DNA of 64,000 bases. It comes from Microbispora hainanensis. GTDB lineage: Bacteria; Actinomycetota; Actinomycetes; Streptosporangiales; Streptosporangiaceae. The notes beneath the pieces were generated by a model. That model worked only from the letters and a program-made list of their open reading frames with translations, ran no database searches and had not been told where the DNA came from. A program made the position numbers and the translations under genes. The stretch spans positions 1,674,001 through 1,738,000 of the forward strand of contig NZ_CP108086.1 in assembly GCF_036186745.1 (NCBI RefSeq). The letters run 5' to 3'. Numbering within the stretch: the first letter of the stretch is position 1; the number at the start of each line of letters is the position of its first letter. Of the stretch, positions 1 to 64,000 are shown piece by piece.

Positions 1-146
1 CTGCCCGGATCGATACGCCGTCCGTCCTGTGTCATCAACGTGAACGGCCCGCGCACCAGCAGCGGGCCGTCCTCGCACGGTGTCACCGTAACCGCCGTCA
101 CCGGGACCGCCATCACCGTGTCCGGGTCCTCCGCCATGTGCTCCAT
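1..146 (-). CDS. CDGSH-type iron-sulfur protein, N-terminal part (runs off the window)
   Basis: Only the first 48 codons lie in the window; the frame is open to position 1. After a short leader the translation reads PCEDGPLLVRGPFTL followed by QDGRRIDPG. This is the usual start of small actinobacterial CDGSH iron-sulfur proteins, in which a beta-strand segment of the type GPLLVRGP comes before the cluster-binding Cys-rich CDGSH motif. That motif would lie beyond the window edge and is not seen. The start could be the ATG at 146 or the one at 137. The gene lies 56 bp beyond the end of the exported protein gene on the same strand. The family assignment rests on a short segment. Confidence 0.55.
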   Translation of the reverse strand, partial: MEHMAEDPDTVMAVPVTAVTVTPCEDGPLLVRGPFTLMTQDGRRIDPG

Positions 147-201
147 GCGGAGCAACCTGCCCGGAACGGTGACGGCATAACACCTGGTCAGCGGCGCATG
201 G

Positions 202-2487
202 TCAGTCCCATCTCGCGCAGTGGGCGGAGGGGCTGAAGGCCCAGCATCCGGCCCGGCCCACGTCCGTTCCGTCCGCCGCGAGCGCGAACCCGGCGTACTG
301 CACGCCGAACGCGCCCGGGACGCCCGACGGGCTGGGCCCGCCCGGCTTCACGCTCGGCGGGGCGAAGGCCCATCGCGGCGTCGCCGTGCCGCTCGCCTGC
401 CCGCCACCCGAGAGCGGCGCGGAGTGGCCGGACGTACGGCTCCGCCAGGGCGCCAGGCTCCAGCAGCCGGCCGTGCCGTCGTCCCCGCACCGCTCGTGCG
501 TATGGGCGACCAGCGGCGGCAGCGGCAGATATCCCGGGATCGCGATCGGTGCGGTCGGCGGCTGTCCACCGGCTGGGGGCACCACCGACGACCGGCCGGT
601 GAGCGGCGCGGGGATCTCCCACACCGGGCTGCCCGGCGACGTCGGCACGGCCGTGGGAGCGGACGTGGGCGTCACGGCCGGAAGGGCCGCCCCCGTCGGC
701 GTCGCCGCACCGCCCGCCTGTGGGACGGCGGGTGGCGAGGCGGCGGGAAGCCCGGTAGAGGTGACGGTCACGCTCGGCCTGGGTGCCGGGGGCTGCTGGG
801 TCGGAGGTTGCTGGGTCGGGGGCTGCTGGGTCGGCTTGGCCGTCGATGTGCCGCCCGGTGCCTGCGTGTCCGTGGGTTTTGGACTGGATGTGGCGTTGCC
901 CGTCGGCTTCTCGGACGGTTTGCTGGTCGGTTCGTTCGTGGGCGTGCTCGTGGGCTTCGCAGTCGGTTCGCCTGTGGGCGAGGCGCTCGGTTGCGTGCCC
1001 GGTTGCGTGCTCGCCGTCGTGCCCGGGTTGGGCGAGACGCTCACCTGGACGGGCGCCTGCGGGCTGGCCTGCGGCGTCGCGGGCGGGGTCGTAGGCGGGG
1101 TCGTAGGCGGGGCCGTGGGCGGGGTCGTGGGCGGGGTCGTGGGCGGGGTCGTGGGCGCGGCGTGCTCGTCGCCCGCCTTGGGCGCGTTCGCACCGCTCGC
1201 GGCGGGTGCGGGCGTGGCAGGTGCGGGCGTGGCGGGACCGGCGCCCTGAGCCGCGGCACCCTGCCCCGCAGCACCCTGCGCACCCGCGCTCTTCGCCGCA
1301 GCACCCTGCCCCACAGCACCCGGCCCCACAGCACCCTGCCCCACAGCACCCGGCCCCGCGGCACCCTGCGCCGCCGACGCGGTGGGGCCGCCGCTCGCGG
1401 TCGGTGCAGGCGCTCCCTGGCCGTTCTGGCCCGGCTGGCCGCTCTGGCCGTTCTGGCCCGGCTGGCCCGGCTGGCCCGTCTGTCCGGGCTGTCCCGGAGC
1501 CGCGGTGGCACCGCCACTCGCCGTCGGAGCCGCGCCACCCGGCCTGTACGGCGACGGAGTGGCCGGAGGCCGCGGGGCGGAGTTCCCGGCGTGGCTGCCA
1601 CCGATGTTCCGTGAGGTGCCGGAAGGACGGTCGGTGCCGGCCTGCCGTGAGGTCCCGGAAGGCCAGTCGGTGCTGGTCCGGCCGGAGCCCTGCCGGTTGT
1701 CGGCACGGGTGTCGCGAGCCGTACGGTCACCGGAGGCACGGCTCGGGACTCGGCGGTCCTGATCACGCGATTGGTGGGCCGTCCGGTCGCGGGTGGAGGT
1801 GCCGGTGGGCTCGTCGCCGGTGCGGCGCGGCGCGATCGTGGTGCTGTCGGGTGCGTTCGCGGTGTGGCCGGGTGCCTTCGCGGTGGTCCGGGCGGAGTCG
1901 TCGCGGGCAGAGCCGGACGCATCACTCGAACGGCCGGACGAACCACCCGGAGCGCGGGACGAACCACCCTGACCGCTGAACGAATCACGCGCGCCGGACG
2001 AGTCCTGCTCCGCGCCCGGCACGTCATCGGAACCGCCCGAGGAGCGGCGGGAGGCGTCGGAGAAGCCGCGGGCCGCATCGGACGAGTCGCCGGACGTGCC
2101 TGCGGAGGAACCGGGGCCGGCCCTGACCTCCGTACGTGTGCCGGACGAGGCGTCGTCCGAGGCGGTCGCGACGTCGTCATGCACGCCGGCACGCGCACCA
2201 CCGGAGCCGCCCGACGAGGAGCCGGGCGCCGAATCCGACACCGGATCCGATGACGACGAGTCGAGCGAAGAGGACGAATCCGACGAGAACGACGAAGCGC
2301 GGCCGGGCTCGTCGGACGTCGGCGCGGCCAGGGGGGCGGCACCGTCTATCGGCGGGGGGGCATCGCGGCCGGGGTCGGCCACGGCCGCCCAGGGCTGCGC
2401 GACGACGGCGCCACCGGTCGCGGACACCGCTGCGAGGAGCAGGCCGGAGACCAGGGTGGCGCGCCGGGAGGACATTCGGGGGGTCAT
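202..2487 (-). CDS. Long Ser/Thr/Pro/Gly-rich exported protein with a short Cys-containing C-terminal domain
   Basis: The predicted protein has 761 residues. I start it at the ATG at 2487 (MTPRMSSRRATLVSGLLLAA) because a typical signal peptide follows directly; the frame stays open upstream but has no better start. After the signal peptide comes about 600 residues of low-complexity sequence: Ser/Asp/Gly-rich, then Gln-Pro-Gly and Gly-Ala repeats, then Thr-Pro-Pro repeats. The last 90 or so residues are ordinary in composition, rich in Trp, and contain four Cys (ERCGDDGTAGCWS and GCWAFSPSAHC), which may form two disulfides. I recognise no enzyme family. The shape suggests a cell-wall-spanning stalk carrying a small folded head. 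It is the last gene of the four-gene minus-strand operon, 17 bp after the membrane-protein gene. Confidence 0.7.
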   Translation of the reverse strand: MTPRMSSRRATLVSGLLLAAVSATGGAVVAQPWAAVADPGRDAPPPIDGAAPLAAPTSDEPGRASSFSSDSSSSLDSSSSDPVSDSAPGSSSGGSGGARAGVHDDVATASDDASSGTRTEVRAGPGSSAGTSGDSSDAARGFSDASRRSSGGSDDVPGAEQDSSGARDSFSGQGGSSRAPGGSSGRSSDASGSARDDSARTTAKAPGHTANAPDSTTIAPRRTGDEPTGTSTRDRTAHQSRDQDRRVPSRASGDRTARDTRADNRQGSGRTSTDWPSGTSRQAGTDRPSGTSRNIGGSHAGNSAPRPPATPSPYRPGGAAPTASGGATAAPGQPGQTGQPGQPGQNGQSGQPGQNGQGAPAPTASGGPTASAAQGAAGPGAVGQGAVGPGAVGQGAAAKSAGAQGAAGQGAAAQGAGPATPAPATPAPAASGANAPKAGDEHAAPTTPPTTPPTTPPTAPPTTPPTTPPATPQASPQAPVQVSVSPNPGTTASTQPGTQPSASPTGEPTAKPTSTPTNEPTSKPSEKPTGNATSSPKPTDTQAPGGTSTAKPTQQPPTQQPPTQQPPAPRPSVTVTSTGLPAASPPAVPQAGGAATPTGAALPAVTPTSAPTAVPTSPGSPVWEIPAPLTGRSSVVPPAGGQPPTAPIAIPGYLPLPPLVAHTHERCGDDGTAGCWSLAPWRSRTSGHSAPLSGGGQASGTATPRWAFAPPSVKPGGPSPSGVPGAFGVQYAGFALAADGTDVGRAGCWAFSPSAHCARWD

Positions 2488-2504
2488 TGAGGCTCTTCCT
2501 CGAT

Positions 2505-3257
2505 CTAGGGAGTGGGCCGGGGACCGATGAGGGACTTCCAGCCCGCCGCGGCGAACTCGGGTGTCCCTGGGAGAGCGGCTGCGGGCACGGACGGAGGCGT
2601 CGGGTCGGGGATGTTCACCCAGTCGCCCTTGTCGGCACCGCGCATATCGGGTTTCCACGCCATCAGCAGGCTCATGGCGTAGGGGCTGGAGTAGACGGGG
2701 CCGGTGGCACCGGCGCCCGTGGTCGCCGTCACCTGCACCAGGACGGAGACCTGCACCTGGTCCTCGGAGCGGACCTTCCACTGGACGCCGATCGTCTGCG
2801 TCCGCAGGGCCGCCCCGGCGGGCAGTTCGCCTTCGGGGGGAAGGCCGAGGGTCTCCCGCCAGCCGCGTACGGCGTCGCGAGCACCCTCGCGTGCCGCCTC
2901 ACGCTGGTCCGGCGGGGCGTACAGCGCGGCCGCCTGTTCCGCCTGGCCGAGGTCGAGCGTCCAGGCGGCCTCCAGGGCGGCGGCCGCAGCGGACGCCGCC
3001 CCGATCTCGGTGTGCGGGAAGCCGACGGGATAGCCCCCGTCGCCCTCGTGACCGGTGGGCACCGCCAGCGCGACGGTCGGCGCGACGACGTGCGCGGGCT
3101 TGGGCGGCGCGTCGGCGTGCCGGGTCTGCAGGACGATCACCGCGACGGCGATGACGGTGACGACACCCGCGATGGCGACGACCAGGTGCCGGGGATCCCA
3201 CCGTCGCGGCGGTCCCAGGTCCCAGTCGAGCGCCGGATCGGGAATGACCGGTCCCAC
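2505..3257 (-). CDS. Single-pass membrane protein with a possible NTF2-like (VirB8/TcpC-type) extracytoplasmic domain
   Basis: The protein has 250 residues and a GTG start that overlaps the MinD gene's TAG stop by one base, so the two are translationally coupled. Residues 1-24 are cytoplasmic and Pro/Arg-rich. Residues 25-43 (LVVAIAGVVTVIAVAVIVL) form one membrane helix. The rest is outside. The region around residues 85-215 has helix-rich then strand-rich sequence (ALEAAWTLDLGQAEQAAAL, then VQVSVLVQVTA), reminiscent of NTF2-like domains in VirB8/TcpC subunits of conjugation machines. That likeness is inferred from pattern only. The link to a MinD-like ATPase and a secreted protein suggests an envelope assembly or secretion role. 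The function is unknown. Confidence 0.7.
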   Translation of the reverse strand: MGPVIPDPALDWDLGPPRRWDPRHLVVAIAGVVTVIAVAVIVLQTRHADAPPKPAHVVAPTVALAVPTGHEGDGGYPVGFPHTEIGAASAAAAALEAAWTLDLGQAEQAAALYAPPDQREAAREGARDAVRGWRETLGLPPEGELPAGAALRTQTIGVQWKVRSEDQVQVSVLVQVTATTGAGATGPVYSSPYAMSLLMAWKPDMRGADKGDWVNIPDPTPPSVPAAALPGTPEFAAAGWKSLIGPRPTP

Positions 3258-4237
3258 TACTTGCTCCGGTCCGTCCGCTGCGAGAACGCCTGCCCGGCGG
3301 CGGCGGCGAGGCGCAGGTACGCGCCGCGAGTGGTGGGCCGCAGCCGGGCCAGATCGACCTCCGCGCCCTCCTTGAGGTGCGGGTCGAACGGCACCCGCAC
3401 CACCGTGCGGCAGCGTCCGGCGAAGTGGCGTTCGAGCAGGTCGACGTCAACGTGCGACTTCGGCTCGACCGCGTTCAGCACGACGATGGCGTTCCTCACG
3501 AGGTGGCCGTGGCCGTGGGCGGTGAGCCAGTCGAGGGTGGCGGCGGCCGAGCTCGCGCCGTCCACCGCGACCATGGTGACCAGCACGATCTGGTCGGCGA
3601 GCTCCAGCGTGGCGCCCATGGCGCCGTGCAGGAGCCCGGTGCCGCAGTCGGTGATGCAGATCGAGTAGTAGCGCTCGATCAGGTTGGCGACCGTACGGTA
3701 GTCCTCGGCGTTGAACGCCTCGCTGACGGCCGGGTCGGTGTCGGAGGCGAGCACCTCCAGCCGGGCGGACGACTGCGACGTGAACGCGCGGGCGTCGGCG
3801 TACCGCACGATGTGCGGCGCCTCGGCCAGCAGGGTCCTTATCGTGGCCGCGGTCTCCGACTTGACCTTGATGCCGAGCGTCCCCCTGTCGGGGTTGGCGT
3901 CGATGGCGATCACCCGGTCGCCGCGCAACGAGGCCAGCGTGTTGCCCAGCGCCGCCGTCGTCGTGGTCTTCCCCACCCCGCCCTTGAGGCTCATGACCGC
4001 GATCCTGTGGTGACCGCTGGCGACGGGCGTCTGGGCCTGGGCGATCAGCGTGCGCCGTTCCAGCTCCGCCGCCGACTCCGAGGGGATGATCCGGCCGCCG
4101 GAGAGCTGGTAGACGAGCCGCCGCCATCCGCTGGTGGGCTCGATGCGGCGGTTGGTCAGCAGATGTTCGGCCGTGAGAGGCACGCTCTCCGGGAACTGCT
4201 CGGCAGGAGTGGGCACCGAAGTGTGGATCTCGGTCAT
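3257..4237 (-). CDS. MinD/ParA-like P-loop ATPase with an N-terminal extension
   Basis: The protein has 326 residues with an ATG at 4237 preceded by AAAGGA. The deviant Walker A motif KGGVGKTTT is at residues 85-93, in front of a SIMIBI-class fold. AIDANPDRGTLG follows as the switch/Walker A-prime region, and ITDCGTG as Walker B. The first 75 residues (with LTNRRIEPTSGWRRLVYQLSGG) are a characteristic extension found in actinobacterial MinD-like proteins of secretion and conjugation-type loci. Such ATPases cycle on and off the membrane and position or regulate envelope complexes. It sits between the sigma-like/zinc-finger membrane protein and the single-pass membrane protein, and overlaps the latter by one base. 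It lacks a ParB partner, so chromosome segregation is unlikely. Confidence 0.88.
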   Translation of the reverse strand: MTEIHTSVPTPAEQFPESVPLTAEHLLTNRRIEPTSGWRRLVYQLSGGRIIPSESAAELERRTLIAQAQTPVASGHHRIAVMSLKGGVGKTTTTAALGNTLASLRGDRVIAIDANPDRGTLGIKVKSETAATIRTLLAEAPHIVRYADARAFTSQSSARLEVLASDTDPAVSEAFNAEDYRTVANLIERYYSICITDCGTGLLHGAMGATLELADQIVLVTMVAVDGASSAAATLDWLTAHGHGHLVRNAIVVLNAVEPKSHVDVDLLERHFAGRCRTVVRVPFDPHLKEGAEVDLARLRPTTRGAYLRLAAAAGQAFSQRTDRSK

Positions 4238-4278
4238 GGGCGGGTCCTTTCACCGAGGACGGGAGGAAACAGAGGCGG

Positions 4279-7158
4279 TCAGCAGGTGCTCCATCGCACG
4301 GTGGCGGTGCCTTTCTTGCCCTTCGGGCCGTGCAGTTCGAGCGGCGCCGTCACGGGCGAGGGGACCCCGCACCAGTAGCGGACGCGCAACGCGCGCACGG
4401 TGAGCACGTCGGTGTGCCCGGGCTTGAGCGTTCCACTGGACGGCTCGACCACCAGGCCAGGAGCCGTTATCCGCCATTTCACGGGTTTTCCGGAGGTCGT
4501 CGAGAGAGTGAGGGTTCCTCTCCCGAACGCGTCGAGTGCGACGACGGACGGCGCCTGCACACCCCAGGCGCCCATCAGGAAGACGCCCGGACGTGTGGGA
4601 GTGTCCGGAGCGGCGCCCTGTCCGCCGGGTTGCGCGGCGCCCCCGCCTGTGGCGCCCCCTGCCGCCGTGCTCTGTTCGCCGCTCTGTCCCCCGCTTTGTC
4701 CCCCGCTCTGTGCTGTGCCCCCGCCTGTGGCACCCCCGTTCGCCGTACTCTTTTCCCCGCTCTTTCCGTCGCTCTGATCCCCGCTCTGTGCGGCGTCCCC
4801 GTCCGTCGTGTCCTGTCCGCCGGGCTGCGCGGCGCCCCCGGCCGTGGTGTCCCCCGCGGCCGTCGCGGTCACCGTGACCCGGGGCGCGCCCATGCTGGTG
4901 GTGCCCTCGGCACCCGCCGCACCGTCCGCCGTACCACCCGCCGCGCCGTTAGCCGCGCCGTTAGCCGCGCCGTTCGCCGTGCCGTCCGCTGCGGGGTTCG
5001 CCGCGGGGTTGCCCGCCCCCGTTCCCGCCGGATCGGCGGACGTCTGCGCGACGTTCGCCTCCAGCGCCCCCTTATGGGACTGGGGAGCGGGAGCGAAGAG
5101 GTTGATCCCCGTCACGGTCCCCGCCGCCCCCGCGACGACGACGATGACGATGCGTAAGGCGGTCGCCCGAAGCAGTGAGCCGACCCGGGCCAGGACCGCG
5201 ACGATCCTGATCTGCGCACCGGCGGGCGGCCTGTGGGCGGAGCCTGCCTCCCCGGCCGTACCGGTGGTGTCGTGGACAGAGGCCATTGCAGGGACGGTGC
5301 CGGCAGCGGGGGCAGGGACCACCTCGGCGGCATGCGCCAGCGCCTCCCTGGCCCTGATCTGCGAGAGCAGGGCGTTGTAGAGAGGCGTGTCCTGCCCCGG
5401 CTGCAGCGCGGCGCTCTCTCCGGAGGCCGGGTGCGCCCTGCTCGCCACCCCGGGGAACGGGTTGGGCCGTTGCGTGGCGCGTGACCTCAACGTTCCTGAC
5501 GGCCACGGCAGGCTCGGCTGGGTGTCCTCCTGGGAGATGGGCCGCACCGGGCGCTCCGGCCGCTCGGCCCCTGGAGTCCCCGCGGCCGACGGTTCCGCCT
5601 TGGTAGCCCCCGCAGTCGGCAGTACGCCCCCAGGAGCCGGCGTGAGCGGCAGCGCGGCCCCGGCAGTCGCCGCAGCCTGCGGCATGGCCCCGGGAGCCAG
5701 CGTGGTCGGCAGTTCGACCCCGGCGGTCGCGGCAGTGTCGGCAGGACGCGGCGCTTCCGGCAGCGAGGGCAGGAGGCCGGGCCTCGTGTCGTCCCGGTCC
5801 TCCCCGTCCTTCCGGGACGGGGGGCGGGACTCTTCCCGGGACCCCACCGGCGACAGACCGGAGCCGGGCGGCACCGACGGCGGGCCCGGCGGCGTCGCCC
5901 CTGGGACCGCAGGAGCCGCCGGCGTGCCTGGCGGCGACGCGGAGACCGCCGACGCGGGCGGCGGCGATATGGGGGATGCCGACGCAGGCGCGGCGGGAGC
6001 GGGTGTGGACGCCGCCGCAGGCGCAGGCGCGGGCGCGGGCGCGGTGCCCACGGGAGCGGACAGCGGCATGCCGAACGACGATGGGGGCCGCTGCCCCGTC
6101 CGCTCCGCCGGAGCAGAAGGCGGAGGGGACGCTGGAGCAGACGGCGCAGAGGACGGCGGTGCCGAGGATTGCGGTGCGAACGCCGGATGGGACGCCGAAG
6201 GACGCTCCGAAACGGATGGCGACGAAGACGCCCGGGCGGACGCCGGAACGGACGGCGAAGAGGACTGCGGCGCGAACGCTGGATGGGACACCGAAGGGCC
6301 CGCCGGATGGGACGGCGGAGGAGACGCCGGGGCCGATGGTGGCGGGAACGGCGGAAGGGACGGCGGAGTGAACACCGGCGCGGTCGGCAGAGCGGACGCC
6401 GAAGGGGGCGCCGGGACGGGCGGCGGGGCGGGCCTGGCTCTGTGGCTGGCCCTGCTCAGGGCGTCCAGAAGTCGCTGCCTGGTCTCGGGCGTGAGGTCGG
6501 CGACCGGAGGGCGGGACAGGATCTGCGGAACGGTGTATCGGATGTTGATGGGCCGTTTGCACACCACGCACGTCACGATGTGCCGGAGCAGCGCCGTACG
6601 GGCGGTGCCGAAGTCGGCCGCCTCGCCGTGCTCGTCCGGGAAGACGGCGGCGGCCAGCGGAGCGAGGTCCGGGCAGATCGGACGGCCCCGGGCGAGGCCG
6701 TCCAGCCCGCTCACGAGGATCTCCACCACGTCCTGGGTGCGTGCGATCAGCCTGCCTGCCTCCTTCAGCGGCAGCGCGAGCACGTACACGAGATCCCGAA
6801 GCGGGAGTTCGTGACGGTAGAGGAGGAGCAGCGTCTCCGCGCCCAGCGGGTCGGCCAGGCGCCACGCGCGCCGCACCGCGAGGTGGTCGGGTCCGCCGGA
6901 CCCGGGCCCGGGCACGAATCCCCGCCCCGGGCCGGTGGCGACCTCACGGCGCAGCGCGGACAGCAGCCAGGCCCGGTCTGAAACGTTCCCGGGCCGTTCG
7001 CGGGCCGCGCACGACTCCAGAGCGGCGGTCACCGCCGCGAGCATGGGGCCGGACGCGAGATGGCCGGAGGCATAGTCGACGAGGTGGGCGCCGTGTTCGT
7101 CCACCCACGTCATCCCCTGGCCGGGGTCGAGCGTCACATCCCCGACTGGCGGGCTCAT
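4279..7158 (-). CDS. Sigma-region-4-like and zinc-finger protein with a long linker, one membrane helix and an exported beta domain
   Basis: The protein has about 959 residues, with ATG at 7158 or GTG at 7164; neither has a clear ribosome binding site. Residues 95-160 resemble degenerate sigma-70 regions 2-4 (WRLADPLGAETLLLLYRHEL, then LPLRDLVYVLALPLKEAGRL). Then comes HIVTCVVCKRPI, an anti-sigma-like zinc-binding knuckle. A Pro/Ala/Ser linker of over 400 residues follows, then one membrane helix (about residue 675, RIVIVVVAGAAGTVTGI), a Gly/Asn-rich stalk and a C-terminal strand-rich domain (PVKWRITAPGLVVEPSSGTL) like BACON or other Ig-type domains. This design resembles membrane-tethered sigma/anti-sigma regulators that sense the outside. 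It is the first gene of the operon and probably regulates it or is a structural member of the complex. That role is inference. Confidence 0.7.
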   Translation of the reverse strand: MSPPVGDVTLDPGQGMTWVDEHGAHLVDYASGHLASGPMLAAVTAALESCAARERPGNVSDRAWLLSALRREVATGPGRGFVPGPGSGGPDHLAVRRAWRLADPLGAETLLLLYRHELPLRDLVYVLALPLKEAGRLIARTQDVVEILVSGLDGLARGRPICPDLAPLAAAVFPDEHGEAADFGTARTALLRHIVTCVVCKRPINIRYTVPQILSRPPVADLTPETRQRLLDALSRASHRARPAPPPVPAPPSASALPTAPVFTPPSLPPFPPPSAPASPPPSHPAGPSVSHPAFAPQSSSPSVPASARASSSPSVSERPSASHPAFAPQSSAPPSSAPSAPASPPPSAPAERTGQRPPSSFGMPLSAPVGTAPAPAPAPAAASTPAPAAPASASPISPPPASAVSASPPGTPAAPAVPGATPPGPPSVPPGSGLSPVGSREESRPPSRKDGEDRDDTRPGLLPSLPEAPRPADTAATAGVELPTTLAPGAMPQAAATAGAALPLTPAPGGVLPTAGATKAEPSAAGTPGAERPERPVRPISQEDTQPSLPWPSGTLRSRATQRPNPFPGVASRAHPASGESAALQPGQDTPLYNALLSQIRAREALAHAAEVVPAPAAGTVPAMASVHDTTGTAGEAGSAHRPPAGAQIRIVAVLARVGSLLRATALRIVIVVVAGAAGTVTGINLFAPAPQSHKGALEANVAQTSADPAGTGAGNPAANPAADGTANGAANGAANGAAGGTADGAAGAEGTTSMGAPRVTVTATAAGDTTAGGAAQPGGQDTTDGDAAQSGDQSDGKSGEKSTANGGATGGGTAQSGGQSGGQSGEQSTAAGGATGGGAAQPGGQGAAPDTPTRPGVFLMGAWGVQAPSVVALDAFGRGTLTLSTTSGKPVKWRITAPGLVVEPSSGTLKPGHTDVLTVRALRVRYWCGVPSPVTAPLELHGPKGKKGTATVRWSTC

Positions 7159-7219
7159 GCGCACCGGATCGGGGTGAGGACGACGACGGCGTCATGTTCG
7201 GCCAGAGCATCCCTGCGAC

Positions 7220-7240
7220 TTAGGCATGGCACTTGCCTAA
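7220..7240. promoter_or_regulatory. Perfect 7-bp inverted repeat, candidate operator
   Basis: TTAGGCA, a seven-base spacer (TGGCACT), then TGCCTAA. It lies 60-80 bp upstream of the sigma-like operon start on the minus strand, a usual place for a repressor or activator dimer site. No regulator gene is adjacent, so the partner is unknown. Confidence 0.45.
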
Positions 7241-7703
7241 CAGGAAATCTTGATGCATACCGATACATAGAACGAGATCTTAGACTGACCGCGATGTGTT
7301 GGGAAGGAAAAGAACCAGAGAAATCCTGAGTTGAGGATAAGCCGCAAATAACACCGATATGGTCATCCGAAAGGGATCTGGTAGCGGCTCCGTATCGTCT
7401 CCCGACTTGTCTGGAGAACTTGCGGACCATGATTGCTTCCGCCACCCCGACAGCCCGGATGACCTGCCCCTTCATTCCGCTTTCCGGCACGAGCGACATT
7501 CGGCGGCGGGCGGGTTTCGGTGCCGGCCTTTCACCCGTCATCCGATCGCCACATCCGATATGAATAGCCTTCATATTTCTGGGGAATAACCAGCGTTCCA
7601 TGCTTTTTCAGCATTACAGCATGCGCACGCGCGGTCTCTGCGTGAAGCAGCCTCCGCCCACCTCGGATCACCCTCGAACGGCCGCCGCGAGGTCGCGAAA
7701 ACG

Positions 7704-7763
7704 TGATCTCCAACGATCTTCGACGACCTTCCACGATCTTCAACACTCTCCGGCGATCTCCGC
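7704..7763. repeat. Six tandem decamers with consensus CGATCTTCAA
   Basis: Successive 10-base units read TGATCTCCAA, CGATCTTCGA, CGACCTTCCA, CGATCTTCAA, CACTCTCCGG and CGATCTCCGC. The 10-base period equals about one turn of DNA. The block ends 120 bp before the photolyase GTG start. Confidence 0.6.
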
Positions 7764-7882
7764 GATTTCCCGCGCCGGAGGCCGTCCGGCACGTGTCGAA
7801 TCGGACTGACACTCAGGCGGCGTCTGCCTTCGTTGACGTGACGCCCGCAACCACCGGTGCCGGGGACCACGAAGAGACGTGC

Positions 7883-9172
7883 GTGGAGGCCGTCGTCGTC
7901 CTGTTCAACCGGGACCTGCGAGTTCACGATCATCCGGCGCTGTCCGAAGCGTGCGCCGCGGCCCGGCACGTCGTTCCGCTGTTCGTTTTCGACCCCGCCA
8001 TCGGGGCCCGGCACCGCCGCGACTTCCTCCTCGCGTCCCTCCACGACCTGCGGTCGTCCCTGCGCGCGCTCGGCGGAGACCTCGTCGTACGGCACGGCGA
8101 CCCGGTCGCCCATGCCGTACGGACCGCCGGGGAGACGGGCGCGGCGGCGATCTGGGCGAGCGAGGACGTCAGCCCGCTAGCGCGGCGACGCGAACGGCGA
8201 TTGGCGGAGGAGTGCCAGGCCCACCGGCTGGAGTTCCGTCTCTTCCCCGGCGTGACCGTGGTGCCCCCCGGCGCGCTGCGACCCGGCGGCGGGAGCCACT
8301 ACCGCGTCTTCTCCCCCTACTGGCGGGCCTGGTCGGCCACCGCGAGACGGCCGGTCCTCGGCGCGCCCCACCGCCTGTCCCTGCCACGTGGTGTCGATCC
8401 CGGCGTCCTGCCCGGGGCGTCCCCCACGCCGTACGGGATCGTGCGGGGCGGGGAGGACGAGGCGCGGCGGCGGCTGGAACGGTGGGTGAACGACGGCCTG
8501 GCCTCCTACGCCGAGACGCGCGACCTGATGGCGGGGCGCACCTCGATGCTGAGCGCCTACCTTCACTTCGGCTGCCTGTCGCCGTCCGAGGTCGTGGCCC
8601 GCGCCTGCGAACGGCCCCGCAGCGAGGAGTACGTCAGGCAACTGTGCTGGCGCGACTTCCACTACCAGGTCGTCGACGCGTTCCCCGACATGGGCCGGCG
8701 CGACTACCGGCCGAGGGACGTGGACTGGCGGCGCGACGAGGAGGCGGAGGCCGCCTGGCGAGAGGGCGCGACCGGGGTTCCGATCGTGGACGCGGGCATG
8801 CGCCAGCTACGCGCCGAGGGCTGGATGCACAACCGGGTGCGCCTCGTCACCGGCTCCTACCTGACCAAGCGGCTCGGGATCGACTGGCGGGCCGGGCTGG
8901 AGCACTTCGCCGAGTGGCTGCTCGACGGCGACATGCCGAACAACTCCGGCAACTGGCAGTGGGTCGCGGGCACGGGCAACGACACCCGGCCCTACCGCAC
9001 GCTCAACCCCCTGCGCCAGGCGAAGAGATTCGACCCCGACGGGGAGTACGTGCGGCGTTACGTCCCCGAACTCGCCGCGCTGCCCGGCCACCTGGTGCAC
9101 GAGCCGTGGAAGGTGCGCGGCGGGGTGCCGGGCTACCCCTCCACTCCTCTCGGCGGCGAGCTCAGTGCGTGA
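7883..9172 (+). CDS. phr: Deoxyribodipyrimidine (CPD) photolyase
   Basis: This enzyme repairs UV-induced cyclobutane pyrimidine dimers using reduced FAD and blue light. I start it at GTG 7883 (429 residues), since VVVLFNRDLRVHDHPAL is the usual N-terminal opening. The frame is open further upstream, but that extension is repeat-derived. The antenna (Rossmann-like) domain covers about residues 3-130. The FAD domain contains SAYLHFGCLSPSEV, QLCWRDFHYQ, IVDAGMRQLRAEGWMHNRVR and LDGDMPNNSGNWQWVAGTGN, which carry the conserved Trp, Asn and Asp residues of class I photolyases. The stretch ending LNPLRQAKRFDPDGEYVRRYVP is typical of the C-terminal part. A plant-type cryptochrome is unlikely because there is no C-terminal tail. 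It is transcribed towards a TetR gene and looks monocistronic. Confidence 0.93.
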   Translation: MEAVVVLFNRDLRVHDHPALSEACAAARHVVPLFVFDPAIGARHRRDFLLASLHDLRSSLRALGGDLVVRHGDPVAHAVRTAGETGAAAIWASEDVSPLARRRERRLAEECQAHRLEFRLFPGVTVVPPGALRPGGGSHYRVFSPYWRAWSATARRPVLGAPHRLSLPRGVDPGVLPGASPTPYGIVRGGEDEARRRLERWVNDGLASYAETRDLMAGRTSMLSAYLHFGCLSPSEVVARACERPRSEEYVRQLCWRDFHYQVVDAFPDMGRRDYRPRDVDWRRDEEAEAAWREGATGVPIVDAGMRQLRAEGWMHNRVRLVTGSYLTKRLGIDWRAGLEHFAEWLLDGDMPNNSGNWQWVAGTGNDTRPYRTLNPLRQAKRFDPDGEYVRRYVPELAALPGHLVHEPWKVRGGVPGYPSTPLGGELSA

Positions 9173-9286
9173 CGGCCGCCGAGCCCGTCCCGCCGTCCGG
9201 TCAGAGTTCGGCGTCGGGAGTCGACCCCGCCCGGACCATGATCATGCCCGTCCCCGGCGCTTCCGTACGGCCATGGGCGGAGCACG

Positions 9287-9904
9287 TCATGGCTGTCTCC
9301 TCGTCATCCTGTCGAGCTGGCCGACGACCCATTCGCGATAGTCCTTCGACAGCGGATCGGCGCCGACGATCCCCTCGACCATCCGGGGCAGCGCAATAGG
9401 CGCGAAGGCCAGCGCGTAGGCGACCAGCAGGACGAACTCGGCGTCCAGCTCGCCGGTGATCTCGCCCTCCTCCTGACGGCGGCGGGTCCGCTCCACGGCC
9501 TGGTGCAGCCGGTCTCGCTGCGCCGTCGCCCATTCGTCGTCGCTCTCGGGGGACGAGCCGTCGCCCAGCGCCTGCCAGATCACCAGCCGGGACCAGTCCG
9601 GGTTGTCCAGTGTCGCGTCGAGGTGGGCCGCCACGCTCTCGGCGTACGTCGCGCCGGGCGGCGTCACGTTCTCCTGCGAGCGTGCCCACCTGCGCCGCAG
9701 TTCCTCGACGAGCCCCTGTTTTCCGCCGAAGTAGTACGAGATGAGCTGCTGGTTGACGCCCGCTCGCGCCGCGATGGCGGCCGTCCGGGCTCCGGCGTAC
9801 CCCTTCGCACCGAACTCCTCGACCGCCGCCGCCAGGATCCGCTCGCGGGTCCGTTCCGCCGCCTTCCCACGCTCTTGTGGTGCGCGCCGCCCTGATGAAG
9901 CCAT
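9287..9904 (-). CDS. TetR-family transcriptional regulator
   Basis: The protein has 205 residues from ATG 9904; a TTG start at 9922 is also open. The N-terminal helix-turn-helix is textbook TetR: RTRERILAAAVEEFGAKGY, then TAAIAARAGVNQQLISYYFG, which binds the operator as a dimer. The C-terminal ligand domain is unassigned. It is divergent from the PPOX-fold enzyme gene with about 70 bp between the start codons, and an inverted repeat lies there. The simplest reading is that it represses itself and that enzyme. The inducer is unknown. Confidence 0.9.
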   Translation of the reverse strand: MASSGRRAPQERGKAAERTRERILAAAVEEFGAKGYAGARTAAIAARAGVNQQLISYYFGGKQGLVEELRRRWARSQENVTPPGATYAESVAAHLDATLDNPDWSRLVIWQALGDGSSPESDDEWATAQRDRLHQAVERTRRRQEEGEITGELDAEFVLLVAYALAFAPIALPRMVEGIVGADPLSKDYREWVVGQLDRMTRRQP

Positions 9905-9930
9905 GCGTCGCACCCTAGCCAATCATGTGG

Positions 9931-9960
9931 TTGAGTGACAAAAATCAATCAATCACTTGA
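9931..9960. promoter_or_regulatory. Candidate TetR operator between divergent genes
   Basis: An imperfect inverted repeat, TTGAGTGA (9931-9938) and TCACTTGA (9953-9960), flanks an AT-rich core that includes repeated AATC. The position between the divergent TetR and PPOX genes supports an operator. The arms match at 6 of 8 positions. Confidence 0.4.
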
Positions 9961-9974
9961 AGAGGATGGGGCGC

Positions 9975-10382
9975 ATGATCTTCACAGAGCGCGAAATCGA
10001 ATACCTCTCCAGTCAGCGGATCGGGCGCCTGGCCACGCTCCAGCCGAACGGGACGCTCCAGGTGAGCCCTGTCGGATTCCGCTACAACCCCGAGCTCCAG
10101 ACGATCGACATCGCCGGGCACAACATGGCGGCCAGTCGCAAGTTCCGCAACGTGCTGGCCAACGGCAAGGTGGCGTTCGTCGTGGACGACATCCCGTCCG
10201 TCGATCCCTGGCAGGTGCGCTGCCTGGAGATACGCGGGCGCGGCGAGGCGCTCACCGAGGCCGCCGACTCGAACGCCCCGCTGCCCGGCCCGATCATCCG
10301 CGTCCGTCCACGGCGGATCATCAGCTTCGGCATCGACCCCGGCAACCCCGCCGCCGGCAAGCGCGACTTCCCGGAAGCGTGA
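9975..10382 (+). CDS. PPOX-class (split beta-barrel) oxidoreductase, probably F420-dependent
   Basis: The protein has 135 residues from ATG 9975; GAAGAGG lies 9 bases upstream, and an earlier TTG (9957) and ATG (9966) are less well placed. It has the pyridoxamine-phosphate-oxidase-like barrel: YLSSQRIGRLATLQPNGTLQ, SPVGFRYNPE, SRKFRNVLANGKVAFVVDD, ending in RPRRIISFGIDPG. In actinobacteria, proteins of this size and signature usually bind F420 or a flavin and carry out hydride transfers to small molecules. The exact substrate is not visible. It is divergent from, and probably controlled by, the TetR gene. The minisatellite that follows lies between it and selB. Confidence 0.85.
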   Translation: MIFTEREIEYLSSQRIGRLATLQPNGTLQVSPVGFRYNPELQTIDIAGHNMAASRKFRNVLANGKVAFVVDDIPSVDPWQVRCLEIRGRGEALTEAADSNAPLPGPIIRVRPRRIISFGIDPGNPAAGKRDFPEA

Positions 10383-10500
10383 ACGGCGCGCAGGCGGTGC
10401 GCGTCCGGGAGGCGTGCACGGCCCGGAGGCCGTGAGTGGTCCGGGGAGGCGTGAACGACGCTGATGCCTGAACCGCGCGGAGGCGGTGAACGGCGCTTAG

Positions 10501-10596
10501 GCGTGAGCGGCGCGGGGGCGTGAGCGGCGCGGGGGCGTGAGCGGCGCGGGGGCGTGAGCGGCGCGGGGGCGTGAGCGGCGCGGGGGCGTGAGCGGC
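10501..10596. repeat. Tandem 17-bp minisatellite, five perfect copies plus a partial one
   Basis: The unit GCGTGAGCGGCGCGGGG begins at 10501, 10518, 10535, 10552 and 10569, with a partial copy from 10586. Degenerate relatives of the unit (GCGTGAACGGCGC and similar) extend back to about 10382. The array fills the space between the convergent ends of the PPOX gene and selB. It has no hairpin potential of the usual terminator type. Confidence 0.9.
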
Positions 10597-10599
10597 CTT

Positions 10600-12426
10600 T
10601 TACTCGGATCGGCCGGTGGCACGGCAGCGGCGGTGGACCTCGTCCACCCGTTCAGTGAGGCCCTTGCGGTCGAGGTGTTCCAGCAGCGGCACCGCGACCC
10701 TGCGGCTGGTGCCGAGCACGCTCCTGGCCTGGCTGACCGTGAACGGCTGCGGCAGCCGGGCCAGCAGCGCCGCCGCGCCCGCGTCCGCGCCCGGCGCGAG
10801 CACGATGCCCTCGGCCACGCGCAGCAGCGCCCCGGCGCGTACGGCGGCGGCGAGCTCGCGTGGTCCGAGTCCCAGCTCCGCCAGCCGCCCGGCGTCCGGC
10901 GCCTGGAACGGAGCCGTGGCCAGGTCGTCCAGCAGGGCCCGCACCGCCCGGGCCACGGGGGCGGGCAGCCCGGCCGTCCCGGTCACGACGCGGCCCGCCG
11001 TGGTGATCCGCCCGTCGGCCACCGTCAGCGGCGGGCGTACGAGCGCCGTCACGAGCCGCCGGTCGGGCAGGCCCAGCTCGTGGCGGGCGGCCTCCACCGG
11101 CATCCCCGGCTCCAGAGGATGATCGGCGGCGTACCGCCGTACGACCTCGGGGAGACGAGCCGACAGCTCCGCCCAGTGATCGGGGTCGGCGTGCCAGCCG
11201 GCGGCCACCGGCCGTCCCGTGGGCGGGCAGCCCATCGCGAGCAGCTCGCCGTCGCGCAGCAGCAGGTGCGTACGCAGGAGCGACGCGGCGTCCGCCGACG
11301 CGTCCGCCAGCGCCTTCGCCCGTTCCCTGGCCGCGCCCCGGCGGCGCAGCTCCGGAGGGCGTACGTCGAGCACGGTCGCCCGCGCGAGCACCCGCAGCTC
11401 GCCCTGTCCCCGGCCCGGGTCGCGCAGCAGCAGCGCGTCGCCCACGTGCAGGGGAAGCGGCCGGGCCAGGCGTAGCCGGGCCGCCACACTTTCGGCACTT
11501 TCGGCACTTTCGGCCTCCGCGCCGAGCGGGCGCACCTCGCACGGCACCGCCGCCGAGCCGATGTGGGCGGTGAGCCGCGCGGGAAGCGGCCCGCGTGCGC
11601 CTTCCGCCATCGTCACGCGTACGTCGGCCAGGCTCGTCGCCGTCCAGGCGCCGGGCGTGACGAGGGCGTGGCCGCGTTGCGGCGCGATCCGCCCGCGCAG
11701 GTTGAGCGCCACCCGCGCGACCCCGGTGACCGACTCGACGTGCTCCTTGAGCGACTCCAGGGCGCGTACCCGCACCGGCTCGCCGTCCAGCTCCAGTTCG
11801 TCGCCCGTCGCGACGCGGCCGGCGGGCAGCGTGCCGGTCACGACGGTGCCGCTGCCGCGCACGCTGAACGCCCGGTCGATCCACAGCCGTACGGGGGCCT
11901 GCGGATCGGGCGCGGGCAGCGCCGCCACCAGCCGGTCGAGGGCCGCCCGCAGCCCGTCGAGGCCCTCACCGGTGCGCCCGCTCACCGCCAATGCCTCCAC
12001 CTCGCCCAGCCCGGCCTCCGCCAGCCGGGCGCGCGCGTCCTCCAGGGCGGGCGCGGGGTCGGCGAGGTCCGCGCGGGTGACGGCGAGCAGGCCATGCCGT
12101 ACGCCGAGGGTGCGCAGCGCGACCAGATGCTCCTGCGACTGGGGCATCCACCCCTCGTCGGCGGCGACGACGAACATCACGGCGGGCACCGGGCCGACAC
12201 CGGCGAGCATCGTGCCGAGGAAGCGTTCGTGCCCGGGGACGTCGACGAACGCCACCCGTTCCCCCGAGGGCAGCGTCGTCCAGGCGTAGCCCAGCTCGAT
12301 CGTGAGCCCACGGCGCCGCTCCTCCGCCAGCCGGTCGGGCTCCATCCCGGTCAGCGCCCGCACCAGCGTCGACTTGCCGTGGTCGACGTGCCCGGCCGTG
12401 GCCACGACATGCGTTCCCGGGGCCAT
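10600..12426 (-). CDS. selB: Selenocysteine-specific translation elongation factor SelB
   Basis: SelB is the GTPase that carries Sec-tRNA(Sec) to the ribosome and recognises the SECIS hairpin in selenoprotein mRNA. The protein has 608 residues from ATG 12426, which overlaps the last base of the selA TGA. G1 is at residues 12-20 (GHVDHGKST), followed by the switch region ERRRGLTIELGYAW, G3 as VDVPGHERF, and G4 as TRAD. The EF-Tu-like domains II and III follow (RAFSVRGSGTVVTGTLPAG). The C-terminal third contains winged-helix repeats that bind SECIS RNA, ending ARSVLGTSRRVAVPLLEHLD and the usual LTERVDEVHRR. Length and domain order are normal for the family. It forms an operon with selA. Confidence 0.97.
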   Translation of the reverse strand: MAPGTHVVATAGHVDHGKSTLVRALTGMEPDRLAEERRRGLTIELGYAWTTLPSGERVAFVDVPGHERFLGTMLAGVGPVPAVMFVVAADEGWMPQSQEHLVALRTLGVRHGLLAVTRADLADPAPALEDARARLAEAGLGEVEALAVSGRTGEGLDGLRAALDRLVAALPAPDPQAPVRLWIDRAFSVRGSGTVVTGTLPAGRVATGDELELDGEPVRVRALESLKEHVESVTGVARVALNLRGRIAPQRGHALVTPGAWTATSLADVRVTMAEGARGPLPARLTAHIGSAAVPCEVRPLGAEAESAESAESVAARLRLARPLPLHVGDALLLRDPGRGQGELRVLARATVLDVRPPELRRRGAARERAKALADASADAASLLRTHLLLRDGELLAMGCPPTGRPVAAGWHADPDHWAELSARLPEVVRRYAADHPLEPGMPVEAARHELGLPDRRLVTALVRPPLTVADGRITTAGRVVTGTAGLPAPVARAVRALLDDLATAPFQAPDAGRLAELGLGPRELAAAVRAGALLRVAEGIVLAPGADAGAAALLARLPQPFTVSQARSVLGTSRRVAVPLLEHLDRKGLTERVDEVHRRCRATGRSE

Positions 12427-13715
12427 CAGGAGGCCGCCCTGAGGACGGCCGCGAGGACCTCGCCGTCCAGGTCCGGCGGCACGGCGCGCAGGTCGAGCAG
12501 CAGGCGTCCCCCCTCGACCCGGCCGACGACCGGCGGCTCGCCGCGCCGCAGCGGTCCAGCCAGCCGTTCCGGCAGGCTCACCGCCGTGCTCGGCAGGCGC
12601 ACTCCGGGGGCTCCGCCCCCGCCCACGGTCGCCTCCGTGGTCACGGCCGCCGCGTCCACACCCGCCTGGCACAGCGCCTTGGCCAGCGCCTCGGCCCGCT
12701 CCCCGAGGATGATCGGATCGGCGTGGAGAGCCTGCCGTACGGGCGGCTCCGGGCCCCGCAGCGTCGCCTCCAGGGCGGCCAGCGTCAGCTTGTCCACGCG
12801 CAGCGCACGGGCGAGCGGGTGCCGCCTGAGCCGTTCGACCAGGTCGCTGCGGCCGAGCAGCAAACCGGCCTGCGGACCGCCGAGCAGCTTGTCGCCGCTC
12901 GCGGTGACGAGGTCGGCGCCGACCCGCAGCACGCTCGCGGCGTCGGGCTCCTCCGGCAGGAGCGGATCACGGTCGAGCAGCCCCGAACCGATGTCGACGA
13001 CCACCGGCACGCCCAGCCCGGTCAGCTCGGCCACCTCGACCGAGCCGGTGAAGCCCTCGACCCGGAAGTTCGACGGGTGGACCTTGAGCACGAACCCCGT
13101 CTGCGGCCCGATCGCGTCCCGATAGTCGGCCAGGGCGGTGCGGTTGGTCGTGCCCACTTCGCGTAGCCGCGCGCCGGTGGACACGAGCAGGTCGGGGATG
13201 CGGAATCCGTCGCCGATCTCGACCAGCTCGCCCCTGCTGATCACGATCTCCCGTCCGGCGGCGAGCGCGGTGGCGGCCAGCACGAGGGCGGCGGCGTTGT
13301 TGTTGACCACGTGGACGCCCTCGGCGTCGGGCACGGCCCGGGCGAGCGCCTCGATCGCGCCGCGTCCCCGGCGGGCACGCGCTCCCGACTCCAGGTCGAA
13401 CTCCACGTCGGTCGCCCCAGCCGCCACCGTCACCGCCTCGACGGCGGCCGGCGACAGCGGCGCGCGGCCCAGGTTCGTGTGGAGCAGCACGCCGGTCATG
13501 TTGACGACGGGCCGCAGGCTCGTGGCGTGGCGCGGCAGCGCCGCCAGCGCGACGTCGGCGACGTCCTCCGGTTCGATCTCGCCCTGCCGCACCCGCTGCT
13601 GCGCGTGCACGACCGCGTCCTTGACCGCCGTACGGCCGAGCCGCTCGACGGCGGCGACCAGCCGCGGATCGGCCAGCACGGCGTCGGTGCGCGGCACCCG
13701 CCTCCGTGGATCCAC
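12426..13715 (-). CDS. selA: L-seryl-tRNA(Sec) selenium transferase SelA
   Basis: SelA is the PLP enzyme that converts Ser-tRNA(Sec) to Sec-tRNA(Sec) using selenophosphate. The protein has 429 residues with a GTG start at 13715. RPVVNMTGVLLHTNLGRAPL is the highly conserved entry to the PLP domain. VHVVNNNAAALVLAATALA and SRGELVEIGDGFRIPDL follow, and the Schiff-base lysine is in TASGDKLLGGPQAG (Lys276). The N-terminal helix bundle needed for tRNA binding is present (residues 10-60). The 1-base overlap of its stop with selB shows co-transcription and coupling. The length is slightly under that of E. coli SelA (463) but usual for actinobacteria. Confidence 0.97.
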   Translation of the reverse strand: MDPRRRVPRTDAVLADPRLVAAVERLGRTAVKDAVVHAQQRVRQGEIEPEDVADVALAALPRHATSLRPVVNMTGVLLHTNLGRAPLSPAAVEAVTVAAGATDVEFDLESGARARRGRGAIEALARAVPDAEGVHVVNNNAAALVLAATALAAGREIVISRGELVEIGDGFRIPDLLVSTGARLREVGTTNRTALADYRDAIGPQTGFVLKVHPSNFRVEGFTGSVEVAELTGLGVPVVVDIGSGLLDRDPLLPEEPDAASVLRVGADLVTASGDKLLGGPQAGLLLGRSDLVERLRRHPLARALRVDKLTLAALEATLRGPEPPVRQALHADPIILGERAEALAKALCQAGVDAAAVTTEATVGGGGAPGVRLPSTAVSLPERLAGPLRRGEPPVVGRVEGGRLLLDLRAVPPDLDGEVLAAVLRAAS

Positions 13716-14205
13716 ACTTCAAACTACAGCGGCGGTGCCCGGCCGCCCGATGAGCCAGGCCGGGCACGCCGGTTCTTCACCAGCGGCTTGGCGCCGCCGA
13801 GGCACAGCCCATAAGCCGGGCCGGGCACGACGGTTCTTCATCAGCGTCTCCTCGGCCACCAGGACACGCTGTATGCCGACTCCCGCAGCCTCGACACCTT
13901 CGCCCGGCAGCACTACCGCGCGTGCCACATCGAGGGGGACGTCGCTCGTCTTCGGCCGCGCGACCGCCGTCTTCGAGCGGTGCGAGCTGAGCCCGGGCGC
14001 AGCGATGCCCGTGCCCGAGAACCGGCGGAACTCACACCGCGACAGGCCGCCGGGCGCACCCTCGGGAGCTACCTAGGCGACTGGCGCTCCGGCCCTGCTC
14101 TGCTCCCCCGTCCCTCGGGCAGGTGACACCCTTCTCCCTGCCATGGCGGTAACGGCGGAGTGCTCGTCCGCGAGTTCCTTGTGACCGCCTCGGGAGGGAA
14201 GCCCC
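13716..14205. other. 490-bp non-coding region with a direct repeat and possible gene remnant
   Basis: There is no credible intact gene. A 37-bp direct repeat lies at 13749-13785 and 13810-13846 (32 of 37 bases identical). After it, one plus-strand frame at about 13860-13935 reads QDTLYADSRSLDTFARQHY and then RACHIEGD. This looks like real protein sequence but has no start or stable continuation, so it may be a fragment of a decayed gene. I do not recognise the family. The selA promoter should also lie here. Confidence 0.5.
13749..13846. repeat. Two direct copies of a 37-bp sequence, 61 bp apart
   Basis: Copies at 13749-13785 and 13810-13846 share GCCGGGCACG, CGGTTCTTCA and CAGCG blocks with five mismatches. 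They lie just upstream of the selA start. Confidence 0.75.
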
Positions 14206-14967
14206 ATGGACGTGCGGGACCACGCCGCTGCCGGACCGCACCGGAAGCCGGCGATTCGAGCCGGTACGGCGAACGGGCGCGGCGTGCTCGAAGGGGCGTT
14301 CCACCTGCTCGACGTGCTGGCGGCGGCCGAGGAGGGAGCCGGTCTGTCCGAGCTCGCCCGCGACGCCGGCATGCCGAAGGCGACCACCTATCGCCTGCTG
14401 CGGCAGCTCGCCGACCTCGGCGCGGTGCACCAGCACGGGCAGCGCTACTTCGTGGGGCGGCGGCTCGCCCTCCTGGGCGACGCCTGGCAGCCCGACCCGC
14501 GGCTGCGGGCCGCCGCCCGCGAACCCGTACGCCTGCTGTCGGCGCTGACCACGACCGTCGTGTTCCTCACCGCGCTGGAAGGAGACCGGGTCAAGGTGAT
14601 CACGGTGGCGCGGGGAGAGATCAAGGAGGTGCCGCCGATCCTGCCGGGCTCCGAGCTTGCCGAGGCGACCGCCGCGGGCCGGGTGTTGCTGACGCAGAGA
14701 CCGGACGGCGACGCCGCGCCGCCGGGGTTCACGCTCACCGAATGGCGGCGGGCCCAGGCGGCCCTCCGCCGGTCGGGTTCGGTCGCCGTAGATCACCATG
14801 AGGTGATGCCCGGGGTCTGCTGCGTGGCCGCACCGGTCCGGCGCCCGGAAGGCGAGATCGTCGCGTCCATCAGCGCGCTGGCGGTGCGACCGGCGGTGCC
14901 GGCCGGGCTCACCGAACTCGTACTGCGCGCGTCGCGGGAGATCACCCGCAACCTCGGCCGCACCTGA
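14206..14967 (+). CDS. IclR-family transcriptional regulator
   Basis: The protein has 253 residues from ATG 14206, preceded by GGGAGGGAAG. It has an N-terminal winged helix-turn-helix (GVLEGAFHLLDVLAAAEEGA, then LSELARDAGMPKATTYRLLR) and a C-terminal GAF-like effector domain (VRLLSALTTTVVFLTALEGD, then ELAEATAAGRVLL). It ends in a region with paired Cys (GVCCVAAPVR) common in IclR effector domains. IclR proteins respond to small metabolites and regulate neighbouring catabolic genes, but none is adjacent here. It faces the nuclease-like gene on the other strand. Confidence 0.92.
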   Translation: MDVRDHAAAGPHRKPAIRAGTANGRGVLEGAFHLLDVLAAAEEGAGLSELARDAGMPKATTYRLLRQLADLGAVHQHGQRYFVGRRLALLGDAWQPDPRLRAAAREPVRLLSALTTTVVFLTALEGDRVKVITVARGEIKEVPPILPGSELAEATAAGRVLLTQRPDGDAAPPGFTLTEWRRAQAALRRSGSVAVDHHEVMPGVCCVAAPVRRPEGEIVASISALAVRPAVPAGLTELVLRASREITRNLGRT

Positions 14968-15079
14968 CGGTCCACGGCCCGCTGCCCCAGGTCGTCCCGC
15001 CGGCACCACATCGAGGCCGTACGTGCGCCGCCTCGTGTGGACTCGCGTCACGGCCCGCCGGGGCGGCTGGTCGTAGCGG

Positions 15080-15997
15080 CTAGGACTCCTCGGCGAACAG
15101 GTCGGCAGCCGAGGTCGCCGTGGCGGCACGCCGCACCCATTCGTCAAGCAGGCCCACATCCGTACAGGCACTGATGAACGCGCGGTCGGAATCCGAGACG
15201 GCAATGCCACGCGCCTCCAGAACGGTCAGCACCGCCCTCGCCTCACCCTCTGCCCGGCCCCTTCTCCGGCCTTCCTCGCGGCCCTCTTCACGGCCTTCCG
15301 CACGGCCGACTTCGAGACCCTTCCCGTAGTGCTGACGAGCGAAGGGACTGTAGACCGGCCAAGTGGTGGTTTCCATGACTCTCTCCATGACGTATCTGGC
15401 GGCCTTCGTAGCGAGTCGGTATGCGTATTCATAGTATTGCGGAGCGTGTTCATCGGGTAGGTGTCGCAGCGCGGCCACGAACGCCTCTATCACCGGCGGA
15501 TGTTCGCCGTGAGCCATCACCGACAACGCGGCCAGTTCCGGGTGGGCCGCCGCTTCCGCGGGATCGGTGACAGCCGGGATCTGATCCGGGCCGATCACCT
15601 GACAGGCCAGCGTGTAGCCGGGCAGGCTGGTACGGATCGGGGCGGACGCCCACTTGGCCGTACGGGCCTTCGGGCAGATCATCAGGACGGTGATCGGGCA
15701 GGCCAACTGCAGCCACAGTGCGGCGGCATATCGAGGCAGCGCGTGCAACTTGTCCGGCTCCTCCTTCTGCTGGATCTCCACGACGATCGCGTGAAGGGGA
15801 GAGTGCCGGGGGCCGACCGTGATCACGACGTCAGGGCGCAGATCGATGGACGGGCGGTCGTTCAGGTCGTTGCTCGCGACCTGGACCGGGAGCCCGTCAG
15901 GCACATCGACGCCGAGGTGGTCGCGCAGCATCTCGACGGCGAACTGCGGCCTGTGCCGGAACAGCAGGTTGAGCGTGTCATGCAGGGGGGACGGCAT
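15080..15997 (-). CDS. Rpn/PD-(D/E)XK nuclease-like protein with a charged repeat tail
   Basis: The protein has 305 residues from ATG 15997; an ATG at 16012 is also possible, and neither has a good ribosome binding site. It begins MPSPLHDTLNLLFRHRPQFA, an opening common to a large actinobacterial family. The core has RPDVVITVG, then AIVVEIQQKEEPDKL, consistent with the D...E-x-Q/K active-site pattern of PD-(D/E)XK nucleases of the Rpn (recombination-promoting) group. Near the C-terminus is a Gly-Arg-Glu repeat (EGREEGREEGRRRGRAEGEA), as in many Rpn relatives, followed by a short helical domain. The in vivo function of this family is poorly known. It lies between IclR and selC, and both it and the tRNA gene are read leftwards. 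Confidence 0.7.
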   Translation of the reverse strand: MPSPLHDTLNLLFRHRPQFAVEMLRDHLGVDVPDGLPVQVASNDLNDRPSIDLRPDVVITVGPRHSPLHAIVVEIQQKEEPDKLHALPRYAAALWLQLACPITVLMICPKARTAKWASAPIRTSLPGYTLACQVIGPDQIPAVTDPAEAAAHPELAALSVMAHGEHPPVIEAFVAALRHLPDEHAPQYYEYAYRLATKAARYVMERVMETTTWPVYSPFARQHYGKGLEVGRAEGREEGREEGRRRGRAEGEARAVLTVLEARGIAVSDSDRAFISACTDVGLLDEWVRRAATATSAADLFAEES

Positions 15998-16104
15998 GAC
16001 ACGGAATGTCATCAACAAATTACTATGAGTAGTCGCCGCCTTGGCTCGGCTGCCGCAGGGCCGAGGCCAGGCCACAGGCTTGGCAGAGGAAGGCGAACGG
16101 TGAG

Positions 16105-16197
16105 CGGAGGTGGACGGGAATCGAACCCGCCAGGCCGAGGACCTCGGCCTCGTCGGTTTTGAAGACCGCGGGGGCCACCAGGCGCCCACACACCTCC
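16105..16197 (-). tRNA. selC: tRNA-Sec (anticodon TCA)
   Basis: The 93-nt gene reads 5' GGAGGTG ... CCACCTCC G 3' on the minus strand. The anticodon loop CTTCAAA contains TCA, complementary to UGA. The long variable arm pairs GAGGCCGAGG with CCTCGGCCT. The T arm contains GGGTTCGATTCCC. Both the length and the long extra arm are specific to tRNA-Sec. No CCA is encoded. It lies about 90 bp from selD, read in the opposite direction. Confidence 0.95.
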
Positions 16198-16289
16198 AGG
16201 AAGAAACCTAACCGGTACGGGGTAGGGACCCTGGGCGACGCCCCGCGGCAGGCGGCGTGACGGACGGACGACGCGAGGACGGGTGCGAC

Positions 16290-17303
16290 ATGACCGAGAC
16301 GGCGGACCGGGCCGGGATCCGGCTGACCCAGCAGGCACACGGAGGCGGCTGCGCCTGCAAGATTCCCCCGGGTGAGCTGGAGAGCATCGTGGCCGGGCTC
16401 GTGGCCCCCGACCCCTCGGCGTACGCGAACGAACTGGTCATCGGGCTGGACGACGGCGACGACGCGGCCGTGGTCAGGATCGAGGGCGGCCGGGCGGTCG
16501 TCGCCACCGCCGACTTCTTCACGCCCGTCGTGGACGACCCGTACGACTGGGGGCGCATCGCGGCGACCAACGCGCTGTCCGACGTGTACGCGGTGGGCGG
16601 CGAGCCGGTCGTGGCGGTGAACCTGCTGGGCTGGCCCAGGGAGAGGCTGGCCATGGACCTCGCCAGGGAGGTGCTGCGCGGGGGCCTGGACGTGGCGCGG
16701 GCGGCGGGCTGCCACGTCGCGGGCGGGCACAGCATTGACGACCCCGAGCCCAAGTACGGCATGGCGGTCACCGGCCTGGCCGACCCCGACCGGCTGCTGC
16801 GCATCGACGCGGGACGGGCGGGGACGCCGATCTCCCTCACCAAACCGCTCGGCGTGGGCGTGCTCAACACGCGGCACAAGGCGACCGGAGAGGTGTTCCC
16901 GCAGGCGGTCGAGGTCATGACGACGCTCAACCGGGACGCCTCGCGGGCGGCGCTGGAGGCGGGGGCGAGGTGCGCGACCGACGTGACCGGATTCGGTCTG
17001 CTCGGCCATCTCTACAAGCTGGCCAGGGCGAGCGGCGTCACGGCGGTGGTCGACGTGGCGGCCGTGCCCTACCTGGAGGGTGCACGGCAGGCGGTGCACG
17101 ACGGCTACGTCAGCGGCGGCACCCGCCGCAATCTGGAGTGGGTCCGCGCCCATCTCGATCCTGGCCGCTTCGGGGAGGAGGACCTGCTCCTGCTGGCCGA
17201 CGCCCAGACCTCGGGCGGCCTGCTGGTCGCCGGCGAGATCCCCGGCGCGCCGGTCGTCGGCGTACTCGTCCCGGCCGGGGACGCCGCGATCCGGCTCGCC
17301 TGA
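16290..17303 (+). CDS. selD: Selenide, water dikinase SelD (selenophosphate synthase)
   Basis: SelD makes selenophosphate from selenide and ATP, the selenium donor for SelA. I prefer ATG 16290 (337 residues), which gives the usual short N-terminus; GTG 16257 would add 11 residues. The catalytic segment GGGCACK has Cys21 at the position that is Cys or Sec in the family, followed by Lys24. So this SelD is not itself a selenoprotein. ATP-binding Asp-rich stretches are present (GLDDGDDAAVVR and ATADFFTPVVDDPYDWGRI), as are GGHSIDDPEPKYG and TDVTGFGLLGHL. The gene stands divergent from selC, forming a compact sel locus with selBA 3 kb away. Confidence 0.97.
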   Translation: MTETADRAGIRLTQQAHGGGCACKIPPGELESIVAGLVAPDPSAYANELVIGLDDGDDAAVVRIEGGRAVVATADFFTPVVDDPYDWGRIAATNALSDVYAVGGEPVVAVNLLGWPRERLAMDLAREVLRGGLDVARAAGCHVAGGHSIDDPEPKYGMAVTGLADPDRLLRIDAGRAGTPISLTKPLGVGVLNTRHKATGEVFPQAVEVMTTLNRDASRAALEAGARCATDVTGFGLLGHLYKLARASGVTAVVDVAAVPYLEGARQAVHDGYVSGGTRRNLEWVRAHLDPGRFGEEDLLLLADAQTSGGLLVAGEIPGAPVVGVLVPAGDAAIRLA

Positions 17304-17350
17304 CATCCCTGGCCCGCCCGGAACGGCGGTGAAGTGGTAGACCCGGTGAC

Positions 17351-17890
17351 ATGCGACCTGAGCCCGGCGAGGTGCTGCATTTTTCCGAGGACCCCGAGAT
17401 CACCCGATTCGTCCCGCACGTGGCCGCCACCGCACGGCAGCCGGAGGCGTACGTCTGGGCGGTGACGGCCGAGCGCTGCCCCGACTACTGGTTCCCCCGC
17501 CAGTGTCCGCGGGCCATGGCCTGGACGACCCCGGCGACCACCGGCGACGACCGCGACCGGATCATCGGGCCGGGCTGCGGCGAGCGGGTCCACGCCATCG
17601 AGTACGGCTGGCTGGAGGCGTTCCTGAGCGTCCGCCTGTACGCCTACCGCTTCCCGGCGGAGAAGTTCGTCCCGTTCGGGGAGCCGGTGCCGAGCGCGGT
17701 GGTCGCCACCGAGCCCGTCACACCCCTCGGGCCGCCCGAACCCGTCGGCGACCTGCTGCGGCTGCACGAGGAGGCCGGCATCCAGCTCAGGGTGCTGGAC
17801 AACCTCTGGCCGTTCTGGGACGCGGTGACCACCAGTTCCCTGGGCTGGAGCGGCATCCGCCTCCGCAACGCCCGCCCCCACCCGGCTTAG
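17351..17890 (+). CDS. Conserved hypothetical protein (DUF6886-like)
   Basis: The protein has 179 residues and starts MRPEPGEVLHFSEDPEITRF. This opening, followed by FVPHVAATARQPEAYVWAV and CPDYWFPRQCPRAMAW, belongs to a widespread actinobacterial and firmicute family of unknown function. I match it to DUF6886 from memory, so the name is provisional. It has no signal peptide or membrane segment. It starts 47 bp after selD on the same strand and might be read with it, although the family is also found far from sel genes. Confidence 0.75.
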   Translation: MRPEPGEVLHFSEDPEITRFVPHVAATARQPEAYVWAVTAERCPDYWFPRQCPRAMAWTTPATTGDDRDRIIGPGCGERVHAIEYGWLEAFLSVRLYAYRFPAEKFVPFGEPVPSAVVATEPVTPLGPPEPVGDLLRLHEEAGIQLRVLDNLWPFWDAVTTSSLGWSGIRLRNARPHPA

Positions 17891-17899
17891 CCGAGCGCG

Positions 17900-18547
17900 T
17901 CAGGCGTTGTTCAGGTAGGTGAGGACGGCGAGCACGCGGCGGTTGTTGTTGCCGTCGTCGGTGATGCCGAGCTTGCCGAAGATCGACGTCGTGTGCTTGC
18001 TGATGGCGCTCTCGCTGAGGAAGAGCCGCTGGCCGATGGCCTGGTTCGACAGCCCCTCCGCCATGAGGCCGAGCACGTCGTGTTCGCGTTCGGTGAGCCG
18101 TTCGAGCCGCCGGTTGGACGTCCCGCTGGACAGCAGCTTGGCGATGACGGCCGGGTCCATGGCGGTCCCGCCGCCTGCCACCCGCTCCAGGGCGTCCACG
18201 AACTGATCGGCGTCGAACACGCTCTCCTTGAGGAAATAGCCGATGCCGCCCGTGCCGTCGGCGAGGAGTTCACGGGCGTAGAGCTGTTCGACGTGCTGGG
18301 AAAGGATCAGGATCGGCAGCCCCGGCACCTGGCGACGGGCTTCGAGAGCCGCCCGCAGGCCCTCGTCCGACTGGGTCGGCGGCATGCGGACGTCGACGAC
18401 CGCGACGTCCGGCCGCTGGGTCAGCAGCATGTCGAGCGTCTCGGGCCCGGTGGTCGCCGTCGCCACCACCTGGTGTCCGTACGCCTCCAGGAGGCGGACC
18501 ATCCCGTCGCGCAGGAGGTAGAGGTCTTCGGCTACAACGATTCGCAT
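17900..18547 (-). CDS. NarL/LuxR-type response regulator
   Basis: The protein has 215 residues. The receiver domain is residues 1-120, with the acidic pocket at E7-D8, the phosphoacceptor Asp in VAVVDVRMPP and a Lys in YFLKESV. The C-terminal LuxR helix-turn-helix reads LTEREHDVLGLMAEGLSNQA, then SESAISKHTTSIFGKLGI. It is the partner of the kinase gene just upstream, and the two overlap by 16 bases. Stop codons of this gene and the DUF6886-like gene are 9 bp apart, so transcription converges here. Confidence 0.95.
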   Translation of the reverse strand: MRIVVAEDLYLLRDGMVRLLEAYGHQVVATATTGPETLDMLLTQRPDVAVVDVRMPPTQSDEGLRAALEARRQVPGLPILILSQHVEQLYARELLADGTGGIGYFLKESVFDADQFVDALERVAGGGTAMDPAVIAKLLSSGTSNRRLERLTEREHDVLGLMAEGLSNQAIGQRLFLSESAISKHTTSIFGKLGITDDGNNNRRVLAVLTYLNNA

Positions 18548-19791
18548 GGCACGACCATTCTGACGTGGGTCGGACCGCCCGCCGGGCTGGTGATCTCCAG
18601 GGTGCCGTCGAAGGTCGCGAGGCGGCGGCGGAGCCCGTCGAGCCCGCCCCCCGCCCGCGCCCCGGCACCGCCCCTGCCGTCGTCCGCCACGTCGACGACG
18701 ATGCCCTCGTCGGTGCGGGCGATGGAGATCCCGGCGTGGGTCGCGCGGGCGTGCTTGGCCGCGTTGGTGAGCAGTTCGGCGACGCCGAAATAGAGGGCGG
18801 ACTCGATCGGCGGGTCCAGGCGCAGGCCGAGATCGACGCTGACGGTGGTTTCGAGAGGGCTGTCCAGGGCGAGAGCGCGTACGGCATCGACCAGCCCGCG
18901 CTCGGTCAGCAGCGGCGGGCTGATGCCCCTGACCAGGTCGCGGAGCTCGGCCAGGGACGCGGTGGCCCCCGCTCGCGCCTCCCGCAGCAGCGCCTTGGCC
19001 CGGTCGGGGTCGGTCTCCATCAGCTTCTCCACGGTCGCCAGGGACATCCCGAGCGCGACCATGCGCGCCTGCGCTCCATCGTGCAGGTCGCGCTCGATGC
19101 GCCGGATCTCGGCGGCCTGCGCGACCGTCGTGTCCGCGCGCTGGGCCGTCAGCTCGTCCACCCGGTCGGCCAGCGCCATCGCCGGCGACGGCCGCAGGAA
19201 CCGGACGGCCACCGGGCGGACCGGCCGCCAGGCGTACGGCGCGGCGCAGGCCGCCACGACCACGCCGAGCACCCCGATGAGGCGCATGGAGGGCGCCGGG
19301 TGAGCGAACCCGACGACCGCCACCACGACTCCGGCCGGTGGGACGGCCGCGACCAGCCCCATGGTGAACGGGGCGATCAGTGCGAAGCGCAGGTCACGCC
19401 AGGTGGCGGGATCGCTCCGCCAGAGCCGCATCCGCTGGTCCCGGCGCGCGTCCCGGCTGGTGCGCTCGTAGGAGAATCCGTTCCACCAATATCCGGTCGA
19501 CATGCGCACCACCGGCCCGGCCTGCCGATATCCGGGCGGAATGACGGTGCCCGTCCACTTCGCCACGAGGGAACGGGTCATCCGGCAGACCGGGCGCGCC
19601 AGGGCGAGCGTGCCGACGGACGCCCACAGGACCGGCGCTATCGCCGGCCACGGGTTGCCGCCCCACCACCACATCCACAGCCCTGCGGCGGCGGCCCACA
19701 CGGCCGGGACCAGCATGCTCACGACCAGCACGACGCACGATCGCACGAATCCCACGGCGGCGCTCGCCGCCCACGACAGCGGCTGTCGCAT
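18532..19791 (-). CDS. Sensor histidine kinase (HisKA_3 type)
   Basis: The protein has 419 residues from ATG 19791, chosen because GAAGGAACAAGG precedes it; ATG 19812 would add seven residues. It has four to six membrane helices: two near the N-terminus (residues 10-60), then a pair at about 150-210. This looks like a sensor with little extracytoplasmic sequence. The dimerisation box RRIERDLHDGAQARMVALGM carries the phosphorylated His. The ATPase N-box is LLTNAAKHA, and DDGRGG and GGLDGLRRRL form the G-boxes. It works with the overlapping NarL-type regulator. The divergent membrane gene at 20006 may be its target. Confidence 0.93.
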   Translation of the reverse strand: MRQPLSWAASAAVGFVRSCVVLVVSMLVPAVWAAAAGLWMWWWGGNPWPAIAPVLWASVGTLALARPVCRMTRSLVAKWTGTVIPPGYRQAGPVVRMSTGYWWNGFSYERTSRDARRDQRMRLWRSDPATWRDLRFALIAPFTMGLVAAVPPAGVVVAVVGFAHPAPSMRLIGVLGVVVAACAAPYAWRPVRPVAVRFLRPSPAMALADRVDELTAQRADTTVAQAAEIRRIERDLHDGAQARMVALGMSLATVEKLMETDPDRAKALLREARAGATASLAELRDLVRGISPPLLTERGLVDAVRALALDSPLETTVSVDLGLRLDPPIESALYFGVAELLTNAAKHARATHAGISIARTDEGIVVDVADDGRGGAGARAGGGLDGLRRRLATFDGTLEITSPAGGPTHVRMVVPCESL

Positions 19792-20005
19792 CCTTGTTCC
19801 TTCGTGCTCCATGACCCCGGTCCCCGATGTGTCCCGAAATGCGCCGATCCGGCGTGGTGTCTCCACTGTGCACCGCGCTGAGCCTGGTCACCATCGGCTC
19901 GGCCCGGGAGTGGGTCTGGCCCCACCCCTCCGTACGTCCAGACGCATACCGCGCCGCCCATGCCCTCCCTAGCGTCGAGATCACGACAACAAGGAGGAAA
20001 AAGAC

Positions 20006-20416
20006 ATGACCACCATCGACAACACCCACGCCCACAAGGCCTTCGACCTGGCGAGGAAGTGCGTCACGCTCTCCGGCGTGATCTGCGCCGTCACACTCGC
20101 GACGGTCGTCGTGATGTCGATCGCCGATCACCCGGGCACCCCGTTCATGTGGGCCAGGGCCGCCATCTTGCTCGCCATCGCCCCGATGCTCCACCGGATG
20201 ATCGCGCGTGCTTCGCAGGGCTCGCGGCGCAGCTTCGAGCGTATGCGCGTCATCACCGTCACGATGCCGATCGCGATCATCGGCGTCGACCTGATCCCCG
20301 GCATCTGCCCGATGTGGTACGCCGTGCTGCAGGCCGTGAGCGTCCTGCCCCTGGTCGCGGTCGCGTTCATCCTCAACGGCTCCGGCCCCCGCGCCGCCTT
20401 CCCCAAGACCCGCTGA
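20006..20416 (+). CDS. Small four-helix membrane protein of unknown function
   Basis: The protein has 136 residues from ATG 20006, with a strong ribosome binding site, AAGGAGGAAAAAGAC. Four hydrophobic helices can be seen at about residues 20-40, 48-66, 82-102 and 105-125, with short charged loops. No motif is recognisable. It is divergent from the HisKA_3 kinase gene (about 215 bp between starts), an arrangement often seen when a two-component system controls a membrane protein. That link is inference. Confidence 0.8.
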   Translation: MTTIDNTHAHKAFDLARKCVTLSGVICAVTLATVVVMSIADHPGTPFMWARAAILLAIAPMLHRMIARASQGSRRSFERMRVITVTMPIAIIGVDLIPGICPMWYAVLQAVSVLPLVAVAFILNGSGPRAAFPKTR

Positions 20417-20438
20417 CCGGCCCGGCCGTCCGTGCCTC

Positions 20439-21782
20439 CTACACGCGGGCCCGCACGGCGGGGTCACCCGGCGGGTACGCGACAGGCCGTCCGGACAACG
20501 GGAAGACCGCACGTAGCCTCGCGCCCGGGCTGTGCGGAACCACCTGGAGGGTCCCCCCGTGAGCCCGCGCGATATCCCTGGCGATCGGCAGCCCCAGCCC
20601 TGAGCCTCCCGTGTCCCGGGTGCGGGCGTGGTCCAGGCGGGTGAATCGGTCGAAGACGGTGGTGTGGTGTTCCGGAGGGATGCCGGGGCCGTCGTCCACG
20701 ACGTCGAGGACCGCGTGGTCGCCCGACGACGTGAGGGTGACGTGGACCGACGTGGAGGCGTGGCGGACCGCGTTGTCGACGAGGTTCGCCACAAGACGGC
20801 GGAGTTGATCGGCGGAGCCGTCGAGGAGCAGGTCAGGGGTGAGGTCAAGGTGCACGTGGACGTCCGGACGAGGGCGTTTGCGGACGGCCTCCTCGGCGAC
20901 CACCTGGGCCAGGTCGAGTTCCTCGGCCCGCGACAGGGGTTCGCCCGCGTCGAGCCGGGCCAGCAGGAGGAGGTCGGCGGCAAGGGACTGGAGGCGTGCG
21001 ACATCGTCCAGTGCCGCGGTCGCCAGCGCCTTTTCGGCGGGCCGGGCCAGCTCCAGCCGGGTTCGCAGGATCGCCAGTGGGCTGCGCAGTTCGTGTGCGG
21101 CGTCGGCGACGAACTGCCGCTGCGCGTCGACGGAGGTCTGCAGCCGGTCGAGGGTCGCGTTGACGGTGCGGGCCAGTGCCGCGATCTCGTCCCGGGTGTC
21201 CGGCTCCGGCACGCGTTCGTGCAGGCCGTTCGCGGTGATGTCGGCGACCTTCGACCTGATCGCCGAGACCGGGCGGAGCACTCGGCCGACCGCCATCCAG
21301 GTGAACAGCGCGACCACCGCGAGGAGCGCCGGCACCCCCCAGATCAGCAGGTTCCTGAGCGTGGTCATCGCCGCCAGGGCGGGTGCCCTGGAGGCTCTTC
21401 CGGTGACGGTGACCGGGCCTTCCTCGGTCTCGAACGTCCGTCTGACCACGAGCACGGCCTCGTCGGGCGGGCCGTCGTCTTCGCCGGTGGCGGCCGAGCC
21501 CGGCATCGGTCCCTTCTCTCCCGGCGGCACCACTCCTTTTCCGAGCGGTGGCGCCGTTCCCTTTTCGAACGGTGGCACCGTTCCCTTTTCGTCCACCACG
21601 CCACCCGGCCCCGACTCCGCCTTCAGTATTTGCATCTGTTTCTTGGCGTCGTTCGCCGCCAGCTCCTTGGTGGAGGCCGTCAGGCTCGAGTCCAGCGCGG
21701 TGAAAAGCGCGATCGAGGCCAGGCAGAGCGCCGCCGCCACCGCCGCGGTGGCCGTCAGCGTCGTGCTCAGACGCACTCCCAT
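20439..21782 (-). CDS. HAMP-containing sensor histidine kinase (OmpR partner)
   Basis: The protein has 447 residues. One membrane helix at residues 8-30, an extracytoplasmic domain of about 110 residues with an unusual repeat (EKGTVPPFEKGTAPPLGKG), and a second helix at about 147-167 are followed by a HAMP linker. The H-box is FVADAAHELRSPLAILRTRL, the N-box NLVDNAVRHA, and DDGPGI and GGSGLGLPIARDIA form the nucleotide-binding motifs. It starts one base after the response regulator's stop. The Lys/Pro-rich repeat lies in the sensor part and may be the ligand region. The signal is unknown. Confidence 0.95.
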   Translation of the reverse strand: MGVRLSTTLTATAAVAAALCLASIALFTALDSSLTASTKELAANDAKKQMQILKAESGPGGVVDEKGTVPPFEKGTAPPLGKGVVPPGEKGPMPGSAATGEDDGPPDEAVLVVRRTFETEEGPVTVTGRASRAPALAAMTTLRNLLIWGVPALLAVVALFTWMAVGRVLRPVSAIRSKVADITANGLHERVPEPDTRDEIAALARTVNATLDRLQTSVDAQRQFVADAAHELRSPLAILRTRLELARPAEKALATAALDDVARLQSLAADLLLLARLDAGEPLSRAEELDLAQVVAEEAVRKRPRPDVHVHLDLTPDLLLDGSADQLRRLVANLVDNAVRHASTSVHVTLTSSGDHAVLDVVDDGPGIPPEHHTTVFDRFTRLDHARTRDTGGSGLGLPIARDIARAHGGTLQVVPHSPGARLRAVFPLSGRPVAYPPGDPAVRARV

Positions 21783-21783
21783 G

Positions 21784-22452
21784 TCAGCCCTCCAGCCGGT
21801 AGCCCACGCCCCGCACGGTCTTCAGCGTCGTCCGTCCGAACGGTTTGTCGATCTTGCGGCGCAGCGCGCTGATGTAGACCTCGACGACGTTCGAATCGCC
21901 GTCGTACGCGAAGTCCCATGCCTGGGCGAGCAGCTCGGCCTTGGTCATGACCTCGCCCGCGTGCCGCGCCAGGCAGTGCAGGATCGCGAACTCCTTGGGC
22001 GTCAACGCGATCTGCACGTCCCCGCGACTGCACTTCAGCCCCGCCGGATCGACCCGGAGGTCCCCGACGGTCAGCGTCGTCGGCCGCTCCCGCACCTTGC
22101 GCCGGGCCAGTGCTCTCAGCCGCGCCAGCAATACGACGTACGAAAACGGCTTGGTCAGATAATCGTCCGCGCCGATGTCCAGCGCCTCCGCCTCGTCGTA
22201 CTCCCCGTCCTTCGCGGTCAGCATGAGGATCGGCGTCCAGTTTCCGGCCTCCCGCAGCTTCGCGCAGACTCCGTAGCCGTGCAGCAGCGGCAGCATCACA
22301 TCCAGCACGATCACGTCGTACGAATGCTCGGTCGCCATCCACAGGCCCTCGCGCCCGTCGTGAGCGAGATCGACCGCGAAGCCCTCTTTGGTCAGGCCGT
22401 CTTTGAGCAGCTCGGTCAGCCTGCGTTCGTCTTCCACCAGAAGTAGGCGCAC
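21784..22452 (-). CDS. OmpR-family response regulator
   Basis: The protein has 222 residues from GTG 22452 (VRLLLVEDERRL). Translation could also begin further upstream. The receiver domain has the acidic pair E7-D8, the phosphoacceptor in IVLDVMLPL and [12 protein letters not shown]. The winged helix carries ALTPKEFAILHCLARHAGEV and SNVVEVYISALRRKI. It is followed directly by its kinase. A direct repeat with 11-bp period lies in the divergent region towards the exported Lys-rich protein, so that gene is the best candidate target. Confidence 0.94.
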   Translation of the reverse strand: MRLLLVEDERRLTELLKDGLTKEGFAVDLAHDGREGLWMATEHSYDVIVLDVMLPLLHGYGVCAKLREAGNWTPILMLTAKDGEYDEAEALDIGADDYLTKPFSYVVLLARLRALARRKVRERPTTLTVGDLRVDPAGLKCSRGDVQIALTPKEFAILHCLARHAGEVMTKAELLAQAWDFAYDGDSNVVEVYISALRRKIDKPFGRTTLKTVRGVGYRLEG

Positions 22453-22479
22453 CTCAACAGGGTGAAGGTGCGCACCTAA
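22449..22479. promoter_or_regulatory. Inverted repeat in the leader of the OmpR-type regulator gene
   Basis: GCGCACCT and AGGTGCGC form 8-bp arms around 11 bases. The right arm is itself part of the perfect palindrome AGGTGCGCACCT (22468-22479). It overlaps the region just before the regulator's start codon, so it may be an operator or an RNA hairpin affecting translation. Confidence 0.4.
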
Positions 22480-22505
22480 GAGAAACATGAAGATCGTCTT
22501 TGCCT

Positions 22506-22523
22506 CTTCAGGGTCGCTTCAGG
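22506..22523 (+). promoter_or_regulatory. Direct repeat CTTCAGG-N4-CTTCAGG, candidate OmpR-type regulator site
   Basis: Two copies of CTTCAGG are spaced exactly 11 bp apart, the spacing used by OmpR-family dimers. They lie between the divergent regulator gene and the exported protein gene. Confidence 0.55.
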
Positions 22524-22606
22524 TAGGGGAGCCCAAACTCCTGAGCGTTCCGTCAACCGATCACGGCCGGCCCCACGGGCAGGCCGATCCAGGGAGTGAC
22601 CAGAGA

Positions 22607-23203
22607 ATGAGGAAGAGGAGCATGATCCTCGCGGGGGTCATCATGACGGTGGGCCTCGGCATCGGCGGCAGCACGGCCGCGTCCGCGACCTCCACCGGTG
22701 CCCCGAAGCCGGGGGTCGTCTGCGCCGTGAAGGGTGGGCCGACGGCCGCGGAGAAGGGCAAGACCACCGTCAAAGTCGACAAGGACGGCAGGGTCTTCGT
22801 GAACGGCAAGGAGGTCTCGAAGAGTGAGCTGAAGACCCTCTGCGAGAAGCTCCCGCTGCCCGGCAAGGGCGTCGTCTGCATGGTGCACAAGAAGGGCGGC
22901 ACGTTCAGAGGGGACACGATCAGAAGGGTCAAGACCAGGATCGGCAGGGTCTTCGTGGACGGCAAGGAGATCCCGAAGAACAAGCAGAGCGCTCGCTGCC
23001 AGAAGCTCCCGCTGCCCGGCAAGGGCGTCATCTGCATCGTGCACAAGAAGGGCGAGGGCGGCGGGTTCGGCACGAGCGACGAGAAGACCTACGTCGACGG
23101 CAAGCCGGTGCACGCCACGTGCCCCCTGCCCAAGAAGCCCGGTAAGGGCATGGACGACGTGCGCGCCGGGGACGACACCCCGGTGATCATCACGCCGAAC
23201 TGA
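22607..23203 (+). CDS. Exported Lys-rich protein with internal repeats
   Basis: The protein has 198 residues from ATG 22607 (MRKRSMILAGVIMTVGLGIG). A signal peptide ends near ASATS. The mature part holds two good repeats of about 45-55 residues and a weaker third. Each has a GRVFV(N/D)GKE segment, one Cys, then LPLPGKGV(V/I)C and VHKKG. It is strongly basic overall. Paired Cys suggest disulfides outside the cell. I recognise no family. It is divergent from an OmpR-type two-component system, with a phased direct repeat between them, which suggests it is induced in response to that system's signal (inference). A clear terminator hairpin follows. Confidence 0.8.
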   Translation: MRKRSMILAGVIMTVGLGIGGSTAASATSTGAPKPGVVCAVKGGPTAAEKGKTTVKVDKDGRVFVNGKEVSKSELKTLCEKLPLPGKGVVCMVHKKGGTFRGDTIRRVKTRIGRVFVDGKEIPKNKQSARCQKLPLPGKGVICIVHKKGEGGGFGTSDEKTYVDGKPVHATCPLPKKPGKGMDDVRAGDDTPVIITPN

Positions 23204-23239
23204 CACACGACTCGCCGCAGGCGGTGACCATCCCATCCG

Positions 23240-23274
23240 AACGTCCCGCCGGCCCACCTCGCCGACGGGACGTT
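23240..23274. terminator. Hairpin terminator between convergent genes
   Basis: AACGTCCCG and CGGGACGTT pair perfectly over 9 bp, with an inner CGGC/GCCG extension, followed by TTTCC. It lies 37 bp after the exported protein stop, and the hydrolase gene ends on the other strand beyond it. Confidence 0.7.
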
Positions 23275-23400
23275 TCCGGCACCTCATCGGCCTGGCCGCC
23301 CGCGGCGTGATGGAGGGTCCAGCAGCCGCTCCCGCCTGAGCCGTGACAGGGCGGTGCCCGGGGTCGCGGCGCCCGGATTCCCGGACGCCGCGACCGTACG

Positions 23401-24153
23401 TCAGGCCGGTCGGCGAAGGTGCCGGGCGAAGAAGCGGACCGCGCTGTCGGCCTCGAACCTGGGCAGTTCCTTGTGCCTGCCCGCGTTGCCGTGCAGCGTC
23501 TTCTCCTTCGAGGCGAAGGCGTCGAACAGGGCGAGAGCGGCCTCGCGCGGGATGTGCTCGTCGTCCCACTGCATGTCGAACTCGATCGGTACGGTGATCT
23601 GCTTCGCCTTCTCGATCAGGACGTCGGGCCAGTGCTGGCCGAAGACCGCGGCCGTGATCCTGGGTTCGACCGCCACCAGCGGTACGCCGATCGCGGTGCC
23701 CATGTTGATGCCGAAGTAGCCGACCGGCCCGTCGGAGCCGATCTCCGGAAGCTCCTGGAGCGCGTCCAGTGCCGCCCGCCATTCGGGCACGGCGAGCTCC
23801 GCCAAATGGGCGTTGTAGCGGACGACGATCGGTCCTTCCGGCTCGCCCGCCGCCCTGGCCCGGAACAGCTCGGCGATCTCCTGCTCGTCGTGCGCCGTAC
23901 GCGGCCGGTCGCCGTGCCCGGGCGCGTCGATGACGGCGACGTGGAAGCCGCAGACGGTCACGAGGAGGCGGGCGCGGCCGGCCATCGCCGGATGCTTCTT
24001 GTGGTTGCCGCCGCCGTGGCCCATCAGGACCAGGGGCGCGCGGCCGGTGCCGGGAGCCGGCGACCAGAGGACTCCGGGGACGTCGCCCACGGTGAAATCA
24101 CGTTCGATCACGCCGTCCGAGGACGACTCGGCGGTGAACCGCAGAGAGTGCAC
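23401..24153 (-). CDS. Alpha/beta hydrolase-fold protein with Asn in place of the nucleophile Ser
   Basis: The protein has 250 residues. GTG 24153 has GAAAGG eight bases upstream, and the same arrangement precedes its paralogue at 41597. Features are an oxyanion-loop segment LVLMGHGGGNHKK, the acid region FDMQWDDEHIP and the C-terminal His in NAGRHKELP. The nucleophile elbow, however, reads GYFGINMG, with Asn150 encoded by AAC, where the paralogue has GYFGMSMG. Without a Ser, Cys or Asp nucleophile, normal ester hydrolysis is doubtful. It may be a binding protein or use another chemistry. It is otherwise intact, so recent decay is not obvious. Neighbours give no clue to a substrate. Confidence 0.85.
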   Translation of the reverse strand: MHSLRFTAESSSDGVIERDFTVGDVPGVLWSPAPGTGRAPLVLMGHGGGNHKKHPAMAGRARLLVTVCGFHVAVIDAPGHGDRPRTAHDEQEIAELFRARAAGEPEGPIVVRYNAHLAELAVPEWRAALDALQELPEIGSDGPVGYFGINMGTAIGVPLVAVEPRITAAVFGQHWPDVLIEKAKQITVPIEFDMQWDDEHIPREAALALFDAFASKEKTLHGNAGRHKELPRFEADSAVRFFARHLRRPA

Positions 24154-24327
24154 AGGTGTTGCCTTTCGGGAGAGTCTTGGCGCTCCCGGCGACACCTACG
24201 TCGATCGCCCGGCCGTGACGGGAAGGGGGAGCACCCACGTCGTTCCTGCGTTCATGGGTCTCACCTCCTCGGCCGGTCACGGTCACCGGCACGCTACCAG
24301 GCTCGCCGATCGTCTCTCCAACCATTT

Positions 24328-25263
24328 TCAGCGGCCGGGGACAGAGGCGGGGCGGCCCGCGTCGAGGCGGTCACGCTGCGGCACGACGGTGTACTTGGGG
24401 TCCCTGGCCGAGGCCCGGCCCGCCGCCAGCACCCCGAACCGGGTGCACAGCGCTCCGGCCGTGATCGCCACTGCGGACAGCGCGGTGAGGGCCCGGCTCC
24501 GCCCGGCGACCGTGGCGAGCAGGCCGCCGCCGAGGGTGAGCACGCGGGAGGCCCGCATGAGCCTGCCCGCCCTGCCCGTCCGGTACGGCTCGCCGACCAG
24601 GCCGAGGCGGTGCTCCAGCAGCCCGCCGGCGACGATCTCGGCCATGGCGCCCGCCGCCGCGGCGGTGCGGGCGGGCCCCGCCAGCGCCCGGGGCGTGGTC
24701 AGCATGACGGCCGCGCCCGCCGAGGCGAGCGCGCTCCCGGCGAACAGGAACGGCAGCTCGCGCATGCCCTCGTGCCAGGCGGGGACGGCGGTGTCGGCCA
24801 GCAGGACGGCCGTGTAGGTGGCCATCGCCACGCCGCTCAGGCCGCTCGCGACCGACGCGGCGTCGCCCGCGAAGGGCAGCAGGCCGGTCACCGCGGAGCC
24901 CGCCGCGACTCCGGCCAGCCCGCTGTGGGCGGCCAGCGTCCACGAGCCGACGCTCATCGGCGAGGTGAGCTTGAACACCCGCAGCATGTTGAGGAAGCGC
25001 ATCGGCCTGCCCAGCTCGGCCACGAGGAAGACGGTTCCGGCGCCCGCCCCGGCGAAGGCGGCCATGCGGGCGGCCAGCCCCAGCCGATCCCGCCCGGTGA
25101 GGCGGGCGGCCGCCGCCATCACGCCCGCCGCGCCGGACAGCCCGCCCAGATAGAGGTACGCCGGCATGTGGGGCTCGTGCCAGAGGGGCTGCTTGATGAC
25201 CGGCTGGCCGTAGTAGGACCGGAACTCGGCGTCCGGCACCATCTCGTCGCGCCGCCTCGGCAT
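24328..25263 (-). CDS. NrfD/PsrC-like membrane subunit of formate dehydrogenase
   Basis: The protein has 311 residues from ATG 25263 with GGGGAGGA upstream. It opens with FRSYYGQPVIKQPLWHEPHM and PAYLYLGGLSGAAG, the usual start of NrfD-type quinone-reactive membrane subunits. About eight membrane helices follow, with LGRPMRFLNMLRVFKLTSPM and PVKW-type charged loops. In complexes of this kind the subunit passes electrons from the iron-sulfur subunit to menaquinone, instead of the cytochrome b subunit FdnI. It is the last gene of the fdh operon, 118 bp after fdhB. Confidence 0.9.
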   Translation of the reverse strand: MPRRRDEMVPDAEFRSYYGQPVIKQPLWHEPHMPAYLYLGGLSGAAGVMAAAARLTGRDRLGLAARMAAFAGAGAGTVFLVAELGRPMRFLNMLRVFKLTSPMSVGSWTLAAHSGLAGVAAGSAVTGLLPFAGDAASVASGLSGVAMATYTAVLLADTAVPAWHEGMRELPFLFAGSALASAGAAVMLTTPRALAGPARTAAAAGAMAEIVAGGLLEHRLGLVGEPYRTGRAGRLMRASRVLTLGGGLLATVAGRSRALTALSAVAITAGALCTRFGVLAAGRASARDPKYTVVPQRDRLDAGRPASVPGR

Positions 25264-25317
25264 CAGGTCCTCCCCACAGAAACGATCACGTCCTGCTCCG
25301 CGCCGCGTGTCACGGCC

Positions 25318-25374
25318 TGCTCCACACGAAGCGTCTTGTCCTGCTCCGCATGAAGCGTCTTGTCCTGCTCCGCA
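25318..25374. repeat. Two 24-bp tandem repeats plus a partial copy between fdhB and the NrfD gene
   Basis: The units start at 25318 and 25342, and a partial unit starts at 25366. The shared core is GAAGCGTCTTGTCCTGCTCC. The array fills the unusually long gap inside the operon. Confidence 0.75.
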
Positions 25375-25381
25375 GGCGGTG

Positions 25382-26131
25382 TCACGGCTTTCTCCGTACG
25401 AACGAGACGGCCACTCCGGCGGCCACGGCGAGCGCGGCGCCGCCGGCCCAGCGCCACATCGCGGGCAGGTCGCGGGTGGTCACCACGGGATCGGGCGGCA
25501 GGCCGTACGTCTCGGGCTCGTCCAACAAGAGGAAGAAGGCACCCGTGCCGCCCACGCCGTTGTCCGGGTCCGCGCCGTACAGCCGGGCCTCGGTCGTACC
25601 CTCGGCGTGCAGCCGTTCGACCCGTTCCTCGGCCCGCTGCCGCAGCTCGTCGAGCGGCCCGAACTGGATGGACTTCGTCGGGCACGCCTTGGCGCAGGCG
25701 GGCTCCATGCCGCCGCGCAGGCGGTCGTAGCAGAGCGTGCACTTCCAGGCCCGGCCGTCGTCCTGCCTGCGGTCGATCACGCCGTACGGGCAGGCGGGCA
25801 CGCAGTAGCCGCAGCCGTTGCAGACGTCGGGCTGGACGACGACGGTGTCGAACTCGGTGCGGAACAACGCGCCGGTGGGGCAGACGTCGAGGCAGGCGGC
25901 GTGGGTGCAGTGCTTGCACACGTCGGACGACATCAGCCACCGGCCGTCCTGCTCGATGAACGCGACATGCCGCCAGGTGCTCGCGCCGAGCGCGCCGGTG
26001 TTGTCGTAGGAGGTGGCCCGGAACACGAACCCGTCGTCGGGCACGTCGTTCCACTCCTTGCAGGCCACCTCGCAGGCCTTGCATCCGATGCAGATGGACG
26101 TGTCGGTGAAGAACCCCACCCGCTCAGCCAT
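25382..26131 (-). CDS. fdhB: Formate dehydrogenase iron-sulfur subunit (four [4Fe-4S] clusters)
   Basis: The protein has 249 residues from ATG 26131, overlapping fdhA by 8 bases. Cys motifs for four [4Fe-4S] clusters are in order: CIGCKACEVACKEWN, CKHCTHAACLDVCPTGAL, CNGCGYCVPACPYGVI and CTLCYDRLRGGMEPACAKAC. A single hydrophobic segment near the C-terminus (WAGGAALAVAAGVAVSFV) anchors it to the membrane, as in FdnH. It carries electrons from the molybdenum/tungsten subunit to the NrfD-like subunit. Confidence 0.96.
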   Translation of the reverse strand: MAERVGFFTDTSICIGCKACEVACKEWNDVPDDGFVFRATSYDNTGALGASTWRHVAFIEQDGRWLMSSDVCKHCTHAACLDVCPTGALFRTEFDTVVVQPDVCNGCGYCVPACPYGVIDRRQDDGRAWKCTLCYDRLRGGMEPACAKACPTKSIQFGPLDELRQRAEERVERLHAEGTTEARLYGADPDNGVGGTGAFFLLLDEPETYGLPPDPVVTTRDLPAMWRWAGGAALAVAAGVAVSFVRRKP

Positions 26132-29100
26132 GGCGATACCTCTCGATCAGGTCGAGCAGCGCCGGGCCGCGCGGGCGGCGTCCGGGCAGGACGTCGCAGG
26201 TGCCGGCCTTGCTCTCCTGGATGTAGACGTTCGGGTCGAGCACGATCGACGGCAGGTCGTTGACGACGTCCCCGGTGATCACCCCGCCGCTGCTGTATCC
26301 CCAGTGGTACGGCATGACGATCTGGTGGACGACCTTCCCGTTGAGCCGCAGGGGCCGTACGCGGCCGGTGACGAGCACGCGCAGCTCGATCGCGGTGCGC
26401 GCGGTGACGATCGTCGCCCAGTCGCCGTTGTCCAGGCCGAGCTCCTCGGCCATCTCCCGCGACATCTCGCAGAACGCCTCCGGCTGGAGCTCCGCCAGGT
26501 ACGGCAGGGGCCTGCTCATGGCGCCCGTCGTGTGGTGCTCGGTGAGCCTGCTCGTCGTGTAGACGTACGGGAACCGGGGCGACAGCGCCGGGTTGTACGG
26601 GTTCTCCGGGTGGTCGATGGTGCGGCGGGCCGGGTTGGCCTGCTGACCGTAGAGCGCGTTGCGCACGGGCGACTCGTGCGGCTCGTAGTGGGCGGGCAGC
26701 GGCCCGTCGGACAGGCCGGACGGGACGTACAGCCAGCCCCTGCCGTCCGACTGCATGATGAACGGGTCGGTGCCGGCCAGCGCGTGCTCGGCCTTGGCCC
26801 CCTCGGGCGGCACGTAGTCGGGCGCCTTGTCCTCCTCGAAGTCGGGCACGTCCGGCCCGGTCCACTTGGCGCCGTCCCAGTAGACGTACTTCTTGCGTTC
26901 GCTCCACGGGCGGCCCTGGGGGTCGGCCGAGGCGCGGTTGTAGAGGACGCGCCGGTTGGCCGGCCAGGCCCAGCCCCATTCGAGCGCGACCGGGCCCTGC
27001 TCGGTGTGGGGGGTGCGCCGGGCCGCCATGTTGACCCCGTCGGCGTACACCCCGCAGTAGATCCAGCAGCCGCAGCTCGTCGAGCCGTCGGGCTTCAGCT
27101 CACGCAGCGACGCCAGCAGGCGGCCGTCGGCGGCCCGGCCGTTGATCTCGCGCAGCACGGCCGCGGCGTCGGGGTCGCGCTGCGCGCCGACCTCCGGGTA
27201 GTCCCAGGTCAGCTCCTTGACCGGCCGGTCGATGTCGTCGTCGCCGAGCCGCTGCCTGATCCGCTTGCCGAGGTGGTAGTAGAACCACAGGTCGCTGCGG
27301 CAGTCGCCGGGCGGGTCGAGGGCCTTCTCGCGCCACTGCAGCAGCCGCTGGGTGTTGGTGAACGTGCCCTCCTTCTCCACATGGCTCGCGGCGGGCATGA
27401 AGAAGACCTCGGTGCCGATCTCCTCGGTGCGCAGCTCGCCCGTCTCGATCTCGGGCGCGTCCTTCCAGAACGTCGCGGTCTCGACCAGCACGAGGTCGCG
27501 GACCACCAGCCATTCGAGGTTGGCCAGGCCCAGCCGCTGCGCTCTGCCGTTGGCCGAGCCGACCGCCGGGTTCTCGCCCACGACGAAGTAGCCCTTGACC
27601 GTGCCGTCGATCTGGCCCATCACGGTCGCGTAGTGGCCGTGGTCGCCGGTGAGGCGCGGCAGGTAGTCGAAGCAGTAGTCGTTGGCCTCCGTCGCCGCGT
27701 CGCCCCACCACGCCTTGAGCAGGCTGACGACGTACGCCCGCCGGTTGCCCCACCAGCCGGTGTCGGCGCCCTCGCGTTCCAGGTAGTGGTCGAGGCCCTC
27801 GTGCCGGTGGGCGTGCGGCATCGCGATGTAGCCCGGCAGCAGGTTGAACAGGGTCGGGATGTCGGTGGAGCCCTGGATGCTCGCGTGGCCGCGCAGCGCC
27901 ATGATGCCGCCGCCCGGCCGGCCCATGTTGCCCAGCAGGAGCTGCAGGATCGCGGCGGCCCTGATGTACTGCACCCCGACCGAGTGCTGCGTCCAGCCCA
28001 CCGAGTAGACCCACGCCGTGGTCCGCTCGCGGCCCGAGTTGGCCGTGATCGCCTCGGCCAGCTCGTGGAACAGCTCGGGCGGGATGCCGCACAGCTCCTC
28101 GACCATCTCCGGCGTGTAGCGGGAGTAGTGCCGCTTGACGATCTGGTAGACGCACCGCGGGTCGGTCAGCGTCGGGTCCTGGGGCGGCGTCGCGCTCGCG
28201 CCCGCGCCGCGCGCGCCGTACGAGTCGGACCCCGCCGCCTCCGCGTGGCGCTCGTCGCCCTCGACCGGCTCCTCCTGCTCGGGCACGTCGCCCTCGTACG
28301 CCCAGCTCGACGGGTCATACCTGCCGGTCTCCTCGTCGAAGCCGGAGAACAGGCCGTCGAGGTCCTCGGTGTCGCGGAAGTCCCGGTTCACCAGCGTCGC
28401 GGCGTTCGTGTACGCGAGGACGTACTCGCGGAAGTCGAGCCCGTTCGACAGCACATAGTTGATCAGCGCGCCGAGCAGGACGATGTCAGTACCGGCCCGG
28501 ATCGGCAGATACCTGTCCACGGTCGCACTCGTACGGCTGAAGCGCGGGTCGATGTGGAAGACCTTCGCGCCGCGCGCCCGCGCCTCCATCACCCACTGGT
28601 AGCCCACCGGATGGCACTCGGCCATGTTGGAGCCCTGGATGACGATGCAGTCGGCGTTGGCCAGGTCCTGCTGAGGCTGGGTCGCGCCGCCACGCCCGAA
28701 GCTGGTCCCCAGACCGGGGACGGTGGAGGAGTGTCATATGCGCGCCTGGTTCTCGACCTGGATCGCGCCGAGGGCGGTGTAGAGCTTCTTCATCAGGTAG
28801 TTCTCTTCGTTGTCGAGCGTCGCCCCGCCCAGGCTGGCGATGCCCAGAGTCCTCCTGACCTCCCGCCCCTCGTGCGTCTGCTGCCAGGTCTCGCGCCGGG
28901 TCCGCACGACCCGATCGGCGATCATGTCCATCGCGGTTTCGAGGTCGAGCGGCTCCCACTCGGTGCCGTACGGCCTGCGGTAGAGCACCGTCGTCTGACG
29001 GCCGGGGTGGGTGACGAGCTGCTTGCTGGCCGATCCCTTCGGGCACAGCCGCCCCCGCGAGATCGGCGAGGCGGGGTCGCCCTCGATCTGGGTGACCCTG

Positions 29101-29291
29101 CCGTCCTTGACGTAGACGAGCTGGCCGCAGCCCACCGCGCAGTAGGGGCAGACGGACCGCGCGACCGTCTCGGCGTCCTCGACGCGGGGCCGCAGGGCGT
29201 CCGTACGCGCCGAGCGCGCCGCCCGCCCTCTGCCGTCCTCTCCCTTGAGCTGCCGGATCACCGGCCAGCGGGAGAGCCATCCACCACCCAC
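26124..29291 (-). CDS. fdhA: Selenocysteine-containing formate dehydrogenase, catalytic subunit (in-frame TGA at 28734-28736)
   Basis: This enzyme oxidises formate to CO2 at a molybdenum or tungsten bis-pyranopterin centre. The GTG start is at 29291. The frame runs 185 codons to TGA at 28736-28734 and then continues open, without frameshift, to 26124, giving 1055 residues with Sec186. Cys48, Cys51, Cys55 and Cys83 bind an N-terminal [4Fe-4S] cluster. The context is NQARI-Sec-HSSTVPGLGTSFGRG. The His after Sec and this surrounding sequence are exactly those of FDH-N/O-type enzymes. The second half has the MopB domains (IQGSNMAECHPVGYQW, GHASIQGSTDIPTLF) and the dinucleotide-binding end. No twin-arginine signal is visible at the N-terminus. 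A SECIS hairpin follows the TGA, and selA, selB, selC and selD are all in the window. The gene begins 30 bp after the SARP gene. Confidence 0.96.
28705..28736 (-). promoter_or_regulatory. SECIS element directing selenocysteine insertion in fdhA
   Basis: Twelve bases after the TGA the minus strand has GTCCCC, a GGTCT loop, then GGGGAC: a perfect 6-bp upper stem with a five-base loop. The apical GGTCT matches the SelB-binding loop of the E. coli fdhF SECIS, and the distance from TGA also fits. Confidence 0.92.
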
Positions 29292-29320
29292 GACGCCTCT
29301 GATGCCCCGCTCATGCCGGT

Positions 29321-32227
29321 CTAATCACGAGATATCGCCGCGTCGCCCACCACCCGCCGGGACGTGACCGCGTGGAGGTAGCCGCGGGCGAGCGCGCGCC
29401 GCCCGGACGAACGGTGCAGCTCGCCGAGCAGCCGCCGCGTGGCCGCCTCCCCGCTCCGGTCGCCGAGCTGCCGGAAGATCGCCAGCGAGCTTTCCAGCCG
29501 GGCCGAGCCGTTCCGCCAGTCGCCCCTGGCCGCCTGGAGCCCGCCCAGGCCCTGCATCGCGTACGCCGCGCAGTGCCGGTCGCCATAGCCCTCGAAGATC
29601 GTCAGCGCCCGGCCCTGGGCGCGCATCGCCCGCCCGGTCTCGCCCGCGAGGTCGTGCAGGCGGCCGATCTGGAGCGACACGCAGCCCTCCCGGTGGGCGT
29701 CCCCGAGCTCGCGCGCCATGCGCAGCGCGCCGCCGAGCCAGTCGGCGGCGCCGTTCAGGTCGCCCGCGCTCAGGCAGCCGCGCCCGAGCGCCTGCCGCGC
29801 GTACGCCTCACCGGAGCGGTCGTCGAGCGACACGAACATCGCGAGGGCCCGGCGGAAGTGCCGGGCCGCGGCGACGTGGTCGCCCCTGAACTGGCCGACC
29901 GCGCCCAGCCCGCAGACCGACACGGCCTCGCCCCTGACGTCCCCGAGCATGCGGAAGAGCAGCCGGGAGCGGCGGAACATGCCGGCCGCCTGGGCGTACC
30001 TGTCCCGATAGAGGGCCACCTGGCCGAGCCCGCGCAGCATGGCGGCCTCCCCCGCCCGGTCTCCTGCGGCGCGGGCGGCCTCCAGGGCGACGCGGTGGGT
30101 CTCCTCCCACGCGCCGAGGTGACAGCGCAGGTCGAAGTACGGCACGAGCGCCGCCGCCAGGCCCCAGGCGGCGCCGGTCAGCCCCGCCTCCGCGGCCAGC
30201 CGTACGGCCTCGACCAGGGTCTCGTGCTCGGCGCCGAACCAGGAGACCGGATGGGCGCCGACCCGGCGCAGGGCGTCGTCGGGCAGCCGCCAGCGCCGGG
30301 CGGCGGGCGAGGTCAGGCGGAAGACCGTGGTGGGCAGGCGGGCCGTGGCGTGTTCCGCGGCGGCCGTCCAGCCCGCGACCACGCGCGCCAGCGCCGGCAT
30401 GTCCAGCTCGCCCGCCTTGTCCCTGGCGTCGACGCGCAGCAGGTCGGGCAGCCGATATCGGGGCTGGCCGAGGGGATCGGTGCCCACCGGGCGCAGCAGG
30501 TTCGCGTCGACCAGCACGTCGGTCACGGCGTCGCTGCGGTGCCGGTCGAGCACCGCGTCGACCACCCAGCCGGGCAGCGGCCGGGTGCCGAGCAGTCCGA
30601 GCGCCCGGAACGTGCGCGCGGCGTCGTCGGGCAGCAGGCGATAGCTGCGGTCGAAGGACTCCCGCACCACCAGATCGCCGGCGCGCAGCTCGGCCAGCCT
30701 GACCGTCTCGTCGTCGAGCCGCCGCCGCAGCACGGCCGGGGACCAGCCGGGACGGGCGGCCAGCCGCGCCCCGGCCACCCGGATCGCGAGCGGCAGCCGG
30801 CCACAGGCCCGCACGATGGCGGCGGCCTCCTCCGGCTCCCGCTCCAGCCGCTCCGCGCCGACGATCGCCGTCAGCAGCTCCAGCGCCTCCGCCTGGGGCA
30901 GGACGTCCAGGTCGATACGGGCGGCGCCGGGCAGTTCGGTGATGCGGCGTCTGCCGGTGACGACGACGGCGCTGCCGCCGCCCGGCAGCAGCGGCCCCAC
31001 CTGCGCGGCGCCCGCCGCGTCGTCGAGCACGACCAGCATCGGCCGTACGGCGAGCAGCGTGCGGTAGAGCGCGGCGCGCTCGTGAACGGTGGGCGGCAGC
31101 GGCTCCGCCGCGTCCAGCGCACGCAGTGCCTCGGCCAGCAGCTCTCCCGGCTCCGCCGGTGATCCCGCCGCGCCGTCCCGCGGGTCGGTGCCGCCGAGCG
31201 ACAGGAAGAGCTGGCCGTGCGGGTACGCCTCGCGGACGGCGTGGGCGCAGCGCACCGCGAGCGCGGTCTTGCCGACGCCCGGCGGCCCGGTGACGACGGC
31301 GACCCCGCCCGGGGCGAGCGCCCGGGTCAGCGCCGCGACCTCGGCGGCCCGCCCGGTGAAGTCCACCAGGTCCGGCGGCAGCTGACGCGGCACGACGGGG
31401 TGAGCGCCGCCGCCGGAACGGGTGGCGGGCTTGATGGGCTTGACGATGAGGCCGTGCTTGGCGGGTGGTCGTGGGGGCGGCTCCCCGGCGAGCACTGCAG
31501 CGTGCGCCCGGCGCAGCTCGGGCCCCGGCCCGACGCCGAGCTCGCTCACGAGGTGTTCGCGGATCGTGCCGAAGGCGCGCAGCGCCTCACCCTGCCGTCC
31601 CGACCAGTGCAGGGCCAGCATGAGCCTGCCCCACAGGTCCTCGCGGAAAGGATGGTCGGCGAGCAGGGCGCGCAGCTCCCCGGCCGCCTCGCCGTACTCT
31701 CCGGCCGCCATCAGCAGCTCGACCAGGTCTTCCGCGGCGCGCAGCCGTGCCTGCGCGAGCCGTCCGAGCCTGCGGTCCCACAGCGGGCTGCCGGGCAGAT
31801 CGGACAGCGGGACGCCCTGCCACAGCGCCAGCGCCCGTGCCAGCAGGCCGGCCGCCTCGTCCGGCCGGCCCCGCGCCCGGCGCTCCCGCGCGGCGGTCAC
31901 CCGCTCCTCGAACAGCAGCAGGTCGAGCTCATGTGGCGGCAGCTCGATCGCGTACCCCGACCCGATGGCCCGGATGCGAGCCGGGGCGGGCCCGAGCTCC
32001 GCGCGCAGCGCGCTCGCGTACGTGCGGAGGTTGGCCGCGGCCGAGCGCGGCCGGTGGTCCGGCCACAGCACCTCGGCGAGCTCGTCGCCGCCGACGGTGT
32101 GGTTGGCGTGGAGGAGAAGGGTGGCCAGGAGCATGCGGGGCTTCGGCCCGCCGAGCCGTGGCGTCGTGCCCGGCAGGCGGACCTCCAGGGGACCGAGCAC
32201 GCTGAACATAGGCCGATCGACTGTCAT
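29321..32227 (-). CDS. SARP/AfsR-type regulator: BTAD, NB-ARC and TPR domains
   Basis: The protein has 968 residues from ATG 32227 with GAGGAG upstream. It has an OmpR-like winged helix at residues 8-95 (FSVLGPLEVRLPGTTPRLGG, then LAEVLWPDHRP), then a bacterial transcriptional activation domain (about 100-250). A nucleotide-binding NB-ARC region follows, with P-loop GPPGVGKTALAVR and the Walker B run PMLVVLDDA, and at least six C-terminal TPR-like repeats (YRDRYAQAAGMFRRSRLLF and similar). Such regulators often control secondary metabolism. It is divergent from the M23 peptidase gene and lies just before fdhA on the same strand, so either could be its target. Confidence 0.93.
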   Translation of the reverse strand: MTVDRPMFSVLGPLEVRLPGTTPRLGGPKPRMLLATLLLHANHTVGGDELAEVLWPDHRPRSAAANLRTYASALRAELGPAPARIRAIGSGYAIELPPHELDLLLFEERVTAARERRARGRPDEAAGLLARALALWQGVPLSDLPGSPLWDRRLGRLAQARLRAAEDLVELLMAAGEYGEAAGELRALLADHPFREDLWGRLMLALHWSGRQGEALRAFGTIREHLVSELGVGPGPELRRAHAAVLAGEPPPRPPAKHGLIVKPIKPATRSGGGAHPVVPRQLPPDLVDFTGRAAEVAALTRALAPGGVAVVTGPPGVGKTALAVRCAHAVREAYPHGQLFLSLGGTDPRDGAAGSPAEPGELLAEALRALDAAEPLPPTVHERAALYRTLLAVRPMLVVLDDAAGAAQVGPLLPGGGSAVVVTGRRRITELPGAARIDLDVLPQAEALELLTAIVGAERLEREPEEAAAIVRACGRLPLAIRVAGARLAARPGWSPAVLRRRLDDETVRLAELRAGDLVVRESFDRSYRLLPDDAARTFRALGLLGTRPLPGWVVDAVLDRHRSDAVTDVLVDANLLRPVGTDPLGQPRYRLPDLLRVDARDKAGELDMPALARVVAGWTAAAEHATARLPTTVFRLTSPAARRWRLPDDALRRVGAHPVSWFGAEHETLVEAVRLAAEAGLTGAAWGLAAALVPYFDLRCHLGAWEETHRVALEAARAAGDRAGEAAMLRGLGQVALYRDRYAQAAGMFRRSRLLFRMLGDVRGEAVSVCGLGAVGQFRGDHVAAARHFRRALAMFVSLDDRSGEAYARQALGRGCLSAGDLNGAADWLGGALRMARELGDAHREGCVSLQIGRLHDLAGETGRAMRAQGRALTIFEGYGDRHCAAYAMQGLGGLQAARGDWRNGSARLESSLAIFRQLGDRSGEAATRRLLGELHRSSGRRALARGYLHAVTSRRVVGDAAISRD

Positions 32228-32327
32228 GACCGTGTTGCTCCTCGAAGGACCGGTTCGCCATGACTCGCGCAGTCTTTGTACCCAACTCTTGATGTTTTTT
32301 GTGCGGCAGATTCCGACTCTTTTGGTC

Positions 32328-33227
32328 ATGAGACTCAAATCGCTTGTCACGGCGGGTTTCGCGCTGGTCCTGGGCCTCGCGTTCGGCACCGCCACCGCCC
32401 CGGCGGCCTCCGCAGCGGGTGCGCGCCCGAACTTCCAGATGCCGTTCCCCTGTGGCCAGACCTGGACGGGCAACTCCAGCGCGAGCAGCGCCCACCAGTC
32501 GTACGAGATCGACTTCAACCGGGGCAGCACGGCCGACGCCGACTACGGCGACACGGTCGTGGCCGCGGCGGCCGGCACCGTCGTCATCTCGGCCCACCAG
32601 GGCTCGACGAACGGCTTCGGCAACCTCATCAAGATCGACCACGGTGGCGGCTGGTTCACCTACTACGCCCACCTGAGCGTGCGCTCGGTGGGCGAGGGGG
32701 CCCACGTGAACCAGGGTCAGAAGATCGGCGAGGTCGGCAACACCAGCAAGCCGGGCAACAACATCTCCCCGCACCTGCACTACGAGGTGCGCACGAGCGA
32801 CACGACCTACCCCGCCAACATCCAGAAGGCGGTGTTCAACGGGGTCACCTTCGGCTACCCCGCGCAGACCGTGACCTCGCAGAACTGCGGCGGCGGATCG
32901 ACCAACCCATACACCCCGCAGGAGGTCTGCGGCAGCGGCTACTCGGTGATCGACTCGGCCGGCCTCGGCTCGGCGGGCACCGTCTATCTGCTCTACAACT
33001 CCGGCAACGGCTACAACTGCGTCGTCACGTTGAAGAAGACCTCGCTGGGCACGCCCACCGCGACCACCGCCTACCTGGAGGTCAAGGGCAAGAGCCGGGT
33101 GACCGACTCGGGCAACTTCGGCTACTACGCCGGACCGGTGCGCGCCTCGGCCGCCGGCACCTGCGTCAAGTGGGGCGGCAAGGCGGGCTCGAACACCTAC
33201 GACAGCCCCTTCGAGCACTGCGGCTGA
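32328..33227 (+). CDS. Secreted M23-family peptidase with a C-terminal repeat domain
   Basis: The protein has 299 residues from ATG 32328. The signal peptide MRLKSLVTAGFALVLGLAFG ends near ASA. The LytM/M23 domain (residues 33-180) has AHQSYEIDFNRG, GWFTYYAHLSV and SPHLHYEV, which provide the zinc ligands. Together these cut peptide cross-links in peptidoglycan. After a GGGS linker, the last 107 residues form a Cys-containing domain almost identical to that of the next gene. There is no evident ribosome binding site. The gene is 5 bp from the amidase gene, so the two form one unit. Confidence 0.92.
   Translation: MRLKSLVTAGFALVLGLAFGTATAPAASAAGARPNFQMPFPCGQTWTGNSSASSAHQSYEIDFNRGSTADADYGDTVVAAAAGTVVISAHQGSTNGFGNLIKIDHGGGWFTYYAHLSVRSVGEGAHVNQGQKIGEVGNTSKPGNNISPHLHYEVRTSDTTYPANIQKAVFNGVTFGYPAQTVTSQNCGGGSTNPYTPQEVCGSGYSVIDSAGLGSAGTVYLLYNSGNGYNCVVTLKKTSLGTPTATTAYLEVKGKSRVTDSGNFGYYAGPVRASAAGTCVKWGGKAGSNTYDSPFEHCG
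32904..33227 (+). repeat. First copy of a 324-bp duplicated coding domain
   Basis: This segment matches 34436-34759 base for base over long stretches. It encodes the C-terminal domain from NPYTP through SPFEHCG. Only a handful of codons differ. Confidence 0.93.
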
Positions 33228-33232
33228 TCCCC

Positions 33233-34759
33233 ATGACCGCATCCCCGATCGTCCGCGCGCCCCGATGTGCGGCCCTGACCGCCGCGGGCGTCGTGACGCT
33301 CCTGCTGTGCCTGGCCGGGCTCGTCCCGGCCGGGCCTGCCTCAGCCGGACCCGCCTCAGCCGGGCCTGCCTCGGCCGGGCCTGCCTCGGCCGCCGAGGGC
33401 CCGCTCGCCACCGCCTTCACGCAGGCGGCGGCGGCCCACGGCGTCCCCCGCGACCTGCTCGTCGCGCTCGCCTACGCCGAGACCCACCTCGACGGCCACG
33501 GCGGCAGGCCGAGCGCGAGCGGCGGCTACGGCGTGGCGCACCTGGTCAGCAACCCCACGCTGCACACCCTGGAGGAGGCGGCAAAGCTCACCGGAGCGCC
33601 GGTCGCCTCGCTCAAGGCCGATGACACGGCCAACGTGGCGGGCGCGGCGGCCGTCCTGCGGGCCAGGGCCGACGCCCTGGGCCTGGACGCCGCCGCCCGC
33701 GCCGACTCCGACCGCTGGTACACCGCCGTCGCGCGCTACGGCGGGGCGAGCACGCCCGAGGTCGCCCGGCTGTACGCCGACGCCGTCTACGACCTGCTGT
33801 CGGCCGGGTTCACCGCGCGGACGCCGGCGGGCGAGACGATCACGGTGGCCGCCCGTCCGGCGCATCCCGACCGGGGAGCCCTCGCGAACGCCCGCGACCT
33901 CGGCCTGCCGGAGAACAACCGCACGCTCGCCGCGGCGGCCGTCGACTACCCCGGCGCGACGTGGGTGGCCGCCAGCAGCGCCAACTACGCCGTGTCCGAC
34001 CGGCCGGCGAGCGACTCCATCGACCGCATCGTCATCCACGTCACCCAGGGCTCGTACGCCGGGACGATCTCCTGGTTCCAGAACCCCGCCGCACAGGTGT
34101 CCGCGCACTACGTCGTACGGTCGTCCGACGGCGCGATCACCCAGATGGTGCGGGAGAAGGACCGGGCCTGGCACGCGGGCAACTCCGACTACAACCACCA
34201 CTCCGTCGGCATCGAGCACGAGGGATACGTCGACAACGCGTCGTGGTTCACCGACGCGATGTACCGCTCCTCGGCCGCCCTCGTGCGCTCCATCGCCGCG
34301 CGGTACGGCATCCCCACCGACCGGTCGCACATCGTGGGGCACTCCCAGGTCCCCGGCACCGACCACACCGATCCCGGGCCCAACTGGAACTGGACCACGT
34401 ACATGCAGTACGTCACGGGCGGCGGCGGCACCGGGAACCCGTACACGCCGGAGCAGGTGTGCGGCGACGGTTACTCGGTGATCGACTCGGCCGGCCTCGG
34501 CACGGCGGGCACCGTCTATCTGCTCTACAACTCCGGCAACGGCTACAACTGCGTCGTCACGTTGAAGAAGACCTCGCTGGGCACGCCCACCGCGACCACC
34601 GCGTACCTGGAGGTCCAGGGCAAGAGCCGGGTGACCGACTCGGGCAACTTCGGCTACTACGCCGGGCCGGTACGGGCGGCAGCGGCGGACAAGTGCGTTA
34701 AATGGGGTGGCAAGGCGGGCTCGAACACCTACGACAGCCCCTTCGAGCACTGCGGCTGA
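33233..34759 (+). CDS. Secreted N-acetylmuramoyl-L-alanine amidase (Amidase_2) with a C-terminal repeat domain
   Basis: The protein has 508 residues from ATG 33233, five bases after the upstream stop. The signal region carries a four-copy ASAGP repeat. Residues 55-230 form a helical domain rich in Ala (AYAETHLDGHGGRPSASGGYG), possibly lysozyme-like or a wall-binding domain. The amidase domain has RIVIHVTQGSY, QVSAHYVVRS, HAGNSDYNHHSVGIEHEGYV and GHSQVPGTDHTDPG, with zinc-binding His residues. It cleaves the bond between MurNAc and the stem peptide. The last 107 residues match the M23 protein's tail. Together the two enzymes are a lytic pair for cell-wall remodelling or predation. Confidence 0.92.
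   Translation: MTASPIVRAPRCAALTAAGVVTLLLCLAGLVPAGPASAGPASAGPASAGPASAAEGPLATAFTQAAAAHGVPRDLLVALAYAETHLDGHGGRPSASGGYGVAHLVSNPTLHTLEEAAKLTGAPVASLKADDTANVAGAAAVLRARADALGLDAAARADSDRWYTAVARYGGASTPEVARLYADAVYDLLSAGFTARTPAGETITVAARPAHPDRGALANARDLGLPENNRTLAAAAVDYPGATWVAASSANYAVSDRPASDSIDRIVIHVTQGSYAGTISWFQNPAAQVSAHYVVRSSDGAITQMVREKDRAWHAGNSDYNHHSVGIEHEGYVDNASWFTDAMYRSSAALVRSIAARYGIPTDRSHIVGHSQVPGTDHTDPGPNWNWTTYMQYVTGGGGTGNPYTPEQVCGDGYSVIDSAGLGTAGTVYLLYNSGNGYNCVVTLKKTSLGTPTATTAYLEVQGKSRVTDSGNFGYYAGPVRAAAADKCVKWGGKAGSNTYDSPFEHCG
34436..34759 (+). repeat. Second copy of the 324-bp duplicated coding domain
   Basis: Partner of 32904-33227. It contains blocks that are identical including synonymous positions, for example the run encoding YNCVVTLKKTSLGTPTATTA. 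Confidence 0.93.
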
Positions 34760-34786
34760 CCTTTTCCGGCATCGGTTCGTGATCCG

Positions 34787-34818
34787 GGGCCTCCGCGCGC
34801 CGCACTGCGCGGGGGCCC
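34787..34818 (+). terminator. Hairpin terminator after the amidase gene
   Basis: GGGCCTCCGCGC pairs with GCGCGGGGGCCC over 12 positions (one U:G pair) around an 8-base loop, 28 bp past the stop codon. Confidence 0.65.
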
Positions 34819-34954
34819 TCCGGTGCTGGTGCGGAGATCTGCGAAAGCATGGGCTGTGGGGTGTAGAGGCCGCAGGGAGGGCATTAAGGCCCTGATGCAG
34901 CCCGCTCCGCGGGCGATCCGTGCCCGCGGAACCACCCTCACGCAGAGGACGTCG

Positions 34955-35245
34955 ATGAACGACCAGCCGCCCGAGTGGGCGAGAAATCTTGAGAAGGCGG
35001 CGATCGAGGCGGCCAGGGCCGTCGAACGCGCCGGCCGGGCACTCGGCAAGGCGGTGGAGCAGGCGGGGCGCACCGCCAAGGCCCAGGCCGCGATGGCGGC
35101 GGCCTACCAGGCCGACCTGGAAACGCTGGAAAAGGTGCTGCGGGGCCTCCCCGCGGAGCAGGTCAGGGACATCTCGGCCGCCGCGGCGGTGGTCACGGCG
35201 ACCGCCGACCGGGTGCTGTCCCAGACGCCGAAGGACGACCTCTGA
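34955..35245 (+). CDS. Small helical protein of unknown function
   Basis: The protein has 96 residues from ATG 34955, with AGAGGA eight bases upstream. The sequence is almost entirely helix-forming and rich in Ala, Glu, Lys and Arg (NLEKAAIEAARAVERAGRAL, then AKAQAAMAAAYQADLETLEK). It has no Cys, signal peptide or membrane segment, and suggests a coiled coil or helical bundle. I recognise no family. A terminator lies between it and the amidase gene, so it is probably a separate transcription unit. Confidence 0.65.
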   Translation: MNDQPPEWARNLEKAAIEAARAVERAGRALGKAVEQAGRTAKAQAAMAAAYQADLETLEKVLRGLPAEQVRDISAAAAVVTATADRVLSQTPKDDL

Positions 35246-35350
35246 ACCTGGCTCCGGCCCCGACGCGGCGGGACACGGACGTTCGCGAACCGGCAGTGGG
35301 TCCGCGGCCTTTGCGGCTCGGGTCAGATGGTCGGCCTGGTGGCCGGGCGT

Positions 35351-35998
35351 TCACCATCCTTCCCAGTGCAGGACCTGGTCACGTGGGATGCGGCGCGCGG
35401 GTTTGAAGTCGGTGCCGATCGTGTAGGCGAGCGGGATGAACGCGGCGAGCATGACCTCGTCGTAGGGGACGCCCAGGGTGGCGGCGAGCTCGCGTTCGAG
35501 GGGTCCCTGGGCGGTGGTCCATGTGGTGCCGAGGCCGCGGGCGCGGGCGGCGAGCATGAAGCTCCAGGTCGCGGGCAGGATGGATCCCCATGTGCCGGAT
35601 TGGACGGCCGCCGAGGCGTGATCGGTGCGTCCTTCGATGGCGGGGATGACGAACGCCGGGACGCGGTGGATGTTGTCGGTCAGGTGCCGTAGCCCCTCGA
35701 ACACGCCCTGGGTGGAGCGCGGAGCGTGGTTCATGCGGCGGAGGTCGTGTTCGTTCAGTGGTTGGCCCTCCGCGACGGCGAGCGCGCGGCGGAAGATGTC
35801 GCCCACCTTGCGGCGCAGGCACGGCTCGGTGACCACGATGAAGTGCCAGCGTTGCCGGTTGCGTCCGGTGGGTGCTTGGGTGGCCAGGTCGATGCATTCC
35901 TCGATGAGCTCGCGCGGGACGGGCCGGTCGAAGTCGAGCCGCTTGCGGACGGCCCGGGTGGTGGACAGCAGTTCGTCGGGGGTCAGGTTGAGGGTCAT
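35351..35998 (-). CDS. Nitroreductase-family flavoprotein
   Basis: The protein has 215 residues from ATG 35998, with GAGGAG seven bases upstream. It has the FMN-binding segment TTRAVRKRLDFDRPVP, the conserved QAPTGRNRQRWHFIVV, and the C-terminal WGSILPATWSFMLAARARGL and PARRIPRDQVLHW of the NfnB/NfsB-like superfamily. The family reduces nitro compounds, quinones or enones with NAD(P)H. It follows a 58-codon membrane-protein gene on the same strand and is divergent from a MarR-family regulator, which most likely controls both. Confidence 0.9.
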   Translation of the reverse strand: MTLNLTPDELLSTTRAVRKRLDFDRPVPRELIEECIDLATQAPTGRNRQRWHFIVVTEPCLRRKVGDIFRRALAVAEGQPLNEHDLRRMNHAPRSTQGVFEGLRHLTDNIHRVPAFVIPAIEGRTDHASAAVQSGTWGSILPATWSFMLAARARGLGTTWTTAQGPLERELAATLGVPYDEVMLAAFIPLAYTIGTDFKPARRIPRDQVLHWEGW

Positions 35999-36009
35999 CG
36001 TCATGCTCC

Positions 36010-36186
36010 TCATGCGCGTGTGGAGGTCGGTGCGGTGGTCGCCGGTTCGCCGGCCGCGGGTTCGACGCCGGCTCGCAGGCCGAGGCAGGCGATGAGCACG
36101 CCGAGCAGCGAGAAGGATCCGGCGGTAAGGAACGCCGCTGCGCACAGCAGGATCAGGGCCGCCGCCGCCCGGCGGTCGGAACGCAT
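36010..36186 (-). CDS. 58-residue membrane protein upstream of the nitroreductase gene
   Basis: ATG 36186 has GAGGG eight bases upstream. The translation MRSDRRAAAALILLCAAAF continues as LTAGSFSLLGVLIACLGLRA and ends PTSTRA, followed by TGA at 36010. One or two short hydrophobic helices are followed by an Ala/Thr/Pro-rich tail. Its stop lies 11 bp before the nitroreductase start, whose ribosome binding site it overlaps, so translation may be coupled. No family is recognised. It is a small gene that a length cut-off could miss. Confidence 0.65.
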   Translation of the reverse strand: MRSDRRAAAALILLCAAAFLTAGSFSLLGVLIACLGLRAGVEPAAGEPATTAPTSTRA

Positions 36187-36244
36187 CACCAGAGCCCTCC
36201 GTCTTTGAGCAGATGATCTACAGCAAGACGAAACCGTATTCTCA

Positions 36245-36268
36245 CAAACAATCTGCTGTCAAACAATC
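36245..36268. promoter_or_regulatory. Direct repeat CAAACAATC, candidate MarR operator
   Basis: Two identical 9-base copies at 36245-36253 and 36260-36268 lie in the AT-rich gap between the divergent MarR gene and the small membrane protein/nitroreductase operon. Confidence 0.45.
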
Positions 36269-36320
36269 GCCTGACAGATGGCCCTGGTAGCCTCGGACGG
36301 GTCGACAATGCAGGAGACCC

Positions 36321-36770
36321 ATGCCTTCCAAGCCCGCCCGGCCGGCGTACTTCCCGACGCTGGCGGCCGAACGCCCGGACATCGCGATGTGCCGCGCCTC
36401 GGCGTACCTGGCCCGCGCCGCCGACGCCCACGCCACCCGGCACGGCCTCGGCGTCGGCCAGCACCTGGTGCTGAAGATGCTCGACGCCGTCGGCCCTTGC
36501 TCCCAGCAGGCGCTCAGCGAGGAACTGCGGATCGACCGCAGTGTCATGGTGAACGTGTGCGACGACCTGGAGCAGTCCGGATTCGTCCGCCGCGAACGCA
36601 ACCCCGACGATCGCCGCTCTTACGCCGTCACCATCACCGACAAGGGCCGCGAACGCCTCGCCGAGGCCGAGAGCACCGTCTCCTCCTACCTGGAAGAAGC
36701 ATTCGCCCCTCTCACCACCGGCGAACGCGCCCAGCTCACTGCCCTGGTCTGCAAGCTCATGCAGCTCTGA
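36321..36770 (+). CDS. MarR-family transcriptional regulator
   Basis: The protein has 149 residues. The winged helix shows LGVGQHLVLKMLDAVGPCSQ, ALSEELRIDRSVMVNVCDDL and GFVRRERNPDDRRSYAVTIT, the last being the beta-wing signature. Cys residues at about 24, 60 and 80 could sense oxidants or electrophiles, as in OhrR-like proteins; that is only a possibility. It is divergent from the nitroreductase operon and presumably represses it until an inducer binds. Confidence 0.93.
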   Translation: MPSKPARPAYFPTLAAERPDIAMCRASAYLARAADAHATRHGLGVGQHLVLKMLDAVGPCSQQALSEELRIDRSVMVNVCDDLEQSGFVRRERNPDDRRSYAVTITDKGRERLAEAESTVSSYLEEAFAPLTTGERAQLTALVCKLMQL

Positions 36771-37150
36771 TCTCGGGGCAGGCGCGAACGATGCGTTGGT
36801 CGTCTCCGATCGTTCCCCGGCCCGTGAACGATGCGGCGGAGGGTGGAGCGGCCGACGCCGTACTGCATGGCGAGGTGATGCTCATCATCTTCCGGCGCAT
36901 TCCGGCCGCCTCCCTGGAGGACCGGCGGCCGAGCGGCACGCCGATATCCACAGCCTGTGGATGACCGTCCGGAGCTGCGGTTTTCGGCACCCCTGATGTG
37001 AGGCGCACCGTAGGAAGCCCGGCGGCGCCCCTCATGGTGACCGCACCACCCGGCTTCTAGCGTCAATCCGCATGAACAGCACCGAAATCGGAGGAATCGC
37101 CGGGTGGGCGATGGAGCATCGACGAGCCGGCCAGGACCCGCGCCGGCATC
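36771..37150. other. Intergenic region, apart from a possible recombinase fragment
   Basis: No intact gene is present. An ATG at 37072 opens a frame (MNSTEIGGIAGWAMEHRR) that runs into the kinase gene in the wrong frame. This suggests either a frameshifted 5' end or chance. Confidence 0.4.
36775..36960 (-). pseudogene. Possible fragment of a site-specific recombinase helix-turn-helix region
   Basis: One minus-strand frame reads HHLAMQYGVGRSTLRRIVHG, which resembles the HTH at the end of serine recombinases (a run such as YGVGRSTVYR). The frame has no start, no catalytic domain and no good continuation. The match is short, so this is tentative. It sits next to a truncated kinase gene, which would fit past rearrangement. 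Confidence 0.3.
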
Positions 37151-37732
37151 GTGAGCGCGGTCGGCCAGGAGCGGCGCAGGATCGAACGCGACCTGCACGA
37201 CGGCGTGCAGCAGCGGCTGGTCGCCCTCGCCGTGCTGATCGGGCGGGCCCGGCGCGGGCGGAGTCCCCAGCTCCTCGACGACCTGCTTCATCAGGCCCAC
37301 GAGGAGGCGCAGGAGGCCCTGCGCGAGCTGCGCGAGGTCGCCTGGCGGGTCTACCCGGCCGAGCTCGACACGCTCGGGCTGCGCGAGTCCCTGTCCGCCG
37401 TCGCCGAGCGGGCCGGGATACCCGTCACGGTCGCGTACGGCCTCGCCGCCCGCCCGCCCGGCGAGGTGGAGACGGCGGTCTACTTCGTCGTGCGGGAGGC
37501 CATGACGAACGCCGCCAAGCATGCGGCGGCGGGGCAGGTGCGGGTGGAGATCGTGGAGGACGGCGACACGATCGTCGTGCGGGTGCGCGACGACGGGCGG
37601 GGCGGCGCCGACCCCGGCGGTGGCGGCCTGTCCGGGCTGGCCCGCAGGGTCGCCGCGCTGGACGGCCGGTTCCAGGTGGACAGTCCGCCCGGCGGCCCGA
37701 CCATCGTGAGCGCGGAACTCCCCCGCGAATGA
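37151..37732 (+). CDS. Truncated HisKA_3-type histidine kinase (catalytic core only)
   Basis: The protein has 193 residues from GTG 37151. It begins almost at the dimerisation box: GQERRRIERDLHDGVQQRLV contains the phosphorylated His. The ATPase domain is complete, with REAMTNAAKHAAAGQVRVEI, DDGRGG and GGLSGLARRVAALDG. The usual sensor and membrane helices are missing, and no response regulator follows. Upstream, the same frame is open for 25 codons without a start, while a neighbouring frame has an ATG. The gene therefore looks like a remnant of a longer kinase, disabled by a frameshift or deletion, although a soluble core could still act. Confidence 0.75.
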   Translation: MSAVGQERRRIERDLHDGVQQRLVALAVLIGRARRGRSPQLLDDLLHQAHEEAQEALRELREVAWRVYPAELDTLGLRESLSAVAERAGIPVTVAYGLAARPPGEVETAVYFVVREAMTNAAKHAAAGQVRVEIVEDGDTIVVRVRDDGRGGADPGGGGLSGLARRVAALDGRFQVDSPPGGPTIVSAELPRE

Positions 37733-38048
37733 CCCCGGCCCGGCCGCCCCCTCCCAATGGGCTCGTCCAGCCCCTCCCGACCAGCTCCCCCACCACCCAC
37801 CCCGCAGGGACAGCGATCAGCTGTCGCCGGCGTACGCGCGTCGCGTGGCCGTCTCGTTCAGACCGGTGGCTGTTCGCCGTGCGGCGTTATCGTCGGCGAC
37901 ATGACCGATCGATCGCTCGCTTGGGACAACGCGGCCCTTCTAAGGAACCTCTAAAGGTGGCTGAAACCACGCCAGAGGCCGCGATGTTTGCGTTGTCGCC
38001 AGGACGCCGGTAATCGTCCGGCGCGCTTCGTGGACGAAAGGCATCACG
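37733..38048. other. Non-coding leader region of the exported helical protein
   Basis: No gene is seen. The region holds a phased TCTAAGG repeat (37939-37957) that is probably the binding site of the OmpR-type regulator encoded downstream. Confidence 0.6.
37939..37957 (+). promoter_or_regulatory. Direct repeat TCTAAGG-N4-TCTAAAGG, candidate OmpR-type regulator site
   Basis: TCTAAGG starts at 37939 and TCTAAAGG at 37950, giving an 11-bp period. They lie about 100 bp upstream of the exported protein start. Confidence 0.55.
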
Positions 38049-38687
38049 ATGGTGAAACGCACACGACTGGTCGTGGCCGCGATCACGCTCACCACGCTGG
38101 CCGCGAGCGGTACGGCCGCGGCGGCCGGTCCGGCCCCGACACCCGGCGCGGTGAAATCCGACGACGCGACGATCAAGCCAGGCGCGAGGGCCGGGGCGGA
38201 TGCGGACGCCGATCTGGCCGCGATCGCGGCGAAGGTCGGGGTGACGACCGAGCGGCTCGACGCCGCGCTGGTCGCGGCCAAGACGACGCCGGCCGGCTCG
38301 GCCGACCTCACGCCGGATGCCTTCGTCGCGGCGGTCGCGGCCGGCCTGGAACTGCCGGTCTCGCAGGTTCGGGATGCTCTGGGACCGATCGTCGCCAAGC
38401 CCGCATCCGGTGGCGACAATCAGGGCAAGCCTGACAGCGCGGGCCCAAAGGCCCAAGATGGTTCGCAGGACTCGCCGTTCACCACCGACGCCGCGGCGGC
38501 GTCTTTGGCCGCGGCGCTCGGTGTCGGTCAAGCCAAGGCCAAGGCCGCTCTGGCCGCTCTGGTGGCGTCGGACAGAGTCCGCCCGACGTCCAGGGATTTC
38601 GGTGACATCGCCGCCTCGCTCGGGGTGGGCTCCGACCGGCTCGAAGCCGCGTTACGCGACCTGAAGCGGTCACTGAGCCAGGGCTGA
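38049..38687 (+). CDS. Exported Ala-rich protein with helical repeats
   Basis: The protein has 212 residues from ATG 38049. A signal peptide (TRLVVAAITLTTLAASGTAA) ends near AAAAG. The mature part holds three related helical modules: LAAIAAKVGVTTERLDAAL, SLAAALGVGQAKAKAALAAL and IAASLGVGSDRLEAALRDL. Each looks like a short helix-turn-helix repeat. I recognise this type as a common actinobacterial companion of OmpR-type systems but know no function. It is followed 51 bp later by the regulator-kinase pair, with a phased repeat in its promoter region. Confidence 0.8.
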   Translation: MVKRTRLVVAAITLTTLAASGTAAAAGPAPTPGAVKSDDATIKPGARAGADADADLAAIAAKVGVTTERLDAALVAAKTTPAGSADLTPDAFVAAVAAGLELPVSQVRDALGPIVAKPASGGDNQGKPDSAGPKAQDGSQDSPFTTDAAAASLAAALGVGQAKAKAALAALVASDRVRPTSRDFGDIAASLGVGSDRLEAALRDLKRSLSQG

Positions 38688-38738
38688 CAGCCACCGCGTC
38701 TCACACAACTGCGGCATCGAGGGTGAGGATGGGCGACC

Positions 38739-39410
38739 ATGCGGATACTCGTGGTGGACGACGACCCGGCTGTGCGGCGGTCCCTGGAGCATGCGTTGCG
38801 CCGGGACGGCTATGACGTGTCATCCGCCGCCGATGGGGCGTCCGCCCTCGCCGAGCACGGCGTGTTCCGCCCGGACGCGGTGGTGCTCGACGTCCTCATG
38901 CCCGAACCGAACGGGCTGGAGGTGTGCCGGGCGCTGCGCACGGGCGGGCACGACACGCCGATCCTGATGCTCACAGCCCGCGACCTGGTCGTCGACCGGG
39001 TCGCCGGGCTCGACGCGGGGGCCGACGACTACCTGACCAAGCCCTTCGCCTTGGAGGAGCTGCGGGCCCGGCTGAGAGCCCTGCTCCGGCGCAGCGGCGC
39101 CAGGGCCGAAGTGCTGCGCTTCGCCGACGTCGACCTGGACGTCAGCGGCTGCAGGGCCGAGCGCGCCGGCCGGCGCCTGGATCTGACCAAGACGGAGTTG
39201 TCCCTGCTGGAGCTGTTCCTGCGCAACCCCGGCCGGGTGCTGAGCCGGACCCAGATCTTCGAGTCCGTCTGGGGCTACGACTTCGGCCCCGAGTCGAACG
39301 CGCTGTGGGTGTACATCAGCTACCTGCGAAGCAAGCTCGAAGCGGACGGCGGCAGCAGATTGATCCAGACGGTGCGCGGCCTGGGGTATGTCCTGCGCGA
39401 GGAACCATGA
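38739..39410 (+). CDS. OmpR-family response regulator (MprA/TcrA-like)
   Basis: The protein has 223 residues. The receiver has [20 protein letters not shown], the phosphoacceptor in [15 protein letters not shown], and [19 protein letters not shown]. The winged helix has [20 protein letters not shown] and [18 protein letters not shown]. It overlaps the kinase start by four bases (ATGA). Confidence 0.95.
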
Positions 39411-40756
39411 ACCTGCGCACCCGGCTGGCCATCGCCGGCGGTTCCGTGGTCGCGGGCGCCCTGGTGCTCGTGTCGGTGGTCCTCTATCCGGCCGTGAACG
39501 CCAACCTTCGCGGCCAGATCGACAGCGCGCTCGTCGCGGCCGCCGACCGGGCACCGAGCGTGGCCGCGGCCATCAAGGCCAAGTTCAGGGACGCCAACGG
39601 AGAGCCGGGCTTCCCGACTGCTCCGCTGGCGATCGGAAGCACCCAGCTGCAGATCGTGCCGGACCCGGTCCGGATCGGGCCGTCGACGGAGTTCGTCGAC
39701 CTCACCGCCCGCGACGTCGCCGTCGCGGACGGCACCTCCGGCGCCTACTTCCGTGACGCGGCCTACGACGGAGTCGTCTACCGGGTCTACACGGCCCGGC
39801 TGCCGGACACACCAGGAACGCTCGTACGCACGGCCATCCCGGAATCCGATCCCGCGCCCACGCTACGCGAACTCGCCTGGCTGCTCGCCGGCTCGACGGT
39901 GGCCGCCGGACTCCTGGCGGCACTGGCCTCACGTTTGGCGGCACGTCGCGTCCTGCGCCCGGTGCACCAGCTCACCGAGACCGTCGAGCTGATCCGCACG
40001 ACCGGCGACCTGTCCATCCCGATCCCCGCCGACGGCCGGGATGAGATCGGCCGGCTCGGCTCGGCGTTCGCGGCGATGACCGCCGCCCTGGACGAATCGG
40101 TCGGTGCCCAGCGCCGCCTGGTGGCCGACGCCTCGCACGAACTGCGCACACCGCTGACGAGCCTGACGGTGAACCTCGAACTGCTGTCGGAGAACCTGGC
40201 CGACGCGCAGGCCCCGCTCCTCGCCGCCGAAGCGCTCGGCCAGGCCGGCGAACTCAAGACGTTGGTCAACGACCTGATCGACCTGGCCCGCTACGGCCAG
40301 GCGCCGTTCCACACGGAAGACGTCCGCCTCGACCTCGTCGCCGAACGCGTCGCGGCCCGGGCGGCGCACCGGGCCCCGCGGATCGGATTCGAGCTGACCT
40401 GCGCGCCCACTCTCGTCCACGGAGACCCCGACGCCCTGGAACGCGCCGTCGCGAACCTCGTCGACAACGCCGTGAAGTGGAGCCCGCCCGACGGCCGGAT
40501 CAAGATCAGCGTCAAGGCGGGCACCCTCGAGGTCGCGGACACCGGCCCGGGGATTCCCGACAGCGATCTCGAATTCGTCTTCGACCGCTTCTACCGATCA
40601 CCCGCGGCCCGCGCGCACCCTGGCTCCGGGCTGGGCCTGGCCATCGTCCGGCAGGTCGCCGAGGCTCACGGCGGTACGGCCGAAGCCGTGCCGTGTGAAA
40701 GGGGCGCGTTACTGCGGCTGACCCTGCCGACGTGTGCCGAGCAGGCGGAGCCCTAG
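39407..40756 (+). CDS. HAMP-containing sensor histidine kinase
   Basis: The protein has 449 residues from ATG 39407. Two membrane helices (residues 8-28 and about 150-172) flank an extracytoplasmic sensor domain of about 120 residues. HAMP follows ([20 protein letters not shown]). The H-box is [37 protein letters not shown] and [18 protein letters not shown] form the ATPase motifs. The overall plan matches the mycobacterial MprB/PrrB type. It pairs with the overlapping OmpR-type regulator. Confidence 0.95.
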
Positions 40757-40794
40757 GCACCCCCGGGGGGATGCCCAGGGAGTGCCCGGGGCTC
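40748..40794. terminator. Terminator hairpin between convergent genes
   Basis: GAGCCC-TA-GGCAC pairs with GTGCC-CG-GGGCTC across a GC-rich loop, and CTTG follows. The left arm overlaps the kinase stop. On the other strand the hydrolase gene ends 72 bp further on. Confidence 0.65.
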
Positions 40795-40865
40795 CTTGCA
40801 GTCGGCGGAGATCGTGGGCACCCGCAGCCTCGGGCCTGCCTGAAGGTCCGAACGCCGTACAGGCG

Positions 40866-41597
40866 CTAACCGAGGTGCCGCGCGAAGAACCGCAGCGAGC
40901 TGCCGGTCTCGAACTCGGGGATCTCCCCATGGCCGCCGGGATTGGCGTGCAGCGTCTTGTCGGCCGGCCCCAGAGCGTCGAACAGCGCCAGGGCCCGGTC
41001 TCGCGGCACCCTGTCGTCGTCCCACTGGAGCAGGAACCGGACCGGAACGGTGACCCGGGCGGCGTCCTCGGCCAGCCCGTCCACGCCCAGCAGGCCCAGC
41101 ACCGCCGCGCGGACCCGGGGCTCCGCTGCGACGAAGGGCACGCCGAGCCCGCAGCCCATCGACATGCCGAAGTAGCCCACAGGGCCGGTGCCGACGACGT
41201 CGAGCTTCTGCGCCACGGTCACGACCGCCTGCCATTCCGGCACGGCGTGACCGGCCAGGAACGTGTGCATGGTGGCGAGATGCGGGGCGACGTCCTCACC
41301 CGCGGCCATGCCGGCCCGCAATCCGGCCGCGACCCGGGCGAACTCCTCTGTTTTCGGCCGGTCGCCATGGTTGGGCGCGTCGACCGCGACCACCGCGAAG
41401 CCGCCCTCGGCGACGAAGCGGCGGGCGCGCTCCACGACGCCGGGGGCCTTCTTGTGCTGCCCGCCGCCGTGGCCCATCAGGATCAGGGGACGAGCCCCGG
41501 CGGCGCCTTCCGGTGTCCACAGCACACCGGGGATCTCGCCGAGGAAGAACTGCTGTTCGGTGACGCCGTCCGACGACGTCCGAGAAATGAAACGCAA
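40866..41597 (-). CDS. Alpha/beta hydrolase with an intact catalytic triad, paralogue of 23401-24153
   Basis: The protein has 243 residues from TTG 41597, with GAAAGG upstream. The nucleophile elbow is GYFGMSMGCG (Ser146), the acid lies in FLLQWDDDRVP and the His in NPGGHGEIPEF. It has the oxyanion segment ILMGHGGGQHKK. It aligns through its whole length with the protein at 23401, about half the residues being identical by eye, and differs from it in keeping the Ser. It probably acts on small esters or peptides; the substrate is unknown. Confidence 0.88.
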   Translation of the reverse strand: MRFISRTSSDGVTEQQFFLGEIPGVLWTPEGAAGARPLILMGHGGGQHKKAPGVVERARRFVAEGGFAVVAVDAPNHGDRPKTEEFARVAAGLRAGMAAGEDVAPHLATMHTFLAGHAVPEWQAVVTVAQKLDVVGTGPVGYFGMSMGCGLGVPFVAAEPRVRAAVLGLLGVDGLAEDAARVTVPVRFLLQWDDDRVPRDRALALFDALGPADKTLHANPGGHGEIPEFETGSSLRFFARHLG

Positions 41598-42023
41598 CGC
41601 GTTACACGCCTTTCGGGATGCCTTCTGCGGGCGCTCCCTAGACCATGCGACGGAGGGAGCCCCGACCTGACACAGCGTTGATCGGTCTCACCTCCTCGGG
41701 TCGCGGCAATGCACGGCGACGCAGAACGTATCACCAGAACGCGCAGAGCTCCCAGTGGTTTATCACCGGGGGCTCTGCGCGGTCTCCGCGTCGGCGGGGC
41801 CGACGCGTGGCCAGGGTCAGCGCGTGGCCGGGGTCAGTGCCGGACTCTCAGCGCCGGACTGGTCAGCACGGGGCGTGTCAGCGTCGGGCCGGTCAGCACC
41901 GGGCCGGTCAGCGCGGAACTGGTCAGCGCGGAACTGGTCAGCGCGGAACTGGTCAGCGCGGAACTGGTCAGCCACCGGGCCGGTCAGCGCGGAACTGGTC
42001 TGCGCCGGTCCGCCTCGGAGTGG
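41598..42023. other. Intergenic region dominated by a minisatellite
   Basis: Open frames here are artefacts of the repeat. No gene is supported. Besides the array at 41815-42000 I see nothing. Confidence 0.7.
41815..42000. repeat. Tandem 15-bp minisatellite, four perfect copies within a degenerate array
   Basis: The unit GGTCAGCGCGGAACT starts at 41906, 41921, 41936 and 41951, with another copy at 41982. Degenerate forms (GGTCAGCACCGGGCC, and units with GTGTCAGCGTCGGGCC) extend to about 41815. It lies just past the 3' end of the DUF998 gene. Confidence 0.9.
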
Positions 42024-42839
42024 TCAGCGTCGTGCGGCGTCACCCGTGAGGTCCGCGCGCTTGACGGCGGCGACCACCGAGACCCAGGCCATCGCGACGA
42101 GCACGCCGACGCACAGGGTGAGGGAACCGGCCCGCCCGCCGGACATGGCCCACCCGTTGCCCAGCAGGAGAGCCAGGCCGGCGAGCCGGGAGGCCACCGC
42201 ATGCCGGGCCCGCCCGGCGCGGGTGAAGTGCCGGCCGAGCACGAAGCAGGCCGCGATGAGCGAGGTGAAGGCCACCGAGCCGGCCGCCATGTGCAGCATC
42301 GCGTGCCAGCTCATCCCGGCCGGGGCACCCAGCGGGGTGCCCGCGGGGAAGCCGTCGCCCGGGTCCATGCTGAAGACCCCGGCCGCCGCGAGCCCGGCGC
42401 CCTCGACGAGCAGCAGCCTGGGCGCCCACGTCCCTCCGGGCGTGCCGCGCATGACCCGGCGCAGTCCGATCGCCCCGGCGACCGTCAGGACGGCGGTGAT
42501 CCAGAAGTTGGCGATCTGCAGCCACCCGAGGTCGCCGGTGCTGAGCATGCTCAGCGGGTGACGGAGCAGGTCGAACCCCTCGCGGGTGAACGCCTGCGTC
42601 AGCGAGACGATCCCGAAGACGGGCGTGGTGAGCGCGGCGCAGGTGAGCAGCGCACGCGTCGATCCCGTGGAGCCCGCCAGGCTCGTGGCACCCGTCGCCC
42701 CCGCCGCGCCCGACGAGCCCGGGGTGCCCGATGCGGAGCGCCGTGCGGCCTGCCGCCCGATGAGCCGAGACGTCGGCCGAGAGGTGAGCTGAGAGGTGAG
42801 CTGGGTCGTGGGCTGGGCGGTGTCCTGCGTGGCGGTCAT
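42024..42839 (-). CDS. DUF998 family membrane protein
   Basis: The protein has 271 residues from ATG 42839 with GAAGGGA upstream. The first 60 residues are a low-complexity, Thr/Ser/Arg-rich tail with TSQLTSRPTSRL repeats. Then come six or seven membrane helices. TREGFDLLRHPLSMLSTGDL and GWLQIANFWITAVLTVAGAI are signature segments of DUF998, a family of predicted transporters or lipid-active membrane proteins, along with FSMDPGDGFPAGTP. There is no operon partner on its strand. Confidence 0.87.
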   Translation of the reverse strand: MTATQDTAQPTTQLTSQLTSRPTSRLIGRQAARRSASGTPGSSGAAGATGATSLAGSTGSTRALLTCAALTTPVFGIVSLTQAFTREGFDLLRHPLSMLSTGDLGWLQIANFWITAVLTVAGAIGLRRVMRGTPGGTWAPRLLLVEGAGLAAAGVFSMDPGDGFPAGTPLGAPAGMSWHAMLHMAAGSVAFTSLIAACFVLGRHFTRAGRARHAVASRLAGLALLLGNGWAMSGGRAGSLTLCVGVLVAMAWVSVVAAVKRADLTGDAARR

Positions 42840-43195
42840 GGCCGTTCCCTTCTTCGGTGTCCCGGCCGGGGGTTGGCTCGTCCGGCCTTCGGTGTCCTGG
42901 CCGGGGTGGTGTCCGGCCTCGCTCACGCGTCGAACGGCGGCGGCGCGATTCGACCATCCGCGCCCGCTCCCGCCGCCCGGCCGCCCTTCAACCCCGCCCA
43001 CCTGCGATAACGGTCGCGAATGCGCATTCCCTGTCACATGCGCATTCCCTGTCACATCGAGGCGTCGGCCCAGGTCACGGCGTGCCAGGATCGGAGCCTG
43101 TCGATTCCGGCCCGGCCCGTACGACGTGGAGGTGACGGCAGGGACCGGCGAACGGCCCGGCCGGCCACAGGACCAGAGAAAGAAGGAGAACGACG
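42840..43195. other. Intergenic region between divergent genes
   Basis: It contains a perfect 18-bp tandem duplication at 43020-43055 and otherwise nothing recognisable. It should hold promoters for both flanking genes. Confidence 0.6.
43020..43055. repeat. Perfect 18-bp tandem duplication
   Basis: ATGCGCATTCCCTGTCAC occurs twice in direct succession. Each copy contains TGTCAC, which could serve as half of a regulator or ECF sigma promoter site. Confidence 0.85.
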
Positions 43196-43570
43196 ATGCG
43201 GTTTCTGATGACCACCAAGGGCGGCTCCCGCACCCCGGACGCGGCGATGATGGCCGAGATGGGCGCCTTCATCGAGGAGATGACCCGGGCCGGCGTGCTG
43301 CTCGCCACGGGTGGGCTGGAGCCGGGCGGGGTGCGGATGGTCTCCTCCGGGGGCGAGATCACCGTGACGGACGGCCCCTTCACGGAGGCGAAGGAGGCGA
43401 TCGTCAGCTTCGCCCTGGTCGAGGCGCGCTCCCGTGAGGAGGCCGTGGAGCTGGCCCGCCGCTTCTGGAAGATCGTCGGTGACGGCGAGGGCTTGATCCA
43501 GCAGGTGTTCGGCCCCGAAGACGCCCCCGGAGACGCCCCCGGAGACGCCCCCGAGGACGGCCCCCGCTGA
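43196..43570 (+). CDS. YCII-related (DGPF-domain) protein
   Basis: The protein has 124 residues, preceded by AGAAGGAGAAC. It has a ferredoxin-like YCII fold with MRFLMTTKGG, EEMTRAGVLLATGGLEP and the signature TVTDGPFTEAKEAIVSFALV. The tail repeats PGDAPGDAPEDGP. Proteins of this type are encoded next to ECF42-type sigma factors in many actinobacteria, as here, and are thought to belong to the same signalling unit. The biochemical function is unknown. Confidence 0.92.
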   Translation: MRFLMTTKGGSRTPDAAMMAEMGAFIEEMTRAGVLLATGGLEPGGVRMVSSGGEITVTDGPFTEAKEAIVSFALVEARSREEAVELARRFWKIVGDGEGLIQQVFGPEDAPGDAPGDAPEDGPR

Positions 43571-43673
43571 CACCCGGAGAGCGCCGGCGAGGCCGTGACC
43601 AGGCAGGCGTCCGGCCTCCGGCGGCGTACGCGCCGGGTTGCGCGGCGGACGGGCCGATGCTGTCATCGGTCGG

Positions 43674-45854
43674 GTGACCTCCCTGGACGCCCATCGCGTC
43701 GTGGACGCCGTCTGGAAGATGGAGTCCGCGAGGATCGTCGCCGGTCTCGTACGGATGATCGGCGACGTCGGCCTGGCGGAGGAGCTGGCGCAGGACGCCG
43801 TTCTCACGGCGCTGGAGCAGTGGCCCGAGGCGGGCGTCCCGGACAACCCGGGCGCCTGGCTCATGGCCGTCGCCAAGCGCCGGGCCGTCGACCACCTGCG
43901 CCGGGAGGAGCGGCGCGACCGCGGGCAGGAGTTGCTCGCCCACGATCTGACCACCCGCCCCGACGAGGGTGAACGCGACGTGGACGAGGTGGTGGACGCT
44001 CTCGACGGGGAGATCGGCGACGACGTCCTCCGGCTGATGTTCGTCTCCTGTCACCCGGTGCTGTCCACCGAGGCCCGGGTCGCGCTCACGCTGCGGCTGA
44101 TCGGCGGCCTGCGGACCGACGAGATCGCGCGGGCCTTCCTCGTCTCCGAGAGCGCCGTCGCGCAGCGGATCGTGCGGGCCAAGCGGGCGCTCGCCGACGC
44201 GCACGTCCCCTTCGAGGTGCCATCGGGGCCCGAGCGGGCGGCCCGGCTGTCGTCGGTGCTCGAAGTGATCTATCTCGTGTTCAACGAGGGATATTCGGCG
44301 ACGGCGGGCGACGACCTGATGCGCCCGTCCCTGTGCCTGGAGGCGCTGCGCCTGGGCCGCCTCCTGGCCGATCTGGCCCCGGACGAGGCCGAAGTGCACG
44401 GCCTGGTCGCGCTGATGGAACTGCAGCAGTCGCGCTCCGCCGCGCGCACCGGCCCGTCGGGGGAGCCTGTCGTGCTGCACGAGCAGAACCGGGGGCGCTG
44501 GGACCCGCTGCTCATCCGGCGTGGCTTCGCGGCGCTGCTGCGGGCGCGGCAGGCGGGCGGCCCCCTCGGCCCGTACGTGCTGCAGGCGGCCATCGCGGCC
44601 TGCCACGCGCGGGCCGCCACCCCGGAGGAGACCGACTGGCCGCAGATCGCGGCGCTCTACGAGGCCCTCGTCAGGGTGCTGCCCACGCCGGTGGTCCAGC
44701 TCAACCGCGCGGTCGCGCTGGCCATGGCCCATGGTCCGCGCGCCGGTCTCACGCTGGTGGACACGCTGACCGGAGAACCGGCGCTCAAGGGCTATCACCT
44801 GCTGCCCGCCGTACGCGGGGACCTGCTGGCCCGGCTCGGCCGGCACGACGAAGCCCGTGCGGAGTTCGAACGCGCCGCGTCCCTCACCCGCAACACCGCC
44901 GAACGGGCGGTGCTGCTGCGCCGCGCCGCGACGTGCGCCGAGAACGCCGAACCCGCGAATTCACTGTCCGCAAGGGCCGCAGGGCGGCAGACGGCGGGCG
45001 GGGACGTCACCCTCGGCGGGGCGATGACGCTCTTCCTCACCCGGCCAGGTCTGAGCGCCGACACCGTCCGGTCCTACAACCAGACTCTGACGCGGCTGTG
45101 CCGGCACCTCGGCGAAGACGTCCCGCTGCGCGACGTGACGTCCGACCGGATCACCGAGGTCTTCGCCGCGGCGTGGGGCACGGCGGCGGGCGCGACCTGG
45201 AACCGGCACCGCGCGGCGCTGCGGTCGTTCGCCGCGTGGGCGGCCGAGCGCGGCTGGGCCGCCGCGGACCTCGCCGCCCCGCTCGACCGGCGGCCCGAAC
45301 CTCGTGGCCGCACCCGCCCCATCGACCGGTCGCGCCTGGAAAGCCTGTGGGAGCGGCAGGACCTCCCGCTGCGCGAGCGCACACTCTGGCTGCTGCTGTA
45401 CGAGAGCGCGGCCCCGGCGGAATGGGCGCTCTCGCTCAACGTGGAGCACCTCGACCTGCCCGGCATGCGCGGCGAGGTGAAGGCCAGGGGTCACTGGCTG
45501 CGCTGGCAGTCCGGCACGGCCGCGCTCCTTCCCCTCCTCGTCGGCGACCGCCGCCGTGGCCCGCTGTTCCTCGCCGACCGCAGGCCGGGGCCGGGCCGCA
45601 TGCCGGCGGCGGCCGACCTGTGCCCCCACACGGGCCGGGGCCGCCTGTCGTACGAGCGGGCGGAGTATCTGTTCAAACGGGCCACCGCGGAGCTCGACCC
45701 GGAGGGCGGCGGCTACACCCTCCACCGCCTGCGCCACTCGCGCCTGGCCCACCTCGGCGAGGACGGCTGGTCGGCGCCGATGCTCATGTCCCTGTCCGGC
45801 CACGCCAGCGCCCGCACCCTGCACGGGTTCGTCCGGGTGGCGGGCGGCCCGTAG
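43674..45854 (+). CDS. ECF42-type sigma factor fused in frame to a degenerate tyrosine recombinase
   Basis: The protein has 726 residues from GTG 43674; TTG 43638 is also open. Residues 1-425 are a full ECF42 sigma factor: ESARIVAGLVRMIGDVGLAE, then QDAVLTALEQWPEAGVPDNP, region 4 LRTDEIARAFLVSESAVAQR, and the long helical TPR-like C-terminal extension typical of ECF42. From about 450 (an internal ATG is at 45024) the protein becomes a tyrosine recombinase: SAM-like core-binding region (LTRPGLSADTVRSYNQTLTR) and a catalytic domain with HRLRHS (His684, Arg687, His688). The first catalytic Arg is absent (ESAAPAEWALSLN), and so is the terminal Tyr (TLHGFVRV). It is probably a fusion formed by loss of a stop. 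The last 71 bp overlap the PAP2 gene on the other strand. Confidence 0.85.
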   Translation: MTSLDAHRVVDAVWKMESARIVAGLVRMIGDVGLAEELAQDAVLTALEQWPEAGVPDNPGAWLMAVAKRRAVDHLRREERRDRGQELLAHDLTTRPDEGERDVDEVVDALDGEIGDDVLRLMFVSCHPVLSTEARVALTLRLIGGLRTDEIARAFLVSESAVAQRIVRAKRALADAHVPFEVPSGPERAARLSSVLEVIYLVFNEGYSATAGDDLMRPSLCLEALRLGRLLADLAPDEAEVHGLVALMELQQSRSAARTGPSGEPVVLHEQNRGRWDPLLIRRGFAALLRARQAGGPLGPYVLQAAIAACHARAATPEETDWPQIAALYEALVRVLPTPVVQLNRAVALAMAHGPRAGLTLVDTLTGEPALKGYHLLPAVRGDLLARLGRHDEARAEFERAASLTRNTAERAVLLRRAATCAENAEPANSLSARAAGRQTAGGDVTLGGAMTLFLTRPGLSADTVRSYNQTLTRLCRHLGEDVPLRDVTSDRITEVFAAAWGTAAGATWNRHRAALRSFAAWAAERGWAAADLAAPLDRRPEPRGRTRPIDRSRLESLWERQDLPLRERTLWLLLYESAAPAEWALSLNVEHLDLPGMRGEVKARGHWLRWQSGTAALLPLLVGDRRRGPLFLADRRPGPGRMPAAADLCPHTGRGRLSYERAEYLFKRATAELDPEGGGYTLHRLRHSRLAHLGEDGWSAPMLMSLSGHASARTLHGFVRVAGGP

Positions 45855-46461
45855 CCACCAGCACCGCCAGCGCCGGGCGCCGCCGCATCGCGGAGATCAG
45901 CGCGGTCGCCGGGCTCCGCAGGGCCGGCAGGACCACCGGCGCGACCAGCGCGCCGAGCAGCAGCCCCGCCGCCACGTCGTGGGGATAGTGCACGCCGACG
46001 AAGACCCGGGAGAACGCCTCCAACAGCGCGAGCACCGGCGCCACCACCGCCACAACGCCGCGCCACAGGACGGCCGGCCCGACGGCCGCCGCCGCGGCGA
46101 ACGTCGCGTGGTTGCTCGGCAGCGACCAGTCGCCGTACGGCGGGCAGGTCGCCACCGTGACCACGTCGGTGAGGTCCCAGCAGGGGCGGTGCAGCCGCAG
46201 CACGCTCTTGACGCCCTCGCTCGCGAGGTAGGCCGTCACCACCGCGACCGGTGCGAGCAGGGCGAGCGCCATCGTGCGGTCGTCCCCGCGCCGCGCCCGC
46301 CACCAGCCGAAGACGAGGAGCGCGAAGAGGATCACGGGGACGGCGTCCGTCGCGACCGCCGCCGCGTCGCGCACCCACCCGGGGGTGTGCAGGGCGAACG
46401 CCGTGATCTCCCGGTACCACTCCGCGCTGATGTCCGGAACGTCCTCGATCTGGTTCCCCAC
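45784..46461 (-). CDS. PAP2-family membrane phosphatase
   Basis: The protein has 225 residues from GTG 46461, with AAAGGGA upstream. Five to six membrane helices are present. The three PAP2 motifs are KSVLRLHRP, SLPSNHATF and SRVFVGVHYPHDVAAG, with the catalytic His residues. It hydrolyses lipid phosphates such as undecaprenyl pyrophosphate or phosphatidic acid on the outer face of the membrane. The final 30 residues are Arg/Gly-rich and read into the opposite strand of the recombinase part. The original 3' end may therefore have been replaced. Confidence 0.93.
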   Translation of the reverse strand: MGNQIEDVPDISAEWYREITAFALHTPGWVRDAAAVATDAVPVILFALLVFGWWRARRGDDRTMALALLAPVAVVTAYLASEGVKSVLRLHRPCWDLTDVVTVATCPPYGDWSLPSNHATFAAAAAVGPAVLWRGVVAVVAPVLALLEAFSRVFVGVHYPHDVAAGLLLGALVAPVVLPALRSPATALISAMRRRPALAVLVATGRPPPGRTRAGCGRWRGRTGT

Positions 46462-46569
46462 CGGTTCCCTTTCGTGCCGCTGCCCGCCGTGCCGTCCGGC
46501 CCCTAGACCCTAGAGACCGGACGGCACGGCGGGCACTCTCGGAAGGTCGCCGGTGACCCTCCACTTTCG

Positions 46570-47892
46570 TCAATGGTCGGGCTGCTCACCCCCGGGTACG
46601 GCCTCCTCCCTGCGGACGAACCGCGCGTACGCCAGGGCGGCGCCGCCGACCAGCAGCGGCCAGACGAGGTAGACGCCCGACGCGGCGACCAGCAGGGCGA
46701 CCGCCACGAGCGCGAGCAGGGCGGCGGCCCTGGCCCGGCCGCGCGGCAGCAGCCGGATCGCGGCCGCCACGCCGATCGCGTAGACCACCACGAACGACCC
46801 GTTGGTCATCAGCACCAGCGGCCGGATGCCCGTCCCCGCCGCGTACACGACGGCGAGCGCCAGGAAGGACAGCACGGCGACGACCGTGAGGCTGCGCCGG
46901 GGCACCTCCCCCGCGACGCTGCCGCGGGACAGCCAGCCGGGCAGGGCGCCGTCGCGCCCGAGGGCGGCGCCGAGCTTGGCCGCACCGGCCCAGTACGCGT
47001 TCATCGCGCCGAGCGTCAGCAGCAGCGCGGCGGCGGCGGCCAGCAGCCGGGCGTTGCCGCCGAGGCCGAGGGCCAGCAGGTCGCCGAGGGGCGCCCGCGC
47101 ACCTCCGGCGGCCGGGCCGAGGACCGCGACCGTGGCGAAGGCCACCGACAGGTACAGGACGCCGACGAGCACGACGGCCGCCGCGGCGGCCCTGGGCAGG
47201 TCCCTTGACGGCCTGCGGAAGTCGGCCGCGAGGTGCGTGATCGCCTCCCAGCCGGCGAAGCTCCACACGAGCAGGGCCGCCGCCGGGGCGATGGCCGTCC
47301 AGCCGTTCGGGGCGAACGGCCGCAGGTTGGCCAGGTCGGCGTGCGGGAGCGACAGGGCCACGGCGACGACGAGCAACGCGACGAGCAGCCCGGCCAGCCC
47401 GAGCTGGACCCGGCCGGTCACCCGCAGGCCGGAGGCGTTCGACACGGTCACGACCGCCATCAGGCCCGCCGCGGTCAGCGTCGCGGTGCCGGTTCCGCCG
47501 CCCACCGCCGCGGCGACGTACTCGCCGCCGAACAGGGCCGCGGCGGCGGCGCTCGGCGGGATCGCGAAGTAGAAGCACCAGCCGACGACGACCGCGGCCC
47601 GGTCGCCGAAGGCGAGGCGGGCGTAGGTGGAGACGCCGCCGGAGTCCGGGTGGCGCGCGCCGAGCGCGGCGAACGCCGCGGCCAGCGGGGCCGACAGCAC
47701 GACCAGGCCGAGCCAGGCCAGCAGCGACGCCGGTCCGGCCGCCTGGGCGGCGAGCGCGGGCAGGGCGATGACGCCCGTGCCGAGCACCGCGCCGACGTAC
47801 ATCGCGGTGCCCTGGGCCGCAGTGAGACGGCCCGCCGGTGTTGCGGCCGATGTGGCGGCAGGGGTGACAGGTGTGACGCTCGTCTGAGTCAT
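46570..47892 (-). CDS. APC-superfamily amino-acid transporter
   Basis: The protein has 440 residues with about 12 membrane helices. GTAMYVGAVLGTGVIALPAL is the N-terminal signature of APC permeases (unwound helix 1). SGGVSTYARLAFGDRAAVVV and SFAGWEAITHLAADFRRPSR follow. It is probably a proton-coupled amino-acid or amine transporter, closest in plan to the YjeH/basic amino-acid group. The substrate cannot be read from the sequence. It lies on the same strand as the LAL regulator, 71 bp downstream of it. Confidence 0.92.
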   Translation of the reverse strand: MTQTSVTPVTPAATSAATPAGRLTAAQGTAMYVGAVLGTGVIALPALAAQAAGPASLLAWLGLVVLSAPLAAAFAALGARHPDSGGVSTYARLAFGDRAAVVVGWCFYFAIPPSAAAAALFGGEYVAAAVGGGTGTATLTAAGLMAVVTVSNASGLRVTGRVQLGLAGLLVALLVVAVALSLPHADLANLRPFAPNGWTAIAPAAALLVWSFAGWEAITHLAADFRRPSRDLPRAAAAAVVLVGVLYLSVAFATVAVLGPAAGGARAPLGDLLALGLGGNARLLAAAAALLLTLGAMNAYWAGAAKLGAALGRDGALPGWLSRGSVAGEVPRRSLTVVAVLSFLALAVVYAAGTGIRPLVLMTNGSFVVVYAIGVAAAIRLLPRGRARAAALLALVAVALLVAASGVYLVWPLLVGGAALAYARFVRREEAVPGGEQPDH

Positions 47893-47963
47893 GCGCGTTC
47901 ACCTTCCAGTCAGGGAAGTGGCCGGCCGGGGGTCTCCCGGCCGGCCGAGGGCGTGGAGCGGTC

Positions 47964-50762
47964 TCAGGCGGAGGTGCTGAACTCGAGGCTGGCGGGCAGG
48001 TCGGAGCGGCGGGTGACGTTGAGCTTGCGGTAGATCCGGGTCAGGTGCTGCTCGACCGTGCTGACCGTGATGTAGAGCTTGTCGGCGATCTCGCGGTTGG
48101 TGTATCCGACCGCGGCGAGCGCGGCCACCCGGCGCTCGGCCTCGCTGAGCGTGGACGGGCCGCTCTCCGTGCGGGGCGGCTCGGCCGGCTGCCCGGGGCT
48201 GCCCTGGGTGAGCGCGTTGACCAGCGGGATGGCCTCGCACTCCTCGGCGATCCGCTGCGCCTGCCTGGCGACCGTACGGGCTCGGCGCAGCTCCCCCACC
48301 GCCTGGTAGGCGTCGGCGAGGTCGGCCAGGGCGCGGGCCAGCTCGTACTGGTCGCCGCTCGCCTGGAGCATGTCGGCGGCGCGGCGCAGCAGCGGGGGAC
48401 GCTGCCGGGGCTCGCTCGCGGCGGCGGTCAGCCGCAGGCCGGTGCCGCGGGCGCGGACCGGGCCGGGGGCGCAGCGCGCCACGTGCTCGTCCAGCAGCGG
48501 CCGGGCCCGCTCCGCGCGGCCCATGCCGATCAGTGCCTCGGCCGCGCCCGTACGCCAGGAGACCAGCCCCGGCGAGTCGAGGCTCCAGGAGCCCATCAGC
48601 TCGCCGCACGTCTGGAAGTCGCGCAGCGCCATGCCGAGGTCGCCCGTCGCCAGGTGGTAGCGGCCCCGCGCGTTCAGGTAGTGCAGGCCGTATCGGGTCT
48701 GCAGCATGGCCTCGGGCACGGGCTGGTTCACGAGCTGCACGGCCTCGTCGAGCCGGCCCATCGCGGTCACGGCCGTCAGCAGCACCGACAGCGGGGCGCC
48801 GACCGCGACCCCCCAGCTCGTCGGCGGGATGAGCCGTACGGCCGTCTGGGCGAGGCCCTCCGCGCCCTCGAGGTCGCCCTGCCGCAGGCTGATCTCGGCA
48901 CGCAGCGCCGCGAGGCGGGCCTGCCTGCTGGGGGCGCGCCGGCTGGCGGCCTCCTCGAAGAACAGGTCGCACCAGGGAGCGGCCAGGTCGGGCCGCTCAC
49001 CATAGATCAGCGCGAGCAGGGCGCACTCGACGGCGTCCATCGACATGTCGTCGAGGCGGGAGCTGCGCAGGATGCGCTCCACGTCGGCGAGCGTCTGCGG
49101 GTGCGGGCCCTTGGTGAGCACCGACGCGAGCGCGGTGGCGGCCTCCAGCCGGCCGATGACCGGCGCGGACGGCGGCGCCTGCGTGCTCATGTCGGTGACC
49201 CTCGGGAGGTGCGCCAGGAACGGTGTGTAGGAGCAGCGCAGCCACGGCCGGGCGGCACGGATCTCGGCCACCGTCTCCGCGTCCATGATCGAGCCGATCC
49301 GGCCCAGGTGGTCGAGCACGTCGCGGGCGTCGTCGAACCTGCCGTGCCACAGCAGCGCCTTGGCCAGCACGACCGCGTCCGAGCCGCGCAGGTGGCCGCG
49401 GTGCATGGCGTCGGTGAGCTCATCGAGATGGGCGGCGGGGGCGCTGGGGTTGAGCCGCCACTCCGCCCGCACCAGCGTCGTCTTGATGGTGGCGCGGCGC
49501 TGGTCGTCGGTGCAGGCCCCGTCGGCCAGGCGCAGGTAGTCGACGGCGGGCTCGACGCGTCCCTCGCTGAGCGCCTGCCGGGCCGCCTCCTCCAGGATCG
49601 GTACGGCCCAGGGCCCCCCGTTGTGCTGGGCGGCCAGCAGGTGCTCGGCGATCACGGCGGCCGGGGCGCCCTGGCCGTAGGCCAGCTCGGCGGCCCTGCG
49701 GTGCAGGTCGGTCCGCTCGTGCCGGTCGAGGTCGGCGAGCACGGCGGCGCGCGCCTGGGGGTGGCGCAGGTGGAGGTCGGCGCCGACCAGTCCGGCGTTG
49801 TGCAGCGCGTTGAGCGCCTGGACGACGACGCCGGCGTCGAGGTCGAGCAGCCGGTCGAGGTGGCCGGGGTCGCCGGCGACGGCCAGGCCCCGGGCGACGC
49901 GGGCCGCGAGCGGATGGCCTCGGCGCAGGCACGACTGCACCGCCTGGCGATAGGCGTCGCCCGTGACGATCTCGTCGATCGCGGCGTCCGTCTCGCTCGG
50001 CGCCGGGGCTCCTCCGGCGTCGGCCGCGGCGAGGTGGTCCTCAATGAGCGCGCCCACGAGCAGCGGGTTGCCGCCGCTGACCGCGTGCCAGTCCGCGGCG
50101 AACCGCCGGGCGACGTCGTCGCCCACGATGTCGGCGGCCATGATCTCGACACCCTCGCGGGACAGGGCCGACAGCGGGAGGCGGCGGCAGTGCGGCTGGC
50201 GCAGCAGCTCGGTCTGGAACAGCGACGGGGCGTTCCACGTCTCCTCCGACTGGCTGAAGATCGCCAGGATGTGGGCGAAGCGCAGCCGGCGGGCGAGGTA
50301 GGCCAGGCAGAGCTGCGAGGCGCGGTCGGCGTGCTGGATGTCGTCCACCACGATCATGAGGGGGTGCCGCTCGGCGAGTTCGAGGAGCACCATGCACAGG
50401 GCGTGCACGATGTGGGCGTCCACCTGGTCGACGTAGTCGGCGAGCGGGTCGGCCGACATGGCGCAGCGGGCGCCCTCGCGCAGCAGGTTGCGGGTGCGCT
50501 CCTCCTCCTCGGGGGTGAGCGGCGCGTTGTGCAGGATCTGCGACAGCACGGCCAGCGCCAGTCCCGACTCCGACTGCGAGCAGGTCGCGGTCAGCGGCAG
50601 GGCGCCGTGCTCCAGCGCGTCCTCGACCAGCGTGTTGAGCAGTGCGGTCTTGCCCGTCGCGACGGGCCCGCCGACGATCGCGATCTTCCCTCTGCCGGTG
50701 ACGGCGTCGGCCAGCATGTCCTCAAGGGAGGCCAACACCTCTTCCCGCTCAACCAGGGCCAT
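47964..50762 (-). CDS. LAL-family (large ATP-binding LuxR) transcriptional regulator
   Basis: The protein has 932 residues from ATG 50762, with GGGAGG upstream. The N-terminal ATPase has P-loop GGPVATGKTALLNTL and Walker B PLMIVVDDIQHAD. A long helical middle of TPR-type repeats follows (about residues 340-850). The C-terminal LuxR helix-turn-helix is LSEAERRVAALAAVGYTNRE, then STVEQHLTRIYRKLNV. LALs are usually cluster-situated activators of natural-product genes in actinobacteria. It follows leuA on the same strand after 102 bp, with a tandem 11-bp repeat in front. It may control the genes at 50865-60409. Confidence 0.93.
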   Translation of the reverse strand: MALVEREEVLASLEDMLADAVTGRGKIAIVGGPVATGKTALLNTLVEDALEHGALPLTATCSQSESGLALAVLSQILHNAPLTPEEEERTRNLLREGARCAMSADPLADYVDQVDAHIVHALCMVLLELAERHPLMIVVDDIQHADRASQLCLAYLARRLRFAHILAIFSQSEETWNAPSLFQTELLRQPHCRRLPLSALSREGVEIMAADIVGDDVARRFAADWHAVSGGNPLLVGALIEDHLAAADAGGAPAPSETDAAIDEIVTGDAYRQAVQSCLRRGHPLAARVARGLAVAGDPGHLDRLLDLDAGVVVQALNALHNAGLVGADLHLRHPQARAAVLADLDRHERTDLHRRAAELAYGQGAPAAVIAEHLLAAQHNGGPWAVPILEEAARQALSEGRVEPAVDYLRLADGACTDDQRRATIKTTLVRAEWRLNPSAPAAHLDELTDAMHRGHLRGSDAVVLAKALLWHGRFDDARDVLDHLGRIGSIMDAETVAEIRAARPWLRCSYTPFLAHLPRVTDMSTQAPPSAPVIGRLEAATALASVLTKGPHPQTLADVERILRSSRLDDMSMDAVECALLALIYGERPDLAAPWCDLFFEEAASRRAPSRQARLAALRAEISLRQGDLEGAEGLAQTAVRLIPPTSWGVAVGAPLSVLLTAVTAMGRLDEAVQLVNQPVPEAMLQTRYGLHYLNARGRYHLATGDLGMALRDFQTCGELMGSWSLDSPGLVSWRTGAAEALIGMGRAERARPLLDEHVARCAPGPVRARGTGLRLTAAASEPRQRPPLLRRAADMLQASGDQYELARALADLADAYQAVGELRRARTVARQAQRIAEECEAIPLVNALTQGSPGQPAEPPRTESGPSTLSEAERRVAALAAVGYTNREIADKLYITVSTVEQHLTRIYRKLNVTRRSDLPASLEFSTSA

Positions 50763-50838
50763 AATGAGCCTCCCGAATTTCGTTCGTTTCCCGGCCGCAC
50801 GGCCGGGTTTCACAATTGCCGTGACTTGCTGTTAACCT

Positions 50839-50860
50839 TCTATATTTGGTCTAGATTTGG
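50839..50860 (-). promoter_or_regulatory. Tandem 11-bp direct repeat in front of the LAL gene
   Basis: On the minus strand CCAAATCTAGA is followed at once by CCAAATATAGA, differing at one base. The AT-rich setting and the position 77-98 bp before the start codon suggest a regulator site or promoter. Confidence 0.5.
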
Positions 50861-50864
50861 CCGA

Positions 50865-52598
50865 TCAGCCGACCAGCGTCATTCGAGCGGAAACGCTCTC
50901 GCCGGCCCGCTCCGCCGCGCCTTCCGCGTTCGATTCGCCCGCGCGGGCCAGTGCCGAGCGGACGGCCGCGAAGGACGCGGCGACCACGTCGTGGTCGAGG
51001 CCCACACCCCAGACCTGCCGTCCGTCGATCACGCACTCGGCGTAGACCGCGACCTCCCGGTCCTCCGCGCTGCCGGCCGCGGCCTCCACGCCGGTGCGGT
51101 GGACCATCTGCACGTCCACGTTCCAGACCGCCAGCCGGGCGCCCAGGGTGCGGATCGCGTCGGCCCGCGACCCGGCGATGTCGAAGCGCGCGCCGTCGAT
51201 GTAGAGCGTGGTCTGCAGCGGCCGTCCGCCGAGCCCGAGCGGCACGGTGATCTCGGTCCGCGACAGGTACTCCTGGTCGAACAGGTCGCGCACGACGGCC
51301 GGGGTGATCTCGCCGCCCGTGCCGTCCGCGTGGGCCTGCACGACGCGGGCGAACTCCGCCTGCAGGCTCTTGGGCAGGTTCAGCCCGTGCCAGGCGCTCA
51401 GGATGTAGGCCACGCCGCCCTTGCCCGACTGGCTGTTGATGCGCACCACGGCCTCGTACGTGCGGCCGACGTCCTTGGGGTCGATCGGCAGGTACGGCAT
51501 GCGCCACGGCAGGTCGTCGACGCTGACGCCGGCCTCGGCGGCCTCCACGGCCAGTGCGTCGAAGCCCTTCTTGATGGCGTCCTGGTGGGAGCCGGAGAAG
51601 GCGGTGTAGACGAGGTCGCCGCCGTACGGGTGGCGGGGGCTGACCTGCATCTCGTTGCAGTATTCGACCGTGCGCCGGATCTCGGTGATGTCGGAGAAGT
51701 CGATGCCGGGGTCGACCCCGTGCGTGTACATGTTCAGGCCGAGCGTGACCAGGCAGACGTTGCCGGCCCGCTCGCCGTTGCCGAACAGGCAGCCCTCGAT
51801 CCGCTGGGCGCCGGCCAGCAGGGCCAGCTCGGAGGCGGCCACGCCGGTGCCCCGGTCGTTGTGCGGGTGGATCGACAGGCAGACGTGCTCGCGGCGCGAC
51901 AGGTTGCGGTCGAGCCACTCGATCTGGTCGGCGAAGACGTGCGGGAGCGACCGCTCCACCGTCGTCGGGAAGTTGAGGATGATCTCCCGGCCCTCCTCCG
52001 GCTGCCAGACGTCCATGACCGCCTCGCAGACCTCGAGGGCGAACTCGGGCTCGGTCTCGTTGAACAGCTCCGGCGAATACTGGAACCCCAGGTCGCAGTC
52101 GCCCAGGGTGGCCTCGGCGTACTTCATCATCAGGCGGGTGCCCTCGACGGCGAGGTCGCGGCACTCGTCACGCGTCATGCCGAAGACCACCCGGCGGAAG
52201 AGCGGGGCCGTCGCGTTGTAGAGGTGGATGTTGGCCCGGGGCGCGCCGGCCAGGCTCTCCACGGTCCGCCGGATCAGCTCGTCGCGCGCCTGCACCAGGA
52301 CCGAGATCCGCACGTCGTCGGGGATCCGGTCCTGCTCGATCAGCATGCGCACGAAGTCGTGGTCGTCCTGGCTCGCGACCGGGAACCCGACCTCGATCTC
52401 CTTGTAACCCATCCGTACGAGCAGGTCGAACATCGCGAGCTTGCGCTCCGGGCTCATCGGGTTGACGAGCGACTGGTTGCCGTCGCGCAGGTCGGTGGAC
52501 AGCCATCGCGGGGCGGCCTCGATCGTCCGGTCCGGCCAGCGCCGGTCCGCCAGGCGGACGGGGGTGAAGGCCGAGTAACGGGAAGGAGAGCTGCTCAT
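50865..52598 (-). CDS. leuA: 2-Isopropylmalate synthase
   Basis: LeuA condenses acetyl-CoA with 2-ketoisovalerate, the first step of leucine synthesis. The protein has 577 residues from ATG 52598 with AAAGGA upstream. The catalytic barrel has WLSTDLRDGNQSLVNPMSPE with the metal-binding Asp, GYKEIEVGFPVASQDDHDF, and SIHPHNDRGTGVAASELALL with the metal-binding His pair. The C-terminal regulatory domain ends in VRSALARAGES. Length matches the actinobacterial long form. It could be the housekeeping leuA or a copy serving the adjacent cluster. It is divergent from the UbiA gene. Confidence 0.95.
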   Translation of the reverse strand: MSSSPSRYSAFTPVRLADRRWPDRTIEAAPRWLSTDLRDGNQSLVNPMSPERKLAMFDLLVRMGYKEIEVGFPVASQDDHDFVRMLIEQDRIPDDVRISVLVQARDELIRRTVESLAGAPRANIHLYNATAPLFRRVVFGMTRDECRDLAVEGTRLMMKYAEATLGDCDLGFQYSPELFNETEPEFALEVCEAVMDVWQPEEGREIILNFPTTVERSLPHVFADQIEWLDRNLSRREHVCLSIHPHNDRGTGVAASELALLAGAQRIEGCLFGNGERAGNVCLVTLGLNMYTHGVDPGIDFSDITEIRRTVEYCNEMQVSPRHPYGGDLVYTAFSGSHQDAIKKGFDALAVEAAEAGVSVDDLPWRMPYLPIDPKDVGRTYEAVVRINSQSGKGGVAYILSAWHGLNLPKSLQAEFARVVQAHADGTGGEITPAVVRDLFDQEYLSRTEITVPLGLGGRPLQTTLYIDGARFDIAGSRADAIRTLGARLAVWNVDVQMVHRTGVEAAAGSAEDREVAVYAECVIDGRQVWGVGLDHDVVAASFAAVRSALARAGESNAEGAAERAGESVSARMTLVG

Positions 52599-52737
52599 GA
52601 GGAATTCCTTTCTCATCCGGCGACTTGCCACCGAATTCGCGACCGACCGTTTATCCGAAAGCTGTCCGCGAATCGCGTCTACTTCCTTCCGGAAGCCCGT
52701 CCAAATTGCCGGTGATTCGCTGACCGGTACGCTGCCG

Positions 52738-52766
52738 AAGCTACAAGCGCCCTGGTCAAGGGGCAA
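52738..52766 (-). promoter_or_regulatory. Candidate sigma-70-type promoter of leuA
   Basis: On the minus strand TTGCCC and TAGCTT are separated by 17 bases, about 140 bp upstream of the leuA start. This is a pattern match only. Confidence 0.35.
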
Positions 52767-52824
52767 GAGAGAAGCAACTAGAGTGCGCCCCGGATCACCC
52801 GTACGATCGGTAGGGGTATCGAAA

Positions 52825-52843
52825 GTTGTAGTCCCGGTACAAC
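52825..52843. promoter_or_regulatory. Inverted repeat GTTGTA-N7-TACAAC upstream of the UbiA gene
   Basis: Perfect 6-bp arms. The left arm lies within AAAGTTGTAG, which is repeated exactly upstream of the peptide/ATP-grasp operon at 60539-60548. It is a candidate shared operator. Confidence 0.5.
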
Positions 52844-52895
52844 CTCCCGGGCAGCCCTCTTAACGACCCCCTGAATCGGACACATACTCCGGGAC

Positions 52896-53843
52896 ATGTC
52901 GATCAGCAGAGCAGCATTCCCGGCCATTTCGATTTCGCCTTTCCGAATCCTCGGAATGTGTCTGACCGAGGCGCGCCCGTCCGTTCTGGCGATCTTCTTC
53001 CTGCGGTTCGCCGCCGGCGCGGCCCTGGACGCCGGGCTCGCCCCCGCCGACCCGTTCCGCCTCGTGGCGGGGGCCCTGGTGTGGCAGTTCGCGATCTTCT
53101 TCGTCTACCTGTTCAACGGCGTGATGGACGTGCGGGAGGACCGTGTCAACGGCTCGCGCCGGCCGATCGCGCGCGGCGACCTCGACCCCGCCCAGGCCCG
53201 GGTCATCGCCTGGGCCGCCGCCGCGGCCGCCCTGCTCGGCGCGCTGCTGCTCGGCGGGCCGATGATCTGGCTGGTCACGGCGGTGCTCGTGCTCGGCTAC
53301 CTCTACTCGGCGCCGCCCTTCCAGTTGAAGAAGTGGTCCAGCGCCACGGCGGTGATCGGCGGGGTGGCCGGTGTGCTCTCCTACTGCGCCGGCTACACCT
53401 CGTGCGGGGCCGGCCCCTCCGGGCGGGAGGCGATCGCGCTGCCCGCGTTCGCCGTCGCGGCCTCGCTGTGGATGGGTCTGGTCGGCTCGCCGGCGAAGGA
53501 CCTGCCCGACATCGCGGGCGACCGCTCCGCCGGGCGCGTGACGTTCGCGGTGAGCCGCGGAGAATGGCCGGTCAGGCTGCTGCTGTCGGCGGTCGCCGCG
53601 TCTGTCGCGCTCGCTTTCTGCGCGGTCGCGCTGCTGTTGCGAGTGCCACTCGGCTTCGCGCCCGTCGCGATGCTCACCGGCGCCTCACTGCTCGTCGTGG
53701 TGACGCTTACTCCGCTTTCCCAGGGGTCCCGGATGCGCCGCCGCCTGCCGTACCGGGCGTTCATGACAACGCAATACGCCGTGCATTTGGCCGTCCTTCT
53801 CCCACTGGTGTCACAATTCTTATTGTCTGGGCGTGCGGCTTAG
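52896..53843 (+). CDS. UbiA-family membrane prenyltransferase
   Basis: The protein has 315 residues with about eight membrane helices. The first Asp-rich motif is NGVMDVREDRVN (N-x3-D-x3-D) and the second KDLPDIAGDRSAGR. These bind prenyl diphosphate through magnesium. YLYSAPPFQLKKW is another conserved segment. Members attach isoprenoid chains to aromatic acceptors or lipids. The acceptor here is not known. The stop lies 6 bp before the kinase start, so the gene is co-transcribed with the two-component system. Confidence 0.92.
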   Translation: MSISRAAFPAISISPFRILGMCLTEARPSVLAIFFLRFAAGAALDAGLAPADPFRLVAGALVWQFAIFFVYLFNGVMDVREDRVNGSRRPIARGDLDPAQARVIAWAAAAAALLGALLLGGPMIWLVTAVLVLGYLYSAPPFQLKKWSSATAVIGGVAGVLSYCAGYTSCGAGPSGREAIALPAFAVAASLWMGLVGSPAKDLPDIAGDRSAGRVTFAVSRGEWPVRLLLSAVAASVALAFCAVALLLRVPLGFAPVAMLTGASLLVVVTLTPLSQGSRMRRRLPYRAFMTTQYAVHLAVLLPLVSQFLLSGRAA

Positions 53844-53849
53844 TCCAGG

Positions 53850-54974
53850 ATGGAGGCACTCGTCCGCTTCCTCTCGGAGGGTCCATTGGCGGGAGACGGA
53901 GAACTCGGACCGGCGGTCCCGGACTTCGAGGCATTCCTTGAAGCGCATCGCTCCGAGATTCTGGAAGCGTACGCACGGAACCTCGCGGCCCTGGACAGCC
54001 CGATCAGCCGCGACCCGATCGCGCTGCGGCAGGCGATGGCGAACGCGGAGCAGATCCTCGACGACGTGGCGGAGACGCTGCGGGCCGGCACCATCAAGGT
54101 GGGCGACTCCCACAAGATGATCGCGTGGGAGGTGGGTGCGACCAGGGCGGCGAGCGGGGTCCACCCGGACGAGTCGCTCCGCGCGGCGTCGGTATGGTTC
54201 CAGGCGGTCGTGACCTGCCTGATGGAGCGGATGCCCGGCGACGCCGAGTCGATGCGGCTGCTCACGCTGGTCGTCCTCGGGCTGGAACGCAGCATCACGA
54301 CCCGGATCAGGGAGGCGTCGGCCAGCTACTCCAGCTTTCTGCTCGACAAGGTCCACGAGGCCCAGGTCGAGGAGCGCCGCCGGATCGCCAGGGAGCTGCA
54401 CGACCGGCTCGGGCACGGCCTCAGCGTCGCCCACCGGCAACTGGAGCTGTACGATCTGCACCGGGCGACCAAGCCGGCGACGGCGACCGCCAAAGTGGAG
54501 ACCGCCCACCAGGCCATCCTGGAGACCATGCAGAACCTGCGTGCGGTCACCAGCGAACTGCACCCGCAGGAGCCGCTCAACAGCCTCGAGAAGGCCCTGC
54601 TGTACTACCTCGAGACCGTGGACATGGACGAGGTGGACATCCGGCTGCGGGTCAGCGGGGACGAGACATGGGCCTCCCCCACGGTGCGCGACGAGTCCTT
54701 CCTCATCCTGCGTGAGGCGACGAGGAACGCGCTCAACCACGGCAACCCCACCAAGGTGCTGATCCGGGTCGCCTTCGCCCCTCACGAGCTGCGGGCGTCG
54801 GTGGAGGACAACGGACTGGGCTTCGACGAAGGAGGCCGCCGCTCCGACGGGGTGGGCCTGATGTCGATGCAGGAACGGGCCGCGATCATCGGAGGGACGA
54901 CCACCATCACCAGCAGGCCGGGCCACGGCACGCACGTCGAGCTGTACGTGCCCTTCTCGGGGCTAGGCACATGA
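53850..54974 (+). CDS. Soluble histidine kinase (HisKA_3 type)
   Basis: The protein has 374 residues and no membrane helix. Residues 20-165 form a helical N-terminal domain (FLEAHRSEILEAYARNLAAL, then EQILDDVAETLRAG) resembling the RsbR/RsbRD N-terminal family, which suggests a cytoplasmic signal. The H-box is EERRRIARELHDRLGHGLSV. Then come REATRNALNHGNPTKVLIRV, DNGLGF and GVGLMSMQERA. It overlaps the response regulator by four bases and sits behind the UbiA gene. Confidence 0.93.
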   Translation: MEALVRFLSEGPLAGDGELGPAVPDFEAFLEAHRSEILEAYARNLAALDSPISRDPIALRQAMANAEQILDDVAETLRAGTIKVGDSHKMIAWEVGATRAASGVHPDESLRAASVWFQAVVTCLMERMPGDAESMRLLTLVVLGLERSITTRIREASASYSSFLLDKVHEAQVEERRRIARELHDRLGHGLSVAHRQLELYDLHRATKPATATAKVETAHQAILETMQNLRAVTSELHPQEPLNSLEKALLYYLETVDMDEVDIRLRVSGDETWASPTVRDESFLILREATRNALNHGNPTKVLIRVAFAPHELRASVEDNGLGFDEGGRRSDGVGLMSMQERAAIIGGTTTITSRPGHGTHVELYVPFSGLGT

Positions 54975-55681
54975 GCGAATCGGACAAAATGATCAGCATC
55001 GCCATCATCGACGACCACGCGCTGTTCAGGGAGGGTCTACGCGAGATCCTGGAGACCCAGGAGGACTTCGAGGTCGTCGGCGAAGCGGGCGACTCCGAGG
55101 GAGCGGTGGCCCTGGTCGAGCGGGAGCACCCCGACGTGGTCCTCCTCGACGTCGAGATCCCCGGCGACGACGCCACGCAGACCGTGACCCGCATGCGCGC
55201 GATCTCGCCCGAGTCGCAGATCATCATCCTCAGCATGTACGACGGCCCGCAGCTGCTGAGCCGGCTGCTGTCGGCGGGCATCCGCGGCTACCTGCTCAAG
55301 AGCGTGCACCGCCAGGAGCTGATCTCGGCCGTCAGGAGCGTCAGGGACGAGCCCGACCGGCTCGTGCTCGCCGTCTCGCGCGACTCCTTCGCCCAGGTGC
55401 AGGGGGGCGGATCGAAGGTGGTGCTGACCGACAGGGAGCGGGAGATCCTCGAACTCGCCGCCCAGGCGCTGAGCAACTACCAGATCGCCACCCGGCTCAC
55501 GCTCACCGAGGCGACGATCAAGAGGCACCTGCACAACATCTTCACCAAGCTCGGCGCGGTCTCCCGGATCGACGCGGTCAACAAGGCGCTCGCCGCCTCG
55601 CTCATCTCGCCGCGCCGCGACCAGCCCGCGCCCCGCCCCCGTCCGAACACCCCCGTACGGGGACAGCGCTCGTTCCCCTGA
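54971..55681 (+). CDS. NarL/LuxR-type response regulator
   Basis: The protein has 236 residues from ATG 54971; ATG 54989 is also possible. The receiver holds ISIAIIDDHALFREGLREIL, VVLLDVEIPGDDA and GYLLKSV. The LuxR domain is LTDREREILELAAQALSNYQ and EATIKRHLHNIFTKLGA. A Pro/Arg-rich tail of about 20 residues follows. It pairs with the preceding kinase and probably controls the convergent biosynthetic genes (inference from position). Confidence 0.94.
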   Translation: MSESDKMISIAIIDDHALFREGLREILETQEDFEVVGEAGDSEGAVALVEREHPDVVLLDVEIPGDDATQTVTRMRAISPESQIIILSMYDGPQLLSRLLSAGIRGYLLKSVHRQELISAVRSVRDEPDRLVLAVSRDSFAQVQGGGSKVVLTDREREILELAAQALSNYQIATRLTLTEATIKRHLHNIFTKLGAVSRIDAVNKALAASLISPRRDQPAPRPRPNTPVRGQRSFP

Positions 55682-55735
55682 GTCTTTGAACCCCTGAGCC
55701 TCTGAACCCCTGAGTCCCTGAGCCTCTGAGCCCCT
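55676..55735. repeat. Short tandem repeat of about 16 bp after the response regulator gene
   Basis: Variants of CCCTGAGYCTYTGAAC follow each other from the end of the coding sequence, with slippage in unit length. It is the third minisatellite of the window placed directly at a gene end. Confidence 0.75.
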
Positions 55736-55768
55736 GCGCCACGGCCCCCGCCGCGGCCCCGGCAGGGG
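55731..55768. terminator. Hairpin between convergent genes
   Basis: CCCCTGC pairs with GCAGGGG around a GC-rich loop. A further CCTGTC/GACAGG pair lies at 55772-55797. The response regulator and aldo/keto reductase genes converge here. Confidence 0.5.
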
Positions 55769-55804
55769 GTGACCTGTCCCTGAGGTGAGCTGACAGGGGC
55801 GAGC

Positions 55805-56767
55805 TCACTCCTCCCGCAGCGGATACGTCCCTGCGAGGCGGGCCTTGACCGGCTCGGGCAGCAGGATGCCGGTCGCGGTGAGGTTCATCTCCAGATGGAC
55901 CAGGTCGCGCGTGCTCGGCACCGGAACGATGTCGTCGCCGCGCGCCAGCAGCCAGGCGATGGCCAGCCGCCCGATGCCGATGTCCATGTCGGCCGCCACC
56001 CCCTGGGCGTCGCGCAGCCGCTGCAGCTCCGCCTCCAGGTTCTCCTGGGAGAAACGCGGGTCGAGGCGGCGTACGTCTCCGGGGCCGAGCTGCACCGGCG
56101 AGGTGATCCGGCCGGTCAGGAAGCCCCGGCCGAGCGGCCGGCCGGCGACGACGCCCATCCCCAGCTCGCGCGCCACCGGCAGCACCTCCAGCTCCGCCCG
56201 GCGCTGCCACAGGGAGTACTCCACCGCGACGGCGGCGACGGGCCGCGCCGCGTGCGCGCGCCGCAACCGGTTTCCGTCGACGCCGCGAACGCCGATGTGC
56301 GCGATCTTCCCCGCGTCCTGGAGGCGGCCGGCCACGCCCATCGTCTCCTCGATCGGCGCGCCGGTGGCGCCGGGGTCCACCACGAACAGGTCGATCTGCT
56401 CCATCCCCAGGCGGGCCAGAGACGCGTCGCAGGCGCGGCCGAGGTCCTCGGGGCGGGACACGTGGTCTCGCCCCTCCCAGCGGCCGGCGCCGGTCCGTCC
56501 GGCCGCGCGGCCGTATCCGGGGCCATGGGGCGCCGCCGCGATCAGGGCCTCGTCGCGCCGGTGGGCGACGGCCTTGCCCACCAGGCGCTCGGCCTCGCCG
56601 TCGGCGTCGATCAGGTCGATCAGCGACACGCCGCCGTCGAGCGCGCGCATGACGACCCGCATCGCCTCATCGTGGTCGACCGGGCCGTACGCGCCGGTCA
56701 GCGCGGTGCAGCCGAGCCCGAGGCTCGTGGAGACCAGGCCCTGCCCGCCGAGGTTCACGCGTCGCAT
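55805..56767 (-). CDS. Aldo/keto reductase-like protein lacking most of the catalytic tetrad
   Basis: The protein has 320 residues and a complete AKR-type barrel by sequence (LGLGCTALTGAYGPVDHDEA, SLARLGMEQIDLFVVDPGAT, GVAGRLQDAGKIAHIGVRGV, IAWLLARGDDIVPVPST). The AKR active site normally has Asp, Tyr, Lys and His. Here Asp51 is kept in LIDLIDADGEAE. The Tyr position is Asp56, the Lys position falls in IAAAPH (Ala79) and the His position is Asp131. So normal carbonyl reduction is unlikely. The reading frame is clean, which argues for a changed role, either binding or another chemistry. It is the last minus-strand gene after the cupin gene, with its own AT-rich 183-bp leader. Confidence 0.85.
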   Translation of the reverse strand: MRRVNLGGQGLVSTSLGLGCTALTGAYGPVDHDEAMRVVMRALDGGVSLIDLIDADGEAERLVGKAVAHRRDEALIAAAPHGPGYGRAAGRTGAGRWEGRDHVSRPEDLGRACDASLARLGMEQIDLFVVDPGATGAPIEETMGVAGRLQDAGKIAHIGVRGVDGNRLRRAHAARPVAAVAVEYSLWQRRAELEVLPVARELGMGVVAGRPLGRGFLTGRITSPVQLGPGDVRRLDPRFSQENLEAELQRLRDAQGVAADMDIGIGRLAIAWLLARGDDIVPVPSTRDLVHLEMNLTATGILLPEPVKARLAGTYPLREE

Positions 56768-56950
56768 GACGCCGCCCGCGTGCCGGGTCGCGGTGACAGA
56801 TTGATTGGTTTGGATATCGCTTGGTCATTCACGTGGACACCGTTGAAAATAATGGAGATTCGAGAAAGTCGATGATGCACCGGATACCACTCATATTGCG
56901 CGAGGCGGATTTTCCGCCCCCAGTTTTCCCTATCACTGCGACCGACCGCA

Positions 56951-57745
56951 TCACAAATCCGGCACACCATCATGCAGATATGACGGCAATTCGGCCACGG
57001 AGCCGCCGAACACGACGAAGCGGCTGGCGAGGCGGCCCGTGTGGGGGTTGCGGGCTCCGTGCCGGACGCCCGGCGGCGCGAAGACGCCGTCGCCCGGCCC
57101 CAGCTCCACCCACCGGTCGTGCAGGTAGAACTGCCCCTCACCCTCGAAGACGAAGTACACGGTCTCGCTCTCCTCGTGCTGACGCACCCCGAGCGTCTCG
57201 CCCGGCAGCATGATCCCGCAACGCAGGCAGAGCCCCGCGCGACCGGCTCCCGGCCGGAACAGCACGCTCGCCACGGGCGGGGTCAGCCAGGTCTCGCCGT
57301 TCCAGAGCGAGCGGAACCGGGCCGGGCCCGCGGCGCCCGTGCCGCCTGAGGACGGCACGGCGCTCCAGACGTAGACGGTCATCTCCCGGTCGCCGGCCGA
57401 CAGGGAGTAGGGGCTGCCCACGGGCGAATACAACGCCGAGGCGGCGCGCATCCGGCTGATCTCGTAGCCCACGGTGCCGACGCCCGCGCCGGCCAGCACG
57501 ACCGCGACCTGCTCGGCCGCCGCCGCGCCGGGCGGCGACCACTGGCGGCCCGCGGGGATGCGGACCGCCTCGACCGTGGAGTGCCACGCGCCGATGTGCG
57601 GGCCGGCCACCGGGCTCACCCAGCAGTCGCCGTGCCGCCGATACTCCAGCTCCGCGCCCCGCAGCACCACGCCGGTCTCCTGCCGGGTGTCCTGCCGGGC
57701 GTCCTGCCGGGTCTCCTGCACGGCCTCTCGGACGGTGAGATTCAT
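56951..57745 (-). CDS. Two-domain cupin protein
   Basis: The protein has 264 residues from ATG 57745. The first 30 residues contain ETRQDARQDTRQETG repeats. The first cupin (about 45-150) has AEQVAVVLAGAGVGTVGY. The second (about 175-255) has GETLGVRQHEESETVYFVFE and PPGVRHGARNPH, giving His/Glu metal ligands. Bicupins of this kind act as dioxygenases, epimerases or binding proteins. The reaction cannot be deduced. Its start lies 13 bp after the end of the MFS gene, and it belongs to the operon headed by the 32-codon gene. Confidence 0.88.
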   Translation of the reverse strand: MNLTVREAVQETRQDARQDTRQETGVVLRGAELEYRRHGDCWVSPVAGPHIGAWHSTVEAVRIPAGRQWSPPGAAAAEQVAVVLAGAGVGTVGYEISRMRAASALYSPVGSPYSLSAGDREMTVYVWSAVPSSGGTGAAGPARFRSLWNGETWLTPPVASVLFRPGAGRAGLCLRCGIMLPGETLGVRQHEESETVYFVFEGEGQFYLHDRWVELGPGDGVFAPPGVRHGARNPHTGRLASRFVVFGGSVAELPSYLHDGVPDL

Positions 57746-57758
57746 GGCGTCTCCCTGG

Positions 57759-59051
57759 TCACGCCCGCGCGAGCTGTTCGGCACGGGCGGCGGGGCGGGT
57801 GAGGATCGCGTGGTACTGCCAGATGATCACCAGGCCGAAGACGCCGTACATCGCGGCCATGCCCCACGGGGGAAGGACCGAGCCGATCGTGATGCACAGC
57901 GACGCGACCACCAGGGCCACCCGGATGTTGAGGTTGTAGACCGCCATGTAGCGGGTGCGGGACGCGGCCGGCACCATGTCGGCGAGCAGCGCCTGCCGCA
58001 CCGGCACGTCCATCAGTTCGCCGATGGTGAGCACCAGCGCGGCCACGAGCAGCACCCAGCCGGTGTCGCTGACGGCCAGCACCATGTATCCGGCGGCGAA
58101 CAGCCCCGCTCCGGCGTACAGCCGGACCCGGTCGGGCACCCGGCGCAGCACGACGTGGGCGACGAGCGCGAGCGCCACGACCAGCACGGTGTTCTCCGCG
58201 CGGAGGATGCCGAGCATCTCCACGCCGTCCACGCGGATCGACCACGAGCCGATCGACAGCAGGTCCTGCGCCGGCAGATCTCTGGCCAGCCGTACGCCGA
58301 TGTAGTTGATCAGTTGCAGCTCGATGGACATGAACAGTGTGGCGGCGATCAGCAGCCGGCCGAAGGCCCGGTCCTGGAGCACCAGCCGGTAGCCGTTGGC
58401 GAAGTCCCGCAGGATCGACCCGCGCGGCCCGCTCTCCCCCGGCCCGGTCGGCTCGGTGTCCTCGGGCTTGGTCTCCGCGATGAAGAAGTACGTCGCCGCG
58501 GCGATCGCGACCGTGCCCGTGGCCGCCAGGGCCAGCAGCAGCGTGAAGTGGCCGTTGTAGAGGAAGCCGCCGAGCAGCGCGCCGACGGCCAGCGCGAGGT
58601 TGATCGACCAGTAGTTGATCGTGTAGACGAGCTTGCGGCTCTCGGGGGTCGTGACGTCGAGGATCATCGCGTCGTTCGCCGGCATCGCGAAGCTCGCGGC
58701 GAACTTGTTGACGAGGTAGCCGCAGTAGACGATCGCCGGGTTGTGCCAGGAGGGCGAGTCGGCGACCGCCATGAGCGCGAACGTCAGGCAGACGCCGGTC
58801 TCGCCGAGCAGCAGCGTGCGCCGCCGCCCGCGGGCGTCGGACATGTGCCCGCCCGCCAGCGTGCCCACGACGCCGAGCACCATGACGGTCACGACCAGCA
58901 CGCCCGCGACCGCCACGCCGTACTCGAAGGCGAGATAGATGGCCATGAACGACATGACCATCGAGTCGAGCAGGCGCTGCAGGAAGCCGACCGCGATGCG
59001 GATGCGCAGGTTGGGATGAAGCACTGCCGGGTGGAGTGCGGCCAGGTTCAC
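57759..59051 (-). CDS. MFS exporter
   Basis: The protein has 430 residues from GTG 59051, overlapping the ATP-grasp gene by four bases (GTGA). It has 12 predicted membrane helices. The loop between helices 2 and 3 reads GGHMSDARGRRRTLLLGETG, the MFS signature (G-x3-D-x2-G-R-R). The family exports drugs or natural products. The tight coupling with the ligase makes it the likely exporter or self-resistance pump for the cluster product. Confidence 0.92.
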   Translation of the reverse strand: MNLAALHPAVLHPNLRIRIAVGFLQRLLDSMVMSFMAIYLAFEYGVAVAGVLVVTVMVLGVVGTLAGGHMSDARGRRRTLLLGETGVCLTFALMAVADSPSWHNPAIVYCGYLVNKFAASFAMPANDAMILDVTTPESRKLVYTINYWSINLALAVGALLGGFLYNGHFTLLLALAATGTVAIAAATYFFIAETKPEDTEPTGPGESGPRGSILRDFANGYRLVLQDRAFGRLLIAATLFMSIELQLINYIGVRLARDLPAQDLLSIGSWSIRVDGVEMLGILRAENTVLVVALALVAHVVLRRVPDRVRLYAGAGLFAAGYMVLAVSDTGWVLLVAALVLTIGELMDVPVRQALLADMVPAASRTRYMAVYNLNIRVALVVASLCITIGSVLPPWGMAAMYGVFGLVIIWQYHAILTRPAARAEQLARA

Positions 59052-60268
59052 GACGTCACACCCGCTCCGACGGGCTCGCCCGCCTCGACCCGGACGAGCG
59101 AGTGGACGTGCCGCGCCCGCGCGACGGCCTGCTCCTCGGTCTCCCCGGTCACGACGACGAAGCCGTGGCGGGTGCGCCAGTCCACCGTCTCCGGGATCCG
59201 GTCGCCCGGCCGGAACGGGAACTCCAGCATGTCGACGTAGTCGAGCGCCCTGGCCTCCTCCACGCCGGAGACGGCGCGGACCTCGCCGGGGGTCAGGCTG
59301 AAGTAGGAGATGTGGGCGACCGCACGGCGCTCCACCGTGCCCGGCGCCTTTCCGCCGAGGATCCGGAACACGGCCCGCTCGATGTCGAGCCCGGTGGCGA
59401 GCTGCACCAGGCGCGGGATCTGGTCGCCGCCGAGCCGCGCCTGTGACTCGACGATCCGGGGACCGGCCGCGGTCCAGATGATCTCGGTGTGGGCCGGGCC
59501 GGTCTGGTATCCGGTCAGCCGCAGCATCTCGATCGTCAGCTCGGCCATCGCCTCGGTGTCCGGCCCGGCGGGCGCGGGGTGCACGTGCCCGGCCTCCACG
59601 AACAGCGGCGGCGGGCCGAGCACCTTGCGGGTGACGCCCACCACCTGGTGGCGGCCGTGGTCGCTGAGCGACTCCACGCTGAATTCGGGGCCGCGCAGAT
59701 ACTCCTCCACCAGCACCGGGCCGGCGTAGCCGTACGAGTCGAGCAGCGCGCCCCACTCGGCGACCTGGCCGGGCTCGCGCAGCAGGTAGACGCCCCGGCT
59801 GCCGGCCAGCTCCGTCGGCTTGACGACCACGGGCAGCTCGAAGCCGTCGAGCAGGGCGGGCACGTCCTGCCAGCGCGCCGCGTGGGCGAAGCGCACCGGC
59901 GACAGGCCGTGCCCGGCGAGCAGCCGCCGGAGCTGGAGCTTGTCGTTGAGCAGTTCGATCGAGCGTGCGGGGTTGACCGCCTTGCCGAGGTCCTCCGCGA
60001 TGCGGTAGGTCGCGAGCATGCTCTCCTCGGCGCCGATGTGGTAGACGAAATCGGGGTCGAAGTCGCGCACCGCCTGCCGTACGGTCCGGTCGAACGCGAC
60101 GGGGTCGGAGAAGTCCGTCAGCACGAAGGCGTCGGCCAGGTCGGCGATGCCGGCCAGGTAGTCCGGCGTCTGCAGGGTGGGATCCCAGACCGCGCAGATC
60201 CGGTGCCCCTCCTCACGGGCCTTGATGACGAACGCCCGGTAGGGCATGACCATGACGAGGTCGCTCAC
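59048..60268 (-). CDS. ATP-grasp carboxylate-amine (peptide) ligase
   Basis: The protein has 406 residues from GTG 60268 with GGGAGG upstream. The N-terminal preATP-grasp domain (residues 1-105) is followed by the ATP-grasp fold: LPVVVKPTELAGSRGVYLLR with the ATP-binding Lys, VEEYLRGPEFSVESLSDHG, and the metal site RIVESQARLGGDQIP. The C-terminal domain includes VVTGETEEQAVARARHVHSL. The plan matches L-amino-acid and peptide ligases (BacD/PGM1 type) that join an amino group to an acyl phosphate, rather than the microviridin type. It is preceded 42 bp upstream by the 32-codon gene, so a peptide substrate is plausible. Confidence 0.9.
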   Translation of the reverse strand: MSDLVMVMPYRAFVIKAREEGHRICAVWDPTLQTPDYLAGIADLADAFVLTDFSDPVAFDRTVRQAVRDFDPDFVYHIGAEESMLATYRIAEDLGKAVNPARSIELLNDKLQLRRLLAGHGLSPVRFAHAARWQDVPALLDGFELPVVVKPTELAGSRGVYLLREPGQVAEWGALLDSYGYAGPVLVEEYLRGPEFSVESLSDHGRHQVVGVTRKVLGPPPLFVEAGHVHPAPAGPDTEAMAELTIEMLRLTGYQTGPAHTEIIWTAAGPRIVESQARLGGDQIPRLVQLATGLDIERAVFRILGGKAPGTVERRAVAHISYFSLTPGEVRAVSGVEEARALDYVDMLEFPFRPGDRIPETVDWRTRHGFVVVTGETEEQAVARARHVHSLVRVEAGEPVGAGVTS

Positions 60269-60310
60269 CGGGTCCCTCCCTTCTTTCTCCTGGATGCGGG
60301 TGATCAGCGG

Positions 60311-60409
60311 TCAGTAGGGCAGCCGGCGGCCCGACGGGGTGCGCAGGTCGGGCGCGGCGTTCGACTGGGGCTTCCTGGTCGGCTTGCCGACTTGAATGCG
60401 ACGTGCCAT
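60311..60409 (-). CDS. 32-residue peptide gene heading the ATP-grasp operon (candidate precursor peptide)
   Basis: ATG 60409 has GGAGGG eight bases upstream, one of the best ribosome binding sites in the window. The peptide starts MARRIQVGKPTRKPQSN and ends LRTPSGRRLPY, followed by TGA. It is strongly basic (eight Arg/Lys), with a Pro-rich middle, no Cys, Trp or His, and a single Tyr as the last residue. It has no signal peptide. The gene stands alone in front of the ligase, MFS and cupin genes, 42 bp from the ligase start. It could be a precursor for a modified peptide or a regulatory leader peptide. I match it to no described family. Confidence 0.65.
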   Translation of the reverse strand: MARRIQVGKPTRKPQSNAAPDLRTPSGRRLPY

Positions 60410-60538
60410 CGAAATCCCTCCACATCCCTGGTGAACCGTTTCGCGTGCCCTCTGACCAGCACGCTGGCACGCGCCCATGGCCGCCACAACGGCCGCGCAC
60501 CCTAATGACCAGGCCGGATGACGTAAGGGGCAGACGGC

Positions 60539-60548
60539 CTACAACTTT
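60539..60548 (-). promoter_or_regulatory. AAAGTTGTAG motif upstream of the peptide operon
   Basis: The same ten bases occur in front of the UbiA gene at 52823-52832. Here they lie about 130 bp before the peptide start codon. This is a candidate common regulator site for the two halves of the cluster. Confidence 0.45.
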
Positions 60549-60573
60549 GGTTACGCCGGGGTGCTACGAAAAT

Positions 60574-62067
60574 TCACACCCGGGCGTAGGCGAAGCTCGG
60601 CGCGCGGCTCGGCCCGCGCCGCAGGTAGGTCCACCACGTGAGCCCGGCGAGCAGCACGTAGGAACCGACGAAGATCCACAGGGCGGGCAGCGACCAGCCC
60701 GCGTGCTCCTGTGCGACACGAGCCGCCGCGGCGCCGGTCACGCCCTTCATCGCGCTCGCCGCGTCGGTGCTCGCCACGCGGAACACCTGCTGGATCAGGA
60801 ACCCGCCGAACGCGCCGATCGCCCCGGCGATGCCGATCACGGCCGCCGCCTTGCGCTTGTAGTCCGGCGCGGTCGCCGCCGGGTCGAGGCCGCGCCTGGC
60901 CGCCTCCCTGCGCCCCAGCTCGCCGAAGATCACCGGGATCATCCGGTACGTCGAGCCGTTGCCCACCCCGGAGCAGGCGAAGACCACCAGGTAGGAGCAG
61001 AAGAACAGGCCGAAGTCGTGGCGGATGACCCCGCCCGCCGCCGCGACCGTCGCCACCACCATCCCGGCGAAGACGGCCAGCGTGACCCGGGCCCCGCCGT
61101 ACCGGTCGGACAGCCTGCCCCCGAAGGGCCGGGCGACGGAGCCGACCAGCGCCCCGACGAAGCCCAGCCCGGCGAGGTAGTCGCGGATGAACGGATGCTG
61201 CGCCAGGAACTCCGGGAACGTCGTCCTGATCACCAGCGGCAGCGCGAAGGAGAACCCGATGAACGAGCCGAACGTGCCGATGTAGAGCAGCGACACGATC
61301 CAGGTCTGCCCGTGCCGCAGCGCCGCGGCGTACGACCGGGGGTCGGCCTTGGCCTCGGCCAGGCTGTCCATGAACAACCAGGCGCCGAGCGCGGCGACCA
61401 CGATGAACGGCATCCAGATGAGCCCGGCGTACGCGAGGTGGACCTGTGTGCCCGACGCCGCCACGGGCACGCCCGCGACGACCACCAGCGGCACCAGGAG
61501 CTGGACGACCGCGACGCCGAGGTTGCCGCCGGCCGCGTTGAGGCCGAGCGCGAAGCCCTTGCGCCGCTCCGGATAGAAGAACGAGATGTTCGCCATCGAG
61601 GAGGAGAAGTTGCCGCCGCCGACGCCCGCCGTGGCGGAGCAGGCGAGCAGGACCCAGAACGTCGTGTCGTGGTCCTGCGCGGCCAGCCACCCGCTCGGCA
61701 CGACGAACGCCAGCAGCGCCGACGGCACCAGCAGCAGCGCCGCCGATATCACCGTCCACAACCGGCCGCCGAGGCGCGGCACCGCGAACGTGTACGGGAT
61801 CCGGATCGCCGAGCCGACCAGGTTGGGCACGGAGACGAGCCAGAACGACTCCGACACGCTCATCGGCAGCCCGGCGGCGGGCAGGCTCAGCACCACCACC
61901 GACCACAGCACCCAGATAGCGAAGCCCAGGTGCTCGGTGAACACCGAGAAGATCAGGTTGCGCCGGGCCACCCGGCGGCCGGTGGTCTCCCAGAACTCCT
62001 CGTCCTCCGGGTTCCAGTGTTCGATCCAGCCGCGGCCGCGCCGGGCGGCCGCCGTCGTTTCGCTCAT
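60574..62067 (-). CDS. narK: NarK-type nitrate/nitrite transporter
   Basis: The protein has 497 residues from ATG 62067 with AAGGAG upstream. It is an MFS protein with 12 helices. It starts with the usual WIEHWNPEDEEFWETTGRRV and RRNLIFSVFTEHLGFAIWVL. The nitrate signatures GVGGGNFSSSMANISFFYPE and GSFIGFSFALPLVIRT include the conserved Arg/Gly-rich surroundings. It imports nitrate or exchanges nitrate for nitrite. It is encoded after the FAD/[2Fe-2S] reductase and the molybdoenzyme, so it belongs to nitrate assimilation. Confidence 0.94.
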   Translation of the reverse strand: MSETTAAARRGRGWIEHWNPEDEEFWETTGRRVARRNLIFSVFTEHLGFAIWVLWSVVVLSLPAAGLPMSVSESFWLVSVPNLVGSAIRIPYTFAVPRLGGRLWTVISAALLLVPSALLAFVVPSGWLAAQDHDTTFWVLLACSATAGVGGGNFSSSMANISFFYPERRKGFALGLNAAGGNLGVAVVQLLVPLVVVAGVPVAASGTQVHLAYAGLIWMPFIVVAALGAWLFMDSLAEAKADPRSYAAALRHGQTWIVSLLYIGTFGSFIGFSFALPLVIRTTFPEFLAQHPFIRDYLAGLGFVGALVGSVARPFGGRLSDRYGGARVTLAVFAGMVVATVAAAGGVIRHDFGLFFCSYLVVFACSGVGNGSTYRMIPVIFGELGRREAARRGLDPAATAPDYKRKAAAVIGIAGAIGAFGGFLIQQVFRVASTDAASAMKGVTGAAAARVAQEHAGWSLPALWIFVGSYVLLAGLTWWTYLRRGPSRAPSFAYARV

Positions 62068-62100
62068 GCGGGTCTCCTTGTCAGCGTGGTCGTAGGGATC

Positions 62101-63579
62101 TCATTGGGCATGCGCCACCCCCGCGGCGTCCTCCTTGTCGGCCCGGGCGAGCCAGCGGGCGATGCCGCAGACCGTGTCGGTGCAGGTGCCGCAGCCGGTG
62201 GTCGCCCGGGTGGCCGAGGCGAGGGCGGTCAGGTCGCGGGCTCCGGACCGCCACGCGGCGACCAGCGTGTTCTTGCTGACCGCGTTGCAGCGGCACACGA
62301 CGCTCGTCCCCGGCAGCGCCGCCGCGTCCGTGCCGCCGGGCGCCCCGCCCTCGCCGTACGGCATGGCCCGGCCGAGCAGCAGCGCGAGCCGGTCGGGCGG
62401 CACGGGCAGGCCGCGGTCGTAGAACTGGGTGATCGTGGCGGCTGCGTCGGGCACGCCGAGCGCGATGGCCCCCGCGACCCGCTCGTCGCGGACGACGAGC
62501 TTGGCGTAGCGGCCCCGGGCCGGCTCGCTGAGCCACAGCACCTCGGCGCGCGGGTCGTCCGGCCCGGCGTGCACGTCGCCGAGCGAGGCCAGGTCCACCC
62601 CGCTCGCCTTGAGCCGGGTCACCACCTTCGTGCCGCGGTAGGGCGAGCGCGTGCCGGTGAGCAGCGCGGCCAGCGCGGCGGCCTGCTCCCAGGCGGGCTG
62701 CACCAGGCCGGGCACCGTGCCGGGATGCCGGGCGCAGTCGCCGATGGCGTGGATCAGCGGGTCGTTCGTGCGCAGGTCGTCGTCCACCAGCACGCCGCCG
62801 TCGACGGCGAGCCCGGCCGCCGACGCCTGCGCGGTCTGCGGGCGGACCCCCGCCGCCACGACGACGAGGTCGGCCTCGACCAGCCGTCCGTCGTCCAGCT
62901 TCAGCCCGTCGCCGGGCAGATAGCGGGCCGCGCGCGAGTTCACCAGCACCCGCACGCCGAGGCCGCGCAGGACCTGGGCGAGCACCTCGCCCGCGCCGTC
63001 GTCGAGCTGGCGCTCCATCAGGTGGCGGCGCGGATGGACGACGGTGACCGCGTTGCCGCGCTCGGCCAGGCCGCGCGCCGCCTCCAGGCCGAGCAGGCCG
63101 CCGCCGAGCACGGCCACCCGCACGCCGCCGCGGGTTCCGGCGGTGATCGCGGCGCAGTCGTCCAGCGTGCGGAACGTGGCCACGCCGGGGGCGAGACCGC
63201 CGTCGTCGCCGGTCAGCCCCTCCACCGGCGGCACCCACGCACGCGCGCCGGTCGCCAGCACGAGCACGTCGTAGCCGATCCGTGTGCCGTCGTCGAGCGT
63301 GACACCGCGCCCCTCGCGGTCGATCGAGACGACCTCGCGGCCCCGATGCACCTCCACGCCGTGCGCGGCGGCCCAGCCCTCGTCCTGCAGCCGCACCGAC
63401 GCCGGGGACATCGCGCCCGCCAGCACGTTCGACAGCAGGACCCGGTTGTACGGCGGGTGCGGCTCGTCGCCGATCGCGACGATGGCGACGCGCTCTCCCG
63501 CCGGATCACGGCGGCGGATCTCCTCCGCCAGCCGGGCGCCGGCCATGCCATAGCCGGCGATCACGACCCTGGTAGTCAC
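62101..63579 (-). CDS. FAD-dependent nitrate/nitrite reductase electron-transfer subunit with BFD [2Fe-2S] domain
   Basis: The protein has 492 residues from GTG 63579, overlapping the preceding gene by four bases. The FAD-binding GYGMAGARLAEEIRRRDPAG and NADH-binding VAVLGGGLLGLEAARGLAER motifs, plus IHAIGDCARHPG, match the NirB N-terminal/NasB family. The C-terminal BFD-like domain has CRCNAVSKNTLV and TGCGTCTDTVCG, ligands for a [2Fe-2S] cluster. It feeds electrons to the molybdenum nitrate reductase encoded just upstream. It lacks the sulfite/nitrite-reductase siroheme domain, so it is not a full NirB. Confidence 0.93.
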   Translation of the reverse strand: MTTRVVIAGYGMAGARLAEEIRRRDPAGERVAIVAIGDEPHPPYNRVLLSNVLAGAMSPASVRLQDEGWAAAHGVEVHRGREVVSIDREGRGVTLDDGTRIGYDVLVLATGARAWVPPVEGLTGDDGGLAPGVATFRTLDDCAAITAGTRGGVRVAVLGGGLLGLEAARGLAERGNAVTVVHPRRHLMERQLDDGAGEVLAQVLRGLGVRVLVNSRAARYLPGDGLKLDDGRLVEADLVVVAAGVRPQTAQASAAGLAVDGGVLVDDDLRTNDPLIHAIGDCARHPGTVPGLVQPAWEQAAALAALLTGTRSPYRGTKVVTRLKASGVDLASLGDVHAGPDDPRAEVLWLSEPARGRYAKLVVRDERVAGAIALGVPDAAATITQFYDRGLPVPPDRLALLLGRAMPYGEGGAPGGTDAAALPGTSVVCRCNAVSKNTLVAAWRSGARDLTALASATRATTGCGTCTDTVCGIARWLARADKEDAAGVAHAQ

Positions 63580-64000
63580 TGCGCCTCCCGTTCGCCCGCC
63601 GGCGTCAGCCGTACGGCGCAGACCTTGAATTCGGGCATCCGGCTGACGGGATCGAGCGCCGGATTCGTCACGAGGTTGGCGCGCTGGGCGCCCGGGAAGT
63701 GGAACGGCAGGAAGACCACGTCGGGCCGCATCGACGGCACGCAGCGCACCGGGACGACGACCCGCCCGCGCCTGCCGACGACCGCCGCCGCCGCGCCGTC
63801 GCTCAGCCCGGCCCGCCGCGCGGTGTCCGGGTGCACCTCGACGTACGCCTCGGGCACGGCCGCGCGCAGCTCCTCCACACGCCGGGTCTGCGCGCCCGAC
63901 TGGTAGTGCTGGAGCACCCGCCCGGTGATCGCGTACAGGGGGAACTCCTCGTCCGGCGGCTCGGCCGGCCCCTTGTGGTCCACCGCGGCGAACCTGGCCC
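63576..64000 (-). CDS. Molybdopterin oxidoreductase, C-terminal part (probably assimilatory nitrate reductase; runs off the window)
   Basis: The frame is open to the window edge. Visible are GRVLQHYQSGAQTRRVEEL, VEVHPDTARRAGLSDGAAAA and FLPFHFPGAQRANLVTNPAL, then DPVSRMPEFKVCAVRL. These belong to the C-terminal dinucleotide-binding domain of molybdopterin enzymes, closest in form to NasA/NarB-type nitrate reductases. The stop overlaps the start of the FAD protein gene by four bases. The catalytic domain lies outside the window. Confidence 0.88.
   Translation of the reverse strand, partial: ARFAAVDHKGPAEPPDEEFPLYAITGRVLQHYQSGAQTRRVEELRAAVPEAYVEVHPDTARRAGLSDGAAAAVVGRRGRVVVPVRCVPSMRPDVVFLPFHFPGAQRANLVTNPALDPVSRMPEFKVCAVRLTPAGEREAQ

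Follow-up and report, generated by a model that had tools for sequence, protein, structure and literature searches.

The 64,000-nt window (the whole stretch of DNA analysed here) encodes, with a probability that we place at about 97%, a membrane-bound, selenocysteine (Sec)-containing molybdenum/tungsten formate dehydrogenase (FDH), FdhABC, whose Sec would be specified by a UGA codon together with a hairpin in the mRNA. The gene for the catalytic subunit, fdhA, occupies 26124-29291 on the minus strand and, as the original prediction had it, forms one frame (29291-26124; 1,055 codons) whose sole internal stop is a TGA at 28736-28734, codon 186. The residues around this codon are NQARI-U-HSSTVPGL, and the tryptic peptide across Sec186 would, from the sequence, be I-U-HSSTVPGLGTSFGR. 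Standard gene calling splits the gene, also as predicted: the mechanical ORF list cuts it into pieces of 185 and 833 amino acids, the second starting at 28625. Translation likely begins at the GTG at 29291, since AGAGG stands just 5' of it, the frame ahead of it translates as VVGGGWLSRWPV, and the homologue of Microbispora amethystogenes (L002) reads MGAGWLSRWPV, with an ATG start, at the matching point. The homologues share this start position, and their N-termini look alike by eye, with a conserved W..SWPV.RQ segment. Among all PF00384 matches in the genome, fdhA is the only gene with an internal stop. UGSC (NF041046), a known actinobacterial selenoprotein, had no match in this genome in a search in which the controls also gave no match.

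Translated with the TGA as Sec, FdhA scored 1908.1 bits against the NCBIfam family NF041513 (formate_DH_Act; cut-off 1400), covering profile positions 2-1066 of 1067, and 889.7 bits against TIGR01553 (FDH-N alpha; cut-off 814). Among solved structures, the nearest are alpha chains of Sec-containing FDHs (9qm0, 30gj and 6sdv), followed by E. coli FDH-N (1kqf); the top match, 9qm0, aligns EHQARI-C-HSPTVPAL at the Sec site, with U shown as C. The assignment to the FDH-N/O type stood in part: the TIGR01553 score lies above its cut-off and the Sec site aligns in 9qm0, but the export signal of FdnG is lacking and the protein belongs to an actinobacterial family of its own, NF041513. No hydrophobic export h-region of the E. 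coli FdnG Tat-signal type was found before the CPYCAVGC motif, and because a Tat-like signal is missing, FdhA probably faces the cytoplasm.

Homologous loci were collected by a scan of GTDB genomes, from which the best 80 loci were kept, and further genomes of the class were added. All of the best 80 loci carry a stop codon at the site: TAG in Geodermatophilaceae and in one Frankiales metagenome-assembled genome, and TGA in the rest. In total, 102 distinct Sec-type sites (74 TGA and 28 TAG) were compared with 22 Cys-type sites (TGC or TGT); one more Cys site (L116) was found later and is outside the 22. A sequencing error at the TGA, or decay of fdhA into a pseudogene, would look alike in leaving a single in-frame stop inside a long gene. 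The same TGA and hairpin occur, however, in every Microbispora sequence examined (L001-L004, L023 and L131-L135, from two collections that possibly share species), which excludes the error that the original prediction had wished to see checked, as well as in dozens of other genera; moreover, the remainder of the frame is intact, and the retention of TGA or TAG at 102 distinct homologous sites had already refuted this extremely improbable reading. It is also very improbable that fdhA ends at the TGA and that a second gene starting at 28625 encodes a separate protein, although this is the picture given by the plain ORF list: the TGA falls within the molybdopterin-binding domain, at the codon for the metal ligand, the Cys forms read through without a stop and with the same flanks (NQARVCHSST), and the hairpin is confined to sites with a stop codon.

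The hairpin itself (28721-28705, minus strand) reads GTCCCC-GGTCT-GGGGAC, a perfect 6-bp stem with a 5-nt loop, separated from the TGA by a spacer of 12 nt (28733-28722), exactly as had been described from the sequence, and RNAfold folds the fdhA sequence into that stem. In folding energy it does not surpass shuffled sequence (z = -0.09), so the thermodynamics of the single sequence gives no support for a SECIS and is uninformative as a test; for this reason, comparative tests were used. The same z value, together with the recovery of a 6/6 stem in 19% of synonymous redraws of HSSTVPGLGT (window codon usage), could suggest a mere by-product of the G+C-rich coding sequence for VPGLGT with no RNA function. 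Against this, the stem with a GGTCT loop arose in only 0.9% of the redraws, and the loop holds GGT, which is rare among the Gly codons (25 of 511); two synonymous sites covary and the stem is lost in all Cys forms, which leaves the by-product reading with a very small probability. On both strands of the 64 kb, only one site combines a TGA with such a hairpin after it. A point against the SECIS is that the window stem appears to lack the bulged U and the long lower helix that the SECIS of E. coli fdhF has.

All six pairs can form in 100 of the 102 Sec-type sites, and the loop follows the pattern [GA]GT[CT]T without exception (GGTCT in 94, AGTCT in 5 and AGTTT in 3). None of the 22 Cys-type sites has the 6/6 stem; they retain 3-5 pairs around a variable loop. 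The third pair is formed by the wobble bases of a Val and a Gly codon and occurs as C-G, U-A, G-C, G-U or U-G; it is intact in 102/102 Sec forms, where 65 would be expected under independence, vs 8/22 Cys forms, with 6.8 expected. The outermost pair shows one double change, from G-C to A-U. Over 29 distinct sequences the covariation score was 0.302 vs 0.124 for shuffled alignments, none of 500 shuffles scored as high, and the covariation was gone when the stem was slid by one base. Because both covarying positions are synonymous, selection at the stem acts on the RNA rather than on the protein, and at the level of sequence we regard the comparative evidence as decisive for the hairpin. The Sec-containing formate dehydrogenase with a SECIS that was originally predicted is thus upheld by the family score, the conserved stop, the covarying hairpin, the Cys-form control and the presence of selA, selB, selD and tRNA-Sec in the window. 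In the first Ser codon after Sec-His (28733-28728 in the window, and in its relatives), TCN is mostly used in Sec forms vs AGC/AGT in Cys forms, as in TGACACTCC and TGCCACAGC, respectively; this bias hints at a possible constraint also 5' of the stem.

An NF041513 member scoring above the cut-off was found in 107 of the 395 sampled genomes of the class, and about 87 of the 395, as we counted them, carry a member with an internal TGA or TAG, the position of the stop having been checked in the fetched loci only. Selenoproteins had been expected to be uncommon in actinobacteria, an expectation that this frequency of Sec-type family members contradicts. The count leaves out L109 (genome G284), a Cys-form FDH with Cys at the active site and an extra in-frame TGA at residue 823 (numbered from the CPYC motif), a position occupied by Trp in the window protein (GKG*LFAP vs GRGWLYVP); this TGA is a lesion or a sequencing error. 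In a tree of 68 family members, the Cys forms group in one clade, with UGA forms as its nearest neighbours, and a second clade holds the UAG forms. Two changes explain the UGA, UAG and Cys states; with midpoint rooting as drawn, these would be a single switch from Sec to Cys and a single one from UGA to UAG. Within the window's own family, genomes G131 and G324 each contain a Cys paralogue and a Sec paralogue. We lean towards the view that the SECIS of actinobacterial FDHs is a compact one (6-bp stem, 5-nt loop and no bulged U) and has left its mark on the protein as well. On this reading, Val/Ile-Pro-Gly/Ser-Leu would be retained in Sec forms since its CCC and GGT/AGT codons form the stem and the loop, and the Val-(Ala/Val/Ser)-Gly-Leu of the single Cys-coded clade would be expected once the hairpin was unneeded.

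All four genes of the Sec-decoding trait are present inside the window, and by gene content the organism is predicted to be able to make Sec. The tRNA-Sec gene, selC (16104-16197, minus strand; anticodon UCA), was detected by ARAGORN and by RF01852 (75.1 bits; gathering threshold 47) and is the sole tRNA-Sec match above the cut-off in the genome. Divergent from it is selD, for selenophosphate synthetase (16257-17303, plus strand), which has AIRS domains, lacks an internal stop and matches TIGR00476 with 384 bits (cut-off 125) over G000:1690320-1691237, i.e., 16320-17237 in the window. Selenocysteine synthase is encoded by selA (12426-13715, minus strand; TIGR00474, 437 bits, cut-off 268), and the Sec-specific elongation factor with a C-terminal winged helix by selB (10600-12411, minus strand; TIGR00475, 260 bits, cut-off 242; PF09107 SelB-wing_3), whose open frame extends to 12672 and whose true start we infer to be near 12411. 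An IclR-family regulator (14206-14967, plus strand) lies between selA and tRNA-Sec, and a DUF6886 protein (232 bits; 17351-17890, plus strand), from a family of unknown function, just 3' of selD. The FDH accessory protein FdhD is encoded elsewhere in the genome, outside the window. Of the scanned loci, 17 of 26 with TGA have a UCA tRNA-Sec no more than 10 kb from fdhA, vs none of 24 with TAG. ARAGORN and Rfam scans found no CUA tRNA-Sec within 10 kb of the TAG-type fdh genes; in one TAG-type genome (G391), a tRNA with a CUA anticodon, located away from fdh, scores above the Rfam tRNA-Sec cut-off, which agrees with the published UAG-Sec of Geodermatophilaceae (Mukai et al. 2016, as cited in PMC5330540).

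Two further subunit genes follow fdhA on the minus strand. The end of fdhA is overlapped by 8 bp by fdhB (25382-26131), which encodes a 4Fe-4S electron-transfer subunit (PF13247; TIGR01582 FDH-beta, 187 bits, below the equivalog cut-off of 335) that has a hydrophobic segment towards its C-terminus, around residues 227-246. An NrfD-like membrane subunit (PF03916 NrfD, E=5e-11), probably a quinone-reducing anchor, is encoded by fdhC (24328-25263). Directly upstream of the operon lies a large SARP/BTAD-NB-ARC-TPR regulator (29321-32530, minus strand), which could regulate fdh or belong to something else. In the proposed mechanism, Sec-tRNA(UCA) would be supplied by SelA, SelD and tRNA-Sec, whose genes lie in the window at a distance of about 7-19 kb, and SelB carrying it would bind the hairpin (loop GGUCU) 12 nt past the UGA, so that in this strain Sec would be inserted at FdhA residue 186. 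Sec186 would coordinate the metal, presumably molybdenum or tungsten, and take part in formate oxidation, with electrons presumably flowing from FdhB via the NrfD-like subunit to menaquinone.

Neither the enzyme family nor its mode of decoding is new to actinobacteria, where both are common, given the Sec-FDH of Actinomycetospora (PMC7176365), the FDH alpha subunit as one of the most widespread bacterial selenoproteins (PMC5029168) and the existing NCBI family NF041513; a literature search for a selenoprotein FDH of Streptosporangium found no paper. The locus offers a clean, correct selenoprotein call in a gene that naive callers split. The family forms a natural experiment in which UGA, UAG and Cys forms occur within one enzyme and the hairpin comes and goes with the stop codon, making the set well-controlled material for testing SelB recognition and Sec loss.

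Compared with known systems, the window protein is a typical member of NF041513, with the same start region (W..SWPV.RQ..G) and the same Sec/Cys site, and its architecture and Sec site are those of E. coli FdnG/FDH-N (1KQF) and Desulfovibrio FdhAB (6SDV). Its membrane subunit is of the NrfD type, whereas FdnI of E. coli FDH-N is a cytochrome b. The UAG-Sec formate dehydrogenases of Geodermatophilaceae belong to the same FDH family and share the hairpin, which is unchanged in the TAG-type loci (among L034-L080 and L130; L043 is the Frankiales genome), but use TAG and a CUA tRNA-Sec instead of TGA and UCA. Sec-FDH1 of Actinomycetospora chiangmaiensis DSM 45062, a membrane enzyme with an alpha subunit of 1,078 aa and beta and gamma subunits, resembles the window system in being a Sec-containing membrane FDH with two further subunits; formate removal by that organism is selenite-dependent, and SelA, SelB, SelD and Sec-FDH subunits were detected in its proteome (PMC7176365). 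Its FDH1 cluster lists selA and selB (PMC7176365), whereas the fdh and sel genes of the window are about 7-19 kb apart, and it has three Sec-FDH systems, compared with a single PF00384 gene with an internal stop in the genome studied here.
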